Shown: piece after piece, positions 1 through 64,000 of the stretch
How positions within the stretch are numbered: position 1 is the stretch's first letter
How the letters are laid out: each line of letters opens with the position of its first letter
DNA from: Qipengyuania xiapuensis
Lineage (GTDB): Bacteria > Pseudomonadota > Alphaproteobacteria > Sphingomonadales > Sphingomonadaceae
Direction: 5' to 3'
Assembly (NCBI RefSeq): GCF_019711395.1
Contig: NZ_JAIGNL010000002.1
Location: forward strand, 477,001 to 541,000
Length of the DNA stretch: 64,000 nt
Notes under the pieces: model-generated
What the model was told of the DNA's origin: nothing
The model's input: the letters and a program-made list of their open reading frames with translations, nothing else
Databases searched by the model: none
Position numbers and translations under genes: made by a program

Positions 1-1
1 G

Positions 2-373
2 CGCATGCGCGGCCCCGGCGGATTGTGGACCGATGCGCTGGCCCATGTCCGGGCGCTGGTCCTGCTGACTGCGCACGCACGCAACCTCGAGGTCATCGAG
101 GCACCGTTCCGCAACCTGCGCGAACCCGAGGGCATGACCCGTGCAGCGGCAGCAGCGGCTGCAGACGGTTTCACCGGAATGCTCGCCATCGACCCGAGCC
201 AGGTGGAAGACATCAACAAGGCTTTCGAACCGAGCCAGGAACAGATTGCCGAGGCGCGCGAACTGGTTGGCGTATTCGCGCTCAATCCGAACGCGCACAG
301 CATCGCATTTCGTGGGCGCTACGTCGGGCAGGCCGAGCTCTCGAAGGCGCGGGCCTTGCTCGGAGAGGGCTGA
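2..373 (+). CDS. CitE/HpcH-type CoA-ester lyase, C-terminal part (cut by window edge)
   Basis: This is the C-terminal third of a HpcH/HpaI-CitE family lyase, the TIM-barrel family that cleaves or forms citramalyl-, malyl- or citryl-CoA type esters. The frame is open to the first base, so the true start lies outside the window. The visible part holds the family's late signature (an ID-PSQ stretch near base 190, followed by the helix with EDINKAF and the AFRGRYVG tail that closes the barrel). Most relatives have IHPSQ here; this copy has Asp for His, so substrate handling may differ. Substrate cannot be assigned from this fragment. It converges on the small lipoprotein gene that follows. Confidence 0.75.
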   Translation, partial: RMRGPGGLWTDALAHVRALVLLTAHARNLEVIEAPFRNLREPEGMTRAAAAAAADGFTGMLAIDPSQVEDINKAFEPSQEQIAEARELVGVFALNPNAHSIAFRGRYVGQAELSKARALLGEG

Positions 374-376
374 GAC

Positions 377-709
377 TTACTCCGGAGGCTCATCGTCGAC
401 CGCGGGAGCCGGCGGCTCCGGCGGAGTTTCCTGTGCCGGCACAGCAGCAGGTGCTGGCGCCTGCTCACCCCCGTCACCTCCCGCTTCAGGCTCGGATGAG
501 GCCGTTTCTCCATCCGCAGTGTCAGGCGTTGCCCGCGAGGGCGCCTGCGAAGTCAGGGTGTCGAGCGGGAGCATGTCATCGCTGATCGTGCCGCCGAGCA
601 CTTCGCCGCGGGCTGTCGCGTCTTCGTTTTGCTCTTCGACCACTTCCGCGCTCTCGCCGCAGGAGGCGAGCGCCAATCCGGCGAGCAGACCCAATCCGAA
701 ACGCTTCAT
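377..709 (-). CDS. Small acidic, proline-rich lipoprotein of unknown function
   Basis: About 110 residues. The N-terminus is a clear lipoprotein signal with lipobox L14-A-S-C17. The mature part is low-complexity, rich in Glu, Pro and Ala, with no recognisable domain. The start at 709 is favoured over an ATG four codons upstream because its ATG overlaps the lipB stop in an ATGA arrangement, implying translational coupling. It is probably anchored to a membrane facing the periplasm. No function can be given. Confidence 0.7.
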
Positions 710-1377
710 GGCAGCGCACAACCCTTCTTTTCGAGCGCGTCGAGGAAATCGCCCGCGCGGCGCTTCAATGCCTCATCGAACTCCTCCGGCGCAAGCGCTA
801 TCCCGAGACGTTCGAGGCTTGTGACGCCGAATTCGTCGATGCCGCAGGGGACGATCCCGGTGAAATGCGACAGGTCGGGCGACAGGTTGACCGAGAAGCC
901 GTGCATGGTGACCCAGCGGCGCACGCGCACGCCGATCGCGCCGATCTTCGCCTCGCGCCCGTCGATATCGCGCGTCCAGATGCCGATACGCCCCTCGCTG
1001 CGCCAGCATTCGACCCCGAGATCGCCGAGCGTGGCGATTACCCAGCCCTCCAGCGAATGCACGAAGCAGCGCACGTCGCGGCCGCGCTCTTTGAGGTCGA
1101 GCATGAGATAGCCGATCCGCTGGCCCGGCCCGTGATAAGTGTAGCGCCCGCCACGTCCGGCTTCGACCACTTCGAAACGCGGATCGAGCAGTTCGGCGCC
1201 ATCGGCGCTGGTCCCGGCCGTGTATACCGGCGGATGCTCGAGCAGCCAGATAAGCTCGCGCGCGCCGTCCTCGGAAATCGCCCGGTTGCGCTCCTCCATC
1301 ATGGCGAGCGCATCACGATAGGCGACCTGCGCGCTCTCGGCGCGCCATTCGATCTTTTCGGTGAGTTCGGCGGACAT
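706..1377 (-). CDS. lipB: Octanoyl-[acyl-carrier-protein]:protein N-octanoyltransferase
   Basis: LipB transfers octanoyl from acyl carrier protein to lipoyl domains, the first step of de novo protein lipoylation in the cytoplasm. The 223-residue product has the signature RGG..YHGPGQ at residues 75-86, the catalytic Lys at 144 (AKIGAIG) and the catalytic Cys at 178 (VPCGI). Length is normal for the family. The same frame is open far upstream, but homologous sequence begins at the ATG at 1377. It overlaps the lipoprotein gene by four bases and is divergent from the membrane protein at 1435. Confidence 0.95.
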
Positions 1378-1434
1378 CGGAGATTGCGTGGCGACTGAAG
1401 CTGCGCTTATCAAGAGGCAGAAAAGGGAGGCAGC

Positions 1435-2277
1435 ATGAAATTCGTGATGGAAAAGGCGTGGGACGAGACCGTCTCGCTGTTGAAGGGCAACATGGGGCTG
1501 CTGGCGACAGTCGCAGGATTGCTGGTCTTCCTGCCTGCCGTGGCCATCGGCCTGCTGTTTCCCATCGAGGTCGCAGCGCAACAACCGGCTGACGATGCTA
1601 GCATCGAGCAGATCCTCGAGATGATGGCGGCACAATTCAGCGATATGGGCTGGATCATCCTGGTCACTAGCCTGCTGAGCGGATTTGCGAGCCTCGCCAT
1701 GATGGCGCTCCTTCGCCGCAGAGCCGCGCCGACCGTCGCTCAGGCTATCTCCGAAGCTGCCGGCATGCTGCCGACCTATCTCGCCACGATCATCCTGCAG
1801 ATGTTCATCATCTTCGGCATCGGATACCTGCTGGTCGGCGTGCCCTACCAGATGGGTGCGCCGGGCTGGATGGTGCTCGGCATCCTGATCCTTCTCCCGG
1901 TGTGGATGTACCTGTTCGTGAAATTCTCGGTCAGCGTGGCAGCCATCGTGATCGACGGGGTACGCAATCCGGTAGAAGCTCTGCGCCGGTCGTGGTCGCT
2001 TACGAAGGGAAATTCTTTCCGGATCTTCTTCTTCTTCCTGCTGATCGGCCTCGCGGCGGCCATTGTCCTCGCGATCCTGTCCTTCGCCGTTGGGGCCGTG
2101 CTCTCGCTGCTGCCTGCAACGATCGAAACTATCGGGACGGTGCTCTACGACGGAGCGATCAACCTTGTGGCGGCGGTATTCGGCGCAGCACTGACGGTTG
2201 CGATCCATGCCCAGCTGCGCAGGCTGCGCGAGCCGCCGGAGGCGGCAGCCTCGGCGGACACAACCCCTATCGAATAA
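1435..2277 (+). CDS. Multi-pass membrane protein resembling the glycerophosphodiester phosphodiesterase membrane domain
   Basis: A 280-residue integral membrane protein with about six hydrophobic segments, near residues 18-40, 65-90, 110-130, 140-165, 195-225 and 235-260. The layout, with a [18 protein letters not shown] stretch between two late helices, resembles the membrane-only family found fused to GDPD enzymes and the YciC-like proteins. There is no catalytic domain, so no enzymatic role is proposed. A GGAGG-like ribosome site precedes the ATG. It is divergent from lipB with a 57-base gap and converges tightly on the methyltransferase gene. Confidence 0.7.
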
Positions 2278-2280
2278 GGT

Positions 2281-2916
2281 CTAGTCGCGCGGTTCCTTCC
2301 AGCCCCAGAAGAGCTGGCACGGAAGGATGTTGAGCGCTTCGAACCCGCTTTCGATCCGTTCGAAGTGGCGGGCCATGTAGTCGCGCGCCTTGGCCGAGAA
2401 CTGGTAGACGAGAAACGCCCCGCCAGGGCGGATCACGCGATATGTCGCCGCCGCGATTTCTGGCCCGACACCGTCCGGCAAGGTCGAGAACGGCAGGCCC
2501 GACAGGACGTAATCGGCATGCTCGTGGCCGTGCGCCTCGACGATCGCCTCGACATCTGCGGCAGAGCCGTGGACCGCGGAGAAGCGGCTGTCGCGGAAAT
2601 GCTTCTTGAGATAGTCGATGTAGAGCGGGTTGGTGTCGATGACGATGAGCTTGCCGTCACGCGGCAGGCGATCGAGCACCGGCTGGCAGAACGTGCCGAC
2701 GCCCGGTCCATATTCCACGAAGAGCTTGCACTCGTCCCACTTCACCGGGCCGAGCATCTTCTCGATCGTGAAGCGCGATGAGGGAATGATCGAGCCGACC
2801 ATCCGGGGTTCATCGAGGAAGCCCTTGAAGAACACGCCCCACTGGCCGAACAATCGAGCGGCACGCTGTTTGAGGCTGCGTCGCTCGATCGCCCCGATAC
2901 CTTGCTGACCTGACAC
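2281..2916 (-). CDS. Class I SAM-dependent methyltransferase, PmtA-like phospholipid N-methyltransferase
   Basis: A 211-residue Rossmann methyltransferase. After a basic N-terminal helix comes the FFKGFLDEPRMVGSIIPSS stretch typical of PmtA-type enzymes, then motif I (EYGPGVGTF, near 69-77), an acidic motif II (VIDTNP, near 91) and the substrate loop LSGLPFSTLPD (near 138). PmtA relatives methylate phosphatidylethanolamine toward phosphatidylcholine at the inner membrane face. That substrate is inferred from the family; a related lipid or RNA substrate cannot be excluded. It ends four bases from the opposing membrane protein gene. Confidence 0.75.
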   Translation of the reverse strand: MSGQQGIGAIERRSLKQRAARLFGQWGVFFKGFLDEPRMVGSIIPSSRFTIEKMLGPVKWDECKLFVEYGPGVGTFCQPVLDRLPRDGKLIVIDTNPLYIDYLKKHFRDSRFSAVHGSAADVEAIVEAHGHEHADYVLSGLPFSTLPDGVGPEIAAATYRVIRPGGAFLVYQFSAKARDYMARHFERIESGFEALNILPCQLFWGWKEPRD

Positions 2917-3009
2917 GCTTTTTCTCTCCTAGACCCGTGGCTCGCACGGGGTGTGACAGGCGCATCAGGGCATTGCAAGCTGCAGCGTGCAGGCCTAGCT
3001 CAATGCGCG

Positions 3010-4362
3010 ATGTCCGAACGCGATCCATCTACCCAACTCGCCGCAACGCCCGTGCCCAGGCAGAGGAGCATCTCCCGCGAGCGCATGGCGCTGCTTTTCA
3101 CGGTCATGCTGGTCACGGCAGCCGGTAACACCGCGATGCAATCGGTCATGCCGTCGATCGGGACTGCGCTGGACATCGACGACGTCTGGATCAGCCTCGC
3201 CTACAGCTGGTCGGCCCTGCTGTGGGTGATCTGCGCGCCGCTCTGGGCTGAACGCTCCGACAGGCGCGGCCGCAAGGCGATGATGGCTGTAGGCCTGATC
3301 GGCTTCATCACATCGATGGCGCTGTGCGGACTGGCTCTCTGGCTGGGACTGGCAGGCCTCCTTACCGGAACCGCTGCGCTGATCGCATTCGCCATCGCGA
3401 GGAGCCTCTACGGCGGGTTCGGAAGTGCAGCACCTCCCGCCGTGCAGGCCTATGTCGCCAGCCGCACCCCGCGCGCCGAGCGCACGCAAGCCCTGTCGCT
3501 CATCGCGTCGAGCTTCGGGCTCGGCACGGTGATCGGCCCCGCGCTGGCGCCGCTGATGGTACTGCCTTTCGTGGGGCTGACCGGCCCCTTCATTATCTTC
3601 GCTCTCATCGGCCTCCTGGCTCTCACTGCCCTGCGCCTGCGCCTTCCCAATGACGAGCCGCAATTCCCTGCCCGCGGCCAGACCTATGATGCGCCCTATG
3701 CCGGTGGTTCGACTTCCTCGCACACAGATGAGGACGACGAGGACGAGGAAGAGGTCGAGCCGCACAAGCTGCGCTGGTTCGAACCGCGGTTGAGGCCGTG
3801 GGTGACGGTGGGCCTGATCGGCGGACACGCGCAGGCCATGGTCCTCGGCATCACCGGCTTCCTTGTGCTCGACCGGCTTGGATTGCGCGCCACGCCTGCT
3901 GACGGGACCGGACCGGTCGGACTGGTCCTCATGTGCGGCGCCATCGCGACGCTGCTAGCGCAATGGGGTATCATCCCGCGCTTCGACCTCGGACCGCGTG
4001 CTGCAACCCTTTCGGGCATCGCAATCGCCGGGGCCGGCGTGGCCTACCTCGGTGTGGCGGAGAATCTGCACGCGATCGCCCTCGCCTATGCGATTGCTTC
4101 GCTCGGCTTCGGCCTGTTCAGGCCTGGCACCACGGCGGGGACGTCACTTGCGGTGACTCGGGCAGAGCAAGGGCAGGCCTCGGGCATCGTCGCATCGGTT
4201 GCCGGTGCGAGCTTCATCTACGCACCGGCTCTCGGGGTCTGGCTTTACGGCCATTCCGACTGGCTCGGCTTCGGGCTCATCGTCGCCCTGTGCCTTGCTG
4301 TGTTCGCCTATGGCTGGTTCGCGCTCCAGGCTGACAGCACGCTGACGCGCGACCGCCGCTAG
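3010..4362 (+). CDS. Major facilitator superfamily transporter
   Basis: A 450-residue MFS protein with two six-helix halves. The loop between helices 2 and 3 holds the MFS signature in the form AERSDRRGRKAM. The central cytoplasmic loop (about residues 230-260) is very acidic, with a run of Asp/Glu. The overall look, including a conserved Pro-rich helix 5 (GLGTVIGPALAPL), fits drug or metabolite efflux proteins. The ATG at 3010 was chosen over upstream in-frame starts because the region before it lacks protein-like composition. It ends tail to tail with arsC, sharing CTAG. Confidence 0.85.
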   Translation: MSERDPSTQLAATPVPRQRSISRERMALLFTVMLVTAAGNTAMQSVMPSIGTALDIDDVWISLAYSWSALLWVICAPLWAERSDRRGRKAMMAVGLIGFITSMALCGLALWLGLAGLLTGTAALIAFAIARSLYGGFGSAAPPAVQAYVASRTPRAERTQALSLIASSFGLGTVIGPALAPLMVLPFVGLTGPFIIFALIGLLALTALRLRLPNDEPQFPARGQTYDAPYAGGSTSSHTDEDDEDEEEVEPHKLRWFEPRLRPWVTVGLIGGHAQAMVLGITGFLVLDRLGLRATPADGTGPVGLVLMCGAIATLLAQWGIIPRFDLGPRAATLSGIAIAGAGVAYLGVAENLHAIALAYAIASLGFGLFRPGTTAGTSLAVTRAEQGQASGIVASVAGASFIYAPALGVWLYGHSDWLGFGLIVALCLAVFAYGWFALQADSTLTRDRR

Positions 4363-4703
4363 AGAATTTCCAAAACCGTGTCCTGCGGACGGCAGAGACG
4401 CACGCCCCTCTCGGTCTCGACCAGCGGACGGTTGATCAGGATCGGGTCGGCAGCCATCGCATCGAGCACTTCGTCGGCATCGGCATCGGGCAGCCCGCGT
4501 TCCTCTGCATCGGTCCCGCGCAGGCGAAGACCCTCGTTCGGCGTCATGCCCGCATCCTTGAAGAGCTGGGCCAGCTTTTCACGGCTCGGCGGATCTTTGA
4601 GGTACTCGACCACCTCGACATCAACCTTCGACAGGTTCTCGAGGATGGCGAGCGTCTTGCGCGAGGTGCCGCATTTCGGGTTGTGGAAGATCGTGGCCTT
4701 CAT
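4359..4703 (-). CDS. arsC: ArsC-family (glutaredoxin-coupled) arsenate reductase
   Basis: A 114-residue thioredoxin-fold protein of the ArsC/Spx superfamily. The catalytic Cys is C11 in the N-terminal HNPKCGTSR loop. The conserved Pro-rich stretch PILINRPLV near residues 88-96 and an Arg in RLRGT near 61 match glutathione/glutaredoxin-dependent arsenate reductases. No arsenite pump or ArsR gene lies beside it, so the role could be stress-related (YffB-like) rather than dedicated arsenic resistance. It is divergent from the TonB receptor. Confidence 0.85.
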   Translation of the reverse strand: MKATIFHNPKCGTSRKTLAILENLSKVDVEVVEYLKDPPSREKLAQLFKDAGMTPNEGLRLRGTDAEERGLPDADADEVLDAMAADPILINRPLVETERGVRLCRPQDTVLEIL

Positions 4704-4738
4704 GTCGGGTCTCCTTTTGAGGCGCGCCTAATCGACCC

Positions 4739-4767
4739 TTGCGATCTGTAAAAGTGATTATTGCGAT
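4739..4767. promoter_or_regulatory. Pair of direct TTGCGAT elements between arsC and the TonB receptor
   Basis: Two identical heptamers TTGCGAT stand at 4739-4745 and 4761-4767, 22 bases apart start to start, about two helical turns. The same core reappears as an inverted repeat at 4804-4818. The positioning in a divergent promoter region suggests binding of a dimeric regulator, but this is inference. Confidence 0.35.
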
Positions 4768-4802
4768 TTTTTCACCAGTGGATGGCAGATTTGGGGTTGC
4801 TA

Positions 4803-4823
4803 ATGCGAATGTCTCGCAATAGC
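4803..4823 (+). promoter_or_regulatory. TGCGA-N5-TCGCA palindrome upstream of the TonB receptor
   Basis: Arms TGCGA (4804-4808) and TCGCA (4814-4818) flank a five-base spacer and are followed by ATAGC. A near copy occurs upstream of dps at 62596-62618, matching at 17 of 23 aligned positions. The placement before two iron-related genes suggests a shared operator. Confidence 0.5.
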
Positions 4824-4832
4824 AGGGCGACA

Positions 4833-4851
4833 GCAATTGATAATCATTCTC
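4833..4851 (+). promoter_or_regulatory. Fur box upstream of the TonB receptor
   Basis: Fifteen of nineteen positions match the classical Fur consensus GATAATGATAATCATTATC, with an intact core TGATAATCATT. It sits 18 bases before the receptor ATG, so a bound repressor would block transcription or initiation. Iron-repressed expression is the expected result. Confidence 0.7.
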
Positions 4852-4868
4852 AAAAAAGAAAGACTCGC

Positions 4869-6959
4869 ATGAGGCACCTCACCAAGATCGCACTCCTCCT
4901 TTCGGGAACGGCCATGGCAGCCCCTGCAGCGGCATCGACCGTCGCCGCGGATGGCCAGCCGGAGCGCGACTATCTGCCGACCGATATCGTCGTGACCGGC
5001 GAGCGCGCCGAAGGCTATAACAGTGGCGACGGCTCGACCGGCACCAAGACGCCGACCCCGCTGATCGACGTACCGCAGGCGGTGAGCTTCATCACCGAGG
5101 ACCAGCTCGAAGACCAGGCCATCCACCAGCTCAACGATGCGCTGCGCTATGTGCCGGGCATCAGCATGGAAAGCGGCGAAGGCCATCGCGATGAAGTCTT
5201 CATCCGCGGCCAGGAATCGACTGCCGACTTCTACATCGACGGCCTGCGTGACGATGCGCAGTATTACCGTTCGCTCTACAACATCGAGCGCGTCGAAGTG
5301 CTCAAGGGCGCGAATGCCCTGATCTTCGGTCGCGGCGCCGGCGGCGGTGCCATCAACCGAGTGGCCAAGCGCGCCGATCTCACCAAGGACTTCGTCGCCG
5401 GCGAGGCATCGGTGGACAGCTTCGGCGCCTTTGCCTTGCTCGCCGACCTGAACCAGCCGGTGTCCGACAGCCTCGCGCTGCGCCTCAACGCGACCTACGA
5501 GGAATTCGACAACGACCGCGATTTCTACGAGGGACGCTTCATCGGCATCTCGCCGACCCTCACCGCGGCCCTCGGCCCCGACACCACGCTGATCGCCAGC
5601 TACACCTACGACAATGACGAGCGCGTGACCGATCGCGGCGTACCCTCGCTCAACGGCGCCCCGCTGACCGGCTACGACAGCACCTTCTTCGGCGACCGCG
5701 ATTTCAACTTCGCCGAAGCCGAAGTGCACATCGGCCGCGTTCGCCTCGAGCATGACTTCAACGGCGGGCTTTCGGCCAATGCCAGCCTCCAGTTCGCCGA
5801 CTACGACAAGGCGTACCAGAACATCGTTCCGGGCGGCACCGACGGCACGACCGTTTCGCTGGGCGGCTATCGTGATACGACCGATCGTACCAACTGGATC
5901 GGCCAGGCGAATGCCATCTGGCAGGCTGAAAGCGGCGATCTGGAGTCGACCTTGCTCTTCGGTGTCGAAGTCAGCAGCCAGGACACGCAGAACGCGCGCC
6001 AGACGGTCAGCTTCGACACGACCAACGAAACCGCCCTCGATGACGTTATCTTCGTTCCCGCGTATACGCTCAATCCGACGTCGCGTTCGCGTGACAGCCA
6101 GCTCAAGACCCTGTCCTTCTACGCCCAGGAACAGCTCCAGCTCGGTGAATTCATCGAGATCGTCGGCGGCCTGCGCTGGGACCGTTTCGACCTCGAGACG
6201 CTGGACCTGATCGGCGGCGTCGAGGGCGACCGTGTGGACGAAGAGTTCAGCCCGCGCCTCGGCCTGATCGTGAAGCCGACCCCCGATCTTTCGATCTATG
6301 CGAGCTTCAGCGAGAGCTTCCTCCCGCAGGCGGGCGACCAGTTCCTCGTCCTCTCGCCGACGCGCACGCAGTTCGAGCCCGAAAAGTTCACCAATTACGA
6401 GATCGGCGCCAAGTGGGCACCGATGGACAATGTCCTCGTGAATGCCGCGATCTTCCGCCTCGAGCGCACCAACATCCGTGCGGTCGATCCCACCGACCCG
6501 ACGCTGACCGTCCTCGCCGGTGAAAGCCGCGCGGAAGGCTTCGAGATCGGCGCGGTGGGCGAAGTGACCGACTTCTGGAAGGCCAACCTCGGCTACACCT
6601 ATCTCGATGGCGAACTGCTCAACGACAACGCCTTCGGCGATGCCGGCCAGCGCCTGCAGCAGCTTCCCGAGCACTCGATCAGTGCCTGGAACCGTTTCGA
6701 CTTCAACGACAAGCTGGGCCTCGGCCTCGGCGTGATCCACCAGTCGGAACAGTTCGCGAGCTTCTCGAACGATGTCGTCCTGCCGAGCTACTGGCGCGTC
6801 GATGCCGCGGCCTACTACACGGTCAGCGATCGCCTGAGCTTCCAGCTCAACATCGAGAACCTCTTCGACGAGGACTACTACCCGAGCGCCCACGGCGACA
6901 ACAACATCCAGCCGGGCGAGCCGTTCAGCGCCCGCATCGGTGTGCGTTTCGAAATCTAG
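4869..6959 (+). CDS. TonB-dependent siderophore receptor
   Basis: A 696-residue outer-membrane receptor of the TonB-dependent siderophore class. A signal peptide (residues 1-22, ending in an Ala-rich stretch) is followed by the plug domain (about 45-165), which shows the family motifs VPQAVSFIT, the FIRGQES and IDGLRDD strands, and the ERVEVLKGANALIFGRGAGGG loop. The rest is a 22-strand barrel with repeated aromatic-alternating strands. The ATG at 4869 follows an AAAGAAAG stretch and the Fur box; upstream in-frame codons are not signal-peptide-like. The ligand is probably a ferric siderophore of the catecholate/hydroxamate type, but cannot be read from sequence. It ends tail to tail with the [2Fe-2S] gene. 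Confidence 0.92.
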   Translation: MRHLTKIALLLSGTAMAAPAAASTVAADGQPERDYLPTDIVVTGERAEGYNSGDGSTGTKTPTPLIDVPQAVSFITEDQLEDQAIHQLNDALRYVPGISMESGEGHRDEVFIRGQESTADFYIDGLRDDAQYYRSLYNIERVEVLKGANALIFGRGAGGGAINRVAKRADLTKDFVAGEASVDSFGAFALLADLNQPVSDSLALRLNATYEEFDNDRDFYEGRFIGISPTLTAALGPDTTLIASYTYDNDERVTDRGVPSLNGAPLTGYDSTFFGDRDFNFAEAEVHIGRVRLEHDFNGGLSANASLQFADYDKAYQNIVPGGTDGTTVSLGGYRDTTDRTNWIGQANAIWQAESGDLESTLLFGVEVSSQDTQNARQTVSFDTTNETALDDVIFVPAYTLNPTSRSRDSQLKTLSFYAQEQLQLGEFIEIVGGLRWDRFDLETLDLIGGVEGDRVDEEFSPRLGLIVKPTPDLSIYASFSESFLPQAGDQFLVLSPTRTQFEPEKFTNYEIGAKWAPMDNVLVNAAIFRLERTNIRAVDPTDPTLTVLAGESRAEGFEIGAVGEVTDFWKANLGYTYLDGELLNDNAFGDAGQRLQQLPEHSISAWNRFDFNDKLGLGLGVIHQSEQFASFSNDVVLPSYWRVDAAAYYTVSDRLSFQLNIENLFDEDYYPSAHGDNNIQPGEPFSARIGVRFEI

Positions 6960-7522
6960 TCGGTCTGCTCGCGCTGGGCGTTGCCTTCGGGCGCGCTCAG
7001 CGCGGGCACTTCGGCAGCGGCATCCTCGGCGCTGATACCCGGCGCGGGAGCGGCGCTGATACGTTCCTGCCTGCGGGCGACGCGCCCGGCGCGCTGGATG
7101 GCCCGCACCAGCCGCGGATAGACGCCGCAGCGGCAGATATTGGGGATGGCCGCCCGGATGTCGGCCTCGCTGGCGCCCGGATTACGGTCGATCAGGGCAG
7201 CCGCAGCCATCGCGATGCCCGGGGTGCAGAAACCGCACTGGATCGCCTGCTCCGCCACGAGCGCCTGCTGCACAGGGTGCGAGCGGTCACCCGACAGCCC
7301 TTCGATCGTGGTGATGAAGCGCCCCTCCGCCTCGCCGATGGTGACGAGGCAACTGCGCAACGGTTCGCCATCGATATGCACGATGCAGGCACCGCAATCG
7401 CCCTCGCCGCAACCGAACTTGGTACCGGTGAGATTGGCAGCATCGCGCAGCGCCCACAGCAGGGGCGTGTCGTCATCCATCAGGAATTCGATGGGCCTGT
7501 CGTTGACCGTCATGCGGGACAT
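6956..7522 (-). CDS. Molybdenum hydroxylase [2Fe-2S] small subunit (isoquinoline 1-oxidoreductase alpha type), without its large subunit nearby
   Basis: A 188-residue iron-sulfur subunit of the xanthine oxidase family. The ferredoxin-type cluster ligands are C38, C43, C46 and C58; the second cluster ligands are C96, C99, C130 and C132. All eight are present. Such subunits pass electrons from a molybdopterin catalytic subunit, normally encoded next door. Here neither flank encodes one: the TonB receptor converges on it and an aldolase lies 41 bases upstream. The last 40 residues form an Ala/Pro/Glu-rich extension absent from most relatives. The partner must lie elsewhere or electrons go to another acceptor. 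Confidence 0.88.
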   Translation of the reverse strand: MSRMTVNDRPIEFLMDDDTPLLWALRDAANLTGTKFGCGEGDCGACIVHIDGEPLRSCLVTIGEAEGRFITTIEGLSGDRSHPVQQALVAEQAIQCGFCTPGIAMAAAALIDRNPGASEADIRAAIPNICRCGVYPRLVRAIQRAGRVARRQERISAAPAPGISAEDAAAEVPALSAPEGNAQREQTD

Positions 7523-7563
7523 GGCGGTGCCTTCGCTTCAAATGTCCTGAATGTCGAGAGCGC

Positions 7564-8328
7564 TTAGGATTGCCAGCTGTCGTCGATCTTCGACACGCGG
7601 CGTTTCCAAGCCTCGAAATCGAAGACCCCGGCTCCGCCCTGCGACGCCATGACCGACAGGTCGCGCTGGTGCACATCGACGACTTCCTGCTGGACGATGT
7701 TCGGTTCGCCCTGGCTGAGCGTTGCGACCTGGATTTCGCACGCGCGCTGGAGGGCCCACATCTTCACGAACATGCCGGGGATGGTCTTGTCCATCACGAC
7801 AGGGCCGTGATTGCGCAGCATGAGGATCGAGTGGTTGCCGAGGTTCTCGACCAGACGGTCGCCCTCTTCGGCGCGGACAGTCACGCCCTCGAAATCGTGA
7901 TAGCCGATCTGGCCCTGGAAATTGCAGGCGTAGAAATTGGTCGGCAGCAGCCCGTCTTTGTGGCTGCACACTGCCATCGTCGCCGTGGTGTGGACATGGC
8001 AGATCGCGGTCGCGCGTTCGCCAAGATGCTTGTGGAAGTGCGCATGCTGGGTGAAGCCGGCCTTGTTCACCATGTACTGCGACTGGCCGACATTGTTGCC
8101 CTCCACATCGATCTTCACGAGGTTCGATGCGGTCACCTCGTCATAGAGGAGACCGAAGGGATTGATCAGGAAAGTGTCCTTCTCGCCCGGGACGGCAACA
8201 GAGATGTGGTTGTAGATGCTCTCGCCCCATCCGAGGTGATCGAAAATGCGGTAGCAGGCGGCAAGGTCCTGGCGGACCTTCCATTCCTCTTCGCTGCATT
8301 CGAACTTCGGCTTCATCTGGGTGGCCAT
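7564..8328 (-). CDS. Class II aldolase/adducin family protein
   Basis: A 254-residue protein of the fuculose-phosphate aldolase/adducin fold. Zinc ligands H111 and H113 (CHVHT) and H174 (RNHGP) are in place. At the position where true aldolases carry the catalytic Glu, this sequence has GFTQHAHFH near 91-99, without Glu, as in the adducin-like branch whose chemistry is mostly unknown. It is transcribed in the same direction as the downstream [2Fe-2S] gene and may form a two-gene unit with it. A substrate is not assignable. Confidence 0.85.
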   Translation of the reverse strand: MATQMKPKFECSEEEWKVRQDLAACYRIFDHLGWGESIYNHISVAVPGEKDTFLINPFGLLYDEVTASNLVKIDVEGNNVGQSQYMVNKAGFTQHAHFHKHLGERATAICHVHTTATMAVCSHKDGLLPTNFYACNFQGQIGYHDFEGVTVRAEEGDRLVENLGNHSILMLRNHGPVVMDKTIPGMFVKMWALQRACEIQVATLSQGEPNIVQQEVVDVHQRDLSVMASQGGAGVFDFEAWKRRVSKIDDSWQS

Positions 8329-8451
8329 CGTGCACTCTCCTTAGGTCTCTCTTTGAAACCTCTATCGCACGTGACGGGGGCGCTCGGCAAGCGAAGACAG
8401 GGCAAATCGGCGCTTCCCAACCGCGTTCCGCCCCGCTAGCCCCTCTCCCGC

Positions 8452-9819
8452 ATGAGCGAGACGGCCAAACTGACGCGGGGCAGCATACGCGGCCATCTCA
8501 TCACCCAGACATTGCCGATGATCGTGGGCGTTGCGGCGATCATGTCGGTCGGGCTGATCGATGCCTATTTCATCGGCCAGCTGGGTTCTGCCGAACTGGC
8601 GGCCGTCAGTTTCATCTTCCCGATCACCATTGCCCTCTCCAGCCTCGGCGTAGGCGTGATGGTCGGCATCAATTCGGTCATCTCCCGCGCTTTGGGTGAA
8701 GGCGACGAGGCACGCGCCGAGCGGCGCGCCAACTTCGGAGTCGTGTTCGCGCTGGTCGCCGGAAGCGTCCTTGGTCTCGCGCTATTCCTCCTGCTCGATC
8801 CACTCTTCCGGCTGATGCAGGCAAGCGACGAGCTCCTGCCGCTGATCCGCGAATACATGCGCCCCTATGCGTTGGGCATGCCGGTCCTGCTGACGCAGAT
8901 GGGTCTGCAGGGCGTGCTGCGTGGCCAGGGCGAGGCGCGCTATGTCTCGATGATCTCGATCACCTATTCGGTCGTGAACTGGATCCTCGACCCCATACTC
9001 ATCACGGGCGCTTTCGGCTTTGCGGGATTCGGGGTTGCGGGCGCCGCCTATGCGACGATCGCGGGTTTCCTCGTCGCCATCCTCGCCGCGCTGTTCTTCA
9101 TCCGGAAGACCAGCATCGCCATCCACCCGACCCTCGTGCGCGAATGCGACATGGCAGGATCGAGCAAGGCGATCATCAGCGTCGCGGGTCCGGCAGCCTT
9201 TTCGAACGCGATCAATCCTATTGGCCTGTCGGTCCTCACCGCCCTCCTCGCCAGCCAGGGTGATGCGGCAGTGGCCGGTTTCGGCGCCGCGGGCCGCCTG
9301 CAGAGTTTCGCGGTAGTCCCGCTACTGGCGCTCTCCGGATCGATCGGCGCGATCGTCGGGCAGAACTGGGGCGCGCGGCGGGCCGATCGTGCGCGGCGAG
9401 CGATGTACTGGGCGGGCGTCTTCTGCCTCGGCTACGGCCTCGCGACAGCGCTGATCCTTTACCTCACCGGAAGCTGGTTCGCGGACTTCTTCACCGACGA
9501 GCCCGACGTGATCGAACAGTTCTCGCGCTACCTCGAGATCTCGGTCTGGGGCTATGCCGGCTTCGGCCTGCTGATCGTGGCCAATGGTGCCTTGAACGGC
9601 GTGGGCCGCGCCTCGCTCGCGCTGGCACAAAGCGCAGCCCGGGTATTCCTCATCATGCTGCCCTTCGGCTGGGTCCTGCGTGCGAGCTGGGGAGCCGAAG
9701 CGATCTACGGCGCCGAACTCGTCGCAAATCTTGCTGGCGGTACACTAGCAGCGCTGATCGTGTGGCGCGTGCTGCGCAGCGGACCTGACGACGGCGGGAC
9801 AGACCCAACGAATCGTTAA
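8452..9819 (+). CDS. MATE-family multidrug/sodium antiporter
   Basis: A 455-residue inner-membrane protein with twelve hydrophobic segments in two similar halves. The first half opens with the TLPMIVGVAAIMSVGLIDAYFIGQLG stretch typical of MATE pumps, and the second holds GQNWGARRADRARRA. These pumps export cationic drugs or metabolites against Na+ or H+. The gene stands alone; cheA begins 48 bases downstream behind its own likely promoter. Confidence 0.9.
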   Translation: MSETAKLTRGSIRGHLITQTLPMIVGVAAIMSVGLIDAYFIGQLGSAELAAVSFIFPITIALSSLGVGVMVGINSVISRALGEGDEARAERRANFGVVFALVAGSVLGLALFLLLDPLFRLMQASDELLPLIREYMRPYALGMPVLLTQMGLQGVLRGQGEARYVSMISITYSVVNWILDPILITGAFGFAGFGVAGAAYATIAGFLVAILAALFFIRKTSIAIHPTLVRECDMAGSSKAIISVAGPAAFSNAINPIGLSVLTALLASQGDAAVAGFGAAGRLQSFAVVPLLALSGSIGAIVGQNWGARRADRARRAMYWAGVFCLGYGLATALILYLTGSWFADFFTDEPDVIEQFSRYLEISVWGYAGFGLLIVANGALNGVGRASLALAQSAARVFLIMLPFGWVLRASWGAEAIYGAELVANLAGGTLAALIVWRVLRSGPDDGGTDPTNR

Positions 9820-9823
9820 CCAT
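9815..9823 (+). promoter_or_regulatory. GTTAACCAT element before cheA (CtrA half-site-like)
   Basis: The octamer TTAACCAT equals the described CtrA half-site. It lies 44 bases before the cheA ATG. Related GTT(T/A)ACC elements precede cheY, the GGDEF-EAL gene and the second receptor, most of them at similar distances. Whether this is a CtrA site or a promoter -35 element is not resolved. Confidence 0.4.
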
Positions 9824-9867
9824 CTTGCGGCATAGAACTCCCATAAGGAACTGGGGGTCGAAGACCG

Positions 9868-12264
9868 ATGGAAGAACTGCTGGCGGACTTTATCGCCGAA
9901 ACACGCGAGATGCTGGAGGCTAGCGGCAGCGAACTCGTCGCCTGGGAAGCCGATCCTTCCGATACCGCGCGCATCGATACTATCTTCCGCTTCGTCCATA
10001 CGGTGAAGGGCAATTGCGGCTTTTTCGACTTCCCCCGTCTCGAAAAGCTGAGCCACGCCGCCGAAGACGCGCTTGCGGAATGCCGTGCCGGACGCCGCGA
10101 ACCCGATAGCGAGCTCGTCACCGCGGTTCTCGCCATTATCGACCGCATCTCGGACATGACCGACGCCATCGAGGCGGGAGAGGACTTCCCCGAGGGCGGC
10201 GACGACGAGCTTATCGCCGCACTCACCGCCGATACCGAGGTCGAAGTCCAGAGCGACATCGAAACGAAGGACCTCGAACGCAAGAGCAGCGCTTCGAACA
10301 ACAATGAAGCCCGCAACGGCGGCCAGAAGAGCGCGCCGCGCCAGGGTGTGCAGCGCTCGATCCGCCTGCCCGTCGACCTGCTCGACGAAGTCATGAAGGG
10401 CGTCTCCGACATGGTGCTGGCACGCAACGACCTTGCGCGCCGCCTGCGCGAAGCCGGCGAACAGCCGACGATCGACGGCCCCTTCGAGCGCCTGTCGGCA
10501 ATCCTTGCCGATGTGCGCGATTCGATCACCCGCATGCGCATGCAGCGGCTCGAACACCTCTTCTCCTCGCTGCCGCGCCTCGTGCGCGACCTGTCAACCG
10601 AACTCGGCAAGCAGGTCATGGTCGATTTCGAAGGCGGTGAAGTGGAGCTCGATCGCGAGATGATCGAAATGGTCCGCGATCCGCTGACCCACATCATCCG
10701 CAATGCCATCGACCACGGCGTCGAGGCGCCCGCGGAACGCCTCAAGCAGGGTAAGCACGAGATCGGCACGCTCAAGTTCGCCGCGCGCCAGTCGGGCAAC
10801 CAGATCAGCCTCGTCATCACTGATGACGGCGGCGGCATCAATGTCGACAAGGTGACTGCCAAGGCGATCGCCAACGGTCTCTATTCGCGCTCCGAGATCG
10901 ACGCCATGTCGGACAAGGAAAAGCAGAACCTCATCTTCGAACCCGGCCTGTCCACCGCCGAAGCGGTCAGCTCGGTTTCGGGTCGCGGCGTCGGAATGGA
11001 CGTTGTGCGCTCGAACATCGAACGCGTCGGTGGTTCGATCGAGGTGACTTCCAAGCAGGGCGAAGGCACGAGCTTCTATCTCAAGCTGCCCCTCACCCTC
11101 TCGATCATCGCCGCGCTCACTGTGGGTTCGGGCGGCCAGCGCTACGCAATCCCGCGCAGCTATGTCGAAGAGATCGTCTTCGGCAATTCGGGTCATGTCG
11201 AGTTTGCGCAGGCCGGCGATCGCCGCCTCGTGACCTTCCGCGGCAAGCGCGTGCCCTGCCTCTCGCTCGGCGAAGTGCTCGGCGCAGAGAAGAACGAAAA
11301 CTGCGAGTGGGAGAGCAAGACGCTGGTCCTCGTTCGCCTCGCGAGCGACGATGTCTTCGCGCTCGCGGTTGACCGGGTCTTCGATCACGAGGACGTGGTC
11401 GTGAAGCCGATCGCTCCCGCAATCATGGAAACGCGCCTCTACGCCGGCACCACCCTGCTCGACGACGGCCGTCCGATGATGCTGCTCGACCTGCCCAGCA
11501 TTGCGCAGATGCGCGGCATGGTCGGCAATGTGCGCACCAAGACCGCTCCGGTCGAGCGCGAGAAGGAAGTGGTCGCGACCAAGGCTGTGCCGGTCATGCT
11601 CTTCGCGGGCCTCGATGGACGCCACCGCGCGGTCCGCCTCGAGCTCGTCCGCCGCATCGACACGATTTCCAGCGAAGCCATCGATATCGAGGGCGAGCGC
11701 GCACAGGCCGTCATCGACGGAGAAATCTTCACGCTTGCAGGCCACGATGTTGGCCCGCTGCCCGAAGGCCGCTGCCGTCTCCTTCGCCTGTCCGATGGTG
11801 AGAACGAGCTGGTCTACGCCGTGCGCGAAGTCCTCGATGCCGCCGATGTCACCGAAGATGTCGTGCCGAGCGAGGTCGACAAGAACATCGAGGGCGTCAC
11901 GCTCATCGGTGGCAAGCCGATCCCGCTGCTCGACGGCCACGCGGTGTTCTCACGCTACAAGGCCTCGAGAAAGGTCCAGCAGACGCTCACCTGCCGCATT
12001 CCGGCCGGCAGCGAATGGGCGAAGACCATCCTCGAGCCGCTCGTGGAGGCGGCAGGCTACCGCATCGCTGGCGATGACGACGAGGGTGAAGCGGATCTCG
12101 CCATCGCTCTTGCCGAGGAAGTCGCCGCACCGGTCTCCGGCGCGCGCGAAACCATCCGCCTTCGCCCCGATCCGGAAGATGCCGGGGACGACACTATCTA
12201 TCGCTATGACCGTGACGGCCTGCTCGCAGCGCTGAAGCGCTTCCGCACCGGGAGGGCGGCATGA
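9868..12264 (+). CDS. cheA: Chemotaxis histidine kinase with two CheW-like modules
   Basis: A 798-residue CheA, the autophosphorylating kinase of the chemoreceptor array. Order of domains: histidine phosphotransfer domain (1-105) with phospho-acceptor H44 (FVHTVKG), a short charged linker with no recognisable P2 domain, the dimerisation helices (about 165-260), the ATPase domain with N box HIIRNAIDHG, DDGGG and GRGVGMDVV motifs (about 270-410), a CheW-like regulatory domain (415-550), then a second CheW-like stretch (570-690). The final 90 residues look like an eroded receiver domain ending in an acidic tail. It overlaps cheW by four bases (ATGA). Confidence 0.95.
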   Translation: MEELLADFIAETREMLEASGSELVAWEADPSDTARIDTIFRFVHTVKGNCGFFDFPRLEKLSHAAEDALAECRAGRREPDSELVTAVLAIIDRISDMTDAIEAGEDFPEGGDDELIAALTADTEVEVQSDIETKDLERKSSASNNNEARNGGQKSAPRQGVQRSIRLPVDLLDEVMKGVSDMVLARNDLARRLREAGEQPTIDGPFERLSAILADVRDSITRMRMQRLEHLFSSLPRLVRDLSTELGKQVMVDFEGGEVELDREMIEMVRDPLTHIIRNAIDHGVEAPAERLKQGKHEIGTLKFAARQSGNQISLVITDDGGGINVDKVTAKAIANGLYSRSEIDAMSDKEKQNLIFEPGLSTAEAVSSVSGRGVGMDVVRSNIERVGGSIEVTSKQGEGTSFYLKLPLTLSIIAALTVGSGGQRYAIPRSYVEEIVFGNSGHVEFAQAGDRRLVTFRGKRVPCLSLGEVLGAEKNENCEWESKTLVLVRLASDDVFALAVDRVFDHEDVVVKPIAPAIMETRLYAGTTLLDDGRPMMLLDLPSIAQMRGMVGNVRTKTAPVEREKEVVATKAVPVMLFAGLDGRHRAVRLELVRRIDTISSEAIDIEGERAQAVIDGEIFTLAGHDVGPLPEGRCRLLRLSDGENELVYAVREVLDAADVTEDVVPSEVDKNIEGVTLIGGKPIPLLDGHAVFSRYKASRKVQQTLTCRIPAGSEWAKTILEPLVEAAGYRIAGDDDEGEADLAIALAEEVAAPVSGARETIRLRPDPEDAGDDTIYRYDRDGLLAALKRFRTGRAA

Positions 12265-12695
12265 ACGAACTTCTCTTGATGTGCACCATCGCCGGACGCC
12301 GTGCGGCAATCCCTGCGGTCGAGGTGCAGTCGGTGATCGAGATCGAGAACATCACTCCCATCCCGGGCACGCATGATTTCATCTGCGGCCTGACCGCGCT
12401 GCGGAGCCAGGCGCTGACCGTGATCGACAGCTCGCTCGCGCTCGGCATCGGACATCCTTGCGATTCGAAGGACCAGCGCGCCGCCGTGGTCGATATCGAC
12501 GGGCATCTCTACGCGATCCTCGTCGACGAAGCGCATGACGTGGGAGAGGCCCGCAGCGAGCCCGTCGCCGTTCCTGGGGGATTTGGCGAAGGTTGGCAGC
12601 GCGCCGCCAAGGGAATGGTCGAAACCGACGGAGGCCCTGCCCTCCTCGTCGACATACCGCAGCTCGTCTCGGGGCCGATACAGGCCGCAGCTTAA
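12261..12695 (+). CDS. cheW: Chemotaxis coupling protein
   Basis: A 144-residue single-domain CheW that links chemoreceptors to CheA. Visible family features are the first-barrel strand FAIPAVEVQSVIEI-like region (near residues 12-28), the GLTALRSQALTVID strand near 46-58 and the VDEAHDVGE strand near 92. Start and stop overlap with cheA as ATGA, so its synthesis is coupled to the kinase. Length is typical. Confidence 0.93.
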   Translation: MNELLLMCTIAGRRAAIPAVEVQSVIEIENITPIPGTHDFICGLTALRSQALTVIDSSLALGIGHPCDSKDQRAAVVDIDGHLYAILVDEAHDVGEARSEPVAVPGGFGEGWQRAAKGMVETDGGPALLVDIPQLVSGPIQAAA

Positions 12696-12702
12696 GCGAA
12701 AA

Positions 12703-12710
12703 GTTACCGC
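12703..12710 (+). promoter_or_regulatory. GTTACCGC element before cheY
   Basis: A variant of the GTT(T/A)ACC element seen before the other chemotaxis transcripts, 41 bases upstream of the cheY ATG in the 56-base gap after cheW. It is one base shorter than the other copies, so the match is weaker. Confidence 0.25.
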
Positions 12711-12751
12711 CTGCCTGTAGAGCAGGGTCGAACATCAGAGGGATCGTTAGA

Positions 12752-13117
12752 ATGAAAACCTGTCTAATCGTCGATGATTCGCGCGTTATCCGTAAGGTTT
12801 CGCGTCATATTCTCGAAACGCTCGGCTTCTCGGTCGACGAAGCGGAAAACGGCCAGGAAGGCCTCAATAAGTGCATGGAAAGCATGCCCGACGTTGTCCT
12901 GCTTGACTGGAACATGCCCGTCATGACCGGCATCGAGTTCATCACCCAGCTGCGCCAGCGTGACGGTGGCGACAAGCCCAAGGTCGTGTTCTGCACCACC
13001 GAGAACGACGTCGCCCACATCCGCGAGGCAATCAGCGCGGGCGCGGACGAATACGTCATGAAGCCGTTCGATCACGAAACGCTGCAGATCAAGCTCCAGC
13101 TCGTCGGCATGGCCTGA
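12752..13117 (+). CDS. cheY: Chemotaxis response regulator, single receiver domain
   Basis: A 121-residue receiver-only protein. Acidic pocket D8-D9, phosphorylation site D52 (LLDWNMP), switch Thr near 83 (CTTEND) and K104 (MKPF) are all present. Phosphorylated by CheA, it would act on the flagellar motor switch or serve as a phosphate sink. The ATG at 12752 follows an AGAGGGATCG ribosome site. It is separated from cheW by 56 bases and followed by cheB after 17 bases. Confidence 0.94.
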   Translation: MKTCLIVDDSRVIRKVSRHILETLGFSVDEAENGQEGLNKCMESMPDVVLLDWNMPVMTGIEFITQLRQRDGGDKPKVVFCTTENDVAHIREAISAGADEYVMKPFDHETLQIKLQLVGMA

Positions 13118-13134
13118 ACCGGGGGGCACGAGCC

Positions 13135-14229
13135 GTGGTGACCGCCCTCCGCTCAGACAGGATAGTGAATTCGGTCAGCAAGCCCGCGGCAAGGCCCGTG
13201 CGCATCATGCTGGTCGACGATTCGCTCACCGTGCGCACGGTTTTCTCGCGCATGCTGCAGCGCGAGGGCAACATGCAGATCGTGGCCAGCGCGGGCACGG
13301 CCGAGGTCGGACTGCGCGAGCTGCGCAAGCACCCTGCTGACGTTATCCTGCTCGACCTGGAGATGCCCGGCATGGGCGGTCTCGAGGCGCTTCCGAAGAT
13401 CCTTGCCGCCTCCCCTTCGACCAAGGTCCTGGTGATCTCGTCGCTGACGGCGGAAGGCGCGGAACACACGGTCGAAGCCCTGCGCATGGGCGCTGCCGAT
13501 ACCATGCTGAAGCCGCAGCCGGGCGGTTTCAACGACGAGTATCGCGAGCAGCTGATCGGCAAGATCCGCGCGCTTGCCGGCCTTGCCCCGCACGAATTGC
13601 CGAAGGGCTCGGCTCCGCACCCCACGAAACGTACTGCAGGCAAGCGCCCGCAGGTTCTCGCGATCGGAGCCTCGACCGGAGGCATCCACGCCCTGAACCT
13701 TTTCCTGCGCCAGGTGCCGAAGAACTTCGATCTACCGATCCTGATCACCCAGCACCTTCCCGCCAGCTTCATCCCCGTGTTCGCACAGCAGATGACGCTC
13801 GCCTCGGGCCGCCAGGCAGTCCTCGCCGACGAGGACGTGGAAATCAAACGCGGCCAGATCGTGATCGCGCCGGGTCATGGCCACATGGTCGTTCGCAAGC
13901 GCGCCGGTCGTTTCCTGACCGGCCTTGCCTACCATCCGGTCAAGAGCGGCTGCATGCCCTCGGTCGACCCGATGTTCGATACGGTGGCCGAAGCCTTCGA
14001 CGGGCAGGTGGCAGGCATCCTGCTGTCGGGCATGGGCCGCGACGGCACCGAGGGGGCGGATTCGATCATCGGGGCAGGCGGATCGATCTACGCACAGAAC
14101 GCAGACAGCTGCGCCGTATGGGGCATGCCGCGCGACGTTACCGAGCGAGGTCTGGCAACGGCGGTTCTGCCGCCAGCCGAACTCGCAGACAAAGTATTGG
14201 CCAGCGCGGGAGCAGACGCATGGCACTAG
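13135..14229 (+). CDS. cheB: Chemoreceptor protein-glutamate methylesterase
   Basis: A 364-residue CheB that removes methyl groups from receptor glutamates and deamidates glutamines. The N-terminal receiver (about 20-140) has phospho-acceptor D74 (LLDLEMPGMGG). The C-terminal esterase has the serine triad S180 (GASTGG), H207 (TQHLP) and D303 (GMGRDG). The frame begins with two adjacent GTG codons at 13135 and 13138; either may be the start. The stop overlaps cheR by ten bases. Confidence 0.94.
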   Translation: MVTALRSDRIVNSVSKPAARPVRIMLVDDSLTVRTVFSRMLQREGNMQIVASAGTAEVGLRELRKHPADVILLDLEMPGMGGLEALPKILAASPSTKVLVISSLTAEGAEHTVEALRMGAADTMLKPQPGGFNDEYREQLIGKIRALAGLAPHELPKGSAPHPTKRTAGKRPQVLAIGASTGGIHALNLFLRQVPKNFDLPILITQHLPASFIPVFAQQMTLASGRQAVLADEDVEIKRGQIVIAPGHGHMVVRKRAGRFLTGLAYHPVKSGCMPSVDPMFDTVAEAFDGQVAGILLSGMGRDGTEGADSIIGAGGSIYAQNADSCAVWGMPRDVTERGLATAVLPPAELADKVLASAGADAWH

Positions 14230-15086
14230 AAGACGCATCACACCAGATTATTGCCGACTTGCTGGAATCGCGCACCGGCCAGTCGCTCGGCGAAAGCCGC
14301 CGCTGGCGCATTTCGAGCGCACTTTCGGGTCTCTTCCGTGAATTCGGTATCGACAATGTCGACCAGCTTGCCTGCCTGCTCGAGCGTCCGGGCGAACACC
14401 GCCTTGCCACCCGCGTGGTCGAGGCTCTGCTCAACAACGAGACCTATTTCTTCCGCGATCACGCCTATTTCGCGACGCTCGCGAACACCGTGCTGCCGGA
14501 ATTGCAACGCAAGCGTGCGGACAAGAAGAAGATCACCATCTGGTCTGCGGGCTGTTCGACCGGGCAGGAGGTCCTGAGCCTCGCGATGACCTTCGCCGAG
14601 CAGCCGGGTCGCTGGCAGGACTGGACGATCGAAATCCTCGGCACCGACGTGTCGGGCAAGGCCGTCGAACAGGCGCGCAGCGGAGTCTACTCTCAGTTCG
14701 AGATCCAGCGCGGCATCTCGGTCGCGCAGATGCTGAACTTCTTCACCGAGACACCCAAGGGCTGGAAGGTGGTCGAGCGCGTTCAGGAGATGACGCGTTT
14801 CGAGCAGCAGAACATTCTCGACTTCCCGCCAACGCCGGGGAAGTTCGATCTCGTGCTCTGCCGCAATGTGCTTCTCTATTTCGATCCGGACACGCGCCGC
14901 CAGGCGTTCGAGCGTCTTGCCAGCGCCACCGCGAGTGACGGCATGCTGATGCTTGGCGCAGGCGAGACCGTGGTCGGACAGACCGATCGCTTCGAGCCTG
15001 CGTCCTGCGGATCGGCGATGTATGTGCACAAGGCCGCAAACAGCGTCGCATCGGCCTTGGGTGGAGCAGTTTCCAAAGTGGCGTAG
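14220..15086 (+). CDS. cheR: Chemoreceptor glutamate methyltransferase
   Basis: A 288-residue CheR that methylates receptor glutamates with SAM. The N-terminal helical domain (1-75) precedes the methyltransferase core with NNETYFFRD near 75-85, the SAM loop WSAGCSTGQE near 108-117 and the LVLCRNVLLYF motif near 216. The ATG at 14220 lies inside the end of cheB. Neither receptor in this block carries the C-terminal tether pentapeptide some CheR proteins bind, so recruitment is probably direct. Confidence 0.94.
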   Translation: MALEDASHQIIADLLESRTGQSLGESRRWRISSALSGLFREFGIDNVDQLACLLERPGEHRLATRVVEALLNNETYFFRDHAYFATLANTVLPELQRKRADKKKITIWSAGCSTGQEVLSLAMTFAEQPGRWQDWTIEILGTDVSGKAVEQARSGVYSQFEIQRGISVAQMLNFFTETPKGWKVVERVQEMTRFEQQNILDFPPTPGKFDLVLCRNVLLYFDPDTRRQAFERLASATASDGMLMLGAGETVVGQTDRFEPASCGSAMYVHKAANSVASALGGAVSKVA

Positions 15087-15159
15087 GAATTTGACTCCAC
15101 GGGTATCGTAACAAGGTCGCAAACCCGCAGAAAGCTTTGCCCTCGATGGTAAAATTTCG

Positions 15160-15168
15160 GTTTACCGT
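15160..15168 (+). promoter_or_regulatory. GTTTACCGT element before the GGDEF-EAL gene
   Basis: Third copy of the GTT(T/A)ACC(A/G) element in this block. It continues as TTTA-N7-TTAG, a two-mismatch version of the CtrA full site TTAA-N7-TTAA. It lies 62 bases before the GTG at 15231. Confidence 0.35.
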
Positions 15169-15230
15169 TCCTTAGCGAATGCCCGTTAGCGAGTAGTTTG
15201 TCGGCCAGTGCCGGCCAGCGGGGGGTGTTC

Positions 15231-16769
15231 GTGCGAATTGAGAATGAACTGACACACAAGGGAACGCGTTTGGTGATTTTCGCGCCACTCGCAGCCCTTG
15301 CCGGCATCGTTCTCGCCACGGCCGTCCTTGGCCTGATCGGGCCGTCCAGCGGCCTTGTCACGCTCGAGGCCGTGCTTGCCGGCGGACTGGTCGCATTCGG
15401 CGCAAGCATTGCCGGGTTCGCGATCATCGGCCTGCGCCACCTGCGCAAGCTCGAGAGCCTTTCCAATAGCGATGCGCTGACCGGCCTGCCCAACCGCAAG
15501 GCACTGCACCGCGATATCCAGCAGGCGATCGCAAGCGAACTCGAAGTCGCCATCGCGCTCGTCGATCTCGACGGCTTCAAGGCGGTCAACGATCACTACG
15601 GGCACATGGTTGGCGACAAGGCCATCAAGATGGTCGCGAAGATCGTCCCCGACGTCTGCGGCGACGAGGCGAGCATCTATCGGCTCAATGGCGACGAATT
15701 CGCCATCGTGATGACCGGCCAGCTGGCTGGCACGCTGCTCGAAGGGCAGTGCCGCCGCCTGATCGACCGGATGGGCAAGACCATCAAGGTCGAGGAACGC
15801 CGCCTGACGCTCGGTGCAAGCGCAGGCCTGTCGCGCTGCAACCCGGGTGACGGTATCGATTCGGCCGAGATGCTGCGCCGCGCTGACGTGGCCATGAATG
15901 CCTCGAAAAGAGGCGGGAAGATGCGCTGCACCTGGTTCAACGAGGCTTTCGACCGCAGCCGCGAGCAGTTGAAGGATCTCGAAGACGAACTGCGCACAGC
16001 GCTCTCGCGCGACGAATTTCGGGTCCACTACCAACCGCTGGTCGACGCCGAGACCCGCCAGATCACGACTGTCGAATGCCTCCTGCGCTGGGAGCGGCCG
16101 GACGGCAAGGAAGTCGGCCCCGCCGTCTTCATCCCCGTCGCCGAGGAATCGGGCCTTATCAATCCGATCGGCCTTTGGGTCCTGCGCCAGGCCTGCTGCG
16201 ATGCGCTCGAATGGGAAGGCATCACGCTGTCGGTCAACATTTCGGCCGCACAGCTGCGCAATCCCGAATTTCCCATCCAGCTGGGACATATCCTCGAAGA
16301 AACCGGCTTCGCACCGGAACGCCTCGAACTCGAGATCACCGAGACCTGCCTCGTGCTCGACCCCGTGGTCGCCGAGCGCAGCCTCGACCTCATCCGCGGC
16401 TTCGGCGTGCGTGTCGCGCTCGACGATTTCGGAACCGGCTACGCCTCGATCGGCTTCCTGCGCCAGTTCCGTTTCGAGAAGCTCAAGATCGATCGCAGCC
16501 TCGTCGCCCAGGCGCACGAGGACGACGGCAGCCGCGCCATAATGGTGTCCAGCATCACGCTGGCGCGCGCCATGAACATGGACGTCACCGCAGAGGGCGT
16601 CGAAACCGAGGAACAGGCGGCAATGGTCCGCGCAGCTGGCTGCGACCAGGTCCAGGGATGGCTCTATTTCAAGGCCATGCCGGCGGACGAACTCGTCCAG
16701 CACCTCAACAAACCAGTAGACCGGAGCGATAGCGCCATCCGGCCAGACAAGGGATCGAAAGTAGCATGA
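15231..16769 (+). CDS. Membrane-anchored GGDEF-EAL cyclic-di-GMP protein
   Basis: About 512 residues. Two N-terminal membrane segments (about 12-35 and 45-67) lead to a GGDEF domain (about 75-235) and an EAL domain (about 250-500). The cyclase signature reads NGDEF instead of GGDEF, and no RxxD inhibitory site precedes it, so diguanylate cyclase activity is doubtful. The EAL side keeps its key residues: [27 protein letters not shown] and EGVETEEQ, consistent with phosphodiesterase activity. The GTG at 15231, with a GGGGGG ribosome site, is preferred to a TTG at 15198. Its stop overlaps the receptor start (ATGA), tying c-di-GMP turnover to chemoreceptor synthesis. Confidence 0.88.
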
Positions 16770-18547
16770 ACGCGCTGTCCGGAGCACTAGGCGGATCGCA
16801 GGCCGGCACCTTCCAGGAAGACTTCGACCCGACAGAGGTCAGCTGGTCGGAAACGGAAGAGAGCAACGTCGATCATCGACGCGGCGTGCTCGGCATTTTC
16901 GCCGACCTGCCGATCGCGAAGAAGCTGAACGCCCTCTCGCTGGCCAATGTCGCTGCGGTCCTCTTCATCCTCAGCTCGGTCCTTATCGGCGGATGGCTTG
17001 CGCTGGACCTGCGTTCGGAACGCATGGCCATCTCGCAGGCGATTGCGGTCGCATCGGAGCTCAAGGTGAATGCGGCCGACGGCGTCGTCGAGACCCAGTT
17101 CTATGCCCTGAGTGGAGAACGGGAGGCTCTCGAGGCGGGTAGCGAAGCGAACAAGCGTGCACGCCGCAATCTCAACGAGCTCGAGACCACGGTGAGCGAG
17201 CTGCTTCCGAGCGAACTGGACACGATCCGCGAACTGCGCGTCCAGCTCAACATCTTCGAGGAAGACATCCAGAAGTCGGCGCGTGCGACCGATGGCGAGC
17301 AACTGCGCGATATCGCGATGCAGGCGGTCGTCGACGGCCAGGCCTTCGATACTATCGCGACCGAACTGCGCGATGCGCTCATCGCTCACGGCGCAGCCAG
17401 CGATGCAGCCTCCGAAACGGTCATCACCTGGCTGTTCGTGGCATTCTTCTCGGTCGCCGGCCTCGGCATTGCGCTGATCCTTGCGACCACCAAGGTCATC
17501 TCACGCGATGTCACCCGCACGGTCGGGCGCCTGACAGAAGTCTCGACGCAGCTCGCCGAAGGCGACAAGCACGTCCACATTCCTGCGCTGACGAGGCGTG
17601 ACGAACTGGGCGACCTTGCCCGTTCGCTCGACATCTTCCGCGAATCCGCGTTCCGCATCGAGGAATTTGCCAACGAGCGCGAAGCCATGCGCAGCGAACG
17701 CCGGGCCGAGCTCGAAAAGCTCGCGACCACCTTCGAAGCAACGGTCGGCGAAGTCGTAAACGGCGTTGCCGCGGCCTCGACCCAGCTCAACACCACCGCT
17801 TCGAGCATGGCCAGCAGCGCCGAGCAGGCGACGCAGCAGACCGGCGCGGTCAGCCAGTCGATGGAAGCCGCCTCGGGCGGCGTCACCGCGGCAGCGGCGG
17901 CCTCGGACGAGTTCGCGATGTCGATCGGCGAAATCAGCCGCCAGGCCTCGCATTCGGCCGAGCTGGCGCGCAAGGCAGCAGACGATGCGGAAGGCGCCGA
18001 CGAGACCATTTCCACCCTCGCCGCTTCGGCGGACCAGGTCGGCCAGATCGTCGAACTGATCCAGTCGATCGCACAGCGCACCAACCTCCTCGCGCTCAAC
18101 GCCTCGATCGAGGCCGCGCGTGGCGGTGAAGCGGGCCGCGGCTTTGCCGTGGTCGCCAGCGAGGTGAAGGAACTTGCCGCGCAGACCAGCCGCGCGACCG
18201 AAGAGGTCGCCGAGCAGATCCGCAACATGCAGAATTCGACCGGCGCCAGCGTCAACGCGCTGCGTTCGATCGGCGAACAGATCAAGCAGCTCGAATCCAC
18301 TGCGATCTCGATCGCCAGCGCGGTCGACCAGCAGTCGGTCGCCGGACAGGATCTTGCCCGCAGCATCGACCTTGCCGCGCGTTCGACCGACGAGGTCGAG
18401 GTGAACATCGTGCAGGTGCGCGAGGCGAGCCTTGCTACCGGTGCAGCTGCCAGCCAGGTGCTCGGCAGTGCCGACGCTCTGGAATCGCAGGCTTCCGTCC
18501 TGCGCAGCCAGGTCGACCAGTTCCTGCAAAAGGTCCGCGCTGCATAA
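16766..18547 (+). CDS. Methyl-accepting chemotaxis protein with periplasmic helical domain
   Basis: A 593-residue chemoreceptor. A long cytoplasmic N-terminus (about 50 residues) precedes membrane segment 1 (about 57-80). A periplasmic helical region of roughly 130 residues follows, then membrane segment 2 (about 215-240), a HAMP domain, and the signalling helices with the hairpin tip containing [20 protein letters not shown]. The C-terminus ends in QKVRAA with no CheR/CheB docking pentapeptide. A 528-base stretch (17870-18397) recurs in the next gene. Confidence 0.92.
17870..18397 (+). repeat. Receptor signalling-domain repeat, copy 1
   Basis: This 528-base segment aligns without gaps to 19269-19796, 1399 bases downstream. 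By eye the two encoded 176-residue stretches differ at six positions, while many third codon positions differ. It covers the methylation helices and the CheA/CheW-binding tip. Confidence 0.85.
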
Positions 18548-18553
18548 CGAAGT

Positions 18554-18562
18554 GTTTACCAT
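18554..18562 (+). promoter_or_regulatory. GTTTACCAT element before the second receptor
   Basis: Fourth copy of the GTT(T/A)ACC(A/G)T element, just after the first receptor's stop and 40 bases before the second receptor's ATG, the same spacing as at cheA. It suggests an internal promoter or regulator site for the second receptor. Confidence 0.35.
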
Positions 18563-18602
18563 GGCTTGCTAGCTTCCCAATCACTTGGGGGAGCAGCAAA
18601 AT

Positions 18603-19946
18603 ATGAATGCCCACACGGAGTTCACGAACGAGGAATTGGTCCGCGAAATCGCGCAGGTCGAGATTGCCAGCCAGGCTGCCGAGGAATCGAATTCGGCTCT
18701 CTACAACTGGTTCATGAGCAAGTCGCTTACGGCCAAGGCCAAGATCGCTTCGCTCTACTCGCTCGGCGGACTCACCATTGTGGCGGTTGCGGCGCTGGTA
18801 GGCCTTTCCGACCCCACCTACGCGGACACGGCATGGTGGGTCGTCATCGGCGTGCTCACGGTCTGCCTCGCGGGCGGTCTATACAGCCTCGTCTTCCTGC
18901 TCCGGCACGTGATCGAGCCCTTCGAACGCATCAGCGCGCAGATGACTTCGCTTGCCCGGGGTGGCCGCGACATCGAGGTCACGGACACGCATCGCGGTGA
19001 CGAGATCGGCGATCTCGCCCGCTCGCTCGAGGTCTTCGCCAAGTCCGGTCACAAGCTCGACGAGCTCTTCGCCGGCCGCAAGGAAAGCGCCGAGCAGCGC
19101 AAGCGCGAACTCGTGCAGTTCGCGGAAGGTTTCGAGAGCACCATCGGCGAAATCGCCGGAAGCGTCGCCAGCGCATCGAGCCAGCTCAACACGACCGCAT
19201 CGGGCATGGCGGCAGCGGCTGAACAGTCCGCCTCGCAGGCCCACGACGTCACCGGAGCGATGGAAAAAGCCAGCGGCGGCGTGACCGCTGCTGCTGCCGC
19301 GTCAGACGAGTTTGCCATGTCGATCGGCGAGATCAGCCGCCAGGCATCGCATTCTGCAGAACTTGCCCGCAAGGCAGCCGGCGATGCCGAGAGCGCGGAC
19401 GAAACCATCTCCACGCTTACCGCCTCGGCGGACCAGGTCGGCCAGATCGTCGAACTGATCCAGTCTATCGCACAGCGCACAAACCTGCTCGCGCTCAACG
19501 CCTCGATCGAGGCCGCGCGTGGCGGTGAAGCAGGCCGCGGCTTTGCAGTGGTCGCCAGCGAGGTGAAGGAACTCGCCGCACAGACCAGCCGAGCGACCGA
19601 AGAGGTAGCAGACCAGATCCGCAACATGCAGAATTCGACCGGCGCCAGTGTCAACGCGCTGCGTTCGATCGGCGAACAGATCAAGCAGCTGGAGACGACT
19701 GCAATTTCGATCGCCAGTGCGGTCGACCAGCAGTCGGTTGCCGGACAGGACCTTGCCCGCAGCATCGACCTTGCCGCGCGCGGGACCGACGAGGTTTCGG
19801 GCCACCTCGGCCAGATGAAGGATGCCAGCATGGCCGCCGGTGCAGCTGCGAGCCAGGTGCTGTCGTCCTCGAAGGACCTCGAGCGCCAGGCGAACGCGAT
19901 GCGCAAGGAATGCGAACAGCTCGTGTCGCGTATTCGCTCAGCGTAA
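18603..19946 (+). CDS. Methyl-accepting chemotaxis protein without a periplasmic sensor domain
   Basis: A 447-residue chemoreceptor. Two membrane segments (about 48-70 and 77-102) are joined by a loop of only about ten residues, so no periplasmic ligand domain exists. A HAMP-like stretch and the signalling helices follow, nearly identical to those of the preceding receptor. The ATG at 18603 lies nine bases after a GGGGGAG ribosome site; an in-frame TTG at 18585 is less likely. Sensing must occur in the membrane, the cytoplasmic N-terminus or through mixed arrays. No docking pentapeptide is seen. A strong terminator follows. Confidence 0.92.
19269..19796 (+). repeat. Receptor signalling-domain repeat, copy 2
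   Basis: Partner of 17870-18397. Identity is higher in protein than in DNA, as expected for an older tandem duplication held by selection on the array-forming tip. Confidence 0.85.
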
Positions 19947-19966
19947 CCACACCTATTACCCCAAGC

Positions 19967-20002
19967 AAAAGGGCGGCCGGGAATGACCCCGGCCGCCCTT
20001 TT
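19967..20002. terminator. Bidirectional intrinsic terminator closing the chemotaxis block
   Basis: A perfect 15-base-pair stem (19967-19981 with 19988-20002) with a six-base loop, A-rich on one side and T-rich on the other. It works for the plus-strand receptor gene and the minus-strand amidohydrolase, whose stops lie about 20 and 30 bases away. Confidence 0.9.
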
Positions 20003-20032
20003 CTTTTGGTCCGTGCCGAATCAGCCCGAGGG

Positions 20033-23000
20033 TCATTCCCACCAATAGGGAAGACGACGGTCGTTGCCCGTCGAGACTTCGTTCATGGTTCGCGCATCGT
20101 AGAGACGCCCACCGATCATCACCTGAGCGATATCGTCGGAATTCCGGATATCGGCAGCAGGATCGGCGGTCAGGATCACGAGGTCGGCGAGCTTGCCCAC
20201 CTCGAGGCTGCCGACGTCGCGCTCCATGCCGAGCGACTTTGCCGGTTCGATCGTGCCCGCGCGAAGGGCCTGCACCGGGCTCATTCCGCCGCGGGCAAAG
20301 CTCCACAGTTCCCAGTGCGCGGCGATACCCGGCTGCTGGCCGTGCGCGCCGATGCTGACCTTCACTCCGCGCTCGGCGAGCTTCTTCGCTTCGCGCGCCG
20401 CATTGTCGTCCACGAAGGCCCAGTCGGGCGCCTTGGTCCGGCGGGCCGTCGATGCGAGAAGCATCTTGGGCGGCGTGTGGACGAGCAGCGGGTTGTCGAA
20501 CACGTCGGTCGCCTGGCGCCAGTAGGGATCGCCGGCAAGGCCGCCATAGGTTACGGTCAGAGTAGGAGTGTAGTTGGTGTCCGAGCCTGCAAACATCTGC
20601 AGCACGTCCTCATACATCACGTCGACCGGGATGTTGTGCTCCACGGTCGAGTTGCCGTCGGCGATGAGGTTCATGTCCATGCCGAAGAGCGATCCGCCCT
20701 CGGCCACCACGAGCATGTTTTCCTCGCGCGCTGCGGCTACGACCTGCTGGCGCTGCTCGCGCCGGGGCTGGTTGTAGTTCTTCACGCTGATGCCGCCCTG
20801 CGCCTTGATCCGGCGGACATGGGCGAGCGCATCCTCGTAGCTGTCGATCCGGGCATAGACGCTCGGCGCCTTGGCTCCGTAGATGATCTCGCCCGTCGAG
20901 AAGATGCGCGGGGCGAGCAGGCTGCCTGCTTGCTGACGCTCCGACGCCGCAAAGATCATGCTCGCCGAGGACGAGGGATCGTGGATCGTTGTCACGCCCA
21001 TCGCGAGGCCCTGCACCAGCGACCAGTTCTGCTGCGGGATGAGGTCGCCCGTACCCTGCGCGCCATGCGCGTGCGCATCGACGAGGCCGGGAATGATCGT
21101 GCGGCCACCGGCATCGACCGTCACGGCTCCCGAAGGCACCTGCACGCTCGAAGCGGGACCGATCGCGGCGATCCGGTCGCCCTCGATCACGATGACGCCG
21201 TTCTCGATCGTGCCGGCGCCCTCGCCCGCCATCGTATGGATGCGCGCGCCGGTGATCGCCACGGTTCCGCTTGCCTTGTCGGCACGGATGGTGCGCGCGA
21301 GCGAAGTGCCGGTGTCGGGCGGCGAGAACTTGGGCGCGTCGTCTCCGGGCAGCGTCGGCGTCAGCGCCGAAGTGCTGGCGCGGTAGAGCACCGGGCCCAT
21401 CGACCAGTGGAGCGTCGAGCCATTGTCGGCCCAGCCGATATAGTCCGCCCCGCCAGTGCTGACCTTGGTCACGGGGAGCGAGCTTGCCTTTTCGCCGACC
21501 GTCACCGTCTGGCCGCCGGGAAGCAGCGGCATGGCGAAAACTTCGTAGTTCTGGCGGAAGGCCACATAGTCACCGCGCGGGCTCACGCGGAAGTCGTTCG
21601 CGAGATCGCCCTGCGCGTGGACGCGGCGCTTCTCACCGTCGAGATCGGCCGAGATAAGCTGCAGATTGCCGCCCGAGCGCGCGAGCATGAAGACACGGTC
21701 TCCCTCGGCACCGAACTGCGGCGTCGAGGTGTCGCGCGCGATCATGCGCGGCGTACCGCCGCTTGCCGCAACGGCATAGACACCGCTGTTCTCGGAGAAC
21801 TCGGGCGAAGTCAGGTAACCGCCATCTCGCTTCTCGAACACGATGGTGTCGCCATCAGGCGAGAACTGGGGCACCGCGTAGTGGCCCTGCTGGCTCGTCA
21901 CCACGCGCTCGCCGCGGCCACGGCTGTCGACGGTGACGATCTTGCCCAGCCCCTCGTCGGTCCAGCGCACGAAAGCGATCCGCCGGCCGTCGCGCGACCA
22001 TGCAGGCCAAAGCTCCAGCGCATCGCCGCCACCCGCGATGAGGCGCTGCGGAGCGGCATCGCTTCCGACAGGCTTGGTGTAGAGCTTGCCGAGGCTTTCG
22101 AAGACCACCGTGCGCCCGTCCGGCGAGACGCTGGCAAAGCGCGGGATTTTCGCAGTGAAGCTTTCCGGCGCCACGTCGATCACCGGGTGCGGCGCTTCGG
22201 CGACCATGCGCGTGTCGTTGATCTGGAACGGGATCACCTCTGCGCCCGAGCCGTCGGCTGCGACCCTGCGCAGCTTGCCGCCCGCCCAGACGACCATGCT
22301 GCGGCCATCGGGCATCCAGTCCATCATCGGATAGACCCCGTAGACCGCCCAGGTTTCCTGCAGGTCGAGATCGAGCGCACCGTAGATCATGCGCTCGCGG
22401 CCCGTGGAGAGGTCCTTCACCCAGAGCTGCGAGGTGTCCTTGTCGCGCCGGACGAAAGCGATGCTCTTGCCGTCCGGCGAAGGCGTCGGTCGCACCGCGC
22501 CGCCATATCCGCCGACCGCCGTGGTCACTTCGCCGGTATCGATGTCGTAGCGCTCGATGTTGAAGATCCCGGCATTCGAATCCTGCGCGTACTCGAAAAT
22601 CGGTCCCGAGCTGACGTTGCGGGTGTAGTAGATCGCGTTGCCATCGGGCGCGTAGATCGGCTCGCCCAGCTCCTTCTGGACCGCTTCACTGGCGCGTTTT
22701 ACGAGCTGGACACCGCCGCCGCCCGAGACATGGTAGAGCCAGATCTCGCCCGTGCCCGCGCTGCGCTGCGTGGTGAAATGCTTCTTGGCGACGATGTAGC
22801 GCCCGTCGGGCGACCAGCTCGGCTGGTTCAGGAGGCGGAAGTTCTCCTTGGTGACCTGACGCTTGTCCGAGCCGTCGAGGTTCATCAGCCAGATATTGTC
22901 GCCGCCCCCACGGTCGGAAATGAAGGCGATCTTGCTGCCGTCGGGCGAGAAACGCGGCTGGATTTCCCATGCCAGGCCATCGGCGATCCGCGTCGGCGTG

Positions 23001-23365
23001 CCGCCGGAAATCGGCATGGTGTAGATGTCACCCAGCATCGAGAAGGCGAGCATCCTTCCGTCGGGCGAGACATCGACATCCATCCAGGTGCCCTCGTCGG
23101 TATTGATCGCCACTTCGCGCAGGACTGAGCCGCGCGGTGCAGTGACGTCCCAGCCCTCGTCCTTGTCTTCGGTGCCGGGGATCGGGACCGTGGCGGGTGC
23201 AGCATCGACCTGCTCTCCACTGCCTTCGGGCGGCAATTCGTCCTGCGAGGCATCGACTTCCTGCTCTTCGACCGGGTTGGGGCTCGGTTCGGGCTCCTCG
23301 CTCTGGGCGTGGGCGGTGGTTGCGCACAGGACGAGCGCAAGCGCAGAAGCGATGCTGGATTTCAT
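20033..23365 (-). CDS. Exported amidohydrolase with N-terminal TolB/WD40-like beta-propeller
   Basis: About 1110 residues. Signal peptide 1-21 (cleavage after THAQ) and a Glu/Pro-rich linker lead to a long propeller region (about 75-690). There the SPDG repeat recurs (SPDGRMLAF, SPDGSKIAF, SPDGRYI, SPDGKSIAF and others). A metal-dependent amidohydrolase domain follows, with the PGLVDAHAHG metal motif near residue 775 and a later HNIPV/GADT region. Homologues are usually called amidohydrolase family or imidazolonepropionase-like proteins; the natural substrate is unknown, but exported peptides or dipeptides are plausible. It was started at 23365, the first codon of the signal peptide, rather than 33 bases upstream. 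Confidence 0.85.
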   Translation of the reverse strand: MKSSIASALALVLCATTAHAQSEEPEPSPNPVEEQEVDASQDELPPEGSGEQVDAAPATVPIPGTEDKDEGWDVTAPRGSVLREVAINTDEGTWMDVDVSPDGRMLAFSMLGDIYTMPISGGTPTRIADGLAWEIQPRFSPDGSKIAFISDRGGGDNIWLMNLDGSDKRQVTKENFRLLNQPSWSPDGRYIVAKKHFTTQRSAGTGEIWLYHVSGGGGVQLVKRASEAVQKELGEPIYAPDGNAIYYTRNVSSGPIFEYAQDSNAGIFNIERYDIDTGEVTTAVGGYGGAVRPTPSPDGKSIAFVRRDKDTSQLWVKDLSTGRERMIYGALDLDLQETWAVYGVYPMMDWMPDGRSMVVWAGGKLRRVAADGSGAEVIPFQINDTRMVAEAPHPVIDVAPESFTAKIPRFASVSPDGRTVVFESLGKLYTKPVGSDAAPQRLIAGGGDALELWPAWSRDGRRIAFVRWTDEGLGKIVTVDSRGRGERVVTSQQGHYAVPQFSPDGDTIVFEKRDGGYLTSPEFSENSGVYAVAASGGTPRMIARDTSTPQFGAEGDRVFMLARSGGNLQLISADLDGEKRRVHAQGDLANDFRVSPRGDYVAFRQNYEVFAMPLLPGGQTVTVGEKASSLPVTKVSTGGADYIGWADNGSTLHWSMGPVLYRASTSALTPTLPGDDAPKFSPPDTGTSLARTIRADKASGTVAITGARIHTMAGEGAGTIENGVIVIEGDRIAAIGPASSVQVPSGAVTVDAGGRTIIPGLVDAHAHGAQGTGDLIPQQNWSLVQGLAMGVTTIHDPSSSASMIFAASERQQAGSLLAPRIFSTGEIIYGAKAPSVYARIDSYEDALAHVRRIKAQGGISVKNYNQPRREQRQQVVAAAREENMLVVAEGGSLFGMDMNLIADGNSTVEHNIPVDVMYEDVLQMFAGSDTNYTPTLTVTYGGLAGDPYWRQATDVFDNPLLVHTPPKMLLASTARRTKAPDWAFVDDNAAREAKKLAERGVKVSIGAHGQQPGIAAHWELWSFARGGMSPVQALRAGTIEPAKSLGMERDVGSLEVGKLADLVILTADPAADIRNSDDIAQVMIGGRLYDARTMNEVSTGNDRRLPYWWE

Positions 23366-23463
23366 TCTGGTAATCTCCCCAAGAGGCTGCGGCCTCAAAT
23401 CAGGGGCAGAGGCTTAGACGCGCCGGACGGCGCTTGGCAAACCGGCTTTCGACGAACGCCTTC

Positions 23464-24492
23464 TCAGCGGGCGCTGGCGCGTTCGACCAGCCGCACGGGC
23501 ACTCGGCGTTCCGCCTGCTCTTCCCTCGGAGCAATGGCCGTCTCGATCAGCAGGCGCCCGGCCTCGGCGAAATCGGGTTCAACCGTCGTGAGCGGCGGAT
23601 TGCTGAATTCGCCCGAGCCGAGCCCGTCGAAACCGACTACGCCCACCTCGCCCGGCACCGAAACACCGCGCGATGCCAATTCCTCTAGCGCGCCCAGCGC
23701 CATGGCATCGCAAGCGAAGAAAAGTCCGTCGAAGCTGGCTCCGCTGTCGCACAGCTGGCCCACGGCATTGCGGCCCTGTGTCACGCGGTCCTCGCCTTTC
23801 GCGACGGCAGGTTCGCGCGCCTCGAGGCCCGCAGCCTCCATCGCCGCCTGATAGCCCTCGTAGCGCTCGCGAAACTGCTTTTGCGAGGAATTGGGATCAC
23901 CGACGAAGACGATTTCCTTCGCGCCGCCCTTCACCAGCCGGTCGACCGCCACCTTGCCGCCGGCAAAATTGTCCGAACGCACCCAGACCGCGTCATCGAA
24001 AGGAGAGCCCCAAAAGGCGATCGCGTCGTTGCTCGAGGCTACTTCGCGGAAATAGTCCCATGCGGGGCGGTTCGTGGCAGTGCCGATGACCACCACGCCA
24101 TCGGCCTGTCGCCGTCCGACATAGTGGCCGAAAAGCTCGTCCTCCTTCGCCTGGAAAGAGACCAGCGCCTCGTACCCGCGTTCAGCGGCCGCCGCGCAGG
24201 TGCTGCCGAGAAGGCTGTAGTAGAAGGGATTGATCGCGGCGGGCCCCTGCCCCTCGCGTCCGATCACGACGATCGCGATCGTGCCGGTTTCGCCCTTGCG
24301 CAGGCCGGCGGCGCGCATGTTGACGTGATATCCAAGCTCCGCGGCCGCCTGCTCTACCCGGCGGCGCGTCGCCTCGGTAATCGTCTCCGATCCCGACAGC
24401 GCCCGGCTGACAGTCGACTGGCTGACACCTGCCCGCTCGGCGACGTCGATCGACGTGACACGGTGCGGCCGGCTGCTCCCCTCTTTGCTCAT
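23464..24492 (-). CDS. LacI-family transcriptional regulator
   Basis: A 342-residue repressor. The N-terminal helix-turn-helix (about 13-35: IDVAERAGVSQSTVSRALSG) and hinge (YHVNMRAAGLRKG) precede a periplasmic-binding-protein-like sensor domain with GVVVIG and VGFDG segments. Members usually bind sugars and control sugar use. The gene is divergent from the glycan genes; in the gap there is a short palindrome ATGCT-TGC-AGCAT at 24551-24563 that might be an operator. No sugar pathway genes adjoin it, so its regulon is unknown. Confidence 0.88.
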   Translation of the reverse strand: MSKEGSSRPHRVTSIDVAERAGVSQSTVSRALSGSETITEATRRRVEQAAAELGYHVNMRAAGLRKGETGTIAIVVIGREGQGPAAINPFYYSLLGSTCAAAAERGYEALVSFQAKEDELFGHYVGRRQADGVVVIGTATNRPAWDYFREVASSNDAIAFWGSPFDDAVWVRSDNFAGGKVAVDRLVKGGAKEIVFVGDPNSSQKQFRERYEGYQAAMEAAGLEAREPAVAKGEDRVTQGRNAVGQLCDSGASFDGLFFACDAMALGALEELASRGVSVPGEVGVVGFDGLGSGEFSNPPLTTVEPDFAEAGRLLIETAIAPREEQAERRVPVRLVERASAR

Positions 24493-24550
24493 GGCATCTC
24501 CTCTGTCCGCACGCCCTAGCCGAGAGATTCTGCGAAAGCGAGTGCCTGCG

Positions 24551-24563
24551 ATGCTTGCAGCAT
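24551..24563. promoter_or_regulatory. Short palindrome in the LacI regulator/glycan gene gap
   Basis: Five-base arms ATGCT and AGCAT around TGC, placed 58 bases before the LacI start and 87 before the glycan gene. A LacI operator is possible; the short length makes chance plausible too. Confidence 0.2.
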
Positions 24564-24650
24564 GGCCGAACTCGTGGAAAGTAGCCCCGGTGGATGCCGG
24601 GGGATTGAGCTAATGCTGCGTCATGGGCCGCAAGACGGCATGGCCAAGCG

Positions 24651-25700
24651 ATGAGCGACTGCGTCGTCTCTGCAGGCTCGCGCCCGCTCGTCTCGCCCGC
24701 GCCCGTCCGCTTCGTGCACAACGACCGCTTCGGTGCTGCCGAGGCGATCGCCTCCGACGACTTCGATGCGCTTCTGAGAGACCGGCCCGACATCCTCGCC
24801 TCGTTCTCCGAGAACGGCGATCTTTGCTGGACCGTCCAGACATGGTGCCGCCTGCGCGATGCCGGTTTTGGCGGGATCGAGATTGCGACCGAGCCTGCCG
24901 AGGGCCGGATCAACCTCGCGAAAGCCAAGACGCTCAGCCGTGCAGGCGCCCGGGCGGGAATGTTCCAGGTCTCCATCCAGGCGGATTACCCGCGTGTTCT
25001 GTGGGCGCAGTTCCATATCCAGCAGAATGCCGACCTGCTGTGTGACGATGCCGCTTTCCAGTATCTCTGGCCGCAGGCCGGGATCATTCCCCGCGACCCG
25101 TCCCGTGAAAGGGTCGAGAGGGTTGCCTTCCTCGGCAATGTGTCGGGCAATCTCGCAGCCAGCGCGGACGAATGGAACCGGCTCTTTGCCGAGCGCGGCC
25201 TCGAGTTCGTGGCCCGCGACCCCGATCACTGGCACGATTTCTCCGACATCGACATCGCCATCGGCATCCGCAGCTTCGGCCATGCCCGCCAGTCGCGCAA
25301 ACCCGCCAACAAGATGATCAACGCGTGGATCGGCCGCGTGCCCTTCATCGGCGGCTCCGACAGCGCCTTCGCGCAGGCCGGTACGGCCGGCATCGACCAC
25401 CTGCTCGCCACCACAAGGGACGAGGTGCTCGCGCAGGTCGATCGGCTTGCGAACGAGAGCGAACTCTACAGCTCGATCGTCGAAGCTGGCAGCCAGAAGG
25501 CGCTCGAGTTCACGCCGGAGCGCCTCGTCGAGCAGTGGACGGCTTTGCTCGAGGGGCCGGTCGCAGCGCGCTATCGCCAGTGGGCCGCACATCCCGTCCG
25601 CGAGAACAACCGTCTGCGCGCCCTGGGTGTGGCACAATCCGGCGTCGAGCTGGCCAAATCGGTCGGGCGCAAGGTCCTGCGCCGGGGCTACGAGGCGTGA
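24651..25700 (+). CDS. Glycosyltransferase-like protein of a glycan unit, family not recognised
   Basis: A 349-residue cytoplasmic-looking protein with no signal or membrane segments. I do not recognise a named family. The C-terminal half resembles the nucleotide-sugar side of GT-B glycosyltransferases: a VAFLGNVSGN strand (near 162-171), a DIAIGIRS segment, then KPANKMINAWIGRVPFIGG, which looks like the pocket where surface-glycan transferases hold the donor, and a later helix with SELYSSIVEAG. Context supports glycan synthesis: the flippase gene starts inside its stop codon (GTGA) and a polymerase gene follows. Acceptor and donor are unknown. Confidence 0.55.
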   Translation: MSDCVVSAGSRPLVSPAPVRFVHNDRFGAAEAIASDDFDALLRDRPDILASFSENGDLCWTVQTWCRLRDAGFGGIEIATEPAEGRINLAKAKTLSRAGARAGMFQVSIQADYPRVLWAQFHIQQNADLLCDDAAFQYLWPQAGIIPRDPSRERVERVAFLGNVSGNLAASADEWNRLFAERGLEFVARDPDHWHDFSDIDIAIGIRSFGHARQSRKPANKMINAWIGRVPFIGGSDSAFAQAGTAGIDHLLATTRDEVLAQVDRLANESELYSSIVEAGSQKALEFTPERLVEQWTALLEGPVAARYRQWAAHPVRENNRLRALGVAQSGVELAKSVGRKVLRRGYEA

Positions 25701-27070
25701 GCGACCGCCGCCGGATATTGCGCGGTGTCGCAGCGAACCTCGCATCCATCGCGACACGCATCGCGGTGCAGTTCGCAACGCTGCCCATCTTCTTTGCGGC
25801 ATGGGACGCCGAACGCATCGGCACATGGCTGATCATCTTCTCGGTCCCCGCCTATATCGCCTTGGTCGGCAACGCCTTTGCAGGAGCCGGCGGCACGGCA
25901 GCGCTCGCCGCAGCCCGGGAGGGCGCAATGGAGCGCGCACGAAGCGATTTCCGCGCGTCATGGACCATCTCGGCAGGCTCGACCGCGGTCCTCGCATTGC
26001 TGTTTGCCGGAAGCGCGATGTTCCTCGTACCCTCGCTGCTCGATCGGGGCGGCGCAGTGGACATCATGGACGCGGCCCAGGCGGCCGCTTGGCTTGCCCT
26101 CTACATCTTCGCCACCAGCCAGATGGCGGTCTTCGACATCCCTTTCCGTGTCGCCGGCCGCTATCCGGACCACATCTTCCTCTACAATGCGGCCAGCCTG
26201 ATCGAGATCGTGGTGATCGCCGCTGCCGTAACATTCTCGGAAAGCCTCGCGGTTTTGGCGATGGCGCTGGCTCTGGCGCGCTGTGTGGCGGCCACGGTCA
26301 TCTTTCTCTCTGCGCGCAAGGCCGCCCCGGAAATCTTCGCAGGCGAGCGCGCGGGCCAAGGCCAGAGCATGGCCAGCCTGTGGCGTCCCTCGCTCGCTTT
26401 CATGCTGGTGCCGCTGGTCTTCGGCCTCAATTTGCAGGGTTACCTCCTGCTGGTCGGCGCAGCTTTCGGAGCCGTCATGCTGGCCAGCTTCGTGGCGACA
26501 CGCACGCTGACGCGCCTGCTCGATCTCTTCACCAACCTCACTTACGCGATGCAGTTCTACGAGAGCGGCTATCTCGAAGGCGAGAAGCGCGAAATCCAGC
26601 GGCGGATGCTGGCCACGATGACCCTCGTGACTCTCGCCGTATGCCTCGGCTTCTCGCTCGTCCTCCTTGCCACAGGTGCATGGCTGCAGGGTCTCTACAC
26701 CCTGGGCCAGACCTATTTCGATCCGGTCACGGCAGTGATCCTGCTGTTCGCTGCGAGCCTCAGGTCCCTGTCCGCCGCGCCGGTCGCGGTGCTCGCGGCA
26801 GGCAATTCGCACGCCCGCGTGATGGCGATCTATCTCGCGGGCTCCGCCCTCGCCCTGTTCGTGGCGGTGCTCCTTTCCTTTGCGGGTGCGCCCTTGCCGC
26901 TGCTCGTGCTGCCATTGGTCGTGGCAGAGGCCAGCCAGCTTGTCCCAGCCACGCGGCAGGCGCTCGAACGGCTCGAATGGCAACTGCCCGAGTTCCTCGC
27001 CCAGACCTTCGCGAAAGAGAGATTGGGCGACATCCGGCAACTCCTGACGACGCTGCGCGGAAAGCAATGA
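25697..27070 (+). CDS. Polysaccharide flippase-like membrane protein (Wzx/MOP superfamily)
   Basis: A 457-residue inner-membrane protein with about twelve to fourteen hydrophobic segments, in the pattern of oligosaccharide flippases that move lipid-linked repeat units to the periplasm. The N-terminal ANLASIATRIAVQFATLPIF stretch is typical of the first helix of this superfamily. It starts at GTG 25697, overlapping the TGA of the preceding gene, so the two are translationally coupled. The long frame upstream is only a shadow. Confidence 0.75.
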   Translation: MSDRRRILRGVAANLASIATRIAVQFATLPIFFAAWDAERIGTWLIIFSVPAYIALVGNAFAGAGGTAALAAAREGAMERARSDFRASWTISAGSTAVLALLFAGSAMFLVPSLLDRGGAVDIMDAAQAAAWLALYIFATSQMAVFDIPFRVAGRYPDHIFLYNAASLIEIVVIAAAVTFSESLAVLAMALALARCVAATVIFLSARKAAPEIFAGERAGQGQSMASLWRPSLAFMLVPLVFGLNLQGYLLLVGAAFGAVMLASFVATRTLTRLLDLFTNLTYAMQFYESGYLEGEKREIQRRMLATMTLVTLAVCLGFSLVLLATGAWLQGLYTLGQTYFDPVTAVILLFAASLRSLSAAPVAVLAAGNSHARVMAIYLAGSALALFVAVLLSFAGAPLPLLVLPLVVAEASQLVPATRQALERLEWQLPEFLAQTFAKERLGDIRQLLTTLRGKQ

Positions 27071-27112
27071 TGCTGTCCCTCATTCGGCCGAGCCGCTAAG
27101 GCAGCCGGCACC

Positions 27113-28534
27113 GTGTACGATTTCCTGCTCATCGTTTCCCTGGTCGTATTCGCCGCGACGGTGATCGCCTACCTGCGCCATCCGGCTGCATCGCTCGCGC
27201 ACCCGGCGAGCTTCTATCTCGTGTTTCACGGATTCGTCTTCGTGCTTCGGCCCTTCGTGGCGCGGTATTACGAGTTCGACTTCGTCTACCGCCTGTATGA
27301 TTTCCAGCCCTCGATGGACGACAAGATCACGGTGATCCTCGGGGCGAACCTCGCCATGCTGGTATTCGTTGCAACGACGCTCTGGATCGGCTCCCGTCCG
27401 GCCCGGCCTGTTCCTCGCGAGCAGGCCGACCGCATGCGCGCCAAGCTCTTCTGGCCGATCATCGTGTCCGTGGGGCTCTTCACGCCACTCGCGCTCTACT
27501 CGCAGCTCGGCAGCTGGGTCAGTCGCTCGAACCATTTCGAGACCATGGTTCGCGACGCCGCGACAGGGAACATGGTCAATATCCAGGGCAACGGGTGGTT
27601 CACCGATTCCGCGCTCATGATGGCGCCCATGGCGGTCATGATGGTCTGGCTCTCGCGCTATCGCTGGTGGGGCTGGGCCTATTTCGCAGGTTTCGCCTTT
27701 CTCCAGGCCGGTACCGGCACACGGCACGCAATCATTTTCGCATTTGCAGCCGTTGCCATCGGCTGGCTGCTCGAAAGAGACCGCAAGTGGTTCGACTGGC
27801 GTGCTGTCGTTCTCGCCCTCGTGGCGGCTGTGGCCTTCAACCAGATCGTGGTGGACCGCGGCGGTGCGGTGCGATCGCTCATCGTCGAGGACATGGGGCC
27901 AGATTATATCGACGAGCAGTCGCTCGATCCCCTCGAGCACATGGATTTCGCCAGCCTCGAGTACTTCGAATACATCGTCTATGCCGTGCCCCAGCGGACC
28001 GGGACCTACGACTATTTCGCCCACGTCCTGCAGGTCTTCACCGAACCGGTTCCCCGAGTCCTGTGGGAAGAGAAACCGGTGGGATCGCCGGTCAAGATGT
28101 TCTCACTGTGGGACTATGGCCGCCCGGTTGGCATGACCGCCTCGATGCCCGGCATCGGCTGGATGAGCCTCGGCTACCCCGGCATCATCATCCAGTCGGC
28201 GATCTTCGCGCTGATCTTCGGCGGGCTTTACCGCTACCTGCTCGTATCGCGCGCCAGCGCGCTCGCCCGGCTGGCCTATTCTCTCGCGATTGCCATGACG
28301 GTGCTGGGCTTTCGAGATGGAACGCTGCTCACCCTCCTCAGGACGTTTCCCTTCTATTTCGGCCCCCTCGTGGTCGCGCTCCTGCTCGCGCGATTCGCAT
28401 TCGGCCCTTATTCGCGCGCGACGATCGTTCCGCAGGCCGATACTGCCAGGAATTTCCTGGAACAGACCCCTGCCGAACGCAGGAAAGCGCTGGCCGCACG
28501 CTCGCTCGACGGGCCTGCCCGCCGGGTCAATTAA
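27113..28534 (+). CDS. O-antigen polymerase-like membrane protein (Wzy type)
   Basis: A 473-residue protein with about ten to twelve membrane segments and one large extramembrane loop (about 260-345), the layout of Wzy polymerases that join lipid-linked repeats in the periplasm. Sequence identity among such proteins is poor, so topology and the neighbouring flippase carry the assignment. The start is GTG 27113, 42 bases after the flippase stop. The stop codon lies within a perfect palindrome that precedes the monooxygenase gene. Confidence 0.65.
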   Translation: MYDFLLIVSLVVFAATVIAYLRHPAASLAHPASFYLVFHGFVFVLRPFVARYYEFDFVYRLYDFQPSMDDKITVILGANLAMLVFVATTLWIGSRPARPVPREQADRMRAKLFWPIIVSVGLFTPLALYSQLGSWVSRSNHFETMVRDAATGNMVNIQGNGWFTDSALMMAPMAVMMVWLSRYRWWGWAYFAGFAFLQAGTGTRHAIIFAFAAVAIGWLLERDRKWFDWRAVVLALVAAVAFNQIVVDRGGAVRSLIVEDMGPDYIDEQSLDPLEHMDFASLEYFEYIVYAVPQRTGTYDYFAHVLQVFTEPVPRVLWEEKPVGSPVKMFSLWDYGRPVGMTASMPGIGWMSLGYPGIIIQSAIFALIFGGLYRYLLVSRASALARLAYSLAIAMTVLGFRDGTLLTLLRTFPFYFGPLVVALLLARFAFGPYSRATIVPQADTARNFLEQTPAERRKALAARSLDGPARRVN

Positions 28535-28552
28535 GTTGCACTAGACAACTTA
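28532..28552. promoter_or_regulatory. Perfect palindrome upstream of the monooxygenase gene
   Basis: Seven-base arms TAAGTTG and CAACTTA around the spacer CACTAGA. It overlaps the polymerase stop codon and ends 38 bases before the monooxygenase ATG. There is no T tract, so a terminator is unlikely; the size and symmetry suit a TetR-type operator. Confidence 0.55.
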
Positions 28553-28590
28553 CACTTCCCTCTCGTGCGGCCTTGGGTTAGTCTGTGCGG

Positions 28591-30108
28591 ATGGGAGAGA
28601 GACCGACAAGCAACCGCGCCACCGATTTCGACGTGCTGATCGTGGGTGCCGGCATATCCGGCATCGGCATGGCAGCGCATATGAGAGAGAAGGCGCCGCA
28701 GCACACATTCGCCATCGTCGAGCGCCGCGAAAACCTCGGCGGGACCTGGGACTTGTTCCGCTATCCCGGCATCCGCTCTGACAGCGACATGCATACCCTT
28801 GGTTTCGATTTCGAACCGTGGAAGCACGAAAAATCCATCGCCGACGGTCCGGCGATTCTCGAATACCTCGACCAGATCGTCGACGAACGCGACATCCGCC
28901 GTCACATCCGTTTCGGCCACAAGGTGTTATCGGCGGACTGGCGCGAGGCCGACGCACGCTGGCACGTGACGCTCGAAACCGACGACGGCGAGCGCAAGAT
29001 GCTTACCGCAAACTGGCTCTATCTCGGCTCTGGCTATTACGACTACGACGAGCCTTATGACCCAGGCTTCGAGTTCGGCGAGTTCGACGGTCAGGTCATC
29101 CACCCGCAATTCTGGCCCAAGGATCTCGACTACGCCGGCAAGAACGTGGTCGTGATCGGCTCCGGTGCGACCGCAGTGACTATCGTTCCGTCGATGGCCG
29201 ACAAGGCCGGCAAGGTCACCATGCTCCAGCGCACGCCGACATGGATGTTCTCGCGCCCGGCAAAGGATGGCGTTGCCAATTTCCTGCGCAAGATCCTGCC
29301 CGAGAAGCTCGCCTACCGGATCACGCGCTTCAAGAACATTCGCCTGCAGGACATCGGCTTCAAGCGTGCGCGCACCAAGCCGGAAAAGGTGAAGCAGTTC
29401 CTGCACAAGAAGATCACCAAGATCATGGGCAAGGACTACGATCTAACGCCCTTCACCCCGCCTTACGATCCGTGGGACCAGCGGCTCTGTCTTGTGCCCG
29501 ACGACGACCTGTTCGAAGCGCTGAAAAGCGGCAAGGCCGATGTCGTCACCGGCCATATCAAAGCATTCGAGAAGGGCGGCGTGCGGCTTGCGGACGACAC
29601 CTTCCTGCCCGCCGATATCGTCGTTACCGCGACCGGCCTCAAGCTGGCGGTGGCCGGCAAGATCCAGCTTACGCAGGAAGGCCAACCGGTCGATCTGGCG
29701 CAGCGCTTCTACTACAAGGGCTGCATGTTCTCGAACCTGCCCAACCTTGCGGTGGTGTTCGGTTATCTCAATGCCAGCTGGACCCTGCGCGCGGATATCA
29801 ATTCCGACTATGTCTGCCGCGTTCTCAACGAGATGCGCGAGACCGGGACGGACATTGCCGTCCCCGTGCTTCCCGAGAACCACGGGCTCGAGGAAGACGA
29901 TATCTTCGATTTCTCGTCGGGCTACATCCAGCGGGCCAAGCACATCATGCCGAAGAACGCGATCGAGTATCCCTGGCGGCTCAACCAGGAATACGTGCTC
30001 GATCGCAAGCGCATGAAGACCGATCCGGTGGACGATGGCATCCTTGCCCTGCGTCGCAAGGGAGCCAATGCGCGCGGAGCCGACGAGGAACTCGAAGCAG
30101 CAGAGTAG
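28591..30108 (+). CDS. FAD-dependent monooxygenase, Baeyer-Villiger type
   Basis: A 505-residue flavoprotein. The FAD-binding GAGISG is at 19-24, and the NADPH-binding GSGATA follows near 188. Between them the Baeyer-Villiger fingerprint FxGxxxHxxxWP matches exactly at residues 165-176. Such enzymes insert oxygen next to ketones, or oxidise N or S, using NADPH and O2. The substrate is unknown; terpenoid, steroid or cyclic ketone oxidation is typical. The ATG at 28591 is preferred over a GTG two codons earlier. It is probably controlled by the palindrome just upstream. Confidence 0.88.
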   Translation: MGERPTSNRATDFDVLIVGAGISGIGMAAHMREKAPQHTFAIVERRENLGGTWDLFRYPGIRSDSDMHTLGFDFEPWKHEKSIADGPAILEYLDQIVDERDIRRHIRFGHKVLSADWREADARWHVTLETDDGERKMLTANWLYLGSGYYDYDEPYDPGFEFGEFDGQVIHPQFWPKDLDYAGKNVVVIGSGATAVTIVPSMADKAGKVTMLQRTPTWMFSRPAKDGVANFLRKILPEKLAYRITRFKNIRLQDIGFKRARTKPEKVKQFLHKKITKIMGKDYDLTPFTPPYDPWDQRLCLVPDDDLFEALKSGKADVVTGHIKAFEKGGVRLADDTFLPADIVVTATGLKLAVAGKIQLTQEGQPVDLAQRFYYKGCMFSNLPNLAVVFGYLNASWTLRADINSDYVCRVLNEMRETGTDIAVPVLPENHGLEEDDIFDFSSGYIQRAKHIMPKNAIEYPWRLNQEYVLDRKRMKTDPVDDGILALRRKGANARGADEELEAAE

Positions 30109-30141
30109 CTTTCCGCTGCCAGCCGCACTACCAAGCCTCCC

Positions 30142-30897
30142 ATGACCGATCGCATCTTTACCGCAGGGCTCGTCGTGATCGGCGACGAGATCCTCTCCGG
30201 CCGCACTCACGACAAGAATATCGCGCAAGTCGCCAGCTGGCTGCAGGTGCAAGGCATCCGCCTTGCCGAGGTTCGCGTCGTCCCCGATGTGATCGAGCGC
30301 ATCGTCGAAGCGGTGAACGCACTGCGCGAAGCGAACGACTATCTCTTCACCACCGGCGGGATCGGCCCGACGCATGACGACATTACCGTCGATGCCGTGG
30401 CCGAGGCGCTGGGAGTCGATGTCATCATCCACCCGCAGGCACGCGCCACGCTCGAACGCTACTATGCCGACAAGGGCGGACTGAACGAGGGCCGACTGCG
30501 CATGGCGCGCGTGCCCGATGGCGCAGAGCTCATTCCCAATCGCATGTCAGGTGCGCCCGGCATCCGCATCGGCAATATCCACCTGATGGCGGGTGTCCCG
30601 CATATTACAGCCGGAATGCTCGACGCGCTCACCGGCTCGCTGGAAGGCGGTGCACCACTAATTTCGGAAACTGTCGGCGGCTTCATTCCCGAAAGCGAGG
30701 TCTCGACCATGCTGCGCGAAGTCGAACAGGCACACGAGAACTGCCAGATTGGCAGCTATCCCTTCTTCCGCGAAGGCAAGGTGGGGTCGAATTTCGTCGT
30801 ACGCTCGACCGACCGGGCCGATCTCGATGCCTGCATGAAGGATCTTTGCGACGGCCTCACGAAGGAAGGCTTCGAATTTACCCACGGGGGAATTTGA
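30142..30897 (+). CDS. CinA-like molybdopterin-binding (MoCF) domain protein
   Basis: A 251-residue protein with the molybdopterin-binding fold: VIGDEILSGRTHDKN near 12-26, LFTTGGIGPTHDD near 68-80 and the GAPGIRIGNIHLMAGVP region near 137-153. It corresponds to the N-terminal half of CinA, without the NMN deamidase half. In CinA-type proteins this part hydrolyses ADP-ribose or binds nucleotides; the role of stand-alone versions is uncertain. It follows the monooxygenase by 33 bases. Confidence 0.88.
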   Translation: MTDRIFTAGLVVIGDEILSGRTHDKNIAQVASWLQVQGIRLAEVRVVPDVIERIVEAVNALREANDYLFTTGGIGPTHDDITVDAVAEALGVDVIIHPQARATLERYYADKGGLNEGRLRMARVPDGAELIPNRMSGAPGIRIGNIHLMAGVPHITAGMLDALTGSLEGGAPLISETVGGFIPESEVSTMLREVEQAHENCQIGSYPFFREGKVGSNFVVRSTDRADLDACMKDLCDGLTKEGFEFTHGGI

Positions 30898-30941
30898 CCT
30901 CCGCTTGCGTTGGGCGGCGGCGCGGCTAGCCTTCCCGCACC

Positions 30942-33866
30942 ATGCTGTGGTTGCTCACTCTCGGGCTCATGTTCGCCTGCGCCGCGCTCTACCAGCGCCT
31001 GAAGCTGGCCGAGCAGCGGCTCGAGGATCTCGAGAGCAGCCATATGGACATGACCGCGCGCCTCCTCGCGCTGTCGTCGCCGAGGCGATCCGATACGGAA
31101 GTAGAGACCGGACAGAGCGAAGAGCAGGCCGAGAGCGCCGAACCTGTCGAGACGGAAGAACCAAGCGTTCGTCTCGTGAGTGCGCTCGACGCGCCGGAAA
31201 GCGAAGCTGTCAGCGCGGGACTTGAGGACGTCGCACCACCCTCGGAGGCTGCTGCGGTTGCCGAAGAGCTCGAGACTGCGGAAGATCCGCCGGCGCAACC
31301 GTTCGATTTTGAGGAAATTTTCGGACACCGGCTTCCGATCTGGGCGGGCGGGATCACGCTGGCCGTAGGGGGCGTGTTGGCGGTTCGCTATTCGATCCAA
31401 GAAGGGTGGCTTATCCCTTCGGTCAGAGTCATCCTCGCCTTCCTCTTCGGGGTCGGCCTGCTCGGTTTCGCCGAAGCGGCCTACCGTTTCGAGGACCGGG
31501 TCGGCGACGATCGTGTCCGTCAGGCACTCTCCGGTGCTGGCCTCGCGACGATTTACGCCGGCTTCTACCTTGCGGGCACGCAATATGGCCTTATCGGCCA
31601 GACCTTCGCCTTCCTCGGCCTCGCGTCGGTCACCGCGCTGGCGATCTTCGTTTCTTTCCGCTTCGGATTGCCCAGCGCGATCCTCGGGCTGATCGGCGGC
31701 TTCATGGCACCGCTGCTGGTCGGCGGCGAGGATGCGAACCTGCCCGTGCTCGCGCTCTACCTTGCGCTGGTAACCGGCGGCCTGACGCAGACGGGCAATA
31801 GGCAGGGTCGGCCCTGGCTGGGCCTTGCAGCGCTGGTCGGCGGCCTTGGCTGGGGCTTCCTGCTGCTGATGGAGGGCGACCTCGGCATGGCGGACGTGGC
31901 CGCCATCGGCCTCTATGCGCTCGTCCTCGGCGCGATCCTGCCGACCATGCTGGTCTCCAAGCTTTACGAGAATCCGGCCCGCCTCATCTCGGCAGGCGTA
32001 GCGAGTATCCAGCTCGCCATTCTCGTCCAGTCCGCCGGTTTCCAACCGCTGTCCTGGGGCCTTTATATCCTGCTCGGCGCAGCCCTCGCGTATTTCGCAT
32101 GGAACCGGCCCGAAATGCGCGTCGCCAACGTCATGGCGGGCATCATAGCCGTGGTCCTGCTCGCGCTCTGGCCCGATTTCGGCGCCTTAGAGTTCGGACT
32201 AGTCGCAGCCGCATTGACCGTGCTCTTCGCAAGCGTTCCACTCTACCATCTCGGGAAGGACCGCTCGAGCCTCGTCGATCCTGCCATGGCTGCCGGGATA
32301 CCGCTCGCTGTCGGCATCGTGACCCTCGCCCAGTTCGGAAGCCTCGATTTCGATGCGGTCCGCTTTACCGAGGCACTCGCCTGCCTCGTACTGGCCGCCT
32401 TCCCTCTCTACTCCGCGCGCCTCCTCTGGAAAGAGGACCGGCCCCTCGAGACCGTGGCCGCGCTCGCCTCCGGCGCCGCGCTGACCTTCTTTGCAGCCCT
32501 ATGCCTGCTGCCCGACTGGGCGACGCCCTTGGCAGCATCGGCGATCGCCCTCGCACTGATCGCGGTCATGCGAAATCGCATGGACAAGGGCCGGGCCTTC
32601 AGCGCGCTGGCCGTGATTGCCTCCGTTCTTGTCGCTCTCACCCTGGTGCCGAGCGATGGCGGATTTGCAGAGGTCGAACGCCTCTTCACCGGTGACGGCA
32701 CACCGGACTTCCTCGCCGCCCTACGCTGGCTGGCCGGATTGGCGCCGTTTGCAGCACTGACGCTCGTCGCTGCTCGCAGCAATACGCGGCGCGGCGCCGA
32801 ATTCGTTGCCGGCCTGCTCGGCTTCGCGACGCTTGCCCAGCTCCTGCCCCCGATCGCACTCGTCTGGGTCGCCGCACTTGGGATCGTCGCGCTTCGCCTG
32901 CGCCTTCCGGAGCGGCAGATGGCGATGCTCGCGCTGACAATCTGCATCGCCCTTTGGGCACTCACACCGCTGGGCGTGTGGCTACAAGGCGGCGGAGAGG
33001 CCCTGGCGGGCAGCCCGATGATGCTGTCCGACTTGCCAAGCCTGCGCGAAACCTTCGGTTTCCTCCTGCCTCTGGCGCTGGGAGCGGTGATGATGGAGCT
33101 ATCGGTGCCCGGCGAGCGCAGGCTCATGTTCTGGCCTGCCGCATTGCCGATCGGGCTGGTCGTGCTGCACGTGGTCTTCAAGCAGCTTTTCGCGATCGAC
33201 AGCATGACCGACTTCCGCGACCTCGGCCTTGCCGAGCGCACTTTCTGGCAGGCGCTGCTGCTGTCCGCCGCATGGGCCTTCGCCAAGGGCATCGCCGGTC
33301 GTGAAGGCAACCGCATCGCCGCGGCGGGGCTGGCGGGTCTCGCAGTGCTTCACCTCTTCTGGTTCGGCCTGCTGCTGCACAACCCGCTGTTCGACATACA
33401 GGCTGTCGGCCCTGCCCCGCTTGCGAACCTCGCCCTGCTGTCCGGAGCCGTCGGTATCGCCGCCCTGCTCTCGCTGAGGCGCTGGTTGCCCGATTACCGC
33501 ATTGCCATCGACGGCTTCGCCATGGCGCTCGCCACGCTGACAGCGATCACGCTCCTGAGGCAGGTCTTTGCCGGATCGATCCTGCCGGAGCTGCCCATGA
33601 GCCAGTCCGAGGATTTGCTGCGCTCGCTGGTCGGCATCGTGATGGCGATCGCCTTCCTGCTGATCGGCAGCCGGCTCGGCGAGCGCACCTGGCGGGTCGG
33701 CTCGCTCGTGCTGATGACCGCGACCGTGATCAAGGTCTTCATCTTCGATACCGCCGGTCTCGAAGGCCTGATCCGTGTCGCCAGCTTCGTGGCCCTGGGT
33801 GCGAGCCTGATCGGGATCGGCTGGTTCTATTCGCGGCAATTGAAGGCCGAGCCGTCACCACAATGA
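30942..33866 (+). CDS. Large DUF2339 polytopic membrane protein
   Basis: A 974-residue integral membrane protein. A first membrane segment (residues 1-18) and a short coiled coil (LKLAEQRLEDLESS) lead into an acidic Glu/Ala-rich stretch (about 45-115). About twenty-five hydrophobic helices follow, beginning with LPIWAGGITLAVGGVLAVRYSI, the mark of DUF2339. The family is widespread and of unknown function; links to the cell envelope have been suggested from its topology. It is closed by a terminator at 33871. Confidence 0.85.
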   Translation: MLWLLTLGLMFACAALYQRLKLAEQRLEDLESSHMDMTARLLALSSPRRSDTEVETGQSEEQAESAEPVETEEPSVRLVSALDAPESEAVSAGLEDVAPPSEAAAVAEELETAEDPPAQPFDFEEIFGHRLPIWAGGITLAVGGVLAVRYSIQEGWLIPSVRVILAFLFGVGLLGFAEAAYRFEDRVGDDRVRQALSGAGLATIYAGFYLAGTQYGLIGQTFAFLGLASVTALAIFVSFRFGLPSAILGLIGGFMAPLLVGGEDANLPVLALYLALVTGGLTQTGNRQGRPWLGLAALVGGLGWGFLLLMEGDLGMADVAAIGLYALVLGAILPTMLVSKLYENPARLISAGVASIQLAILVQSAGFQPLSWGLYILLGAALAYFAWNRPEMRVANVMAGIIAVVLLALWPDFGALEFGLVAAALTVLFASVPLYHLGKDRSSLVDPAMAAGIPLAVGIVTLAQFGSLDFDAVRFTEALACLVLAAFPLYSARLLWKEDRPLETVAALASGAALTFFAALCLLPDWATPLAASAIALALIAVMRNRMDKGRAFSALAVIASVLVALTLVPSDGGFAEVERLFTGDGTPDFLAALRWLAGLAPFAALTLVAARSNTRRGAEFVAGLLGFATLAQLLPPIALVWVAALGIVALRLRLPERQMAMLALTICIALWALTPLGVWLQGGGEALAGSPMMLSDLPSLRETFGFLLPLALGAVMMELSVPGERRLMFWPAALPIGLVVLHVVFKQLFAIDSMTDFRDLGLAERTFWQALLLSAAWAFAKGIAGREGNRIAAAGLAGLAVLHLFWFGLLLHNPLFDIQAVGPAPLANLALLSGAVGIAALLSLRRWLPDYRIAIDGFAMALATLTAITLLRQVFAGSILPELPMSQSEDLLRSLVGIVMAIAFLLIGSRLGERTWRVGSLVLMTATVIKVFIFDTAGLEGLIRVASFVALGASLIGIGWFYSRQLKAEPSPQ

Positions 33867-33867
33867 G

Positions 33868-33900
33868 AAAGGGCCGGAGGTTTCCCCCCGGCCCGTTTCT
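33868..33900. terminator. Bidirectional terminator between the DUF2339 gene and rplA
   Basis: Stem GGGCCGG (33871-33877) with CCGGCCC (33888-33894), ten-base loop, AAA before and GTTTCT after. It lies two bases after the DUF2339 stop and about 70 bases beyond the rplA stop, so it can serve both. Confidence 0.75.
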
Positions 33901-33965
33901 GTTGCGCTACCGCTTCGCTGCATGAGCGCGGCGATAGTCTCCTGCTGACGCAGTAGGAAAGAGCT

Positions 33966-34658
33966 TTATGCTCCCTCCACCTCGCCGAGGTCGACCTTGA
34001 GGCCCGGGCCCATCGACGAGGTCAGCGTGACCTTGCGGACGTACTTGCCCTTGGCGCCCGAGGGCTTCGCCTTGACGATCGCGCCGGTCAGCGCTTCGAA
34101 GTTCGCCTTGAGGTCTTCATCCTTGAACGACAGCTTGCCGATGCCCGAGTGGATGATGCCCTGCTTCTCGACGCGGAATTCGACCTGGCCGCCCTTGGCG
34201 TCCTTCACGGCCTGTTCCACGTTCGGCGTGACGGTGCCGAGCTTCGGGTTCGGCATCAGGCCCTTGGGACCGAGCACCTTACCGAGACGGCCGACGACAC
34301 CCATCATGTCGGGGGTCGCGATCACGCGGTCGTAGTCGAGGTTGCCGTTCTGCATGTCTTCCATGAGATCTTCGGCACCGACCTTGTCGGCACCTGCTGC
34401 AGTGGCCTTATCGGCGTTGTCGCCACGAGCGAAGACGGCAACCTTGACGTCCTTGCCGGTGCCGCCCGGAAGCGAAACCATGCCGCGGACCATCTGGTCT
34501 GCGTGGCGCGGATCGACGCCGAGGTTCATCGCGACTTCGACGGTCTCGTCGAACTTCGCCTTGTGCTCGCGCAGCGTGGCGATAGCTTCGTCCACGGTGT
34601 AGAGCTTTTCGCGGTCCAGCTTGGCGGTAACCTGCTGCTTCTTGGTCTGCTTGGCCAT
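33966..34658 (-). CDS. rplA: 50S ribosomal protein L1
   Basis: A 230-residue L1, which binds 23S rRNA at the mobile stalk and, in many bacteria, represses its own mRNA. Family motifs include [24 protein letters not shown] near 36-59, the [10 protein letters not shown] region and [15 protein letters not shown] near 130-144. Length is normal. It is coupled to rplK, four bases upstream. Confidence 0.97.
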
Positions 34659-34662
34659 GGTC

Positions 34663-35094
34663 TTAGCCCTCCACCACTTCGAGGCCCATCGAACGCGCGG
34701 AGCCTTCGATGATCTTCATTGCCTGGTCGATATCGTTCGCGTTGAGGTCCTTCATCTTGGCCTCTGCGATTTCCTTGACGGCGCTCTTCTTGATGGTGCC
34801 GGCCGAAACCTTGCCCGGCTCGCTCGAGCCCGACTTAAGCTTGGCGGCCTTCTTCAGGTAGAACGAAGCCGGCGGCGACTTGGTGGTGAAGCTGAACGAA
34901 CGGTCCGCGTACACCGTGATGGTGGTCGGGATCGGAGCGTTCTTTTCGAGGTCCTGCGTGGCAGCGTTGAACGCCTTGCAGAATTCCATGATGTTGACGC
35001 CGCGCTGACCCAGAGCCGGGCCGATGGGGGGCGACGGGTTTGCAGTGCCCGCGGGCACCTGCAGCTTGATATAGCCTTCGATCTTCTTGGCCAT
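34663..35094 (-). CDS. rplK: 50S ribosomal protein L11
   Basis: A 143-residue L11, part of the GTPase-associated centre. The N-terminal [20 protein letters not shown] and the [12 protein letters not shown] segments are nearly invariant in bacteria. In most bacteria rplK follows nusG directly; here three opposite-strand genes separate them, so rplK-rplA must rely on a promoter in 35095-35531. An AAGGAGG ribosome site precedes the ATG. Confidence 0.97.
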
Positions 35095-35531
35095 TACTGG
35101 CCTCCTTTCACACTGTCGGCTGTCTCTTTCGATGCAGCCTCATGTTGAGCGGTCGAGCGGCCTGCTTGCGGCTGGCCTCCCGCGTGGAATCCCGAACTGT
35201 CGCTTGGGAAGGCGCGCACATAGCGATTCTGCGCGCAAATGCAAGCCTTGCAGCGCCCTGTTGGACGCAGGTTGGAAGACGCTTCGGGCAGTCCCTTCAG
35301 GATGAAACGCATGGAACACGGTCCTGAAGGGAAAACTGTCCACCCCTTGCACGCGGGAGCGAGGGGAGGGAACTGCGACGAAAGTCATTCCCACCCGATA
35401 CGAAAGTCATCGCGAGTAGGAAAATCCGCCTTTACCGCATCTGATGGTTAAAACGGCCCTATCTTTCCGGTCTCAAAGCCTTAATACATTGTCATTAGGG
35501 AAGTATTCGACCGCAACAGGGGGACGCAAAC
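35095..35531. other. 437-base divergent promoter region between rplK and the pspA-like gene
   Basis: No protein-like frame or RNA gene is visible. It must hold the promoter of rplK-rplA on the minus strand and that of the PspA-like gene on the plus strand. A weak minus-strand candidate reads TTGCAT, about 16 bases, TATGTG, around 35222-35249. A GGTTAAAAC element lies about 80 bases before the PspA-like ATG. The stretch around 35140-35330 is unusually free of structure. Confidence 0.5.
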
Positions 35532-36245
35532 ATGTTTCGTATCGCCATCCAGGTGAAAGAACTCATTTCCAGCAATGTGACGAGCGCATTGGACGGGGCA
35601 TCGAACCCGGCGAAGATGCTCGGCCGCCTCCAGCGCGAAATCGAAGAGGCGCTGATCGGCCTCACCGGCGAGATGTCGAAGGCACGCCGCCAGAAGGATC
35701 GGCTCGAGGCCGAACTGACGCAGGCAGAGCTGCGCGAAGCCGACTGGGGAGACAAGGCGAAGATCGCGATGGACAACAAGCGCGAAGACCTCGCCCGCCA
35801 GGCGCTGCTCGCCCGCGAGGACTGCCGCGCCGGTATCGAACGCTTGAAGCAGGATATCGAGAAGCTGTCTGCCGACATGGCGGAAATGGAAGCCGCGGTT
35901 TCCGAGCTCGAAGACAAGCGCGAGGACGTGAAACAGCGCCTGTCGGACCAGATGGCGGCCGACGGCAATGCGAGCGGCAAGTCGGGCGGAGGCTCGGGCT
36001 ATGCCAGCCGCACCGAGCGCCGCATGGACCACATCGAGAATCTCGAGAAGCGCACCGAATTCGCGACCGAGGACAGCGTAATCTGCCGCGGCAATGCGGG
36101 TGTCGAGCGCGAGATCGAGGAAATGCGCCGCGAGCGGAAGGTCGAGGAAGAACTCGCCGCGCTGCGTGACAGCGACAGCGCGAAGAAGGCGCCTGCCAAG
36201 AAGGCACCGGCAAAGAAGGGCGGAAAACGCACCAAGGCTGCGTGA
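35532..36245 (+). CDS. PspA/IM30-like coiled-coil protein with a lysine-rich tail
   Basis: A 237-residue protein of the PspA/Vipp1 family, which polymerises on the inner membrane to counter envelope stress. After MFRIAIQVKELISSNV the product is mostly coiled coil (about 45-145), containing the family's LARQALLARE segment. A Gly/Ser linker and an ERRMDHIENLEKRTEF helix come next, then a C-terminal tail of KKAPAKKAPAKK repeats, which is not usual for PspA. No pspB, pspC or pspF gene is adjacent. The ribosome site is AGGGGGA. A terminator follows. Confidence 0.75.
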   Translation: MFRIAIQVKELISSNVTSALDGASNPAKMLGRLQREIEEALIGLTGEMSKARRQKDRLEAELTQAELREADWGDKAKIAMDNKREDLARQALLAREDCRAGIERLKQDIEKLSADMAEMEAAVSELEDKREDVKQRLSDQMAADGNASGKSGGGSGYASRTERRMDHIENLEKRTEFATEDSVICRGNAGVEREIEEMRRERKVEEELAALRDSDSAKKAPAKKAPAKKGGKRTKAA

Positions 36246-36265
36246 TCGCCTGAAAAAGCCATGTT

Positions 36266-36298
36266 AGGGCGGTGCTTCGTGGGGGCGCCGCCCTTTTT
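36266..36298 (+). terminator. Terminator after the PspA-like gene
   Basis: Seven-base-pair stem AGGGCGG (36266-36272) with CCGCCCT (36288-36294), followed by a T run. It ends 27 bases before the GTG of the protease gene, so some readthrough may connect the two. Confidence 0.75.
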
Positions 36299-36325
36299 CT
36301 ATGCGCAAGGGACGAGGAGCGCAGC

Positions 36326-37114
36326 GTGACCGACAATGCAGTGACGCAGGAAACGGGCGAAAAGCCGTTAGAGATCAGCGACGCCAAGCCGCTCGGCTGG
36401 GGGCGCTTCGTTCTCCAGTTCGTCTCCATCGCCTTCGTCTATTTCGCCGCGCAATTCCCGCCGGTCCTGATGTGGGGCTACACCAACGAACAGGGCGTCT
36501 TCACGATTAGCTCGACAGGTGCAGCCGTATCGACCGCGCTGGGCATGGCGGCCGCACTGCTCGTCGCGTGGATGTGGTTGCGCAAGGACGGGGCGCTGGG
36601 CGAAGCCTGGAACCTGAAGGCCCCTGCGAGCTGGACACGCACGCTGCTGATTGCGGCGGGTGCAACAATCGCGATCATCATCTGGTTCACGGTCGGCAGC
36701 ATGCTGCTTTCGGCCCTGGGGCTGGAAACGCCCGACGTCGGCGAAGTGCTAGGCTGGGTGACCGAAAGCCCGTTCCACTTCGTCCTGTGGATCCTGCTTG
36801 TCGCGGTTTTCGCTGCGGGGTTCGGCGAGGAGCTGCTCTGGCGCGGCTTCCTGATGGACCGCCTCTCGCGGCTTGGCGGCCTTCGCGGCAGCATGTGGCT
36901 GATCATCCTGATCCAGGCGGCATTCTTCGGCCTGCCGCACCTCTACCAGGGGCTTGGCGGCGTGATCATCACCGGCGTCGTGGGCATCGGTTTCGGCTGG
37001 CTGCGCTATCGCTGCGGCGGGAACCTGTGGGCCTGCATCATCGCGCACGTTGCGGTCGACGTAATCATGATGAGCCTGTCCTATGCCGGCAAGCTGGGCA
37101 TCGTGCCGACCTGA
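36326..37114 (+). CDS. CPBP-family intramembrane metalloprotease
   Basis: A 262-residue protein with about seven membrane segments. The CPBP/Abi motifs are all present: GFGEELLWRGFL (paired Glu and Arg), FFGLPHLYQG (His) and IIAHVAVDV (His and Asp). These place a metal site inside the membrane. The family includes CAAX-type prenyl proteases and bacteriocin self-immunity proteins; the target here is unknown. The GTG at 36326, ten bases after a GAGGAG ribosome site, is chosen over an upstream TTG inside the terminator. Confidence 0.85.
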   Translation: MTDNAVTQETGEKPLEISDAKPLGWGRFVLQFVSIAFVYFAAQFPPVLMWGYTNEQGVFTISSTGAAVSTALGMAAALLVAWMWLRKDGALGEAWNLKAPASWTRTLLIAAGATIAIIIWFTVGSMLLSALGLETPDVGEVLGWVTESPFHFVLWILLVAVFAAGFGEELLWRGFLMDRLSRLGGLRGSMWLIILIQAAFFGLPHLYQGLGGVIITGVVGIGFGWLRYRCGGNLWACIIAHVAVDVIMMSLSYAGKLGIVPT

Positions 37115-37224
37115 TCAGCGGCACCTAGGGACAATTCCCTAAACCCCCGATTTGGCGAAACCTTTTCCGCCCTCCCGCGTTGTTCGTCCAGCTGCGCGGC
37201 GAACGGCGCAGGTGGGAGGGGTTC

Positions 37225-38385
37225 ATGGATAGTTTTACCGACGTCTGGCAATATATGCCGCACGGCATGTGCCTGCTTTGGCAGCCTTGGCTGCTCTTGC
37301 TTTGGGCGGGCTCGGACATGCTGATCTTCCTGAGCTATTCGGCAATCCCCATCGCGCTGCTTACGGTCCTGCGCCAGCGCAAGGACATCCCGCATGCCGG
37401 GCTTGTGGTGCTGTTCGCTTCCTTCATCCTCCTGTGCGGTCTTACCCACCTGCTCTCGATCGTGACGCTGTGGTACCCGATCTATCCCTATGTCGGACTG
37501 GTCAAACTGGCGACGGGCGTGGTCTCCGCCATTACCGCCATTACCCTGTTCCGGCTGATCCCGACGCTCATCGCATTCCCCTCGCCTGCCGAGCTCAGGG
37601 AGACCAACGACAAGCTGCGCGACGAGATCGCGGCACACGAGAAGACGCTCGCTACGCTCGAGGCGACCGTGGCCAACCGGACGGCCGAACTGCGCGAGGC
37701 GAATGCCAAGCTGTCGGTCCAGGCACGCGAGGCGGTCCACCGCAGCGCCAACCTGCTCTCGGTCGTCTCATCGCTCACGAAGCAGACCGCGCGGGGACAT
37801 TCCAACACTGACGAATTCATCGACACGCTGACGGGGCGGATCCGTTCGCTCGCCCTTGCAACATCCACGGTGATGCGCGGCACCGACCAGTATTCGGGCG
37901 ATCTCGTCGCCGTCGTGCGCGAGCAGCTCGAACCGCTGCTCATGGCGCATCCCGATGCGGTCGAGATCAAGTCGGGCTCGCTTGAAATCGCCCCCGACGC
38001 AGCGCAGCAGATCAGTCTCGCGGTTCACGAGCTTGCGACCAACGCCCAGAAATACGGGCTATCGCAGTCCGGCGAGGGCGCGATCTCGCTTTCGTGGGAA
38101 GTGTCGGGCCGCGATGCCGACCAGCGCTTCGTTCTCCAGTGGGAAGAGACGCTGAGCGAGGCTGAACGGGAGGGCTGGGAAAGCGATGCAGGCGGTTTCG
38201 GCACCAAGCTGCTGACCCGCATCGTCCCGCAGATGCTCGGCGGTACGGCCACACGCAGGATCGACGATGGAAAGCTGACCTACCGTCTCGAGGCACCAGC
38301 TTCCTCTGTCCTGGCAGATCCCGAGGACCGCGAGGCAGGCAAGATGGCGACGCGCCTGGTGGACGAGAACTTCGGACTTAGCTGA
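37225..38385 (+). CDS. Ethylene-receptor-type sensor histidine kinase (HWE family)
   Basis: A 386-residue membrane histidine kinase. Three N-terminal helices (about 20-50, 57-80, 85-112) form an ETR1-like ethylene-binding domain. D31, Y38, P42, C71 and H75 fall at the spacing of Arabidopsis ETR1 D25, Y32, P36, C65 and H69, where C65 and H69 hold the copper that binds ethylene. A coiled coil (about 125-170) leads to an HWE/HisKA_2 phosphoacceptor helix (VHRSANLLSVV; Ala replaces the usual Lys) and an ATPase domain (HELATNAQKYG; GGFGTKLL). No response regulator lies beside it. The ATG at 37225 follows a GGGAGGGG ribosome site. Ligand identity is inferred, not shown. Confidence 0.82.
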   Translation: MDSFTDVWQYMPHGMCLLWQPWLLLLWAGSDMLIFLSYSAIPIALLTVLRQRKDIPHAGLVVLFASFILLCGLTHLLSIVTLWYPIYPYVGLVKLATGVVSAITAITLFRLIPTLIAFPSPAELRETNDKLRDEIAAHEKTLATLEATVANRTAELREANAKLSVQAREAVHRSANLLSVVSSLTKQTARGHSNTDEFIDTLTGRIRSLALATSTVMRGTDQYSGDLVAVVREQLEPLLMAHPDAVEIKSGSLEIAPDAAQQISLAVHELATNAQKYGLSQSGEGAISLSWEVSGRDADQRFVLQWEETLSEAEREGWESDAGGFGTKLLTRIVPQMLGGTATRRIDDGKLTYRLEAPASSVLADPEDREAGKMATRLVDENFGLS

Positions 38386-38402
38386 GACGGTTTCCAGATA
38401 CG

Positions 38403-38439
38403 GAAAGAGGCGCCCTTCGCAGTGAAGGACGCCTCTTTC
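38403..38439. terminator. Bidirectional terminator between the sensor kinase and nusG
   Basis: Perfect ten-base-pair outer stem GAAAGAGGCG (38403-38412) with CGCCTCTTTC (38430-38439) and an inner CTTC/GAAG pairing. It lies between the convergent ends of the kinase gene and nusG. Confidence 0.85.
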
Positions 38440-38461
38440 GAATTTGGCGTTGGAGCCGGTC

Positions 38462-38998
38462 TTACTTGACCAGTTCGACCTGTTCGAATTCCAGCTCGAC
38501 CGGCGTTGCGCGGCCGAAGATCGAGACCGAGACCTTGACCTTCTGCTTGTCGAAATCGAGTTCCTCGACGAGGCCGTTGAAGCTGGCGAAGGGGCCGTCG
38601 AGCACCTTGACCTGGTCGCCGATCTCGTAGTCGACGTTGATCTGCTTCTTGGGAGCCGACTTGGCTTCTTCCACACCGCCGAAGTAGCGTGCGGCTTCCT
38701 TCTCGGAAATCGCCTGCGGCTTGTTGTTGTTGCCGAGGAAGCCGGTCACCTTGGGCGTGTTCTTCACGAGGTGGTAGACGTCGTCGGTCATGTTGAGCTT
38801 GGCGAGGACGTAGCCAGGCATGAACTTGCGCTCGACCTGGACCTTCTTGCCGCGCTTTACCTCGGTCACGGTCTCGGTGGGGACCTGAACCTCTTCGACG
38901 CCTTCGGAAAGGCCCAGACGCTCGGCCTCGGCGATGATCGAATCGCGGACCTTGTTCTCGAAGCCGGAATAGGCGTGGATGATGTACCAGCGTGCCAT
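38462..38998 (-). CDS. nusG: Transcription termination/antitermination factor
   Basis: A 178-residue NusG. The NGN domain (ARWYIIHAYSGFENKV at the start; MPGYVLAKLN near 76-85) binds RNA polymerase, and the C-terminal KOW domain (IGDQVKVLDGPFASFNG near 127-143) contacts Rho or S10. It is downstream of secE by 27 bases, the usual order. The next genes are not rplK and rplA, which lie 3.4 kb away. Confidence 0.96.
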   Translation of the reverse strand: MARWYIIHAYSGFENKVRDSIIAEAERLGLSEGVEEVQVPTETVTEVKRGKKVQVERKFMPGYVLAKLNMTDDVYHLVKNTPKVTGFLGNNNKPQAISEKEAARYFGGVEEAKSAPKKQINVDYEIGDQVKVLDGPFASFNGLVEELDFDKQKVKVSVSIFGRATPVELEFEQVELVK

Positions 38999-39025
38999 AA
39001 TGTTCTTGTTACCCTCGTAGACGGA

Positions 39026-39259
39026 TCAGGCCAGCGTCATCAGCCAGCGCACCACGGCGCCGAACAGCGAATCGACGCCGAGGAAGAAGAGCGAGAGGAT
39101 CGTCATCATGATGAAGACGAAGATCGAGATACGGATGGTCTCTTCCCGCGTCGGCCAGACGACCTTGCGGCCTTCGGTCTGGACCTGACGGACGAACTCG
39201 GCGGGCGAGGTCTTGTTGCCCTTCGCGGCCTTGGGTGTCTTGTCGGGCGTGTCTGCCAT
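39026..39259 (-). CDS. secE: Preprotein translocase subunit SecE
   Basis: A 77-residue SecE with one membrane segment (about 43-72). The short cytoplasmic helix with the SecE hallmark EFVRQVQTEGRKVVWPTREE precedes it; this contacts SecY. The longer upstream frame is not protein-like, and the ATG at 39259 gives the expected size. It heads the secE-nusG unit. Confidence 0.94.
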   Translation of the reverse strand: MADTPDKTPKAAKGNKTSPAEFVRQVQTEGRKVVWPTREETIRISIFVFIMMTILSLFFLGVDSLFGAVVRWLMTLA

Positions 39260-39498
39260 GATCTTGCTGATGCTCTCGCGTTGAAACTGTCTGCCTTCCG
39301 GGATGGGGGTTTCGCCGCCCCGGTTCAAGTCCGGGAGGGGCTTCAATCCTACATCGATGTCGGAAGACGCCGGTGCATGTAGGCTGGCGCGCCCCAAAAG
39401 GCAAGCGGTGGAGACAGGCACAATTGCGTCTTTCCAAGCGCGCGCGGCAAAGCTAGCCTTGGCGCTTTCCTGCGGGACGCATGAGGGGAATTTCAGTA

Positions 39499-41022
39499 AT
39501 GGCAACAAGCCAAGCACCAAGCTTGGGCGAACGGCTCGTCGAGCCGGTCACCAACGTATCCGATTTCATCTGGGGCGGAACCTGGAATGGCGAGGCCGTC
39601 ATTCCCTTCCCGCCGCTAGCACTCATCCTTCTCGGCGTGGGCCTGTGGTTCATGGTCGGCTTGCGGTTCTACCCGATCGTCAAGCTCGGATCGGCGATGA
39701 AGGGACTGTTCGCCGGTCGCAAGAGCGCTGGCGACGGCGAGATCTCGCCCTTCGCAGCACTATCGACCGCTCTTTCGGGACAGGTCGGCACGGGTAACCT
39801 TGCCGGTGTCGCCACCGCGATCGCACTGGGCGGTCCGGGTGCCATCTTCTGGATGTGGATCACCGCGCTGTTCGGCATGGCGCTCGCCTTCGCCGAAGGC
39901 TCGCTCGCCATCCGCTATCGCGAGCGCACCAGCGACGGTGTGCTGCGCGGCGGTCCGATGACCTACATCATGATGGGCCTCGGCAAGAAGTGGACCTGGC
40001 TCGCCATCGTCTTCTGTCTCGGCACGCTGTTCTCGGCGCTGGTCACGGGCAACTCGATCCAGGCGAACGCCGTGGCCGACGGCCTCAACGAACTGTTCGG
40101 CATCGAGGAATGGCTCGGCGGGCTGATCGTCGCGATCCTCGTCTTCATCGTCATCATCGGCGGCATCAAGTCGATTGGCAACGTCGCGGAGCGCGTCGTG
40201 CCGTTCATGGCGGCTGCCTACATCGTGATGGCGGTGATCGCGCTGATCCTGAACTTCGGCGACCTCGGCGAGACCTTTGCGCTGATTTTCCACGGTGCCT
40301 TCAACCCGCAGAGCGCGGTCGGCGGCTTCACGGGTGCGGCGATCATCATGGCGATCCGCGCGGGCGTTGCGCGCGGCCTGTTCTCGAACGAGGCCGGCCA
40401 GGGTTCGACCGCCATCGCCCACGCTGTGGCTCAGACCAACGATCCCGAACAGCAGGGCCGCATGGCAATGCTCGGCACCTTCATCGACACGGTCGTGATC
40501 TGCACCATGACGGCGCTCGTCATCCTCACCGTCCGCGGCGAATTCACCGCGGGCACCGAGACGGTGGTCCACGCATGGCAATCGGACCGCGTCGGTTTCG
40601 AAATGACCAGCGGCGCCTTTGCGGCGGCCTTCCCGGTCGAGATCGCGAGCATCCCGATCGGCACGCTGATCGCCTCGATCGCACTGATCCTGTTCGTCTT
40701 CACCACGCTTCTGACATGGAGCTATTACGGCGAACGCGCGATCACCTTCCTCTACGACCGCATGAAGGGCTCCAACCGCGCGGGCGAGAAGAAGCTGCAC
40801 ATGGCGTGGCGCGTATTGTGGTGCGTGGTGATCTTCCTTGGCGCCGCCCAGCCCTCCGAGCTGGTCTGGCGCCTCGGCGACATCTCGAACGCGGCGATGG
40901 CGCTGCCCAACCTGCTGGCGCTCGCGCTGCTGTCGGGCGTGGTGTTCAAGCTCGCCCGGGGCGAAAAGGATGCCGGACCGACCCACACTGCCGAAACGCC
41001 GGAGGAACCGGAGGAGTACTGA
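39499..41022 (+). CDS. Sodium:alanine symporter (AGCS family)
   Basis: A 507-residue inner-membrane carrier of the alanine/glycine:cation symporter family. The signature ALSGQVGTGNLAGVATAIALGGPGAIFWMW (split here around residues 78-110) and the later GLFSNEAGQGSTAIAHA segment near 305 mark the sodium and substrate sites. About eleven membrane segments are seen. The ATG at 39499 has a GAGGGGAA ribosome site; a second ATG six codons earlier is also possible. A terminator follows at 41055. Confidence 0.93.
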   Translation: MATSQAPSLGERLVEPVTNVSDFIWGGTWNGEAVIPFPPLALILLGVGLWFMVGLRFYPIVKLGSAMKGLFAGRKSAGDGEISPFAALSTALSGQVGTGNLAGVATAIALGGPGAIFWMWITALFGMALAFAEGSLAIRYRERTSDGVLRGGPMTYIMMGLGKKWTWLAIVFCLGTLFSALVTGNSIQANAVADGLNELFGIEEWLGGLIVAILVFIVIIGGIKSIGNVAERVVPFMAAAYIVMAVIALILNFGDLGETFALIFHGAFNPQSAVGGFTGAAIIMAIRAGVARGLFSNEAGQGSTAIAHAVAQTNDPEQQGRMAMLGTFIDTVVICTMTALVILTVRGEFTAGTETVVHAWQSDRVGFEMTSGAFAAAFPVEIASIPIGTLIASIALILFVFTTLLTWSYYGERAITFLYDRMKGSNRAGEKKLHMAWRVLWCVVIFLGAAQPSELVWRLGDISNAAMALPNLLALALLSGVVFKLARGEKDAGPTHTAETPEEPEEY

Positions 41023-41054
41023 CCTCCACCATCCTCCACACGAGGCAAAAGGAA

Positions 41055-41091
41055 GGGGCCGGGAGTAGCGATACTCCCGGCCCCGACTTTT
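41055..41091. terminator. Bidirectional terminator after the symporter gene
   Basis: Perfect 13-base-pair stem (41055-41067 with 41072-41084) with a four-base loop GCGA, then GACTTTT. The other side is A-rich, so it can also end transcription of the small minus-strand gene at 41124. Confidence 0.88.
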
Positions 41092-41123
41092 CAGGTAGTG
41101 TCCTTACGACTGAACCTTTGCAG

Positions 41124-41273
41124 CTACCCCCGACCGAAGAGGCGGGCGAAAAACCCCGGCTCTTCCATCGGCAGGATCTTCCCATGGGTCATACGGCGAA
41201 GCGACGCATCGCTGTAAGCCTTGGGCTTCACCCACCGATCGGGGCGACTGCTATGGAAGGACAAGCTCGACAT
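41124..41273 (-). CDS. Small protein of 49 residues, unknown function
   Basis: A short frame from ATG 41273 to TAG. A GGAG ribosome site lies seven bases upstream, and the terminator at 41055-41084 sits downstream. Composition is protein-like: a basic middle (RPDRWVKPKAYSDASLRRM) and a C-terminal PGFFARLFGRG resembling an amphipathic helix. It has no membrane segment or signal. It fills an otherwise empty 400-base gap between the symporter and the DUF885 gene. I recognise no family; coding status is inferred from these signals. Confidence 0.6.
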   Translation of the reverse strand: MSSLSFHSSRPDRWVKPKAYSDASLRRMTHGKILPMEEPGFFARLFGRG

Positions 41274-41423
41274 GGGCTATCTCCGTGAACTCATTCCCTC
41301 CGTCCTGCCGGGTAAAATCCCTTAGGCGCTGAGAGAGTTCCCGAAAAATGCCGCTCGCGCGCCCCTCTGTGCCGGATCGGGACAGCGGAAGCGCCGATTT
41401 TCGCAGCCTTCGAGGGCCGCGAC

Positions 41424-43280
41424 CTACTTGCCGCCAGCCGCGATCCAGCGGTCGATCTTCGCCTCGAGTACGGGCAGCGGGAGGCCGCCGGTGTTGAGCA
41501 CCTGCGTGTGGAAGGCCTTGAGGTCGAAGTCCTCGCCCAGCTGCTCCTCGCCGCGCTTGCGCAGTTCCTGGATCTTGAGCGCGCCGACCTTGTAGGCGAG
41601 CGCTTGGCTGGGAATGGCGATGTAGCGTTCGACCTCGGCCACCACTTCGGTGCGCGTCATGCCGGAATTCTCCAGCATGAAATCGATCGCCTGTTCGCGG
41701 GTCCAGCCCTTGGCGTGGAGACCCGTGTCGACCACAAGGCGCATAGCACGCAGCTGTTCGTCCTGCAGCGTGCCATAGCGGTTCCACGGATCCTCGAAGA
41801 AGCCCATCTCGTAGCCCAGCGTCTCAGAATAGAGCGCCCAGCCCTCGACGAAGGCCGTGGTGCCGCCGAAGCGCATGAAGGCCGGAAGATCGGTATTCTC
41901 CTGTGCCAGGCTGATCTGGAAATGGTGCCCCGGTGCGCCCTCGTGGAGGTAGAGCGTGACGTTGCCGGTCGTCAGGCGGCTCGGCAGGTCATAGGCGTTG
42001 AAATAGAAGGTGCCCGGGCGCGAACCGTCGGGCGCGCCGCTCTGGTAGGAGCCACCGGCAGAGAACTGCTCGCGATAGGGCTCGTAGGGCTTGATCTCGA
42101 GCGGGGTCTCGGGCGTCAGCGAGAAGTACTCGCCGATCTTCTCGTCGACGGCGTGGCCGATATCGTAATAGCTCTGCGTCAGCGCCTCGCGGCTCTCCGG
42201 CTTGAACTGCGCATCGGTGCGCACGTAGTCGAAGAATTCGTTGAGCGTGCCTTCGAAGCCGACCTCGGCCTTGATCTCCTCAAGCCCCTGCTTGACGCGC
42301 GCGACTTCGGACAGGCCCAGCTCGTGAAGGTAGTCGGGCTCGAGCGGCAGCGTGGTCGTGTTCTCGATCAGCTGGCGATAGAGCGCCTCGCCGCCCTTCA
42401 TCTGGGAGAGGCCGACGCTTTCGCGCGCGACTTCGTAGTAATCGTCGCGCAGGAAATCGCGCAGCCGCTCGTGAGCACCGTAAATCTCGCCGATCGAGGC
42501 GCGGTATTCGCGGGTCAGCCGCTCCTTCTCCGCCTCGCTGAAGCTGTCGGGGAAGTTCGTCACCGGCATCCAGAAAGGCGATTCCTCGATATCGAGCGCA
42601 AGCTGCGTATCGAGCTGCGTGATCACATTGCCGATTGTCAGCTTCGTTTCGAAGACGCCGCTATCCATGCCTTCGCGGAAACGCGCGATCGCGCGGTCGG
42701 TCAGTTCGACGTAGTTCGCATGGCGCGAGAGGTTGTTGTCGTAGTCTTCGACCGTGGCGAAAGGCGCTGCGCTCTGGCCGCTGGCGAAGCCGGGGTAGAA
42801 GGTGTGGAAGCCCGAGAAGTGGTTGACCGGGCGAACGTCGGTAACCGCGAGGATCTGCGGCTCGAGCCCCTTCAATGTCTGGCGCTGGTTATAGGCGAAG
42901 ACGTCGTAGGCGAGCTGATCGGTCGGCGAGAGCGCGCTGCGGTCGATCTCCGCCAGTTTGGCGAGATTGAGCTCGGCATCCTCGCGGGACAGCTCGTTGA
43001 ATTCGTCGGTCAGGTAGTCGCCGATCCGGTCGGCATAGCGCATGTCGCCGCGGAACAGCGCGCTGATGGGGTTGAGCTTCAGTTCGCGCTCGTCCGCATC
43101 GGCAAACAGCGCGAAAAGTTCCTCGTGGGCCGCATCCTGCGCACTCGGCTCGTCGACTTCGGCCGCGACCTCTGCGGCGCTTGCCGCGGCGACCGTACCG
43201 GCATCGACGCTGCCGGTGGTCGAACAAGCTCCAAGTGCGAGAGCGGATGCGCCGAAAAGCGCGCTGCGGACGAATTTCAT
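41424..43280 (-). CDS. DUF885 family metallohydrolase-like lipoprotein
   Basis: A 618-residue lipoprotein with lipobox A-L-G-A-C19-S. The C-terminal half contains the DUF885 signature HEGAPGHHF near 447-455, which combines conserved His and Glu in a metalloprotease-like arrangement, and a later TEVVAEVERYI helix. Members are predicted zinc peptidases or carboxylesterases of the cell envelope. Together with the amidohydrolase and S9 peptidase that follow, it suggests a peptide-scavenging lifestyle. Confidence 0.87.
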   Translation of the reverse strand: MKFVRSALFGASALALGACSTTGSVDAGTVAAASAAEVAAEVDEPSAQDAAHEELFALFADADERELKLNPISALFRGDMRYADRIGDYLTDEFNELSREDAELNLAKLAEIDRSALSPTDQLAYDVFAYNQRQTLKGLEPQILAVTDVRPVNHFSGFHTFYPGFASGQSAAPFATVEDYDNNLSRHANYVELTDRAIARFREGMDSGVFETKLTIGNVITQLDTQLALDIEESPFWMPVTNFPDSFSEAEKERLTREYRASIGEIYGAHERLRDFLRDDYYEVARESVGLSQMKGGEALYRQLIENTTTLPLEPDYLHELGLSEVARVKQGLEEIKAEVGFEGTLNEFFDYVRTDAQFKPESREALTQSYYDIGHAVDEKIGEYFSLTPETPLEIKPYEPYREQFSAGGSYQSGAPDGSRPGTFYFNAYDLPSRLTTGNVTLYLHEGAPGHHFQISLAQENTDLPAFMRFGGTTAFVEGWALYSETLGYEMGFFEDPWNRYGTLQDEQLRAMRLVVDTGLHAKGWTREQAIDFMLENSGMTRTEVVAEVERYIAIPSQALAYKVGALKIQELRKRGEEQLGEDFDLKAFHTQVLNTGGLPLPVLEAKIDRWIAAGGK

Positions 43281-43444
43281 ATGTGTTTCCCCTGTGTGAT
43301 GCCCGCGCTTCTAGGGATATCGCGCAAGATTGGAAATCGTGACCGATTGCCGCGCAACCGCTCTCGACGAACGGCGATAGCGCCGCGATTTGCCTTTCGG
43401 GCCTGCCGCGGCCATCCTGCGCGCCCATTGCAAGGGAAAACACG

Positions 43445-44236
43445 TTGAAGATCATCGCCCTGCCTGCCGTCGCGGCCCTGCTACTTCCCGCTGCAGCGTG
43501 GGCGCAATCGGGCGAACCCGAGGGCGAGGAAGAAAAGCCCGAAGCCCCCATCATCGTGATCGCCGACCCCGACAAGGCCGAGCGCCGCGTCAGCGTCGGA
43601 TCGCGGCTCCCGCGCGCCGCTCCCTTCGCCGGAACCAACATCGCCACCAATGTCGGCACGCCGGGCCTGGTCCCGGGATCGGGAATGTCACCACATGCCA
43701 CCGTGCGCAGGATGCAGAAGCGCGATTGCGTGTCCGACGACGAGAAGCTGAGCAAGCTGGTGATCTGCGCTCTTGCCAAAGGCGATGCGCTGCTGGCCGA
43801 AGGCGATCTCGAAGGCGCGGTGCAATTCTATCGCCACGTGGCCTACACGGAGGCCAATTCCGCGCATGAGCGCCATGTTGCGAGCGAGAAACTCTACGCA
43901 GCCGGCGAAGCTGCCGATGACGCGAGCCTGCGCGAAGAGGCGCTGCTGGCGCTCGTCGACGGTGGTGAGCTCGCCCCGATCGAAGCGCAAAAGGCGCGGC
44001 GTTCTCTCGTGGCGCTGGCTCTGTCGCAAGGCGATGACACCAAGGCCATCCGGCGCCTCGAGGATGTTCTTGCACATGACCCCGAAGACGCGCGAAGCCT
44101 GGCCACGCTTGCCCTCGCCCACCATCGCAACGGAACCGGCGACCCGAAGGCCATCATGCGCAGCGCGATCGCGGCGCAGGAAGCCAAGGGTCGCCAGGCA
44201 CCTGCGAGCTGGCGGAGATTTGCCGAGGAGGGCTAG
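43445..44236 (+). CDS. Exported TPR-like protein
   Basis: A 263-residue protein with a signal peptide (1-21) and a conserved-looking N-terminal region of unknown fold containing VGSRLPR. The C-terminal half (about 105-260) is made of helical pairs of TPR type (ALLAEGDLEGAVQFYRHVAY; ALSQGDDTKAIRRLEDVL). It would act as a periplasmic scaffold. The start codon is TTG at 43445, with an AAGGGAAA ribosome site; no ATG exists near the signal peptide. Confidence 0.7.
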   Translation: MKIIALPAVAALLLPAAAWAQSGEPEGEEEKPEAPIIVIADPDKAERRVSVGSRLPRAAPFAGTNIATNVGTPGLVPGSGMSPHATVRRMQKRDCVSDDEKLSKLVICALAKGDALLAEGDLEGAVQFYRHVAYTEANSAHERHVASEKLYAAGEAADDASLREEALLALVDGGELAPIEAQKARRSLVALALSQGDDTKAIRRLEDVLAHDPEDARSLATLALAHHRNGTGDPKAIMRSAIAAQEAKGRQAPASWRRFAEEG

Positions 44237-44257
44237 GCCCGTCCCGTCAAAGGCGGA

Positions 44258-45532
44258 TCACTCGATCACGCGTCCGCGCGCCATCACCCAGTCGACATTC
44301 TCGAGTACGGTGACATCTTCCAGCGGATTGCCTTCGACCGCGATGATGTCGGCCGAATAGCCCGGCGCGATCCGTCCGATTTCGTTCTCCATCCCGATGA
44401 TTGCGGCGGCGCCCGTCGTGGCGCTTGCCAGCGCCTCGCGGTTGCTCATGCCGTTACTGCGCATCAGCGCGAACTCGCCCGCATTCTGGCCGTGCGGGAA
44501 TACGCCCGCATCGGTGCCGAAGGCGACCTTCACGCCCCAGCGGCGGGCGCGTTCGACGATGGTGCTGGCATATTCGCTGACTGCGCGGATCTTTTCTTCG
44601 ACCACCGGAGTGTAGAAGCCCTTGCCGAGGTTCCCCTTGATGCCTTCGAAGGCCATCAGCGTGGGCACCAGCGTGGTGCCGTTCTCGCGCATGGCCTTGG
44701 CCGCGGCCTCGTCGAGATAGGTGCCGTGTTCGATCGTGTGCACGCCTGCGCGGGCGGCCGCCTCGATCCCGCGTGCGCCGTGGGCGTGTGCAGCGACCTT
44801 GAGGCCGAGCGATTCCGCAGTGGTCACGATCGAGCGCATCTCCTCATCGGAGAAATGCGCCTCGAGCCCGCGACCCTGCTGGCTGAGCACGCCGCCGGTG
44901 GCGGTGATCTTGATGAGGTCCGCGCCGTATTTCGAGGCAAGGCGGACTTTTTCCGCGCATTCGACCGGACCGGTGCAGGCGAAGGAGGTGCCGAGGGAAT
45001 CGTTCACCTCGCGGCGGAAACCGTTGATGTCGCCGTGTCCCCCGACGATCGCGATGGTGCGCGCGCTGGTGACGACGCGCGGTCCGGGAAGCATGCCTTC
45101 CGCGGTCGCCCGGCCAAGCATCTGCATCACCTGGTCGGTGCGCGAGCCGACATCGCGCACGGTGGTGAAGCCTGCGAGCGCGGTGATGCGGGCGTTCTTC
45201 GCCGCGACCAGCACATTCCACTCGCTCGGCGTGGTCGCCGCACGCCAGAATTCGCCGCTCGGATCGCCCGAGAGGTGGGTGTGCAGGTCGATCAGTCCGG
45301 GGACGAGCGTCTTGCCTTCGAGATGGATCATTTCCGCGCCGTCGGGCGTGCCTGTCCAACCTTCTTCCACGCTCACGATCCGGCCGTCGGTCACGGTCAC
45401 GGTCACGCGGCCCTGGACCGGCTTGTCGGCATCGGTGACGATTCCGTCGGCATGGATGATGGTGGTCTGTGCCAGTGCGGGCGCGGCGCTGGCCATCAGA
45501 GTTGCGGCAAGGCCGGCAATCAGTTTGCGCAT
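44258..45532 (-). CDS. Exported metal-dependent amidohydrolase (prolidase/imidazolonepropionase-like)
   Basis: A 424-residue amidohydrolase. A signal peptide (1-21) precedes the beta-sandwich and barrel with metal ligands in PGLIDLHTHL near 74-83, a Lys-containing LIKITATGG near 208, HAHG near 243, HIEHG-type near 262 (HTIEHG) and FGTDAGVFPHG near 337-347. Such exported enzymes hydrolyse Xaa-Pro dipeptides or N-acyl amino acids. It is divergent from the S9 peptidase gene. The start was set at the signal peptide Met. Confidence 0.88.
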   Translation of the reverse strand: MRKLIAGLAATLMASAAPALAQTTIIHADGIVTDADKPVQGRVTVTVTDGRIVSVEEGWTGTPDGAEMIHLEGKTLVPGLIDLHTHLSGDPSGEFWRAATTPSEWNVLVAAKNARITALAGFTTVRDVGSRTDQVMQMLGRATAEGMLPGPRVVTSARTIAIVGGHGDINGFRREVNDSLGTSFACTGPVECAEKVRLASKYGADLIKITATGGVLSQQGRGLEAHFSDEEMRSIVTTAESLGLKVAAHAHGARGIEAAARAGVHTIEHGTYLDEAAAKAMRENGTTLVPTLMAFEGIKGNLGKGFYTPVVEEKIRAVSEYASTIVERARRWGVKVAFGTDAGVFPHGQNAGEFALMRSNGMSNREALASATTGAAAIIGMENEIGRIAPGYSADIIAVEGNPLEDVTVLENVDWVMARGRVIE

Positions 45533-45660
45533 AGTCTCTCTCCCCTGTGTCGGCAGGGGTGATGCCCGCTCGGGACCCTTCTGCCAAGCCCTCGGTTTGC
45601 CAAGGGACACCACATCGCTATGAGTGCGCCCACAAGATTTACCCGAGGAGAGAAACCCCG

Positions 45661-47718
45661 ATGACCACCCGTTCTTTCGCCATTGCCGCAACCCTGCTTG
45701 CCGGCGTCTCGATCGCCGCCACGGCACAGGCGCGCCCGATGACGCCCGAAGATGTCGCCAAGCTGGAGAGCGTCGGCGCGATCGCCGTCTCGCCCGACGG
45801 CAGCCGCGTCGCCTACACGACCGCGAGCCTGCCCGACATCACCGATGGCGAGGAGAACGGTACCACCACGCAGCAGCTCAACCTTGCCTATGCGCCGGGT
45901 AACACTCGTGAATTCCTGCCCGACGACATGTCCATTTCGGGCATCGCCTTCTCGCCCGACGGCCGCATGATGAGCTTCCTGTGGACCGATGGCGACGAAG
46001 ACCGCGCGGTCTACGGCATCCCCGTCGACGGCGGTGCCTATCGCAAGCTCGCCGCGGTCGATGGCGCAGGCGTTCGCTCCTACGCATGGAGCCCGAGCGG
46101 CACGCACATGCACTTGCTGGTCGGTCCCGACGAGGACAGCGCCCGCGAGAAGGAGCGCAAGGCCGGCTTCAACTCGGTCGTCTACGAGGAAGAGCAGCAG
46201 CTCAACCGCCTGTTCCGCGCGCGTATCGGCATGGAAGTCGATGCAGAGCCGCAGGAAGTCACCGTCCCCGGCTACGTGACCTCGTTCCAGATTGCCGACA
46301 ATGCCCGCATCGGCGTGATCGAGACCGCGCCGTCGACGCAGATCGACGATGCCTACACCTCCAAGAAGGTGAACATCCTCGACATGGAAACCGGCGATGT
46401 CCGCATGGTCATCGAGACCACCGGCAAGATCGACGATGTCGAGATTTCGCCCGATGCAAGCCAGCTCGCGCTGATCGCCGCAGTCGACATGAACGATCCG
46501 GCCGCCACCACGATCCACTTCGTCGACACCGCCACCGGCACGATCACGCCGCACCGCGCAGGCGAACCCGAAGCCGTGGTCGACGTCGAATACATGGATG
46601 ACGGCCGCCTCGTCGCAGCCGTGCATGTCGGCGCGCAGAGCGTGCTGCGCATTCACAACCGCGACGGCTCGCTGGCGCGCGAAATCGATCCCGGCGCGCT
46701 GATCATCACCGGCATCGACACGGCAGGCGATACCGTCGCGGTGCGGGCCAATGCGCCGCAGCACCCGAACGAGCTGTTCAGGCTCGACGGCAATGGCTTC
46801 ACCCGCTGGACGATGCACAATCCTTGGCTGTCGGAAATCGACTTCGGGGAGCAGCGCACATTCCGCTTCACCGCCCGTGACGGCCAGGAAGTCGAAGGCG
46901 TCCTGATCGAGCCGGTCGGCGGCACTCCGCGTGGCGGCGCCCCGCTGATCATGAACGTGCATGGCGGCCCCGAAGCGCATGACAGCAACGGCTGGCAGAC
47001 CGCCTATTCGAAGCCGGGCCATGTCGCCGCGGGCCAGGGCTATGCGGTGTTCCTGCCCAACTATCGCGGCTCGACCGGCTACGGCACGGCGTTCTCGAAA
47101 CAGCACCAGGGCAATTACACCGATCCCGAGTTCACCGATCTCGTCGACGCCAAGCGCGCACTCGTCGCCGAAGGCATCGCCGATGCAGACCGCGTCGGTG
47201 TGACCGGCGGCTCCTACGGCGGCTATGCCACGGCATGGTCCTCGACCTACAACAGCGCCGAATTCGCAGCCGGCGTCATGTTCGTCGGCATTTCGAACCA
47301 GGTCTCGAAATTCGGCACGGGCGACATCCCCTACGAGATGTACAACGTCCACAGCCGTGCATGGCCGTGGGACAACTGGCAGAAGATGCTCGAAGTCTCG
47401 CCGATCTACCATGTCGACAAGGCCAACACGCCGCTCCTGATCATGCATGGCGAGGAAGACACGCGCGTCGATCCGGGCCAGAGCCTCGAGCTCTACCGCT
47501 CGATCAAGATCCGCAAGCCCGACCTGCCCGTGCGCATGGTCTTCTATCCGGGTGAAGGCCACGGCAACCAGAAGGCTGCCGCGCGCTACGACTACAACCT
47601 GCGCATGATGCGCTGGTTCGACACCTACCTGAAGACGGGCGACCGCGATGCGCCGCTGCCCGATACGCGTCCGGTTCTGCCCGAGGGCACGACCGGGGCC
47701 AGCGCTTCGGAAGACTGA
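45661..47718 (+). CDS. Exported S9-family (prolyl oligopeptidase-type) serine peptidase
   Basis: A 685-residue peptidase with a signal peptide (1-24), an N-terminal beta-propeller with SPDG repeats (about 40-385) and a C-terminal alpha/beta-hydrolase domain. The catalytic residues are Ser in GGSYGGYAT near 521, Asp in EEDTRVDPGQS near 602 and His in GEGHGN near 634. It should cleave short peptides in the periplasm or outside the cell. The ATG at 45661 follows a GAGGAGAG ribosome site. A hairpin at 47747 closes it. Confidence 0.93.
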   Translation: MTTRSFAIAATLLAGVSIAATAQARPMTPEDVAKLESVGAIAVSPDGSRVAYTTASLPDITDGEENGTTTQQLNLAYAPGNTREFLPDDMSISGIAFSPDGRMMSFLWTDGDEDRAVYGIPVDGGAYRKLAAVDGAGVRSYAWSPSGTHMHLLVGPDEDSAREKERKAGFNSVVYEEEQQLNRLFRARIGMEVDAEPQEVTVPGYVTSFQIADNARIGVIETAPSTQIDDAYTSKKVNILDMETGDVRMVIETTGKIDDVEISPDASQLALIAAVDMNDPAATTIHFVDTATGTITPHRAGEPEAVVDVEYMDDGRLVAAVHVGAQSVLRIHNRDGSLAREIDPGALIITGIDTAGDTVAVRANAPQHPNELFRLDGNGFTRWTMHNPWLSEIDFGEQRTFRFTARDGQEVEGVLIEPVGGTPRGGAPLIMNVHGGPEAHDSNGWQTAYSKPGHVAAGQGYAVFLPNYRGSTGYGTAFSKQHQGNYTDPEFTDLVDAKRALVAEGIADADRVGVTGGSYGGYATAWSSTYNSAEFAAGVMFVGISNQVSKFGTGDIPYEMYNVHSRAWPWDNWQKMLEVSPIYHVDKANTPLLIMHGEEDTRVDPGQSLELYRSIKIRKPDLPVRMVFYPGEGHGNQKAAARYDYNLRMMRWFDTYLKTGDRDAPLPDTRPVLPEGTTGASASED

Positions 47719-47746
47719 TCGACAAAAATTAGGCTTTGCCTGCTAG

Positions 47747-47784
47747 ACCCGTCCTCCGGAGCACTTTCGGAGGGCGGGTTTTTT
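47747..47784 (+). terminator. Terminator after the S9 peptidase, overlapping the next gene's start region
   Basis: A 12-base-pair stem (47747-47758 with 47768-47779, one G-U pair) followed by six T. Its descending arm contains GGAGGG, the ribosome site for the TTG at 47783, so termination structure and translation start of the next gene are mutually exclusive. Confidence 0.85.
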
Positions 47785-48295
47785 GCGGGCATTACTGTCG
47801 ATCGGCGTTGGCATTGCCATGATCGCGTCTGGCCTGCGCCTGTTCCCCGACCTCGAGGACATGCCGACCTTCATGGCGGTGATCTTCGTCCTTTTCGGTC
47901 TCATGCTTGTCTATGCGGGATTCTATCACGCCCGTCTGCGCATACTGCGCCGACGCGCCTATGCCGGCGGACGCGAAAGACGCGGCACAGTTCGGTACTT
48001 GAAGCCGCTCGGCGAAGACGATGCCCTCGCCTACCTCGTCTTCGCGAACAGCCATTCGGAATGGCTGATGTCGGTCGACACCTCGAGCATCAGAAAGGTC
48101 GAGGGCGACCTTTCCGAAGGCGTCGCAGCACGCGCCTATCTGGGCGACGACGACAAGATCTACGCCCTCGATATCGGCAAGGTGAAAGCGCTGCCCATAT
48201 CTGTAGGCGAGCCATTCGAGGGAAAGCTCAAGGAGCGTATCGCATGGGCAGAGCGCAAGAAGGCCGAATGGGCCGAGCGCGTCGTCAGCGATTGA
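47783..48295 (+). CDS. Small membrane protein, DUF3592-like topology
   Basis: A 170-residue protein with two N-terminal membrane segments (about 3-20 and 29-48) and a soluble C-terminal domain with a basic helix near the membrane. I do not recognise the family with certainty. The TTG start at 47783 has GGAGG nine bases upstream but lies in a terminator T tract; an alternative ATG is at 47819, without a ribosome site. It converges on the MipA-like gene with a six-base gap. Confidence 0.6.
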   Translation: MRALLSIGVGIAMIASGLRLFPDLEDMPTFMAVIFVLFGLMLVYAGFYHARLRILRRRAYAGGRERRGTVRYLKPLGEDDALAYLVFANSHSEWLMSVDTSSIRKVEGDLSEGVAARAYLGDDDKIYALDIGKVKALPISVGEPFEGKLKERIAWAERKKAEWAERVVSD

Positions 48296-48301
48296 CGAAC
48301 C

Positions 48302-49180
48302 TTAGAACGTGTAGCCAACCCCGATTGCGGCGAACCACTGGTCCGCATCGCCACGGATCGAGGTGAACGGCGTATCGGCAGCATCGCCGGTCAGTTTCGA
48401 CCAGCCGCCGATCCCCACGAGCGACAATCCGCCATCGGTCACGTCGCCGCTGAGATCGTGGGCGAGGAACAGCGTCAGACCGTAGCTTTCCATCCCGCCT
48501 TCGGCATCGAATCCCGGCAACAGGTCGGGATCGGGCACCAGCGTGTTGAGCGTCGGAACCGTGTAGTAATAATCGGCGAAATCGTCGTCGATGAAGTTGG
48601 TGCTGAAGGTGAGCGAGGCCGCCGTCGCGCGGCTCAGCGGCGTGAAGTAGGTCACGCTCGGGCTGATCGCCATGCCGCCATGAGCGCCCGCGACATCCCA
48701 TGCCGCATCGACATTGAAGCTGAGGCTGTCGAAAGGATTGAGAAGCTTGGGATATGACACACCCAAGCTGACCCCGACTTCGACGGCGCGATCGAGTTCG
48801 CCGTAGCGCGCCACGATGTCGTCGTTAATGTCCTCGACATCGTCGCGGTCGGCGCGAAGCCGGATCATCGGACCGGCCGAGAACGCGATACCTTCGTCGG
48901 GATCGGGAATGAAATCGAGCGCCAAGCCGCCGGGACGAGGATTGATGTCGATGCCCCCGAGCGATCCCTGCACGATCGGCAGGACATTCACATTGTAGTC
49001 GTCGCTTCCCGAATAGCTCGGATTGTAGGCGACCCCGATACCGACGCTGAGGTAGTCGCCATCGAAGATCGTTTCCGGCGGACCGGCGGGCACCGGTGCG
49101 CTTTCCTCGACCTCCTGCGCGAGAGCCGGCGTTGCGAATGCCAGACCGGCGATCAGGGGCAAGGCGACAAGACGTATCAT
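48302..49180 (-). CDS. MipA/OmpV-family outer membrane protein
   Basis: A 292-residue outer-membrane protein. Signal peptide 1-22, then beta strands alternating hydrophobic and polar residues, with the MipA/OmpV start YLSVGIGVAYNPSYSGSDDY near 45-64 and a terminal strand ending in GVGYTF, the aromatic C-terminus recognised by the BAM machinery. Family members act as scaffolds for murein enzymes or as small barrels of unknown transport role. Confidence 0.9.
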   Translation of the reverse strand: MIRLVALPLIAGLAFATPALAQEVEESAPVPAGPPETIFDGDYLSVGIGVAYNPSYSGSDDYNVNVLPIVQGSLGGIDINPRPGGLALDFIPDPDEGIAFSAGPMIRLRADRDDVEDINDDIVARYGELDRAVEVGVSLGVSYPKLLNPFDSLSFNVDAAWDVAGAHGGMAISPSVTYFTPLSRATAASLTFSTNFIDDDFADYYYTVPTLNTLVPDPDLLPGFDAEGGMESYGLTLFLAHDLSGDVTDGGLSLVGIGGWSKLTGDAADTPFTSIRGDADQWFAAIGVGYTF

Positions 49181-49289
49181 ACGGGATTTCCCTCCGTTAT
49201 TGCCAAGCCAACGTGCAGGCGCGCAGCGCGTTCCAGCCGGCGTAATTCTCGCATTGCGCCCCGGCAGTCACCGCAATAGAACCTTGGCC

Positions 49290-50030
49290 ATGAAGACATT
49301 CCTTCCCGCGGTCGCCAGCCTGGGTCTTGCCCTCGCACTCCCTTTCACATTGCAGGCGCAGGACACTGCCCCGCCCATCGTCGCAGCGGAGGAATCCGCT
49401 CACGCGCACCTCGTTGCGGTCATGTCGCCCGACGCGCTTCACGAAGCCTCGTTTGCTAACACGGTTTCCGAGCTTCGCCGGTTCTACATGGAGAACCCCG
49501 ATTTCGTGCTGCTGGACAAGGAATGCCCGGGCCTGATCGACAATATCTTCGAAAAGAGCGAAGACGAGATGCGCGAGTATCACTGGGCCGAAGCCAACGC
49601 GATCCGCAGCCTCATGCTCGACCTCGTGACCGAATACCTGACCGAGGAGCAAGCACGCGAGGGTGCCGCGCTATATGGCACGCCGCTCGGCCAGAAGGTG
49701 ATCATTGCCGCAGGGCAGAACCAGAACCTCCAGAACACGATGGAAAGCGCCGTCGAGAACAAGGGCGGCGAGGTCGACCGCACCGCCTTCGACCGTGATC
49801 AGCGGGCGACCACTTCCAAGGTGCTGCGCACGCTGACGCGCGCCGAGATCGAGGAATTCGGCCGCCTGGCCATGGGCAGCAAGTTCCTGCCCGCCTTCCA
49901 GCGGCTCAACCCGCTGATCCAGCAGCGCAAGTTCGAACTGCTCAATTCCGACCGCCTCTCGGCCTACGAGACGCGCATGCAGGCGGCGATGCAGGACGCA
50001 ATGAATTCGCACATCGAGGCCTGCAATTAA
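49290..50030 (+). CDS. Exported DUF2059-like protein
   Basis: A 246-residue protein with a signal peptide (1-21). The mature region is helical and contains a segment resembling DUF2059 (VTEYLTEEQAREGAALYGTPLGQKV, split near residues 115-140), and a final helix with a Cys next to the C-terminus (EACN). Function unknown, probably periplasmic. The ATG at 49290 begins the signal peptide. It runs toward crtY with a 28-base gap and might share its transcript. Confidence 0.7.
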   Translation: MKTFLPAVASLGLALALPFTLQAQDTAPPIVAAEESAHAHLVAVMSPDALHEASFANTVSELRRFYMENPDFVLLDKECPGLIDNIFEKSEDEMREYHWAEANAIRSLMLDLVTEYLTEEQAREGAALYGTPLGQKVIIAAGQNQNLQNTMESAVENKGGEVDRTAFDRDQRATTSKVLRTLTRAEIEEFGRLAMGSKFLPAFQRLNPLIQQRKFELLNSDRLSAYETRMQAAMQDAMNSHIEACN

Positions 50031-50058
50031 GGCCCGACCGGACAGTCCGGGCGCATAG

Positions 50059-51237
50059 GTGACTTCGACCGGTCTCGATGTCGCGATCGTCGGCGGCGGC
50101 CTTGCAGGAGGGCTCCTCGCGATCGCCCTCAGGCGCAAGGCGTCCGAACTGTCATTCGGCTTGTTCGAGGCAGGCGAAAGCTTTGGTGGCAATCACCGCT
50201 GGAGCTGGTTCGAAGGCGATCTCGACGCCGACGGCACAGCGCTGCTCGATGGGTTCGACAAGGCGCAGTGGCCCGGCGGCAACGAGGTCCGCTTTCCTGC
50301 GCATAGGAGGCGTTTGAATAGCGACTACCGGTCGCTCGACAGCCGCGATTTCGATGCCGGACTTCGCCGTGAGCTGCCACAGGAAGCCATCCGCACGGGC
50401 AGCCGCGTCATGGGGATCGACGAGGCCGGCATCACGCTCGAAAATGGCGAGAGGATCGCCGCCAGGGTCGTGATCGACTGCCGCGACGCCGGCCCGAGCG
50501 AGCATCTCACCGGCGGCTGGCAGGTCTTCCTCGGCCAGCACCTGCGTACCTCCTCGCCGCACGGGATCGAGCGCCCGGTCATCATGGACGCCACGGTCGA
50601 GCAGCCCGGCGCCTACCGCTTCGTCTACCTCCTGCCGCTCGGCCCCGACGAGATCTTCGTCGAGGACACCTATTACGCCGACAGCCCTGCCCTCGATGCC
50701 CCGCTGCTGCGCGACCGGATCGCGGCCTATGCGAAGGAAAAGGGCTGGCAGGCCGAGCTGGTGCACGAAGAGACCGGCGTCCTGCCCGTTATCACCGGGG
50801 GCGATTTTGCCGCCTATCGCGCATCGCTGGAGACACCGGGCGTGGCGCTGGCGGGCGCAAGGGGCGGTTTCGTCCATCCCCTGACCAGCTACACCATGCC
50901 CATCGCGGTAGAAAATGCACTCGCCATTGCCGATGCTGCAGCACGTGACCTGTCCGGCCTCCCTGCTTTCGTGGAGGCGCGCGCGCACGAGCACTGGCGC
51001 CGTACCGCCTACTACCGGATGCTTGGGAAAATGCTTTTCCAGGCCGCGATTCCCGAGGAACGATATCGCGTGTTCGAGCGCTTCTATTGTCTACCGGAAC
51101 CACTCATCGAACGCTTTTACGCCGCCAGATCGTCCCGCCTCGACAAAATGCGCATCCTGACAGGCAAGCCTCCCGTACCTGTCACACGCGCCGTCAAGGC
51201 CTTGCTTGGCAAGGGCGCACCACTCGTCCAAGGGTAA
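50059..51237 (+). CDS. crtY: Lycopene beta-cyclase
   Basis: A 392-residue flavoprotein that closes the beta-rings of lycopene to make beta-carotene. The N-terminal dinucleotide site VAIVGGGLAGG (8-18) and the NHRWSWFEGDL motif (about 46-56) are typical of bacterial CrtY. It starts at GTG 50059; no ATG is available nearby, and the homologous region begins here. crtI follows after four bases. It acts at the inner membrane. Confidence 0.92.
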   Translation: MTSTGLDVAIVGGGLAGGLLAIALRRKASELSFGLFEAGESFGGNHRWSWFEGDLDADGTALLDGFDKAQWPGGNEVRFPAHRRRLNSDYRSLDSRDFDAGLRRELPQEAIRTGSRVMGIDEAGITLENGERIAARVVIDCRDAGPSEHLTGGWQVFLGQHLRTSSPHGIERPVIMDATVEQPGAYRFVYLLPLGPDEIFVEDTYYADSPALDAPLLRDRIAAYAKEKGWQAELVHEETGVLPVITGGDFAAYRASLETPGVALAGARGGFVHPLTSYTMPIAVENALAIADAAARDLSGLPAFVEARAHEHWRRTAYYRMLGKMLFQAAIPEERYRVFERFYCLPEPLIERFYAARSSRLDKMRILTGKPPVPVTRAVKALLGKGAPLVQG

Positions 51238-51241
51238 TTTC

Positions 51242-52798
51242 ATGAACGCCGAACCGACGTCTCCGCCTGTCGCTACTGCCGAAAGCGACGGACCCTTCAT
51301 TCCCGCGCCCACCGGCAGGACCGCCTGCGTGATCGGATCGGGTTTCGGCGGGCTCGCACTCGCCATCCGCCTGCAGTCGGCAGGCATCGAGACGACTGTG
51401 ATCGAGGCCCGCGCAAAGCCGGGTGGGCGCGCCTATTACTGGGAAAAGGACGGCCACACCTTCGACGCCGGACCGACGGTCATCACCGATCCCGACTGCC
51501 TGCGCGAGCTATGGGCGCTGACCGGCCACGAGATGGCCGAGGATATCGAGATCATGCCGGTCATGCCGTTCTACCGGCTCAACTGGCCCGACGGCACGAA
51601 TTTCGACTATTCGAACGATGAAGAGCAGCTCTTCCGCGAGATCGCCGAGCTGAACCCGGCCGACGTTGCGGGCTACCAGCGTTTCCTCGAATATTCCGAA
51701 GGCGTTTACGAAGAAGGCTACGTCAAGCTCGGCCACAAACCGTTCCTCGACTTCAAGTCGATGCTGAAGGCCGCCCCGGCACTGGCCCGGAAGCAGGCCT
51801 GGCGCAGCGTCTATTCGATGGTCTCGAGCTATGTCGAAAACGAGAAGCTGCGCGAGGCGCTCTCGTTCCACACGCTGCTCGTCGGCGGCAACCCGATGAA
51901 GACCAGCAGCATCTATGCGCTGATCCACAAGCTGGAGAAGGACGGCGGCGTCTGGTGGGCGAAGGGCGGCACCAACCGCCTGATCGCGGCCATGGTCACG
52001 CATTTCGAGCGCATCGGCGGCACCGTGCGTCTCCACGATCCGGTCACGCGGGTCCACACGCTGGGCAGCAAGGTCAGCGAGGTAGAGACGCATTCCGGCT
52101 TCAAGCAGCGCTTCGACGCGGTCGCCAGCAATGCCGACATCATGCACAGCTACAAGGACCTGCTGGCAGGCACCAAGCGCGGCCAGAGCTACGCCAAGTC
52201 ATTGAGCCGAAAGACCTTCTCGCCCAGCCTCTTCGTCGTCCATTTCGGCATCGAGGGCACCTGGCCGGGCATCCCGCACCACATGATCCTGTTCGGTCCG
52301 CGCTACAAGGGACTGCTCGAGGACATTTACGACCACGGCGTGCTGCCGCAGGATTTCTCGATCTACCTGCACCACCCGAGCGTGACCGATCCGAGCGTGG
52401 CGCCGGAAGGCATGAGCACCTTCTACGCCCTCGTGCCCGTCGCCCACATGGGCAAGCTGGCGGTCGACTGGCAGGAAATGGGCCCGATCCTCGAAAAGCG
52501 CATCCTCGACGAGCTCGAGCGGCGCCTGATCCCGGGCCTTCACGACCGCATCCGGACCAAGTTCCACTACGCCCCGCGCGACTTCGCGATGGACCTCAAC
52601 GCCTACAAGGGCAGCGCCTTCAGCCTCGAGCCGGTGCTGACCCAGAGCGCCTGGTTCCGCGGGCACAACCGCGACGATGTGCTTGACAATTTCTACCTCG
52701 TGGGTGCTGGGACACACCCTGGCGCCGGCATTCCCGGCGTCGTCGGCAGCGCAAAGGCGACTGCCGGACTGATGGTTGAAGATCTGGTGAGTGAATGA
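51242..52798 (+). CDS. crtI: Phytoene desaturase (lycopene-forming)
   Basis: A 518-residue CrtI, the four-step desaturase turning phytoene into lycopene. FAD binding site CVIGSGFGGLALAIRL near 29-44, the GGRAYYW and DAGPTVITD segments, and the C-terminal signature GAGTHPGAGIPGVVGSAK near 488-505 are intact. The ATG at 51242 is chosen over an upstream GTG. Its stop overlaps the LOG-like gene start (ATGA). Confidence 0.95.
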   Translation: MNAEPTSPPVATAESDGPFIPAPTGRTACVIGSGFGGLALAIRLQSAGIETTVIEARAKPGGRAYYWEKDGHTFDAGPTVITDPDCLRELWALTGHEMAEDIEIMPVMPFYRLNWPDGTNFDYSNDEEQLFREIAELNPADVAGYQRFLEYSEGVYEEGYVKLGHKPFLDFKSMLKAAPALARKQAWRSVYSMVSSYVENEKLREALSFHTLLVGGNPMKTSSIYALIHKLEKDGGVWWAKGGTNRLIAAMVTHFERIGGTVRLHDPVTRVHTLGSKVSEVETHSGFKQRFDAVASNADIMHSYKDLLAGTKRGQSYAKSLSRKTFSPSLFVVHFGIEGTWPGIPHHMILFGPRYKGLLEDIYDHGVLPQDFSIYLHHPSVTDPSVAPEGMSTFYALVPVAHMGKLAVDWQEMGPILEKRILDELERRLIPGLHDRIRTKFHYAPRDFAMDLNAYKGSAFSLEPVLTQSAWFRGHNRDDVLDNFYLVGAGTHPGAGIPGVVGSAKATAGLMVEDLVSE

Positions 52799-53376
52799 AG
52801 CGTCTTGCAGTCTATTGCGGATCGGCATCGCCCGAAGACCCGCGTTATCTCGAACTCGCACGTGACGTCGGCGCAGGGCTGGCGGAGCGCGGCATCGGCG
52901 TCGTCTATGGTGGCGGCAGGCTCGGCCTGATGGGCGCGGTCGCATCGGGCGCGCTCGATGCGGGCGGCGAGGTGATCGGCATCATCCCCGAAGCGCTTGC
53001 CAGCAGCGAAGTCGCCAACCACGACTGCACCGAACTGCATACGGTTTCGGGCATGCACGAGCGCAAGCAGAAGTTCACCGACCTGTCCGACGGGTTCGTG
53101 ACCATCCCCGGCGGCGTCGGCACGATGGACGAGCTGTGGGAAGCGGTCAGCTGGGCGCAGCTCGGCTATCACGACAACCCTGTCGGACTGCTCAATGCCT
53201 TCGGCTTCTATGACGAACTGATCGCCTTCAATCGCAAGATGGCCGAAGTCGGCTTCGTGCGTCCGGTTCACCAGGGGATCATCATCGCCGAAGAGACGTT
53301 AAGTGCGTTGCTGGAGAAAATGGAAAGCTACCAGCCGCATACACCGATCTTCAAGATGAAGGCCTCCGACCTCTGA
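52795..53376 (+). CDS. LOG-family nucleotide phosphoribohydrolase
   Basis: A 193-residue Rossmann protein of the TIGR00730/LOG group, which cleaves the base from AMP or cytokinin riboside monophosphate. GSASPEDPRY near 9-18, YGGGRLGLMG near 38-47 and PGGVGTMDELWE near 104-115 (catalytic Arg/Glu region) are present. The gene is embedded in the carotenoid cluster: its ATG overlaps the crtI stop and its stop overlaps the proposed crtB start. Whether it affects cytokinin-like compounds or general nucleotide salvage is open. Confidence 0.9.
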   Translation: MKRLAVYCGSASPEDPRYLELARDVGAGLAERGIGVVYGGGRLGLMGAVASGALDAGGEVIGIIPEALASSEVANHDCTELHTVSGMHERKQKFTDLSDGFVTIPGGVGTMDELWEAVSWAQLGYHDNPVGLLNAFGFYDELIAFNRKMAEVGFVRPVHQGIIIAEETLSALLEKMESYQPHTPIFKMKASDL

Positions 53377-54392
53377 ACAAGCCTCGCCCACTCACCACGC
53401 AGAACCTGAGGCCCACCCCGGCGCGTGCGGGTGGCGGGCGCGAGCGTGCGGCGTTGGTCCAGAAGGCTCATGATTCGATCGAGATCGGTTCGCACAGCTT
53501 TGCGGCTGCATCGAAGCTGTTCGACCGCACGACGCGCGAGCGCGCATGGCTGCTGTACGCATGGTGTCGCCGCTGCGACGATATTGCCGATAACCAGGAA
53601 AAAGGCGGCCCGCTGGGCGACCAGGGCACGCAGAAAGAGGCCGAGGACCGCATCCAGGCGATCCGCGTCCTTACCAAGCGCGCGCTCGACGAACAGCCGA
53701 CGGCCGATTTCGCTTTCGACGCCTTCGGCCTCGTCGCCGACGAGTGCGGACTGACCTACGACATGGCCAAGGACGTGATCGGCGGTTTCGCGCTCGATGC
53801 GACCGGTTTCAGTCCCAAGAACGAGCGCGACATGCTGCGCTATTGCTATCACGTCGCGGGCGCCGTCGGGATCATGATGGCGCATATCATGGGCGTACAT
53901 CCCGACGACGGCGATACGCTCGACCGGGCAAACGATCTCGGCCTCGCGTTCCAGATCGCCAATATCTCGCGAGATATCGTGGAGGATGCTGCGGCAAACC
54001 GCGTCTACCTTCCCGCCGAATGGCTCGCCGAAGTCGGCCTTGCGCCGGGCGAGCACGCCAAGCCCGAACACCGCTTCGTCCTCGCCAGCCTGATGCCGCG
54101 CATGATCGCGCTGATGGAGAAGCACGAGGCCGCCGCGCGCCTGGGCGCAAGCCGCCTGCGCTTCCGCCACCGCTGGGCCGTGCTCTCGGCGGCCAACATT
54201 TACGGAGCGATCGGTCGCAAGGTGCTCGATCGCGGGCAGCTCGCATGGGACAGTCGCACCCGGGTCAGCGGACCGGAAAAAGCCTGGCACATGACCACCG
54301 CATTATTCCAGGCGATCTGGAACCGGCCGGCAGGCCCGGATGAACCGATCATCTGGTCACGCCACGATTTCCGCCCTGTTGCTGGTTGGTAG
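53373..54392 (+). CDS. crtB: Phytoene synthase (probable CTG start)
   Basis: A squalene/phytoene synthase joining two GGPP molecules to phytoene. The catalytic motifs are YAWCRRCDDIAD (first Asp-rich motif) and AFQIANISRDIVEDA (second), with a normal C-terminal region. The reading frame is open and protein-like back to 53373, where CTG overlaps the previous TGA as CTGA. The first ATG/GTG/TTG is a TTG at 53454, which would cut off about 27 residues rich in Arg, Pro and Gly. I favour the CTG; the TTG start cannot be excluded. Confidence 0.85.
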   Translation: MNKPRPLTTQNLRPTPARAGGGRERAALVQKAHDSIEIGSHSFAAASKLFDRTTRERAWLLYAWCRRCDDIADNQEKGGPLGDQGTQKEAEDRIQAIRVLTKRALDEQPTADFAFDAFGLVADECGLTYDMAKDVIGGFALDATGFSPKNERDMLRYCYHVAGAVGIMMAHIMGVHPDDGDTLDRANDLGLAFQIANISRDIVEDAAANRVYLPAEWLAEVGLAPGEHAKPEHRFVLASLMPRMIALMEKHEAAARLGASRLRFRHRWAVLSAANIYGAIGRKVLDRGQLAWDSRTRVSGPEKAWHMTTALFQAIWNRPAGPDEPIIWSRHDFRPVAGW

Positions 54393-54430
54393 CTTGAAGC
54401 GCGCGCGCCTCTGGCGTAGCGACCCCCAGC

Positions 54431-54940
54431 ATGAGAGGACACATCCTATTGGCCGCGGCGCTGGTTGCCGCCCCCGCCCACGCAAACGACACCAGTGACA
54501 GTCTCAGCGACGAACAGCGCGCCGTTACTGCCGGGGTCGATGCCTTTTTCGACGCCTTACGCAGCGACGACAAGACCGCGCTCGCCGGGACGATGCATCC
54601 GGACGGGCTGATCTACATCCACAACCGGATGGAAGAGGGCAATTGGCAGGTCCAGCTGCGTACGACAGCCAACCACCTCGAAAACTGGCTCAGCTCGCCC
54701 GCAGGCCTTGATGAAACCATGGTCTATGAAAAAGTGCTGGTGGACGGCGACATGGCGCAGGTCTGGGGACCCTACAGCTTTCATGTTGGCGACACGGTCA
54801 GCCATTGCGGCATCAATTCGATGAGCATGGTGAAGGACGGGGACGGATCGTGGAAGGTCGGCAACGTCAGTTTTTCGATGGTCCCCCCATCGCAATGCGC
54901 CGCAGTTGGCGCGGATTGGGTCGCGAACGATGATAACTAA
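54431..54940 (+). CDS. Exported SnoaL/NTF2-like protein
   Basis: A 169-residue protein with a signal peptide (1-19) and a cone-shaped NTF2 fold: helix AVTAGVDAFFDALRSDDKTALAG, then strands ending in WKVGNVSFSMV. Such proteins serve as small-ligand pockets or enzymes. A pair of Cys (near 126 and 156) might form a disulfide in the periplasm. The carboxylase start overlaps its last codons by eleven bases, so they may be cotranslated, although functions seem unrelated. Confidence 0.7.
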   Translation: MRGHILLAAALVAAPAHANDTSDSLSDEQRAVTAGVDAFFDALRSDDKTALAGTMHPDGLIYIHNRMEEGNWQVQLRTTANHLENWLSSPAGLDETMVYEKVLVDGDMAQVWGPYSFHVGDTVSHCGINSMSMVKDGDGSWKVGNVSFSMVPPSQCAAVGADWVANDDN

Positions 54941-56801
54941 GCTCCTCATCGCCAATCGCGGCGAAATTGCCTGCCGCATCATCCGCACCGCGCGCGAGAT
55001 GGGTATCGCCACAGTGGCGGTCTATTCCGATGCCGATGACAAGGCGCTCCATGTCCGCACGGCCGATGAAGCGGTTCATATCGGTCCTTCGCCCGCTGCC
55101 GAGAGCTATCTCGTGGGCGAGAAGATCATCGCCGCAGCCAAGCAGACGGGCGCCGAGGCGATCCACCCGGGTTACGGCTTCCTGTCAGAGAACGCGGGTT
55201 TTGCGCAGGCCGTGATCGATGCAGGGCTGATCTGGGTCGGCCCCAAGCCGTCGAGCATCGATGCCATGGGCCTCAAGGACGCCGCCAAGAAGCTGATGCG
55301 CGATGCCGGCGTGCCCGTCACCCCCGGTTACGAGGGTGAGGACCAGTCGGTCGAGCGCCTCAAGAAGGAAGCCGACGCCATCGGCTACCCCGTGCTGATC
55401 AAGGCCGTTGCAGGCGGCGGCGGCAAGGGGATGCGCAAGGTCGACAAGGCCGAAGACTTCGAGGCGAGCCTCGAAAGCTGCCGGCGCGAGGCCAAGGCCA
55501 GCTTCTCCAACGACGAAGTGCTCCTCGAAAAATGGATCACCTCTCCGCGCCATATCGAGGTGCAGGTCTTCGGCGACAGCCACGGCAATGTCGTCCACCT
55601 GTTCGAACGCGACTGTTCGCTCCAGCGCCGCCACCAGAAGGTGATCGAGGAAGCCCCCGCCCCCGGCATGGACGAAGCGACGCGCGAGGAAATCTGCGCC
55701 GCCGCCGTGCGCGCCGCCAAGGCCGTGGATTACGAGGGCGCAGGCACGATCGAGTTCATCGCCGACGCGAGCGAAGGCCTGCGCGCCGACCGCATCTTCT
55801 TCATGGAGATGAACACGCGGCTTCAGGTCGAACACCCGGTGACCGAGGAGATTACCGGCGTCGATCTCGTCGAATGGCAGCTGCTCGTGGCGAGTGGTGA
55901 ACCCATCCCGATGAAGCAGGACGAGCTCTTCATCGACGGTCACTCGATCGAGGCGCGCCTCTATGCCGAAGACCCCACCGGCGGCTTCCTGCCCTCGACG
56001 GGACGGCTCGAACATTTCGACCTCGGCGTCGAAGGGCGGATCGAGACCGGCGTCGAGGAAGGCGACATGATCTCGCCCTTCTACGATCCCATGGTCGCCA
56101 AGCTCGTCGTCTGGGGCGAGACCCGCGCCGAGGCTATCGACCAGCTCGCCGATATCGCCGAGAGCGTCGAGATCTGGCCGGTGAAGACCAATGCCGCCTT
56201 CATCGCCGCTTGCCTGCGCGACGAGGATTTCGAGGACGCCAATCTCGACACGGGCTTCATCGAGGCGAAGCTCGACACGCTCGTCGCTTCGGACGAGGCG
56301 GATGACGATATCTGGCAGACCGCTGCCGACTTCATCGCGCTTGCCGAGACCGAAGAGCACGAAGACCTGCCGATCGGCCTGCGCCTCAACGCGCCCGGCA
56401 AGCTCAACGCGACGCTCACGCACAAAGGCGAAACGCGCACGGTCAGCGCAGCACGTTCGCATGTCGACAGCCTCGCAACCGGGTTCGTCGATCCCGAGCG
56501 CGCAGTGGTCTTCGCCGACGGGCAGAGCTTCGTATTCGAACGCCAGTCGCGCGGCACCGGTGCAGGTGCGGCAGGCGACGGTGCGATCCTCGCCCCGATG
56601 CCGGGCAAGGTCATCGCGGTCGATGTGACCGAGGGCGACACGGTCACCGCCGGACAGCGGCTCATGGTGCTCGAGGCGATGAAGATGGAACACGCGCTCA
56701 CCGCGCCCTTCGACGGGACGGTGACCGAGCTTTCCGCAAGCCAGGGCGCGCAGGTTCAGGTCGAGGCCGTGCTGGCGGTTGTCGAGCCCAAAGAAGAATA
56801 G
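54930..56801 (+). CDS. Acyl-CoA carboxylase biotin carboxylase/biotin carrier subunit
   Basis: A 623-residue alpha subunit, probably acetyl- or propionyl-CoA carboxylase. The biotin carboxylase part (1-450) holds KLLIANRGEIACRI, the ATP-grasp Gly-rich loop GGGGKGMRKV near 164-173, and the RDCSLQRRHQKVIEEAPAP-type region. The biotin carrier at the C-terminus has EAMKMEH, whose Lys (near 587) is biotinylated. The ATG at 54930 gives the conserved N-terminus. The beta subunit gene follows 57 bases downstream. Confidence 0.92.
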   Translation: MITKLLIANRGEIACRIIRTAREMGIATVAVYSDADDKALHVRTADEAVHIGPSPAAESYLVGEKIIAAAKQTGAEAIHPGYGFLSENAGFAQAVIDAGLIWVGPKPSSIDAMGLKDAAKKLMRDAGVPVTPGYEGEDQSVERLKKEADAIGYPVLIKAVAGGGGKGMRKVDKAEDFEASLESCRREAKASFSNDEVLLEKWITSPRHIEVQVFGDSHGNVVHLFERDCSLQRRHQKVIEEAPAPGMDEATREEICAAAVRAAKAVDYEGAGTIEFIADASEGLRADRIFFMEMNTRLQVEHPVTEEITGVDLVEWQLLVASGEPIPMKQDELFIDGHSIEARLYAEDPTGGFLPSTGRLEHFDLGVEGRIETGVEEGDMISPFYDPMVAKLVVWGETRAEAIDQLADIAESVEIWPVKTNAAFIAACLRDEDFEDANLDTGFIEAKLDTLVASDEADDDIWQTAADFIALAETEEHEDLPIGLRLNAPGKLNATLTHKGETRTVSAARSHVDSLATGFVDPERAVVFADGQSFVFERQSRGTGAGAAGDGAILAPMPGKVIAVDVTEGDTVTAGQRLMVLEAMKMEHALTAPFDGTVTELSASQGAQVQVEAVLAVVEPKEE

Positions 56802-56858
56802 GGCTTCCCTTTCCGCCAGTTGCTTGCAAGCGTGCCTTCCCGAGGAGTGAGGGCACGA

Positions 56859-58409
56859 ATGAGCTGGGAAAACGAACTCGAGGAATTGCGCCGCCGCGAG
56901 GCAATGGCCGAACAGATGGGCGGGCCGGAAAAGCTCGCGCGCCAGCACGGACGCGGCAAGATGGATGCCCGCGCGCGTCTTGCCGAACTGGTCGACGACG
57001 GCTCGTTCCGCGAGATCGGCAAGATCGCCGGCAAGGGCCAGTATGACGAGGACGGCAATCTCGAAGGCGTCCTTCCCGCTCCCTTCCTCTTCGGCAAGGC
57101 ACTGATAAACGGTCGCCCCGTGGTGGCCACGGCGGACGATTTCACCATTCGCGGCGGCGCAGCCGATGCGGGGATTTCCCGCAAGATGGTGCAGGCGGAA
57201 AAGATGGCGCATGAGCTGAAAATGCCGCTCATCCGCATGATCGACGGCACGGGTGGCGGCGGCAGCGTCAAGACACTCGAACAGATCGGCGCGACATATA
57301 TTCCCGCAGTTCCCGGATGGTCGGACGTGGTGAAGAACCTCGACACGGTGCCGGTCGTGGCCCTCGCGCTCGGCCCCACCGCCGGGCTTGGCGCGGCGCG
57401 GACGGTCGCCAGCCACTATTCGGTCATGGTGAAGGGTCTCAGCCAGATATTTGCGGCCGGTCCTGCCGTGGTCGATGGCCTTGGCGAAAGCTACAAGGGT
57501 TCCACCGACCACCAGCAGGCCAAGGAAGACCTCGGCGGCTCGGAGATCCACACGCGCAACGGCGTGGTAGACGACGAGGTCTCGAGCGAGGCCGAGGCCT
57601 TTGCCCGTGCTCGCCACTTCCTATCCTTCATGCCCGAGCACGTCGGCCAGCTTGCGCGCCGCTCGCTTTGCACCGATCCGGTCCACCGCCGCGAGGAGGC
57701 GCTGCTCGATCTCGTCCCGCGCGAGGAAAAGCAGGTCTATTCGATGCGCCGCTGCATGGAGATGGTGTTCGACCAGGGCACGGTGTTCGAGATCGGCCGC
57801 ATGTGGGGCCGCGCCTGCATCACCGCCCTCGCCCGTCTCGACGGTTGGCCGGTCATGGTACTCGCCAGCGACCCCTCCTATCTCGGCGGAAGCTGGGAAG
57901 CGAAAACGTCCGAAAAGGTCGAACGCTTCGTAAAGCTCGCCGACCAGTTCCGCCTGCCCATCGTCCACCTCGTCGACAACCCCGGCTTCATGATCGGGCG
58001 CGAAGCAGAGATGGCCGGCACGATCCGCTACGGCGTGCAGGCGATGAACGCGGTCTACAAGGCCAGCGTCCCGCTCGCCTCGATCGTGCTGCGCCGCGCC
58101 TATGGCATTGCCGGCAGCGCAATGAGCAATGCCGAGACCTTCCAGTACCGCTATTGCTGGCCTTCGGGCGACTGGGGCAGCCTGCCCATCGCTGGCGGGC
58201 TCGAAGTGGCTTACAAGTCGGAGCTCGAGGCTGCCGAGGACCCGGAAGCCGAACTCGCCGCAATTCGCGAGCGGCTGGACAAGGTCACCTCGCCCTTCCG
58301 CAGCGCCGAGCGCTTCAATGTCGAGGACATCATCGACCCGCGCGATACGCGCCCGCTGCTGTGCGAATTCGCGCAGCTCGCGTGGCGCAAGCTCGAAAGC
58401 GAGGCCTAG
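56859..58409 (+). CDS. Acyl-CoA carboxylase carboxyltransferase subunit
   Basis: A 516-residue carboxyltransferase that moves CO2 from biotin to the acyl-CoA substrate. N-terminal and C-terminal crotonase-like halves are visible, with GGAADAGISRKMVQAEK and the later VDNPGFMIGREAEMAGTIRYG segment containing the substrate pocket. Family assignment could be propionyl-, methylcrotonyl- or geranyl-CoA carboxylase; the neighbours do not decide. Its ATG at 56859 follows a GAGGAG site. It ends tail to tail with the MFS gene, sharing CTAG. Confidence 0.9.
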   Translation: MSWENELEELRRREAMAEQMGGPEKLARQHGRGKMDARARLAELVDDGSFREIGKIAGKGQYDEDGNLEGVLPAPFLFGKALINGRPVVATADDFTIRGGAADAGISRKMVQAEKMAHELKMPLIRMIDGTGGGGSVKTLEQIGATYIPAVPGWSDVVKNLDTVPVVALALGPTAGLGAARTVASHYSVMVKGLSQIFAAGPAVVDGLGESYKGSTDHQQAKEDLGGSEIHTRNGVVDDEVSSEAEAFARARHFLSFMPEHVGQLARRSLCTDPVHRREEALLDLVPREEKQVYSMRRCMEMVFDQGTVFEIGRMWGRACITALARLDGWPVMVLASDPSYLGGSWEAKTSEKVERFVKLADQFRLPIVHLVDNPGFMIGREAEMAGTIRYGVQAMNAVYKASVPLASIVLRRAYGIAGSAMSNAETFQYRYCWPSGDWGSLPIAGGLEVAYKSELEAAEDPEAELAAIRERLDKVTSPFRSAERFNVEDIIDPRDTRPLLCEFAQLAWRKLESEA

Positions 58410-59638
58410 GCCTCGTCGGGCATCTTCTCGCCGAACAGCTCGCCGCGTTCGGAGAACAGCACGAAGGCCAGGCTGATGACGGCCGTCACAAGCAGCGCCG
58501 CGGCCAGCGGGCGTGCGGTCCCGTCATAGGCATAGCCGATATAGGCGCCGAGCACCGATCCGGTGGTCATGCGCAGGAAGGTCTGCGCGCTCGAGGCCGC
58601 GCCCGCGATGGCCAGGAAGGGCTGCATCGCGATCGAGCCGAAATTCGCACCGACGAAGCCGAGCAGGCTCATGTTGAGCGCCATCAGCGGCACGAATGTC
58701 CATAGGCTCTCGTCCGGCTGCGAGGCGAAGTAGAGCTGCGCGGCGGCGACCGCGATAAAGACGAAGAGCGCGGTGTGGCTCACGCGGCGCGCTCCGAAGC
58801 GTTCGACGATGCGGCTGTTCGACCAGTTGGCGAGCGCCATCGAGCCCGCACAGAAAGCGAAGATTAGCGGGAACATGTCACCCGCCCCGAATGCTTCGCC
58901 GATGAGCTGCTGCGATGAGTTGATGAAGCCGAACAGGCCGCCGAACACCAGCGCGCTGCCGAGCGTGTAGCCGATGGTCTCGCGCAGCGTGACCGCGCTC
59001 ACCATGTTCCAGAAGATCGTGCGCGGCAGGATCGGCTGGCGCATGTCCTCGTGAAGGCTTTCGGGGAGGCGCGCCCAGATCCACAGCGTCATCACCACGC
59101 CGAGTGCGGCCATGGCGACGAAGATCAGGCGCCAGTCGCCGAAGATAAGGATCGCCTGCCCGATGCTCGGCGCAATGGCGGGCACGAGCAGGAAGATCAC
59201 GAATATGAGGCTCATCAGGCGGGCCATGCGGTCGCCGCCCACGCGGTCGCGGATGATCGCGGGCGGCAGCGCGGCGATGCCCGCAGAACCGAACCCCTGG
59301 GCGAAACGCAGGATGAGAAGCGTCTTGTAATCCTCGACCATCGCGCAGGCGAGCGAGAGGCCGATGTAGATCGCAAGGCACACGAACAGGATGGGGCGAC
59401 GCCCGAAGCGGTCCGCCATTGCTCCGGGCCACAGCGCGCCGACACCGGCCGCGAGCAGGTAGATGCCGATCACGAACTGGCGGTCGTTGCCCGTTGCCCC
59501 CAGCGCGCGGCCCATTTCGTCGAGCGCGGGCAGCATGGCGTCGATGCTGAACGCCTGGCACGCCATCAGCAGCGCCATCATCCAGATGAGCTCACGCTCG
59601 CCGAGCGCAGCGCTGCCAAAGGGCTTGGTGCGGGTCAT
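58406..59638 (-). CDS. MFS multidrug transporter, Bcr/CflA-like
   Basis: A 410-residue transporter with twelve membrane segments. MFS signature A appears as ADRFGRRPIL near 88-97 and the helix 5 region as LVPAIAPSIG. The early segment DAMLPALDEMG is typical of Bcr/CflA drug exporters. The ATG at 59638 was chosen; the longer frame upstream is not membrane-protein-like. It is divergent from dinB and convergent with the carboxylase gene. Confidence 0.88.
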   Translation of the reverse strand: MTRTKPFGSAALGERELIWMMALLMACQAFSIDAMLPALDEMGRALGATGNDRQFVIGIYLLAAGVGALWPGAMADRFGRRPILFVCLAIYIGLSLACAMVEDYKTLLILRFAQGFGSAGIAALPPAIIRDRVGGDRMARLMSLIFVIFLLVPAIAPSIGQAILIFGDWRLIFVAMAALGVVMTLWIWARLPESLHEDMRQPILPRTIFWNMVSAVTLRETIGYTLGSALVFGGLFGFINSSQQLIGEAFGAGDMFPLIFAFCAGSMALANWSNSRIVERFGARRVSHTALFVFIAVAAAQLYFASQPDESLWTFVPLMALNMSLLGFVGANFGSIAMQPFLAIAGAASSAQTFLRMTTGSVLGAYIGYAYDGTARPLAAALLVTAVISLAFVLFSERGELFGEKMPDEA

Positions 59639-59735
59639 GGGCGTTGCGCCTTGCGCGAGGCCGCGGCGCTTGGCCAGCCCTTTTTGTACCTCCGGGTGGT
59701 TTCGCGCCGGGCCGCCCTGCCCTATCTCTGGAGGC

Positions 59736-60857
59736 ATGAGCCTTGTGGACGACAGCGATGATGGCGAAGGCGAGGCCGACGGCCTGCGCAAGATCATCCA
59801 TGTCGACATGGACGCCTTCTTCGCCAGCGTCGAACAGCGCGACAATCCAGAACTGCGCGGAAAGCCGGTCGCCGTCGGCGGATCGAGCGGGCGCGGCGTG
59901 GTCGCGGCGGCGAGCTACGAGGCCCGCAAGTTCGGTGTGCGCAGCGCGATGCCGAGCGTCACCGCCAAGCGCAAATGCCCCGACCTCATATTCTGCAAGA
60001 GCCGCTTCGACGTCTATCGCGAGGTTAGCCAGCAGATCCGCGCGATCTTCCGCCACCACACCGATCTCGTCGAGCCATTGAGCCTCGACGAGGCCTATCT
60101 CGACGTGACCGAGGACAAGCTCGGCATCGGTTCGGCGACGCGTATTGCCGAGCTCATCCGGCAGGAGATCAAGGCCAAGACGAAGCTGACGGCCAGCGCC
60201 GGGGTGAGTTACAACAAGTTTCTCGCCAAGCTCGCCAGCGACCAGAACAAGCCGGACGGACTTTGCGTGATCCGGCCCGGCCAGGGAGCGGAATTCGTCC
60301 AGTCGCTGCCCGTCAGGCGATTCCACGGCGTCGGTCCCAAGGGCGCGGAGAAGATGGCGAAGCTCGGCATCGAGACGGGCGCGGATCTCGCAGCCAAGGA
60401 CATCGAGTGGCTGCGCGCGCATTTCGGCAGCTTTGCCGACTACCTCTACCGCGCGGCGCGCGGGATCGACCTGAGGCCAGTGCGCTCGAGCCGCATCCGC
60501 AAGTCGGTCGGCGGCGAGCGGACTTTCAGCCGCGACCTGTCCTCGGGCAGTGAGCTACGCGAGACGCTCGAGGACATCATCGACATCGTCTGGGGCTACA
60601 TCGAGCGCGCCGAGGCGAAGGGGCGCACGGTGACGCTCAAGATGAAATACACAGACTTCCAGATTTTCAGCCGAGCCAAGACCGTCGAGCGCGCGATCGA
60701 GGACAAGGACGAGTTCGCGCAGCTGTCGCGCGCCCTGCTGGAAGAGGTGCTGCCTTTGCCCATGCCGATCCGGCTGATGGGCCTGACGCTGTCGAAACTG
60801 GAACGCGACGGAGAAGAAGAGCCCAAGCGCCCCGACGCGCAGCTGAGCCTGCTCTAG
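59736..60857 (+). CDS. dinB: DNA polymerase IV (Y family)
   Basis: A 373-residue translesion polymerase. Catalytic metal residues are in HVDMDAFFASVEQ (near 22-34) and SLDEAYLDVT (near 115-124). The C-terminal QLSLL is a beta-clamp binding motif. A GGAGG ribosome site ends one base before the ATG at 59736, too close for normal initiation; an in-frame GTG at 59745 has a better ten-base spacing and may be the real start, removing three residues. The gene is convergent with the Nudix gene, sharing CTAG. Confidence 0.92.
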   Translation: MSLVDDSDDGEGEADGLRKIIHVDMDAFFASVEQRDNPELRGKPVAVGGSSGRGVVAAASYEARKFGVRSAMPSVTAKRKCPDLIFCKSRFDVYREVSQQIRAIFRHHTDLVEPLSLDEAYLDVTEDKLGIGSATRIAELIRQEIKAKTKLTASAGVSYNKFLAKLASDQNKPDGLCVIRPGQGAEFVQSLPVRRFHGVGPKGAEKMAKLGIETGADLAAKDIEWLRAHFGSFADYLYRAARGIDLRPVRSSRIRKSVGGERTFSRDLSSGSELRETLEDIIDIVWGYIERAEAKGRTVTLKMKYTDFQIFSRAKTVERAIEDKDEFAQLSRALLEEVLPLPMPIRLMGLTLSKLERDGEEEPKRPDAQLSLL

Positions 60858-61324
60858 CTCTTCCGGTCCTGCCACATCTTGAGGCGCAGCCGCGTGCTGT
60901 CGGCCAGCGGCTCTGGCAGCGAGTGGGTCGGGAAGAAACGTGCTTCGACGACCTCGCGGCCGTCCGCCTCGGGCATGTCGTGCACCACGCCTTCGAAGAG
61001 GTGCCCCTTTGCCGTCGCGCCCGAGAGCGTTTCCTCGACGAGGCCGACCAGTTTGAGACCTTCGATCTCGCAGCCCGTCTCCTCGAACAGCTCGCGCCGC
61101 GCCGCATCCTCGGGACTTTCGCCCGAGCGAACACCCCCACCGGGGAAGTACCAGGCCTGCGGTCCGTAGCTGTGCCGGATCACGAGAATCTGGCCGCCCA
61201 GATCTTTCGCGATCACGCTCACACCGTCGCGCGTCCTGCCCGTCGTGCGGCGCAGGCGCTGCTGCAATTTATACCCTATTTTCAGGGCGAAACGGTGAAG
61301 CGGAGCGGGGATCAGGTGAAGCAT
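60854..61324 (-). CDS. Nudix hydrolase
   Basis: A 156-residue Nudix protein. The Nudix box spans about residues 63-85 (GGGVRSGESPEDAARRELFEETG), with the REL-EE core that binds the metal. These enzymes cleave nucleoside diphosphates linked to another group. A basic N-terminus (RLRRTTGRTR) is unusual. Its start lies inside the last codons of the pgl gene, on the same strand, so the two are translationally coupled. Confidence 0.85.
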   Translation of the reverse strand: MLHLIPAPLHRFALKIGYKLQQRLRRTTGRTRDGVSVIAKDLGGQILVIRHSYGPQAWYFPGGGVRSGESPEDAARRELFEETGCEIEGLKLVGLVEETLSGATAKGHLFEGVVHDMPEADGREVVEARFFPTHSLPEPLADSTRLRLKMWQDRKS

Positions 61325-61932
61325 GTGACAGGCTGTTTAGCGCCTGCCAGCAGCCGGGCAACCGGCAAATCGTTCTGCCCCGCCAGCGCCTCGTCGAAAA
61401 CCGTGCGCTTGTCGTGACCGCGGATCACGAAGGCGATCTGGTCACTGTCGAGCAGCGCGGGAATCGTCAGGCTGATCCGGTCGAAAGGCGCCTCGGGCGG
61501 CAGCGGATCGGGCGTGAGGCGCAGGATGCTGCGCTCCTCGTCCACCTTGGGATCGGTGTTGGGGAAAAGCGATGCGATATGCCCGTCGGCGCCCATGCCC
61601 AGCCAGGCGAGGTGGAAATGCGGGACTTGCTCCATGATCGTGAGCGTGACGACCTCCGCGCCCGCCGGTTCGAACAGGGCGCGCAGCTTGCCGGTGTTCG
61701 AGGCCTCGTGGTCTTCGGGCACGATCCGGTCGTCGCCCGGCCAGACCACCAGCCGCGAGAAATCGAGATCGCGGGTCAGCAGTTCCTCGATGATGGGAAA
61801 GGGCGTCGAACCGCCCGGTACGGTGATGGTCACCGGACCCTCGGTACTCTCCAGCGCTTCGCCCAGCCGCGCGGCGAGCCATTCGGCGATATCGCCATTG
61901 CCCGCATTCTCGATGATCGTTGCTTCTGCCAT
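61312..61932 (-). CDS. pgl: 6-phosphogluconolactonase
   Basis: A 206-residue enzyme of the SugarP isomerase-like fold, hydrolysing 6-phosphogluconolactone in the pentose phosphate or Entner-Doudoroff pathway. The GGSTPFPI phosphate loop near 40-47, WPGDDRIVPEDHEASN near 63-78 and the LGMGADGHIASLFPNTD signature near 112-128 are present. Length is slightly below the usual 230. Other pathway genes (zwf, edd) are not in the window. Confidence 0.93.
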   Translation of the reverse strand: MAEATIIENAGNGDIAEWLAARLGEALESTEGPVTITVPGGSTPFPIIEELLTRDLDFSRLVVWPGDDRIVPEDHEASNTGKLRALFEPAGAEVVTLTIMEQVPHFHLAWLGMGADGHIASLFPNTDPKVDEERSILRLTPDPLPPEAPFDRISLTIPALLDSDQIAFVIRGHDKRTVFDEALAGQNDLPVARLLAGAKQPVTCFT

Positions 61933-61952
61933 ATCCGCTCCAGTTACACGAA

Positions 61953-61982
61953 ACCCGCCGCGGCTGAAGAGCCCCGGCGGGT
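61953..61982 (-). terminator. Terminator after dps
   Basis: Eight-base-pair stem ACCCGCCG (61953-61960) with CGGCGGGT (61975-61982) and an inner GGCT/AGCC pairing, then TTTCG in the minus direction. It ends the dps transcript and lies about 20 bases before the pgl start. Confidence 0.65.
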
Positions 61983-62015
61983 CGTGAATTGCTATGCGTG
62001 TGCCGCTTGGCTCAC

Positions 62016-62477
62016 TTACTTGCTGGTCTGGTTGAGGAACCAGATGCGCTCTTCGGCCTGATCGATCCAGTCGTCGACGATGCCGCTGGTGGCGTTGTCG
62101 CCCACGTTTTCGGCCTCCTCCTTCACCGTCCCCAGACGGTCATGGAGCTTCTTGTTGTCGTCGCGCAGTTCGGCGACCATCGCGTCGGCGGTCAGCGTGA
62201 CGTCGTCCTGGTCCTTGATCTGCGTTTCCGACTGGATCGTACCGATCGAGGTGAGCGTGTACTCGTCGTTCTTGCGCACGCGCTCGCCGATATCGTCGAC
62301 CGTCGCGATCAGCTGGGCGGCCTGTTCGTCGAACAGGAGGTGGAGGTCGCGAAAGCGCGGGCCTGCCACGTGCCAGTGGAAGTTCTTGGTCTTGAAATAG
62401 AGGGCCATCGTGTCTGCCAGCGCACCGTTCAGTGCAGTGACGAGACCGGATTTTGCGTTGTTGCCGAGTTCGGCCAT
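62016..62477 (-). CDS. dps: Dps-family DNA-starvation ferritin
   Basis: A 153-residue ferritin-like protein forming dodecamers that oxidise and store iron and protect DNA. Ferroxidase residues H34 (NFHWH), H46 and D50 (RDLHLLFDEQ) sit in the classic spacing. The short N-terminus lacks the Lys-rich tail used for DNA condensation in E. coli Dps, so iron and peroxide detoxification may dominate. A TGCGA-N5-TCGCA palindrome lies 119 bases upstream. Confidence 0.92.
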   Translation of the reverse strand: MAELGNNAKSGLVTALNGALADTMALYFKTKNFHWHVAGPRFRDLHLLFDEQAAQLIATVDDIGERVRKNDEYTLTSIGTIQSETQIKDQDDVTLTADAMVAELRDDNKKLHDRLGTVKEEAENVGDNATSGIVDDWIDQAEERIWFLNQTSK

Positions 62478-62595
62478 GACATTTTTCCTTCTTGAATACC
62501 TTCACCCAACCAACGGATCGGCCGGGCAAGGGTTTCGCGAAGGGTTTCGAGCGCTGTGATCGCCCTTATCGATTAATTGCGCAGACTTGTTCGTT

Positions 62596-62618
62596 TATTG
62601 CGATCAATTCGCAATAGC
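62596..62618. promoter_or_regulatory. Perfect TTGCGA palindrome upstream of dps
   Basis: Seven-base arms ATTGCGA (62597-62603) and TCGCAAT (62609-62615) around TCAAT, followed by AGC. It is the near twin of 4803-4823 before the TonB receptor. It lies in the 142-base gap, just beyond the stop of the PhoX-like gene and upstream of dps. No T run follows, so a terminator role is unlikely. Confidence 0.5.
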
Positions 62619-62619
62619 G

Positions 62620-63942
62620 TCATACTGCCCACGGACCGGTGATGGCCACCGTGCGGGTCGGCGCATAGGCATTGACGAAGAACCACTTGCCGTCGGGCGA
62701 GAAACAGCCGCCCGCAAGCTCGGTCTGGAGCCGGAGCCTGCCGAAGACATGCGGCTCACCGTTAGCGGTAAGCAGGATCAGCCGGTTGTCGACGACGTCC
62801 GTATACTGGTCCTCGCACACGATGAGGTGGCCGTTCGGCCCGACGGTCAGGTTGTCACCGTAGTTGAACTGCTCCTCGCTTTCGCTTTCGAAGAACAGCT
62901 CGATCTCGTCCGTGCGCGTTCCGCGGCCCGGAATGAGGCGGAAGATCTGGCCGAGCTTCTTGGCCCCGCCACTGGTCGAACAGATGTATAGTTCGCCATC
63001 GCCCATGTGGATGCCTTCGCCGCGTGCGATGATGGCCGCGCCCTGTGCCGCTGCGCGCGTGCGCAGATCGTCTTCGGGAGCCTCGACATTGTCCATCGTG
63101 AACCACTCGACGGCCAGGCGCTCGCGCACCGGCATGGAGGGCGCCTCCCAGTTACGCGTATCGGCAAGGCCGGCGATGCGCATGGCCTGCAGCGTGCCGC
63201 CCCTCGCAAGCTCGCCCGCGACGTTCGGGATGAAGCGGTAGAGGACCGAATCCGGGCGATCTTCCGTCAGGTAGACGATGCCCGTTTCCGGATCGACGCA
63301 AGCAGCTTCGTGGTTGAAGCGGCCCATGGCCTTGAGCGGCGCGGGATTGACGAGCTTTTCGGCATCGGCGGGCACTTCGAACACCCAGCCGTGGGATTCG
63401 CCAAGCTTGTCGGGTGCGATCGATTCGGCGCCGGTGACCGCTTCCTCGCAGGTCAGCCAGCTGCCCCAGGGCGTGATACCGCCCGAACAGTTGCGGATCG
63501 TGCCGGCAAGCGAGCGGTACTCGCGCTTCTTCTCGAGCGTCGTGGCATCGAGGACCAGCGTGGTCGTGCCGCCGGGAAGCACCTTTTCGCCTGCAATCCG
63601 GTCGAAGCCTTCCGCAATGTCGCCGCCCGAGCCGTCGGTCGGGATCAGTTCGTGGTTGCGCACCAGCGCAAGCTCGCCGGTGGGAAGCGGGATGCAGCCC
63701 ATGCCGTCCGCCTTGTCGGGGACGGTGCCGCCGTCGCTCATTGCATCGCCGAGGCTGGAGAGGAGCCGGTAGGAAAAGCCCTCGGGCAGGTCGAGCAGCC
63801 CCTCGGGGTCGGGAACCAGCGGGCCGTAGCCGTCGAAATTCGCAAGCGCCGGGCCTCGTGTCATGCAGCCGCTCAGGGACAGCGCGGCAAAGGCGCTGGC
63901 GGTTGCGGACAGGAACTGGCGGCGGTGCATGTCGGCTTTCAT
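62620..63942 (-). CDS. PhoX-like (DUF839) exported lipoprotein
   Basis: A 440-residue protein with a twin-arginine signal (HRRQFLSATAS) combined with a lipobox (L-S-G-C near 25-28), so it is probably a Tat-exported lipoprotein. The mature part is a DUF839 beta-propeller like the PhoX phosphatases: GMGCIPLPTGELALVRNHE near 82-100, ITPWGSWLTCEEAVTG near 157-172 and the CEDQYTDV segment near 391. PhoX enzymes use calcium and iron; whether this protein is a phosphatase is inferred. The ATG at 63942 has a GGAGAG ribosome site. Confidence 0.85.
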   Translation of the reverse strand: MKADMHRRQFLSATASAFAALSLSGCMTRGPALANFDGYGPLVPDPEGLLDLPEGFSYRLLSSLGDAMSDGGTVPDKADGMGCIPLPTGELALVRNHELIPTDGSGGDIAEGFDRIAGEKVLPGGTTTLVLDATTLEKKREYRSLAGTIRNCSGGITPWGSWLTCEEAVTGAESIAPDKLGESHGWVFEVPADAEKLVNPAPLKAMGRFNHEAACVDPETGIVYLTEDRPDSVLYRFIPNVAGELARGGTLQAMRIAGLADTRNWEAPSMPVRERLAVEWFTMDNVEAPEDDLRTRAAAQGAAIIARGEGIHMGDGELYICSTSGGAKKLGQIFRLIPGRGTRTDEIELFFESESEEQFNYGDNLTVGPNGHLIVCEDQYTDVVDNRLILLTANGEPHVFGRLRLQTELAGGCFSPDGKWFFVNAYAPTRTVAITGPWAV

Positions 63943-64000
63943 CAATCTCTCCATTGGCGACCGTGTGCTGCATGCGATAGCAGTGCGACAGGCAAAAGAC

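Follow-up and report, generated by a model that had tools for sequence, protein, structure and literature searches.

Does an alphaproteobacterium couple a sensor of the plant ethylene-receptor type to an HWE histidine kinase? The question is raised by a gene on the forward strand of a 64,000-nucleotide stretch of Qipengyuania xiapuensis DNA (the window), which a preliminary description had read, from the sequence alone, as a fusion of these two parts. The open reading frame begins with an ATG at 37225 and its stop codon ends at 38385, giving a protein of 386 amino acids; the sequence directly upstream of the ATG is GGGAGGGG. Including the window copy, 16 intact members of this type are considered here.

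The preliminary description had proposed searching the N-terminal part with an ethylene-receptor profile, and the resulting match lies far beyond chance: Pfam ETR1_N (PF25487; Ethylene receptor 1-like, N-terminal domain) covers residues 23-117 (37291..37575, +) with 105.6 bits against a cut-off of 27 (E 1.6e-30). Pfam HWE_HK (PF07536) covers residues 169-248 (37729..37968, +), including the candidate phosphoacceptor His172, with 50.3 bits against a cut-off of 22.8 (E 4.1e-13). Between them lies a helical linker (residues 118-168; 37576..37728, +), which falls in a single predicted helix spanning residues 121-191 and differs in length between relatives. The ATP-binding boxes follow at 38026..38202 (+) and match those of the LOV-HK kinase in 5epv/6ph4. 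All kinase boxes are intact, namely HRSAN (172-176), HELATNAQKY (268-277), WEE (306-308) and GFG (324-326), and with them all the HWE hallmarks, a phosphoacceptor His-Arg, an N-box with Glu (in HELATN) and W-x-E. A sequence search of the PDB matched the second half of the protein only, best to the Brucella LOV-HK (5epv/6ph4) and then to Erythrobacter EL346 (4r39/4r3a). The best NCBIfam matches were kinase models, every one far under its own cut-off, and no Pfam match to PAS or HisKA (PF00512) was found in the 386-residue protein up to E 1.

Adding six to the numbering of the ethylene-binding residues of plant ETR1, the seventh of which we take to be Y32, gives D31, Y38, I41, P42, I68, C71 and H75, and all seven are present in the window protein. 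ETR1 requires seven residues for ethylene binding (PMC11819568), and D25, I35, P36, I62, C65 and H69 are named as such (PMC6586836, PMC11819568). The counterparts read in the window protein are Asp31 (ETR1 D25; 37315..37317, +), the group Tyr38, Ile41 and Pro42 (Y32, I35, P36; 37336..37350, +) and the helix 2 copper/ethylene residues Ile68, Cys71 and His75 (I62, C65, H69; 37426..37449, +). D31, Y38, P42, C71 and H75 thus stand where the preliminary description had put them, joined by I41 and I68; the equivalents of I41, P42 and I68 lie beside the ethylene site and are not copper ligands (PMC6586836). In AzoEtr1 of Azospirillum brasilense the counterparts are D35, C75, H79 and K98 (PMC11819568); Lys94 in helix 3 of the window protein (37504..37506, +) is spaced from D31 as K98 is from D35, because both pairs are 63 residues apart. 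In an alignment of 15 members (the window copy, L001-L008 and L068-L073), the seven binding residues and K94 are invariant in 15/15. Invariant columns make up 54 of 117 in residues 1-117 versus 33 of 269 in the rest (Fisher p 1.9e-12), and the sensor is therefore much more strongly constrained than the kinase. Curated profiles scoring above their cut-offs, 7/7 binding residues and conservation in relatives bear out the reading of an ETR1-type sensor on a bacterial HWE kinase, and by all the sequence tests run the window protein is a genuine ethylene-binding-domain protein on an HWE kinase.

AlphaFold2 was run on the window protein and on L001-L008. It predicts helices at residues 21-51, 58-81 and 88-117, followed by the unbroken helix 121-191 running into the kinase (mean pLDDT 71.2, pTM 0.45, residues 10-15 below 50), a layout in which three predicted transmembrane helices carry the Cys/His pair in the second. 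Judged from helix positions alone, the spacings in helix 1 (i, i+7, i+11) and helix 2 (i, i+4) are compatible with one site, and because of this helix spacing only we infer that D31, C71 and H75 would meet there. Foldseek placed 5epv (E 7.9e-12) and 6ph4 as the best PDB matches, and among the 50 PDB matches that it listed there was no ethylene-binding domain, the matches being kinases, phytochromes and similar proteins instead.

How widespread is this arrangement? A search for related loci returned nine, one of them a relic. ETR1_N profile matches were found in 20/199 genomes of the family, 28/385 of the class and 29/398 of the phylum (28 over the cut-off), in three samples that overlap. The HWE form, with an HRSxN H-box, is patchy, occurring in 7 of the 199 family genomes (L010, L023-L028), and the profile search gave no ETR1_N match in three genomes of the same genus (G078, G146 and G198). 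It is carried by Erythrobacter/Qipengyuania, by Cognatishimia and by a plasmid of Blastomonas. A sensor tree was built from 81 domains that all bear the HGxC motif described below; it has only 109 columns and many open forks. In it the 16 HRSxN rows fall into a single clade (support 100/98), which recurs in each of the 200 bootstrap trees tested. Adjoining this clade is L142 (96/88), an EBD-PAS-HWE protein by Pfam; the other sensors stand with HisKA-type or HisKA_2-type kinases, typed by motif and not by profile, or alone. Three short proteins of 138-142 amino acids (L033, L037, L041) seemingly consist of the ethylene-binding domain alone, with no kinase. Plasmid p2 of Novosphingobium sp. ES2-1, typed as conjugative, encodes another ethylene-type kinase near cas9, its gene overlapping that of a response regulator (L112:2950-4417). 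A link to photosynthesis was considered and rejected: the reaction-centre family occurs in 34/198 family genomes (33 over the cut-off) and in one of seven carriers (G001), and is absent from the window genome.

Flanking the gene are one that is CAAX-protease-like (36329-37111, +) and nusG (38998-38462, -). With secE behind nusG on one side and rplK and rplA (35139-33966, -) on the other, secE, rplK and rplA being recognized by eye, the kinase gene sits inside a split secE-nusG/rplK block, as had been described. Eight of the 16 intact members share this place (window, L001, L002, L003, L004, L005, L006 and L069, with L003 placed by the rplK side only and L005 by the nusG side only), and so does the relic L009. 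In the other eight (L007, L008, L068, L070-L073, L108) no rplK/nusG neighbors occur within the fetched stretch, and no common partner gene was seen beside the kinase among these members. Among 30 nusG loci taken from the family sample, 28 lack even a trace of the gene, the remaining two being the window itself (L078) and L093, which is the same place as L069. The relic, in Qipengyuania mesophila (L009:6001-6257), is a deletion product at the rplK-nusG place, in which a dozen or so codons survive from the start of the gene and about sixty from its end, in different frames. The relic shows at least one loss, and with so few nusG loci carrying it the gene has a patchy distribution. Synteny was rejected as a clue to function, since only 8/16 members share the rplK-nusG place and 28/30 family nusG loci are empty; the location seems to reflect a common history and not a functional tie. 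The copy on plasmid pBSY18_2, typed as mobilizable, of Blastomonas sp. RAC04, an algal phycosphere isolate, lies about 650 bases from an integrase gene (L108:312-4095).

The domain had been described as established in plants and cyanobacteria, which holds for those groups and is incomplete, as it has also been shown in Azospirillum: in AzoEtr1 the first 130 residues bind ethylene with high affinity, and disrupting the receptor reduces both biofilm formation and the colonization of roots (PMC11819568). Direct evidence for non-plant ethylene receptors comes from very few microbes (PMC11819568). The window protein shares with AzoEtr1 the N-terminal ETR1_N domain on an alphaproteobacterial histidine kinase, the core residues and HGxC, and over 99 % of a 125-residue query an A. 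brasilense plasmid copy shows 46 % identity. Unlike the window protein, which has no PAS domain, an HWE kinase and no adjacent regulator, AzoEtr1 has PAS, a HisKA-type kinase (HEMSQP, read by eye in the MTCC4038 plasmid copy, whose broken frame was read in separate pieces) and a regulator overlapping downstream; the window gene thus lacks the AzoEtr1-type make-up of PAS, HisKA kinase and adjacent regulator. SynEtr1 and other cyanobacterial receptors have the same sensor domain, one Cys in the N-terminal tail and a histidine kinase, but SynEtr1 is also responsive to UV-A and has a known regulator, slr1213 (PMC6682694). Four cyanobacterial plasmid sensors, with kinases left untyped by profile, stand apart from the HWE clade in the tree. 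Plant ETR1, compared through published residue numbers, shares the seven binding residues, an equal Asp-to-His spacing and three helices, whereas plant receptors have two N-terminal cysteines forming disulfides (PMC6682694, PMC6586836) where the window protein has HGxC, and the window protein carries an HWE kinase. The kinase half resembles the HWE LOV kinases of Brucella (5epv/6ph4; sequence E 7.5e-15 to 5epv, in addition to the Foldseek match) and Erythrobacter litoralis EL346 (4r3a), but those have a LOV blue-light input and the window protein a membrane ethylene-type input and an H-box without Lys.

What might such a protein do? HWE/HisKA2 kinases drive the alphaproteobacterial general stress response (PMC12148442), and in Erythrobacter litoralis HWE LOV kinases phosphorylate LovR in vitro, two of the three phosphorylating PhyR too (PMC4438053). 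The window genome has a phyR-nepR-ecfG locus of its own at C1:615090-618240 with an HWE kinase alongside (C1:616742). PhyR_sigma2 matches lie at C1:618079, 615090 and 824366 and a NepR match at C1:615305; of the PhyR_sigma2 matches we label the first PhyR and the other two EcfG-type, judging by where they lie and how long their frames are. Given ethylene binding by AzoEtr1, the role of HWE kinases in the stress response and the presence of this PhyR locus, the best reading of the window protein is an inner-membrane receptor of the ETR1_N family that probably acts as a Cu(I)/ethylene-gated HWE kinase, feeding PhyR and/or a free single-domain regulator. Within its three transmembrane helices each subunit would bind a single Cu(I) through Cys71 and His75, opposite a helix bearing Asp31 and Tyr38. 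Ethylene arriving at the copper would shift the helices, the unbroken helix 121-191 would relay the shift to the kinase and alter autophosphorylation of His172, and the phosphoryl group would pass to PhyR, the regulator of the general stress response, and/or to a free single-domain regulator encoded elsewhere in the genome. That the partner is PhyR or a LovR-like regulator in particular we judge to be about an even chance.

The alternative that survives best retains the ethylene receptor and replaces the general stress response by a dedicated single-domain response regulator as its output. AzoEtr1 has such a partner, of 135 amino acids (PMC11819568), the Blastomonas plasmid copy adjoins two response regulators (P0003, which passes the Pfam cut-off, and P0002, which does not), and receiver matches fall in open frames of 133 and 137 amino acids in the window genome (L114 and L116). 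P0003 has no close counterpart in the window genome, where it has 11 matches at 28-40 % identity. The preliminary description had noted the absence of an adjacent response regulator; the neighbors, CAAX-protease-like and nusG, and a search of the window open frames with a receiver profile (built from four receivers from L108, L109 and L112) agree with it. In the window this profile matched solely two adjoining open frames at 12539-14226 (+), and it recovered receivers in its three source loci. It detected none in the flanking sequence fetched for the other 14 chromosomal members (L001-L008 and L068-L073; the flanks being short for L005, with 496 bases upstream, and for L070, with about 200 bases on one side), which, together with the PhyR locus, speaks against a dedicated partner and leaves this alternative somewhat short of an even chance. 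No promoter of the EcfG type (GGAAC-N16/17-SGTT) was found upstream of the gene, the sole match in the window lying at 49210-49234 against a chance expectation of 1.34, and a sigma-70-type promoter gave no match upstream of the gene either.

A second alternative keeps the copper site and changes the signal to Cu(I) status, CO or another small alkene. Cu(I) sites can take other ligands, and higher plants are not the source of some carriers, which are from water or the surfaces of algae, for example the saline planktonic MAG L005 and the Blastomonas isolate from an algal phycosphere. This alternative has to contend with the retention of all seven residues, including I41, P42 and I68 (PMC6586836), and with AzoEtr1, which has the same residues and HGxC and binds ethylene with high affinity (PMC11819568), and we regard it as unlikely. 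Copper and ethylene are quite probably the ligands of the sensor, and the protein may let the cell sense ethylene.

The kinase half carries the variation in this clade. The preliminary description had remarked on the replaced Lys in the phosphoacceptor helix, and HRSAN is indeed what is read; yet Lys is present in just 2 of the 16 intact members, both from Cognatishimia, the fourth H-box residue being Ala in 5, Gly in 7, Ser in 1, Lys in 2 and Arg in 1. The seven HWE kinases in the window's own genome have the H-boxes HRVKN, HRVRN, HRVKN, HRVKN, HRTDN, HRIKN and HRSAN. Since the Lys varies both in the clade and among these kinases, its absence is ordinary variation and no sign of decay. A decaying or signaling-inactive receptor, its sensor retained and its kinase being lost, could be argued from the missing Lys, from the loss of His and N-box in one member (L073) and from the relic L009, but is very improbable given that the kinase boxes all stand in the window protein, that the phosphoacceptor His is kept in 15/16 members and that the Lys position is variable, including HRVRN and HRTDN in the same genome. 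That one member (L073:7191-8351, genome G180) has an intact sensor, a phosphoacceptor His changed to Gln and no N-box, and is possibly a kinase-dead bacterial ethylene receptor, reminiscent of plant receptors, which include ones with degenerate kinases. In L057 and L058, HWE-like H-boxes (HRSKN and HRSQN) lie behind an ETR1_N-like membrane domain without the copper residues. For the Cu(I)/ethylene-gated switch as a whole, we count the two profile matches, the invariant binding residues, the sensor clade (100/98), a kinase nearest to the HWE LOV kinases, the PhyR locus in the same genome, the LovR and PhyR phosphorylation by the Erythrobacter litoralis kinases, ethylene binding by AzoEtr1 and the Blastomonas regulators in its favor, and against it the lack of flanking receivers, of a close counterpart of P0003 and of an EcfG-type promoter, the loosely conserved kinase half, the moderate model and the patchy HWE form.

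Ahead of helix 1 the window protein has the motif HGMC (His13-Gly-Met-Cys16; 37261..37272, +), with Cys 15 residues before Asp31, invariant in 15/15 aligned members. Among 88 related loci from those listed, drawn from the overlapping family, class and phylum samples and from plasmids, the copper core being set by pattern, His-[Gly/Ala/Ser]-x-Cys, its Cys placed exactly 15 residues ahead of the Asp, is present in 69/69 bacterial loci with the core and in 6 of 19 without it (6 with, 13 without), counts that are inflated by the relatedness of the loci. When seven fragments or poor matches (L029, L031, L053, L141, L146, L147, L148) are dropped, the core-bearing loci remain at 69 with and none without, and the 12 full-length relatives that lack the core divide into 8 without the motif and 4 with it (L137, L140, L144, L154). 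Thinned to 53 sequences, the His and the Cys are the sole zero-entropy positions besides those that define the core. The Pfam profile begins past HGxC, and the loci were therefore not selected by the motif. Plant receptors are not known to have HGxC. Cyanobacterial receptors have one N-terminal Cys versus two in plants, and the same job, a disulfide, has been suggested for it (PMC6682694); the parts of that article available to us do not mention the motif His alongside the Cys. Because a disulfide alone leaves the invariant His unexplained, we propose, tentatively and as rather less than probable, that bacterial receptors may have a further site of metal type (H13, C16) where helix 1 opens to the outside, perhaps loading or sharing Cu(I), which would make them chemically unlike the plant ones, and that the HWE clade would couple the sensor to the general stress response.

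As AzoEtr1 had already shown an ethylene receptor in an alphaproteobacterium, only the HWE combination is unreported in the literature searched; the pairing of an ETR1_N sensor with an HWE kinase was not found in the open-access literature covered. HGxC provides a concrete difference between bacterial and plant receptors. With 386 amino acids for receptor and HWE kinase together, the protein offers a compact system in which ethylene binding could be linked to kinase output in vitro, and its relatives occur in culturable bacteria near Erythrobacter litoralis, a model for HWE signaling. The finding also raises the possibility that ethylene acts on a switch of stress response or lifestyle in bacteria.
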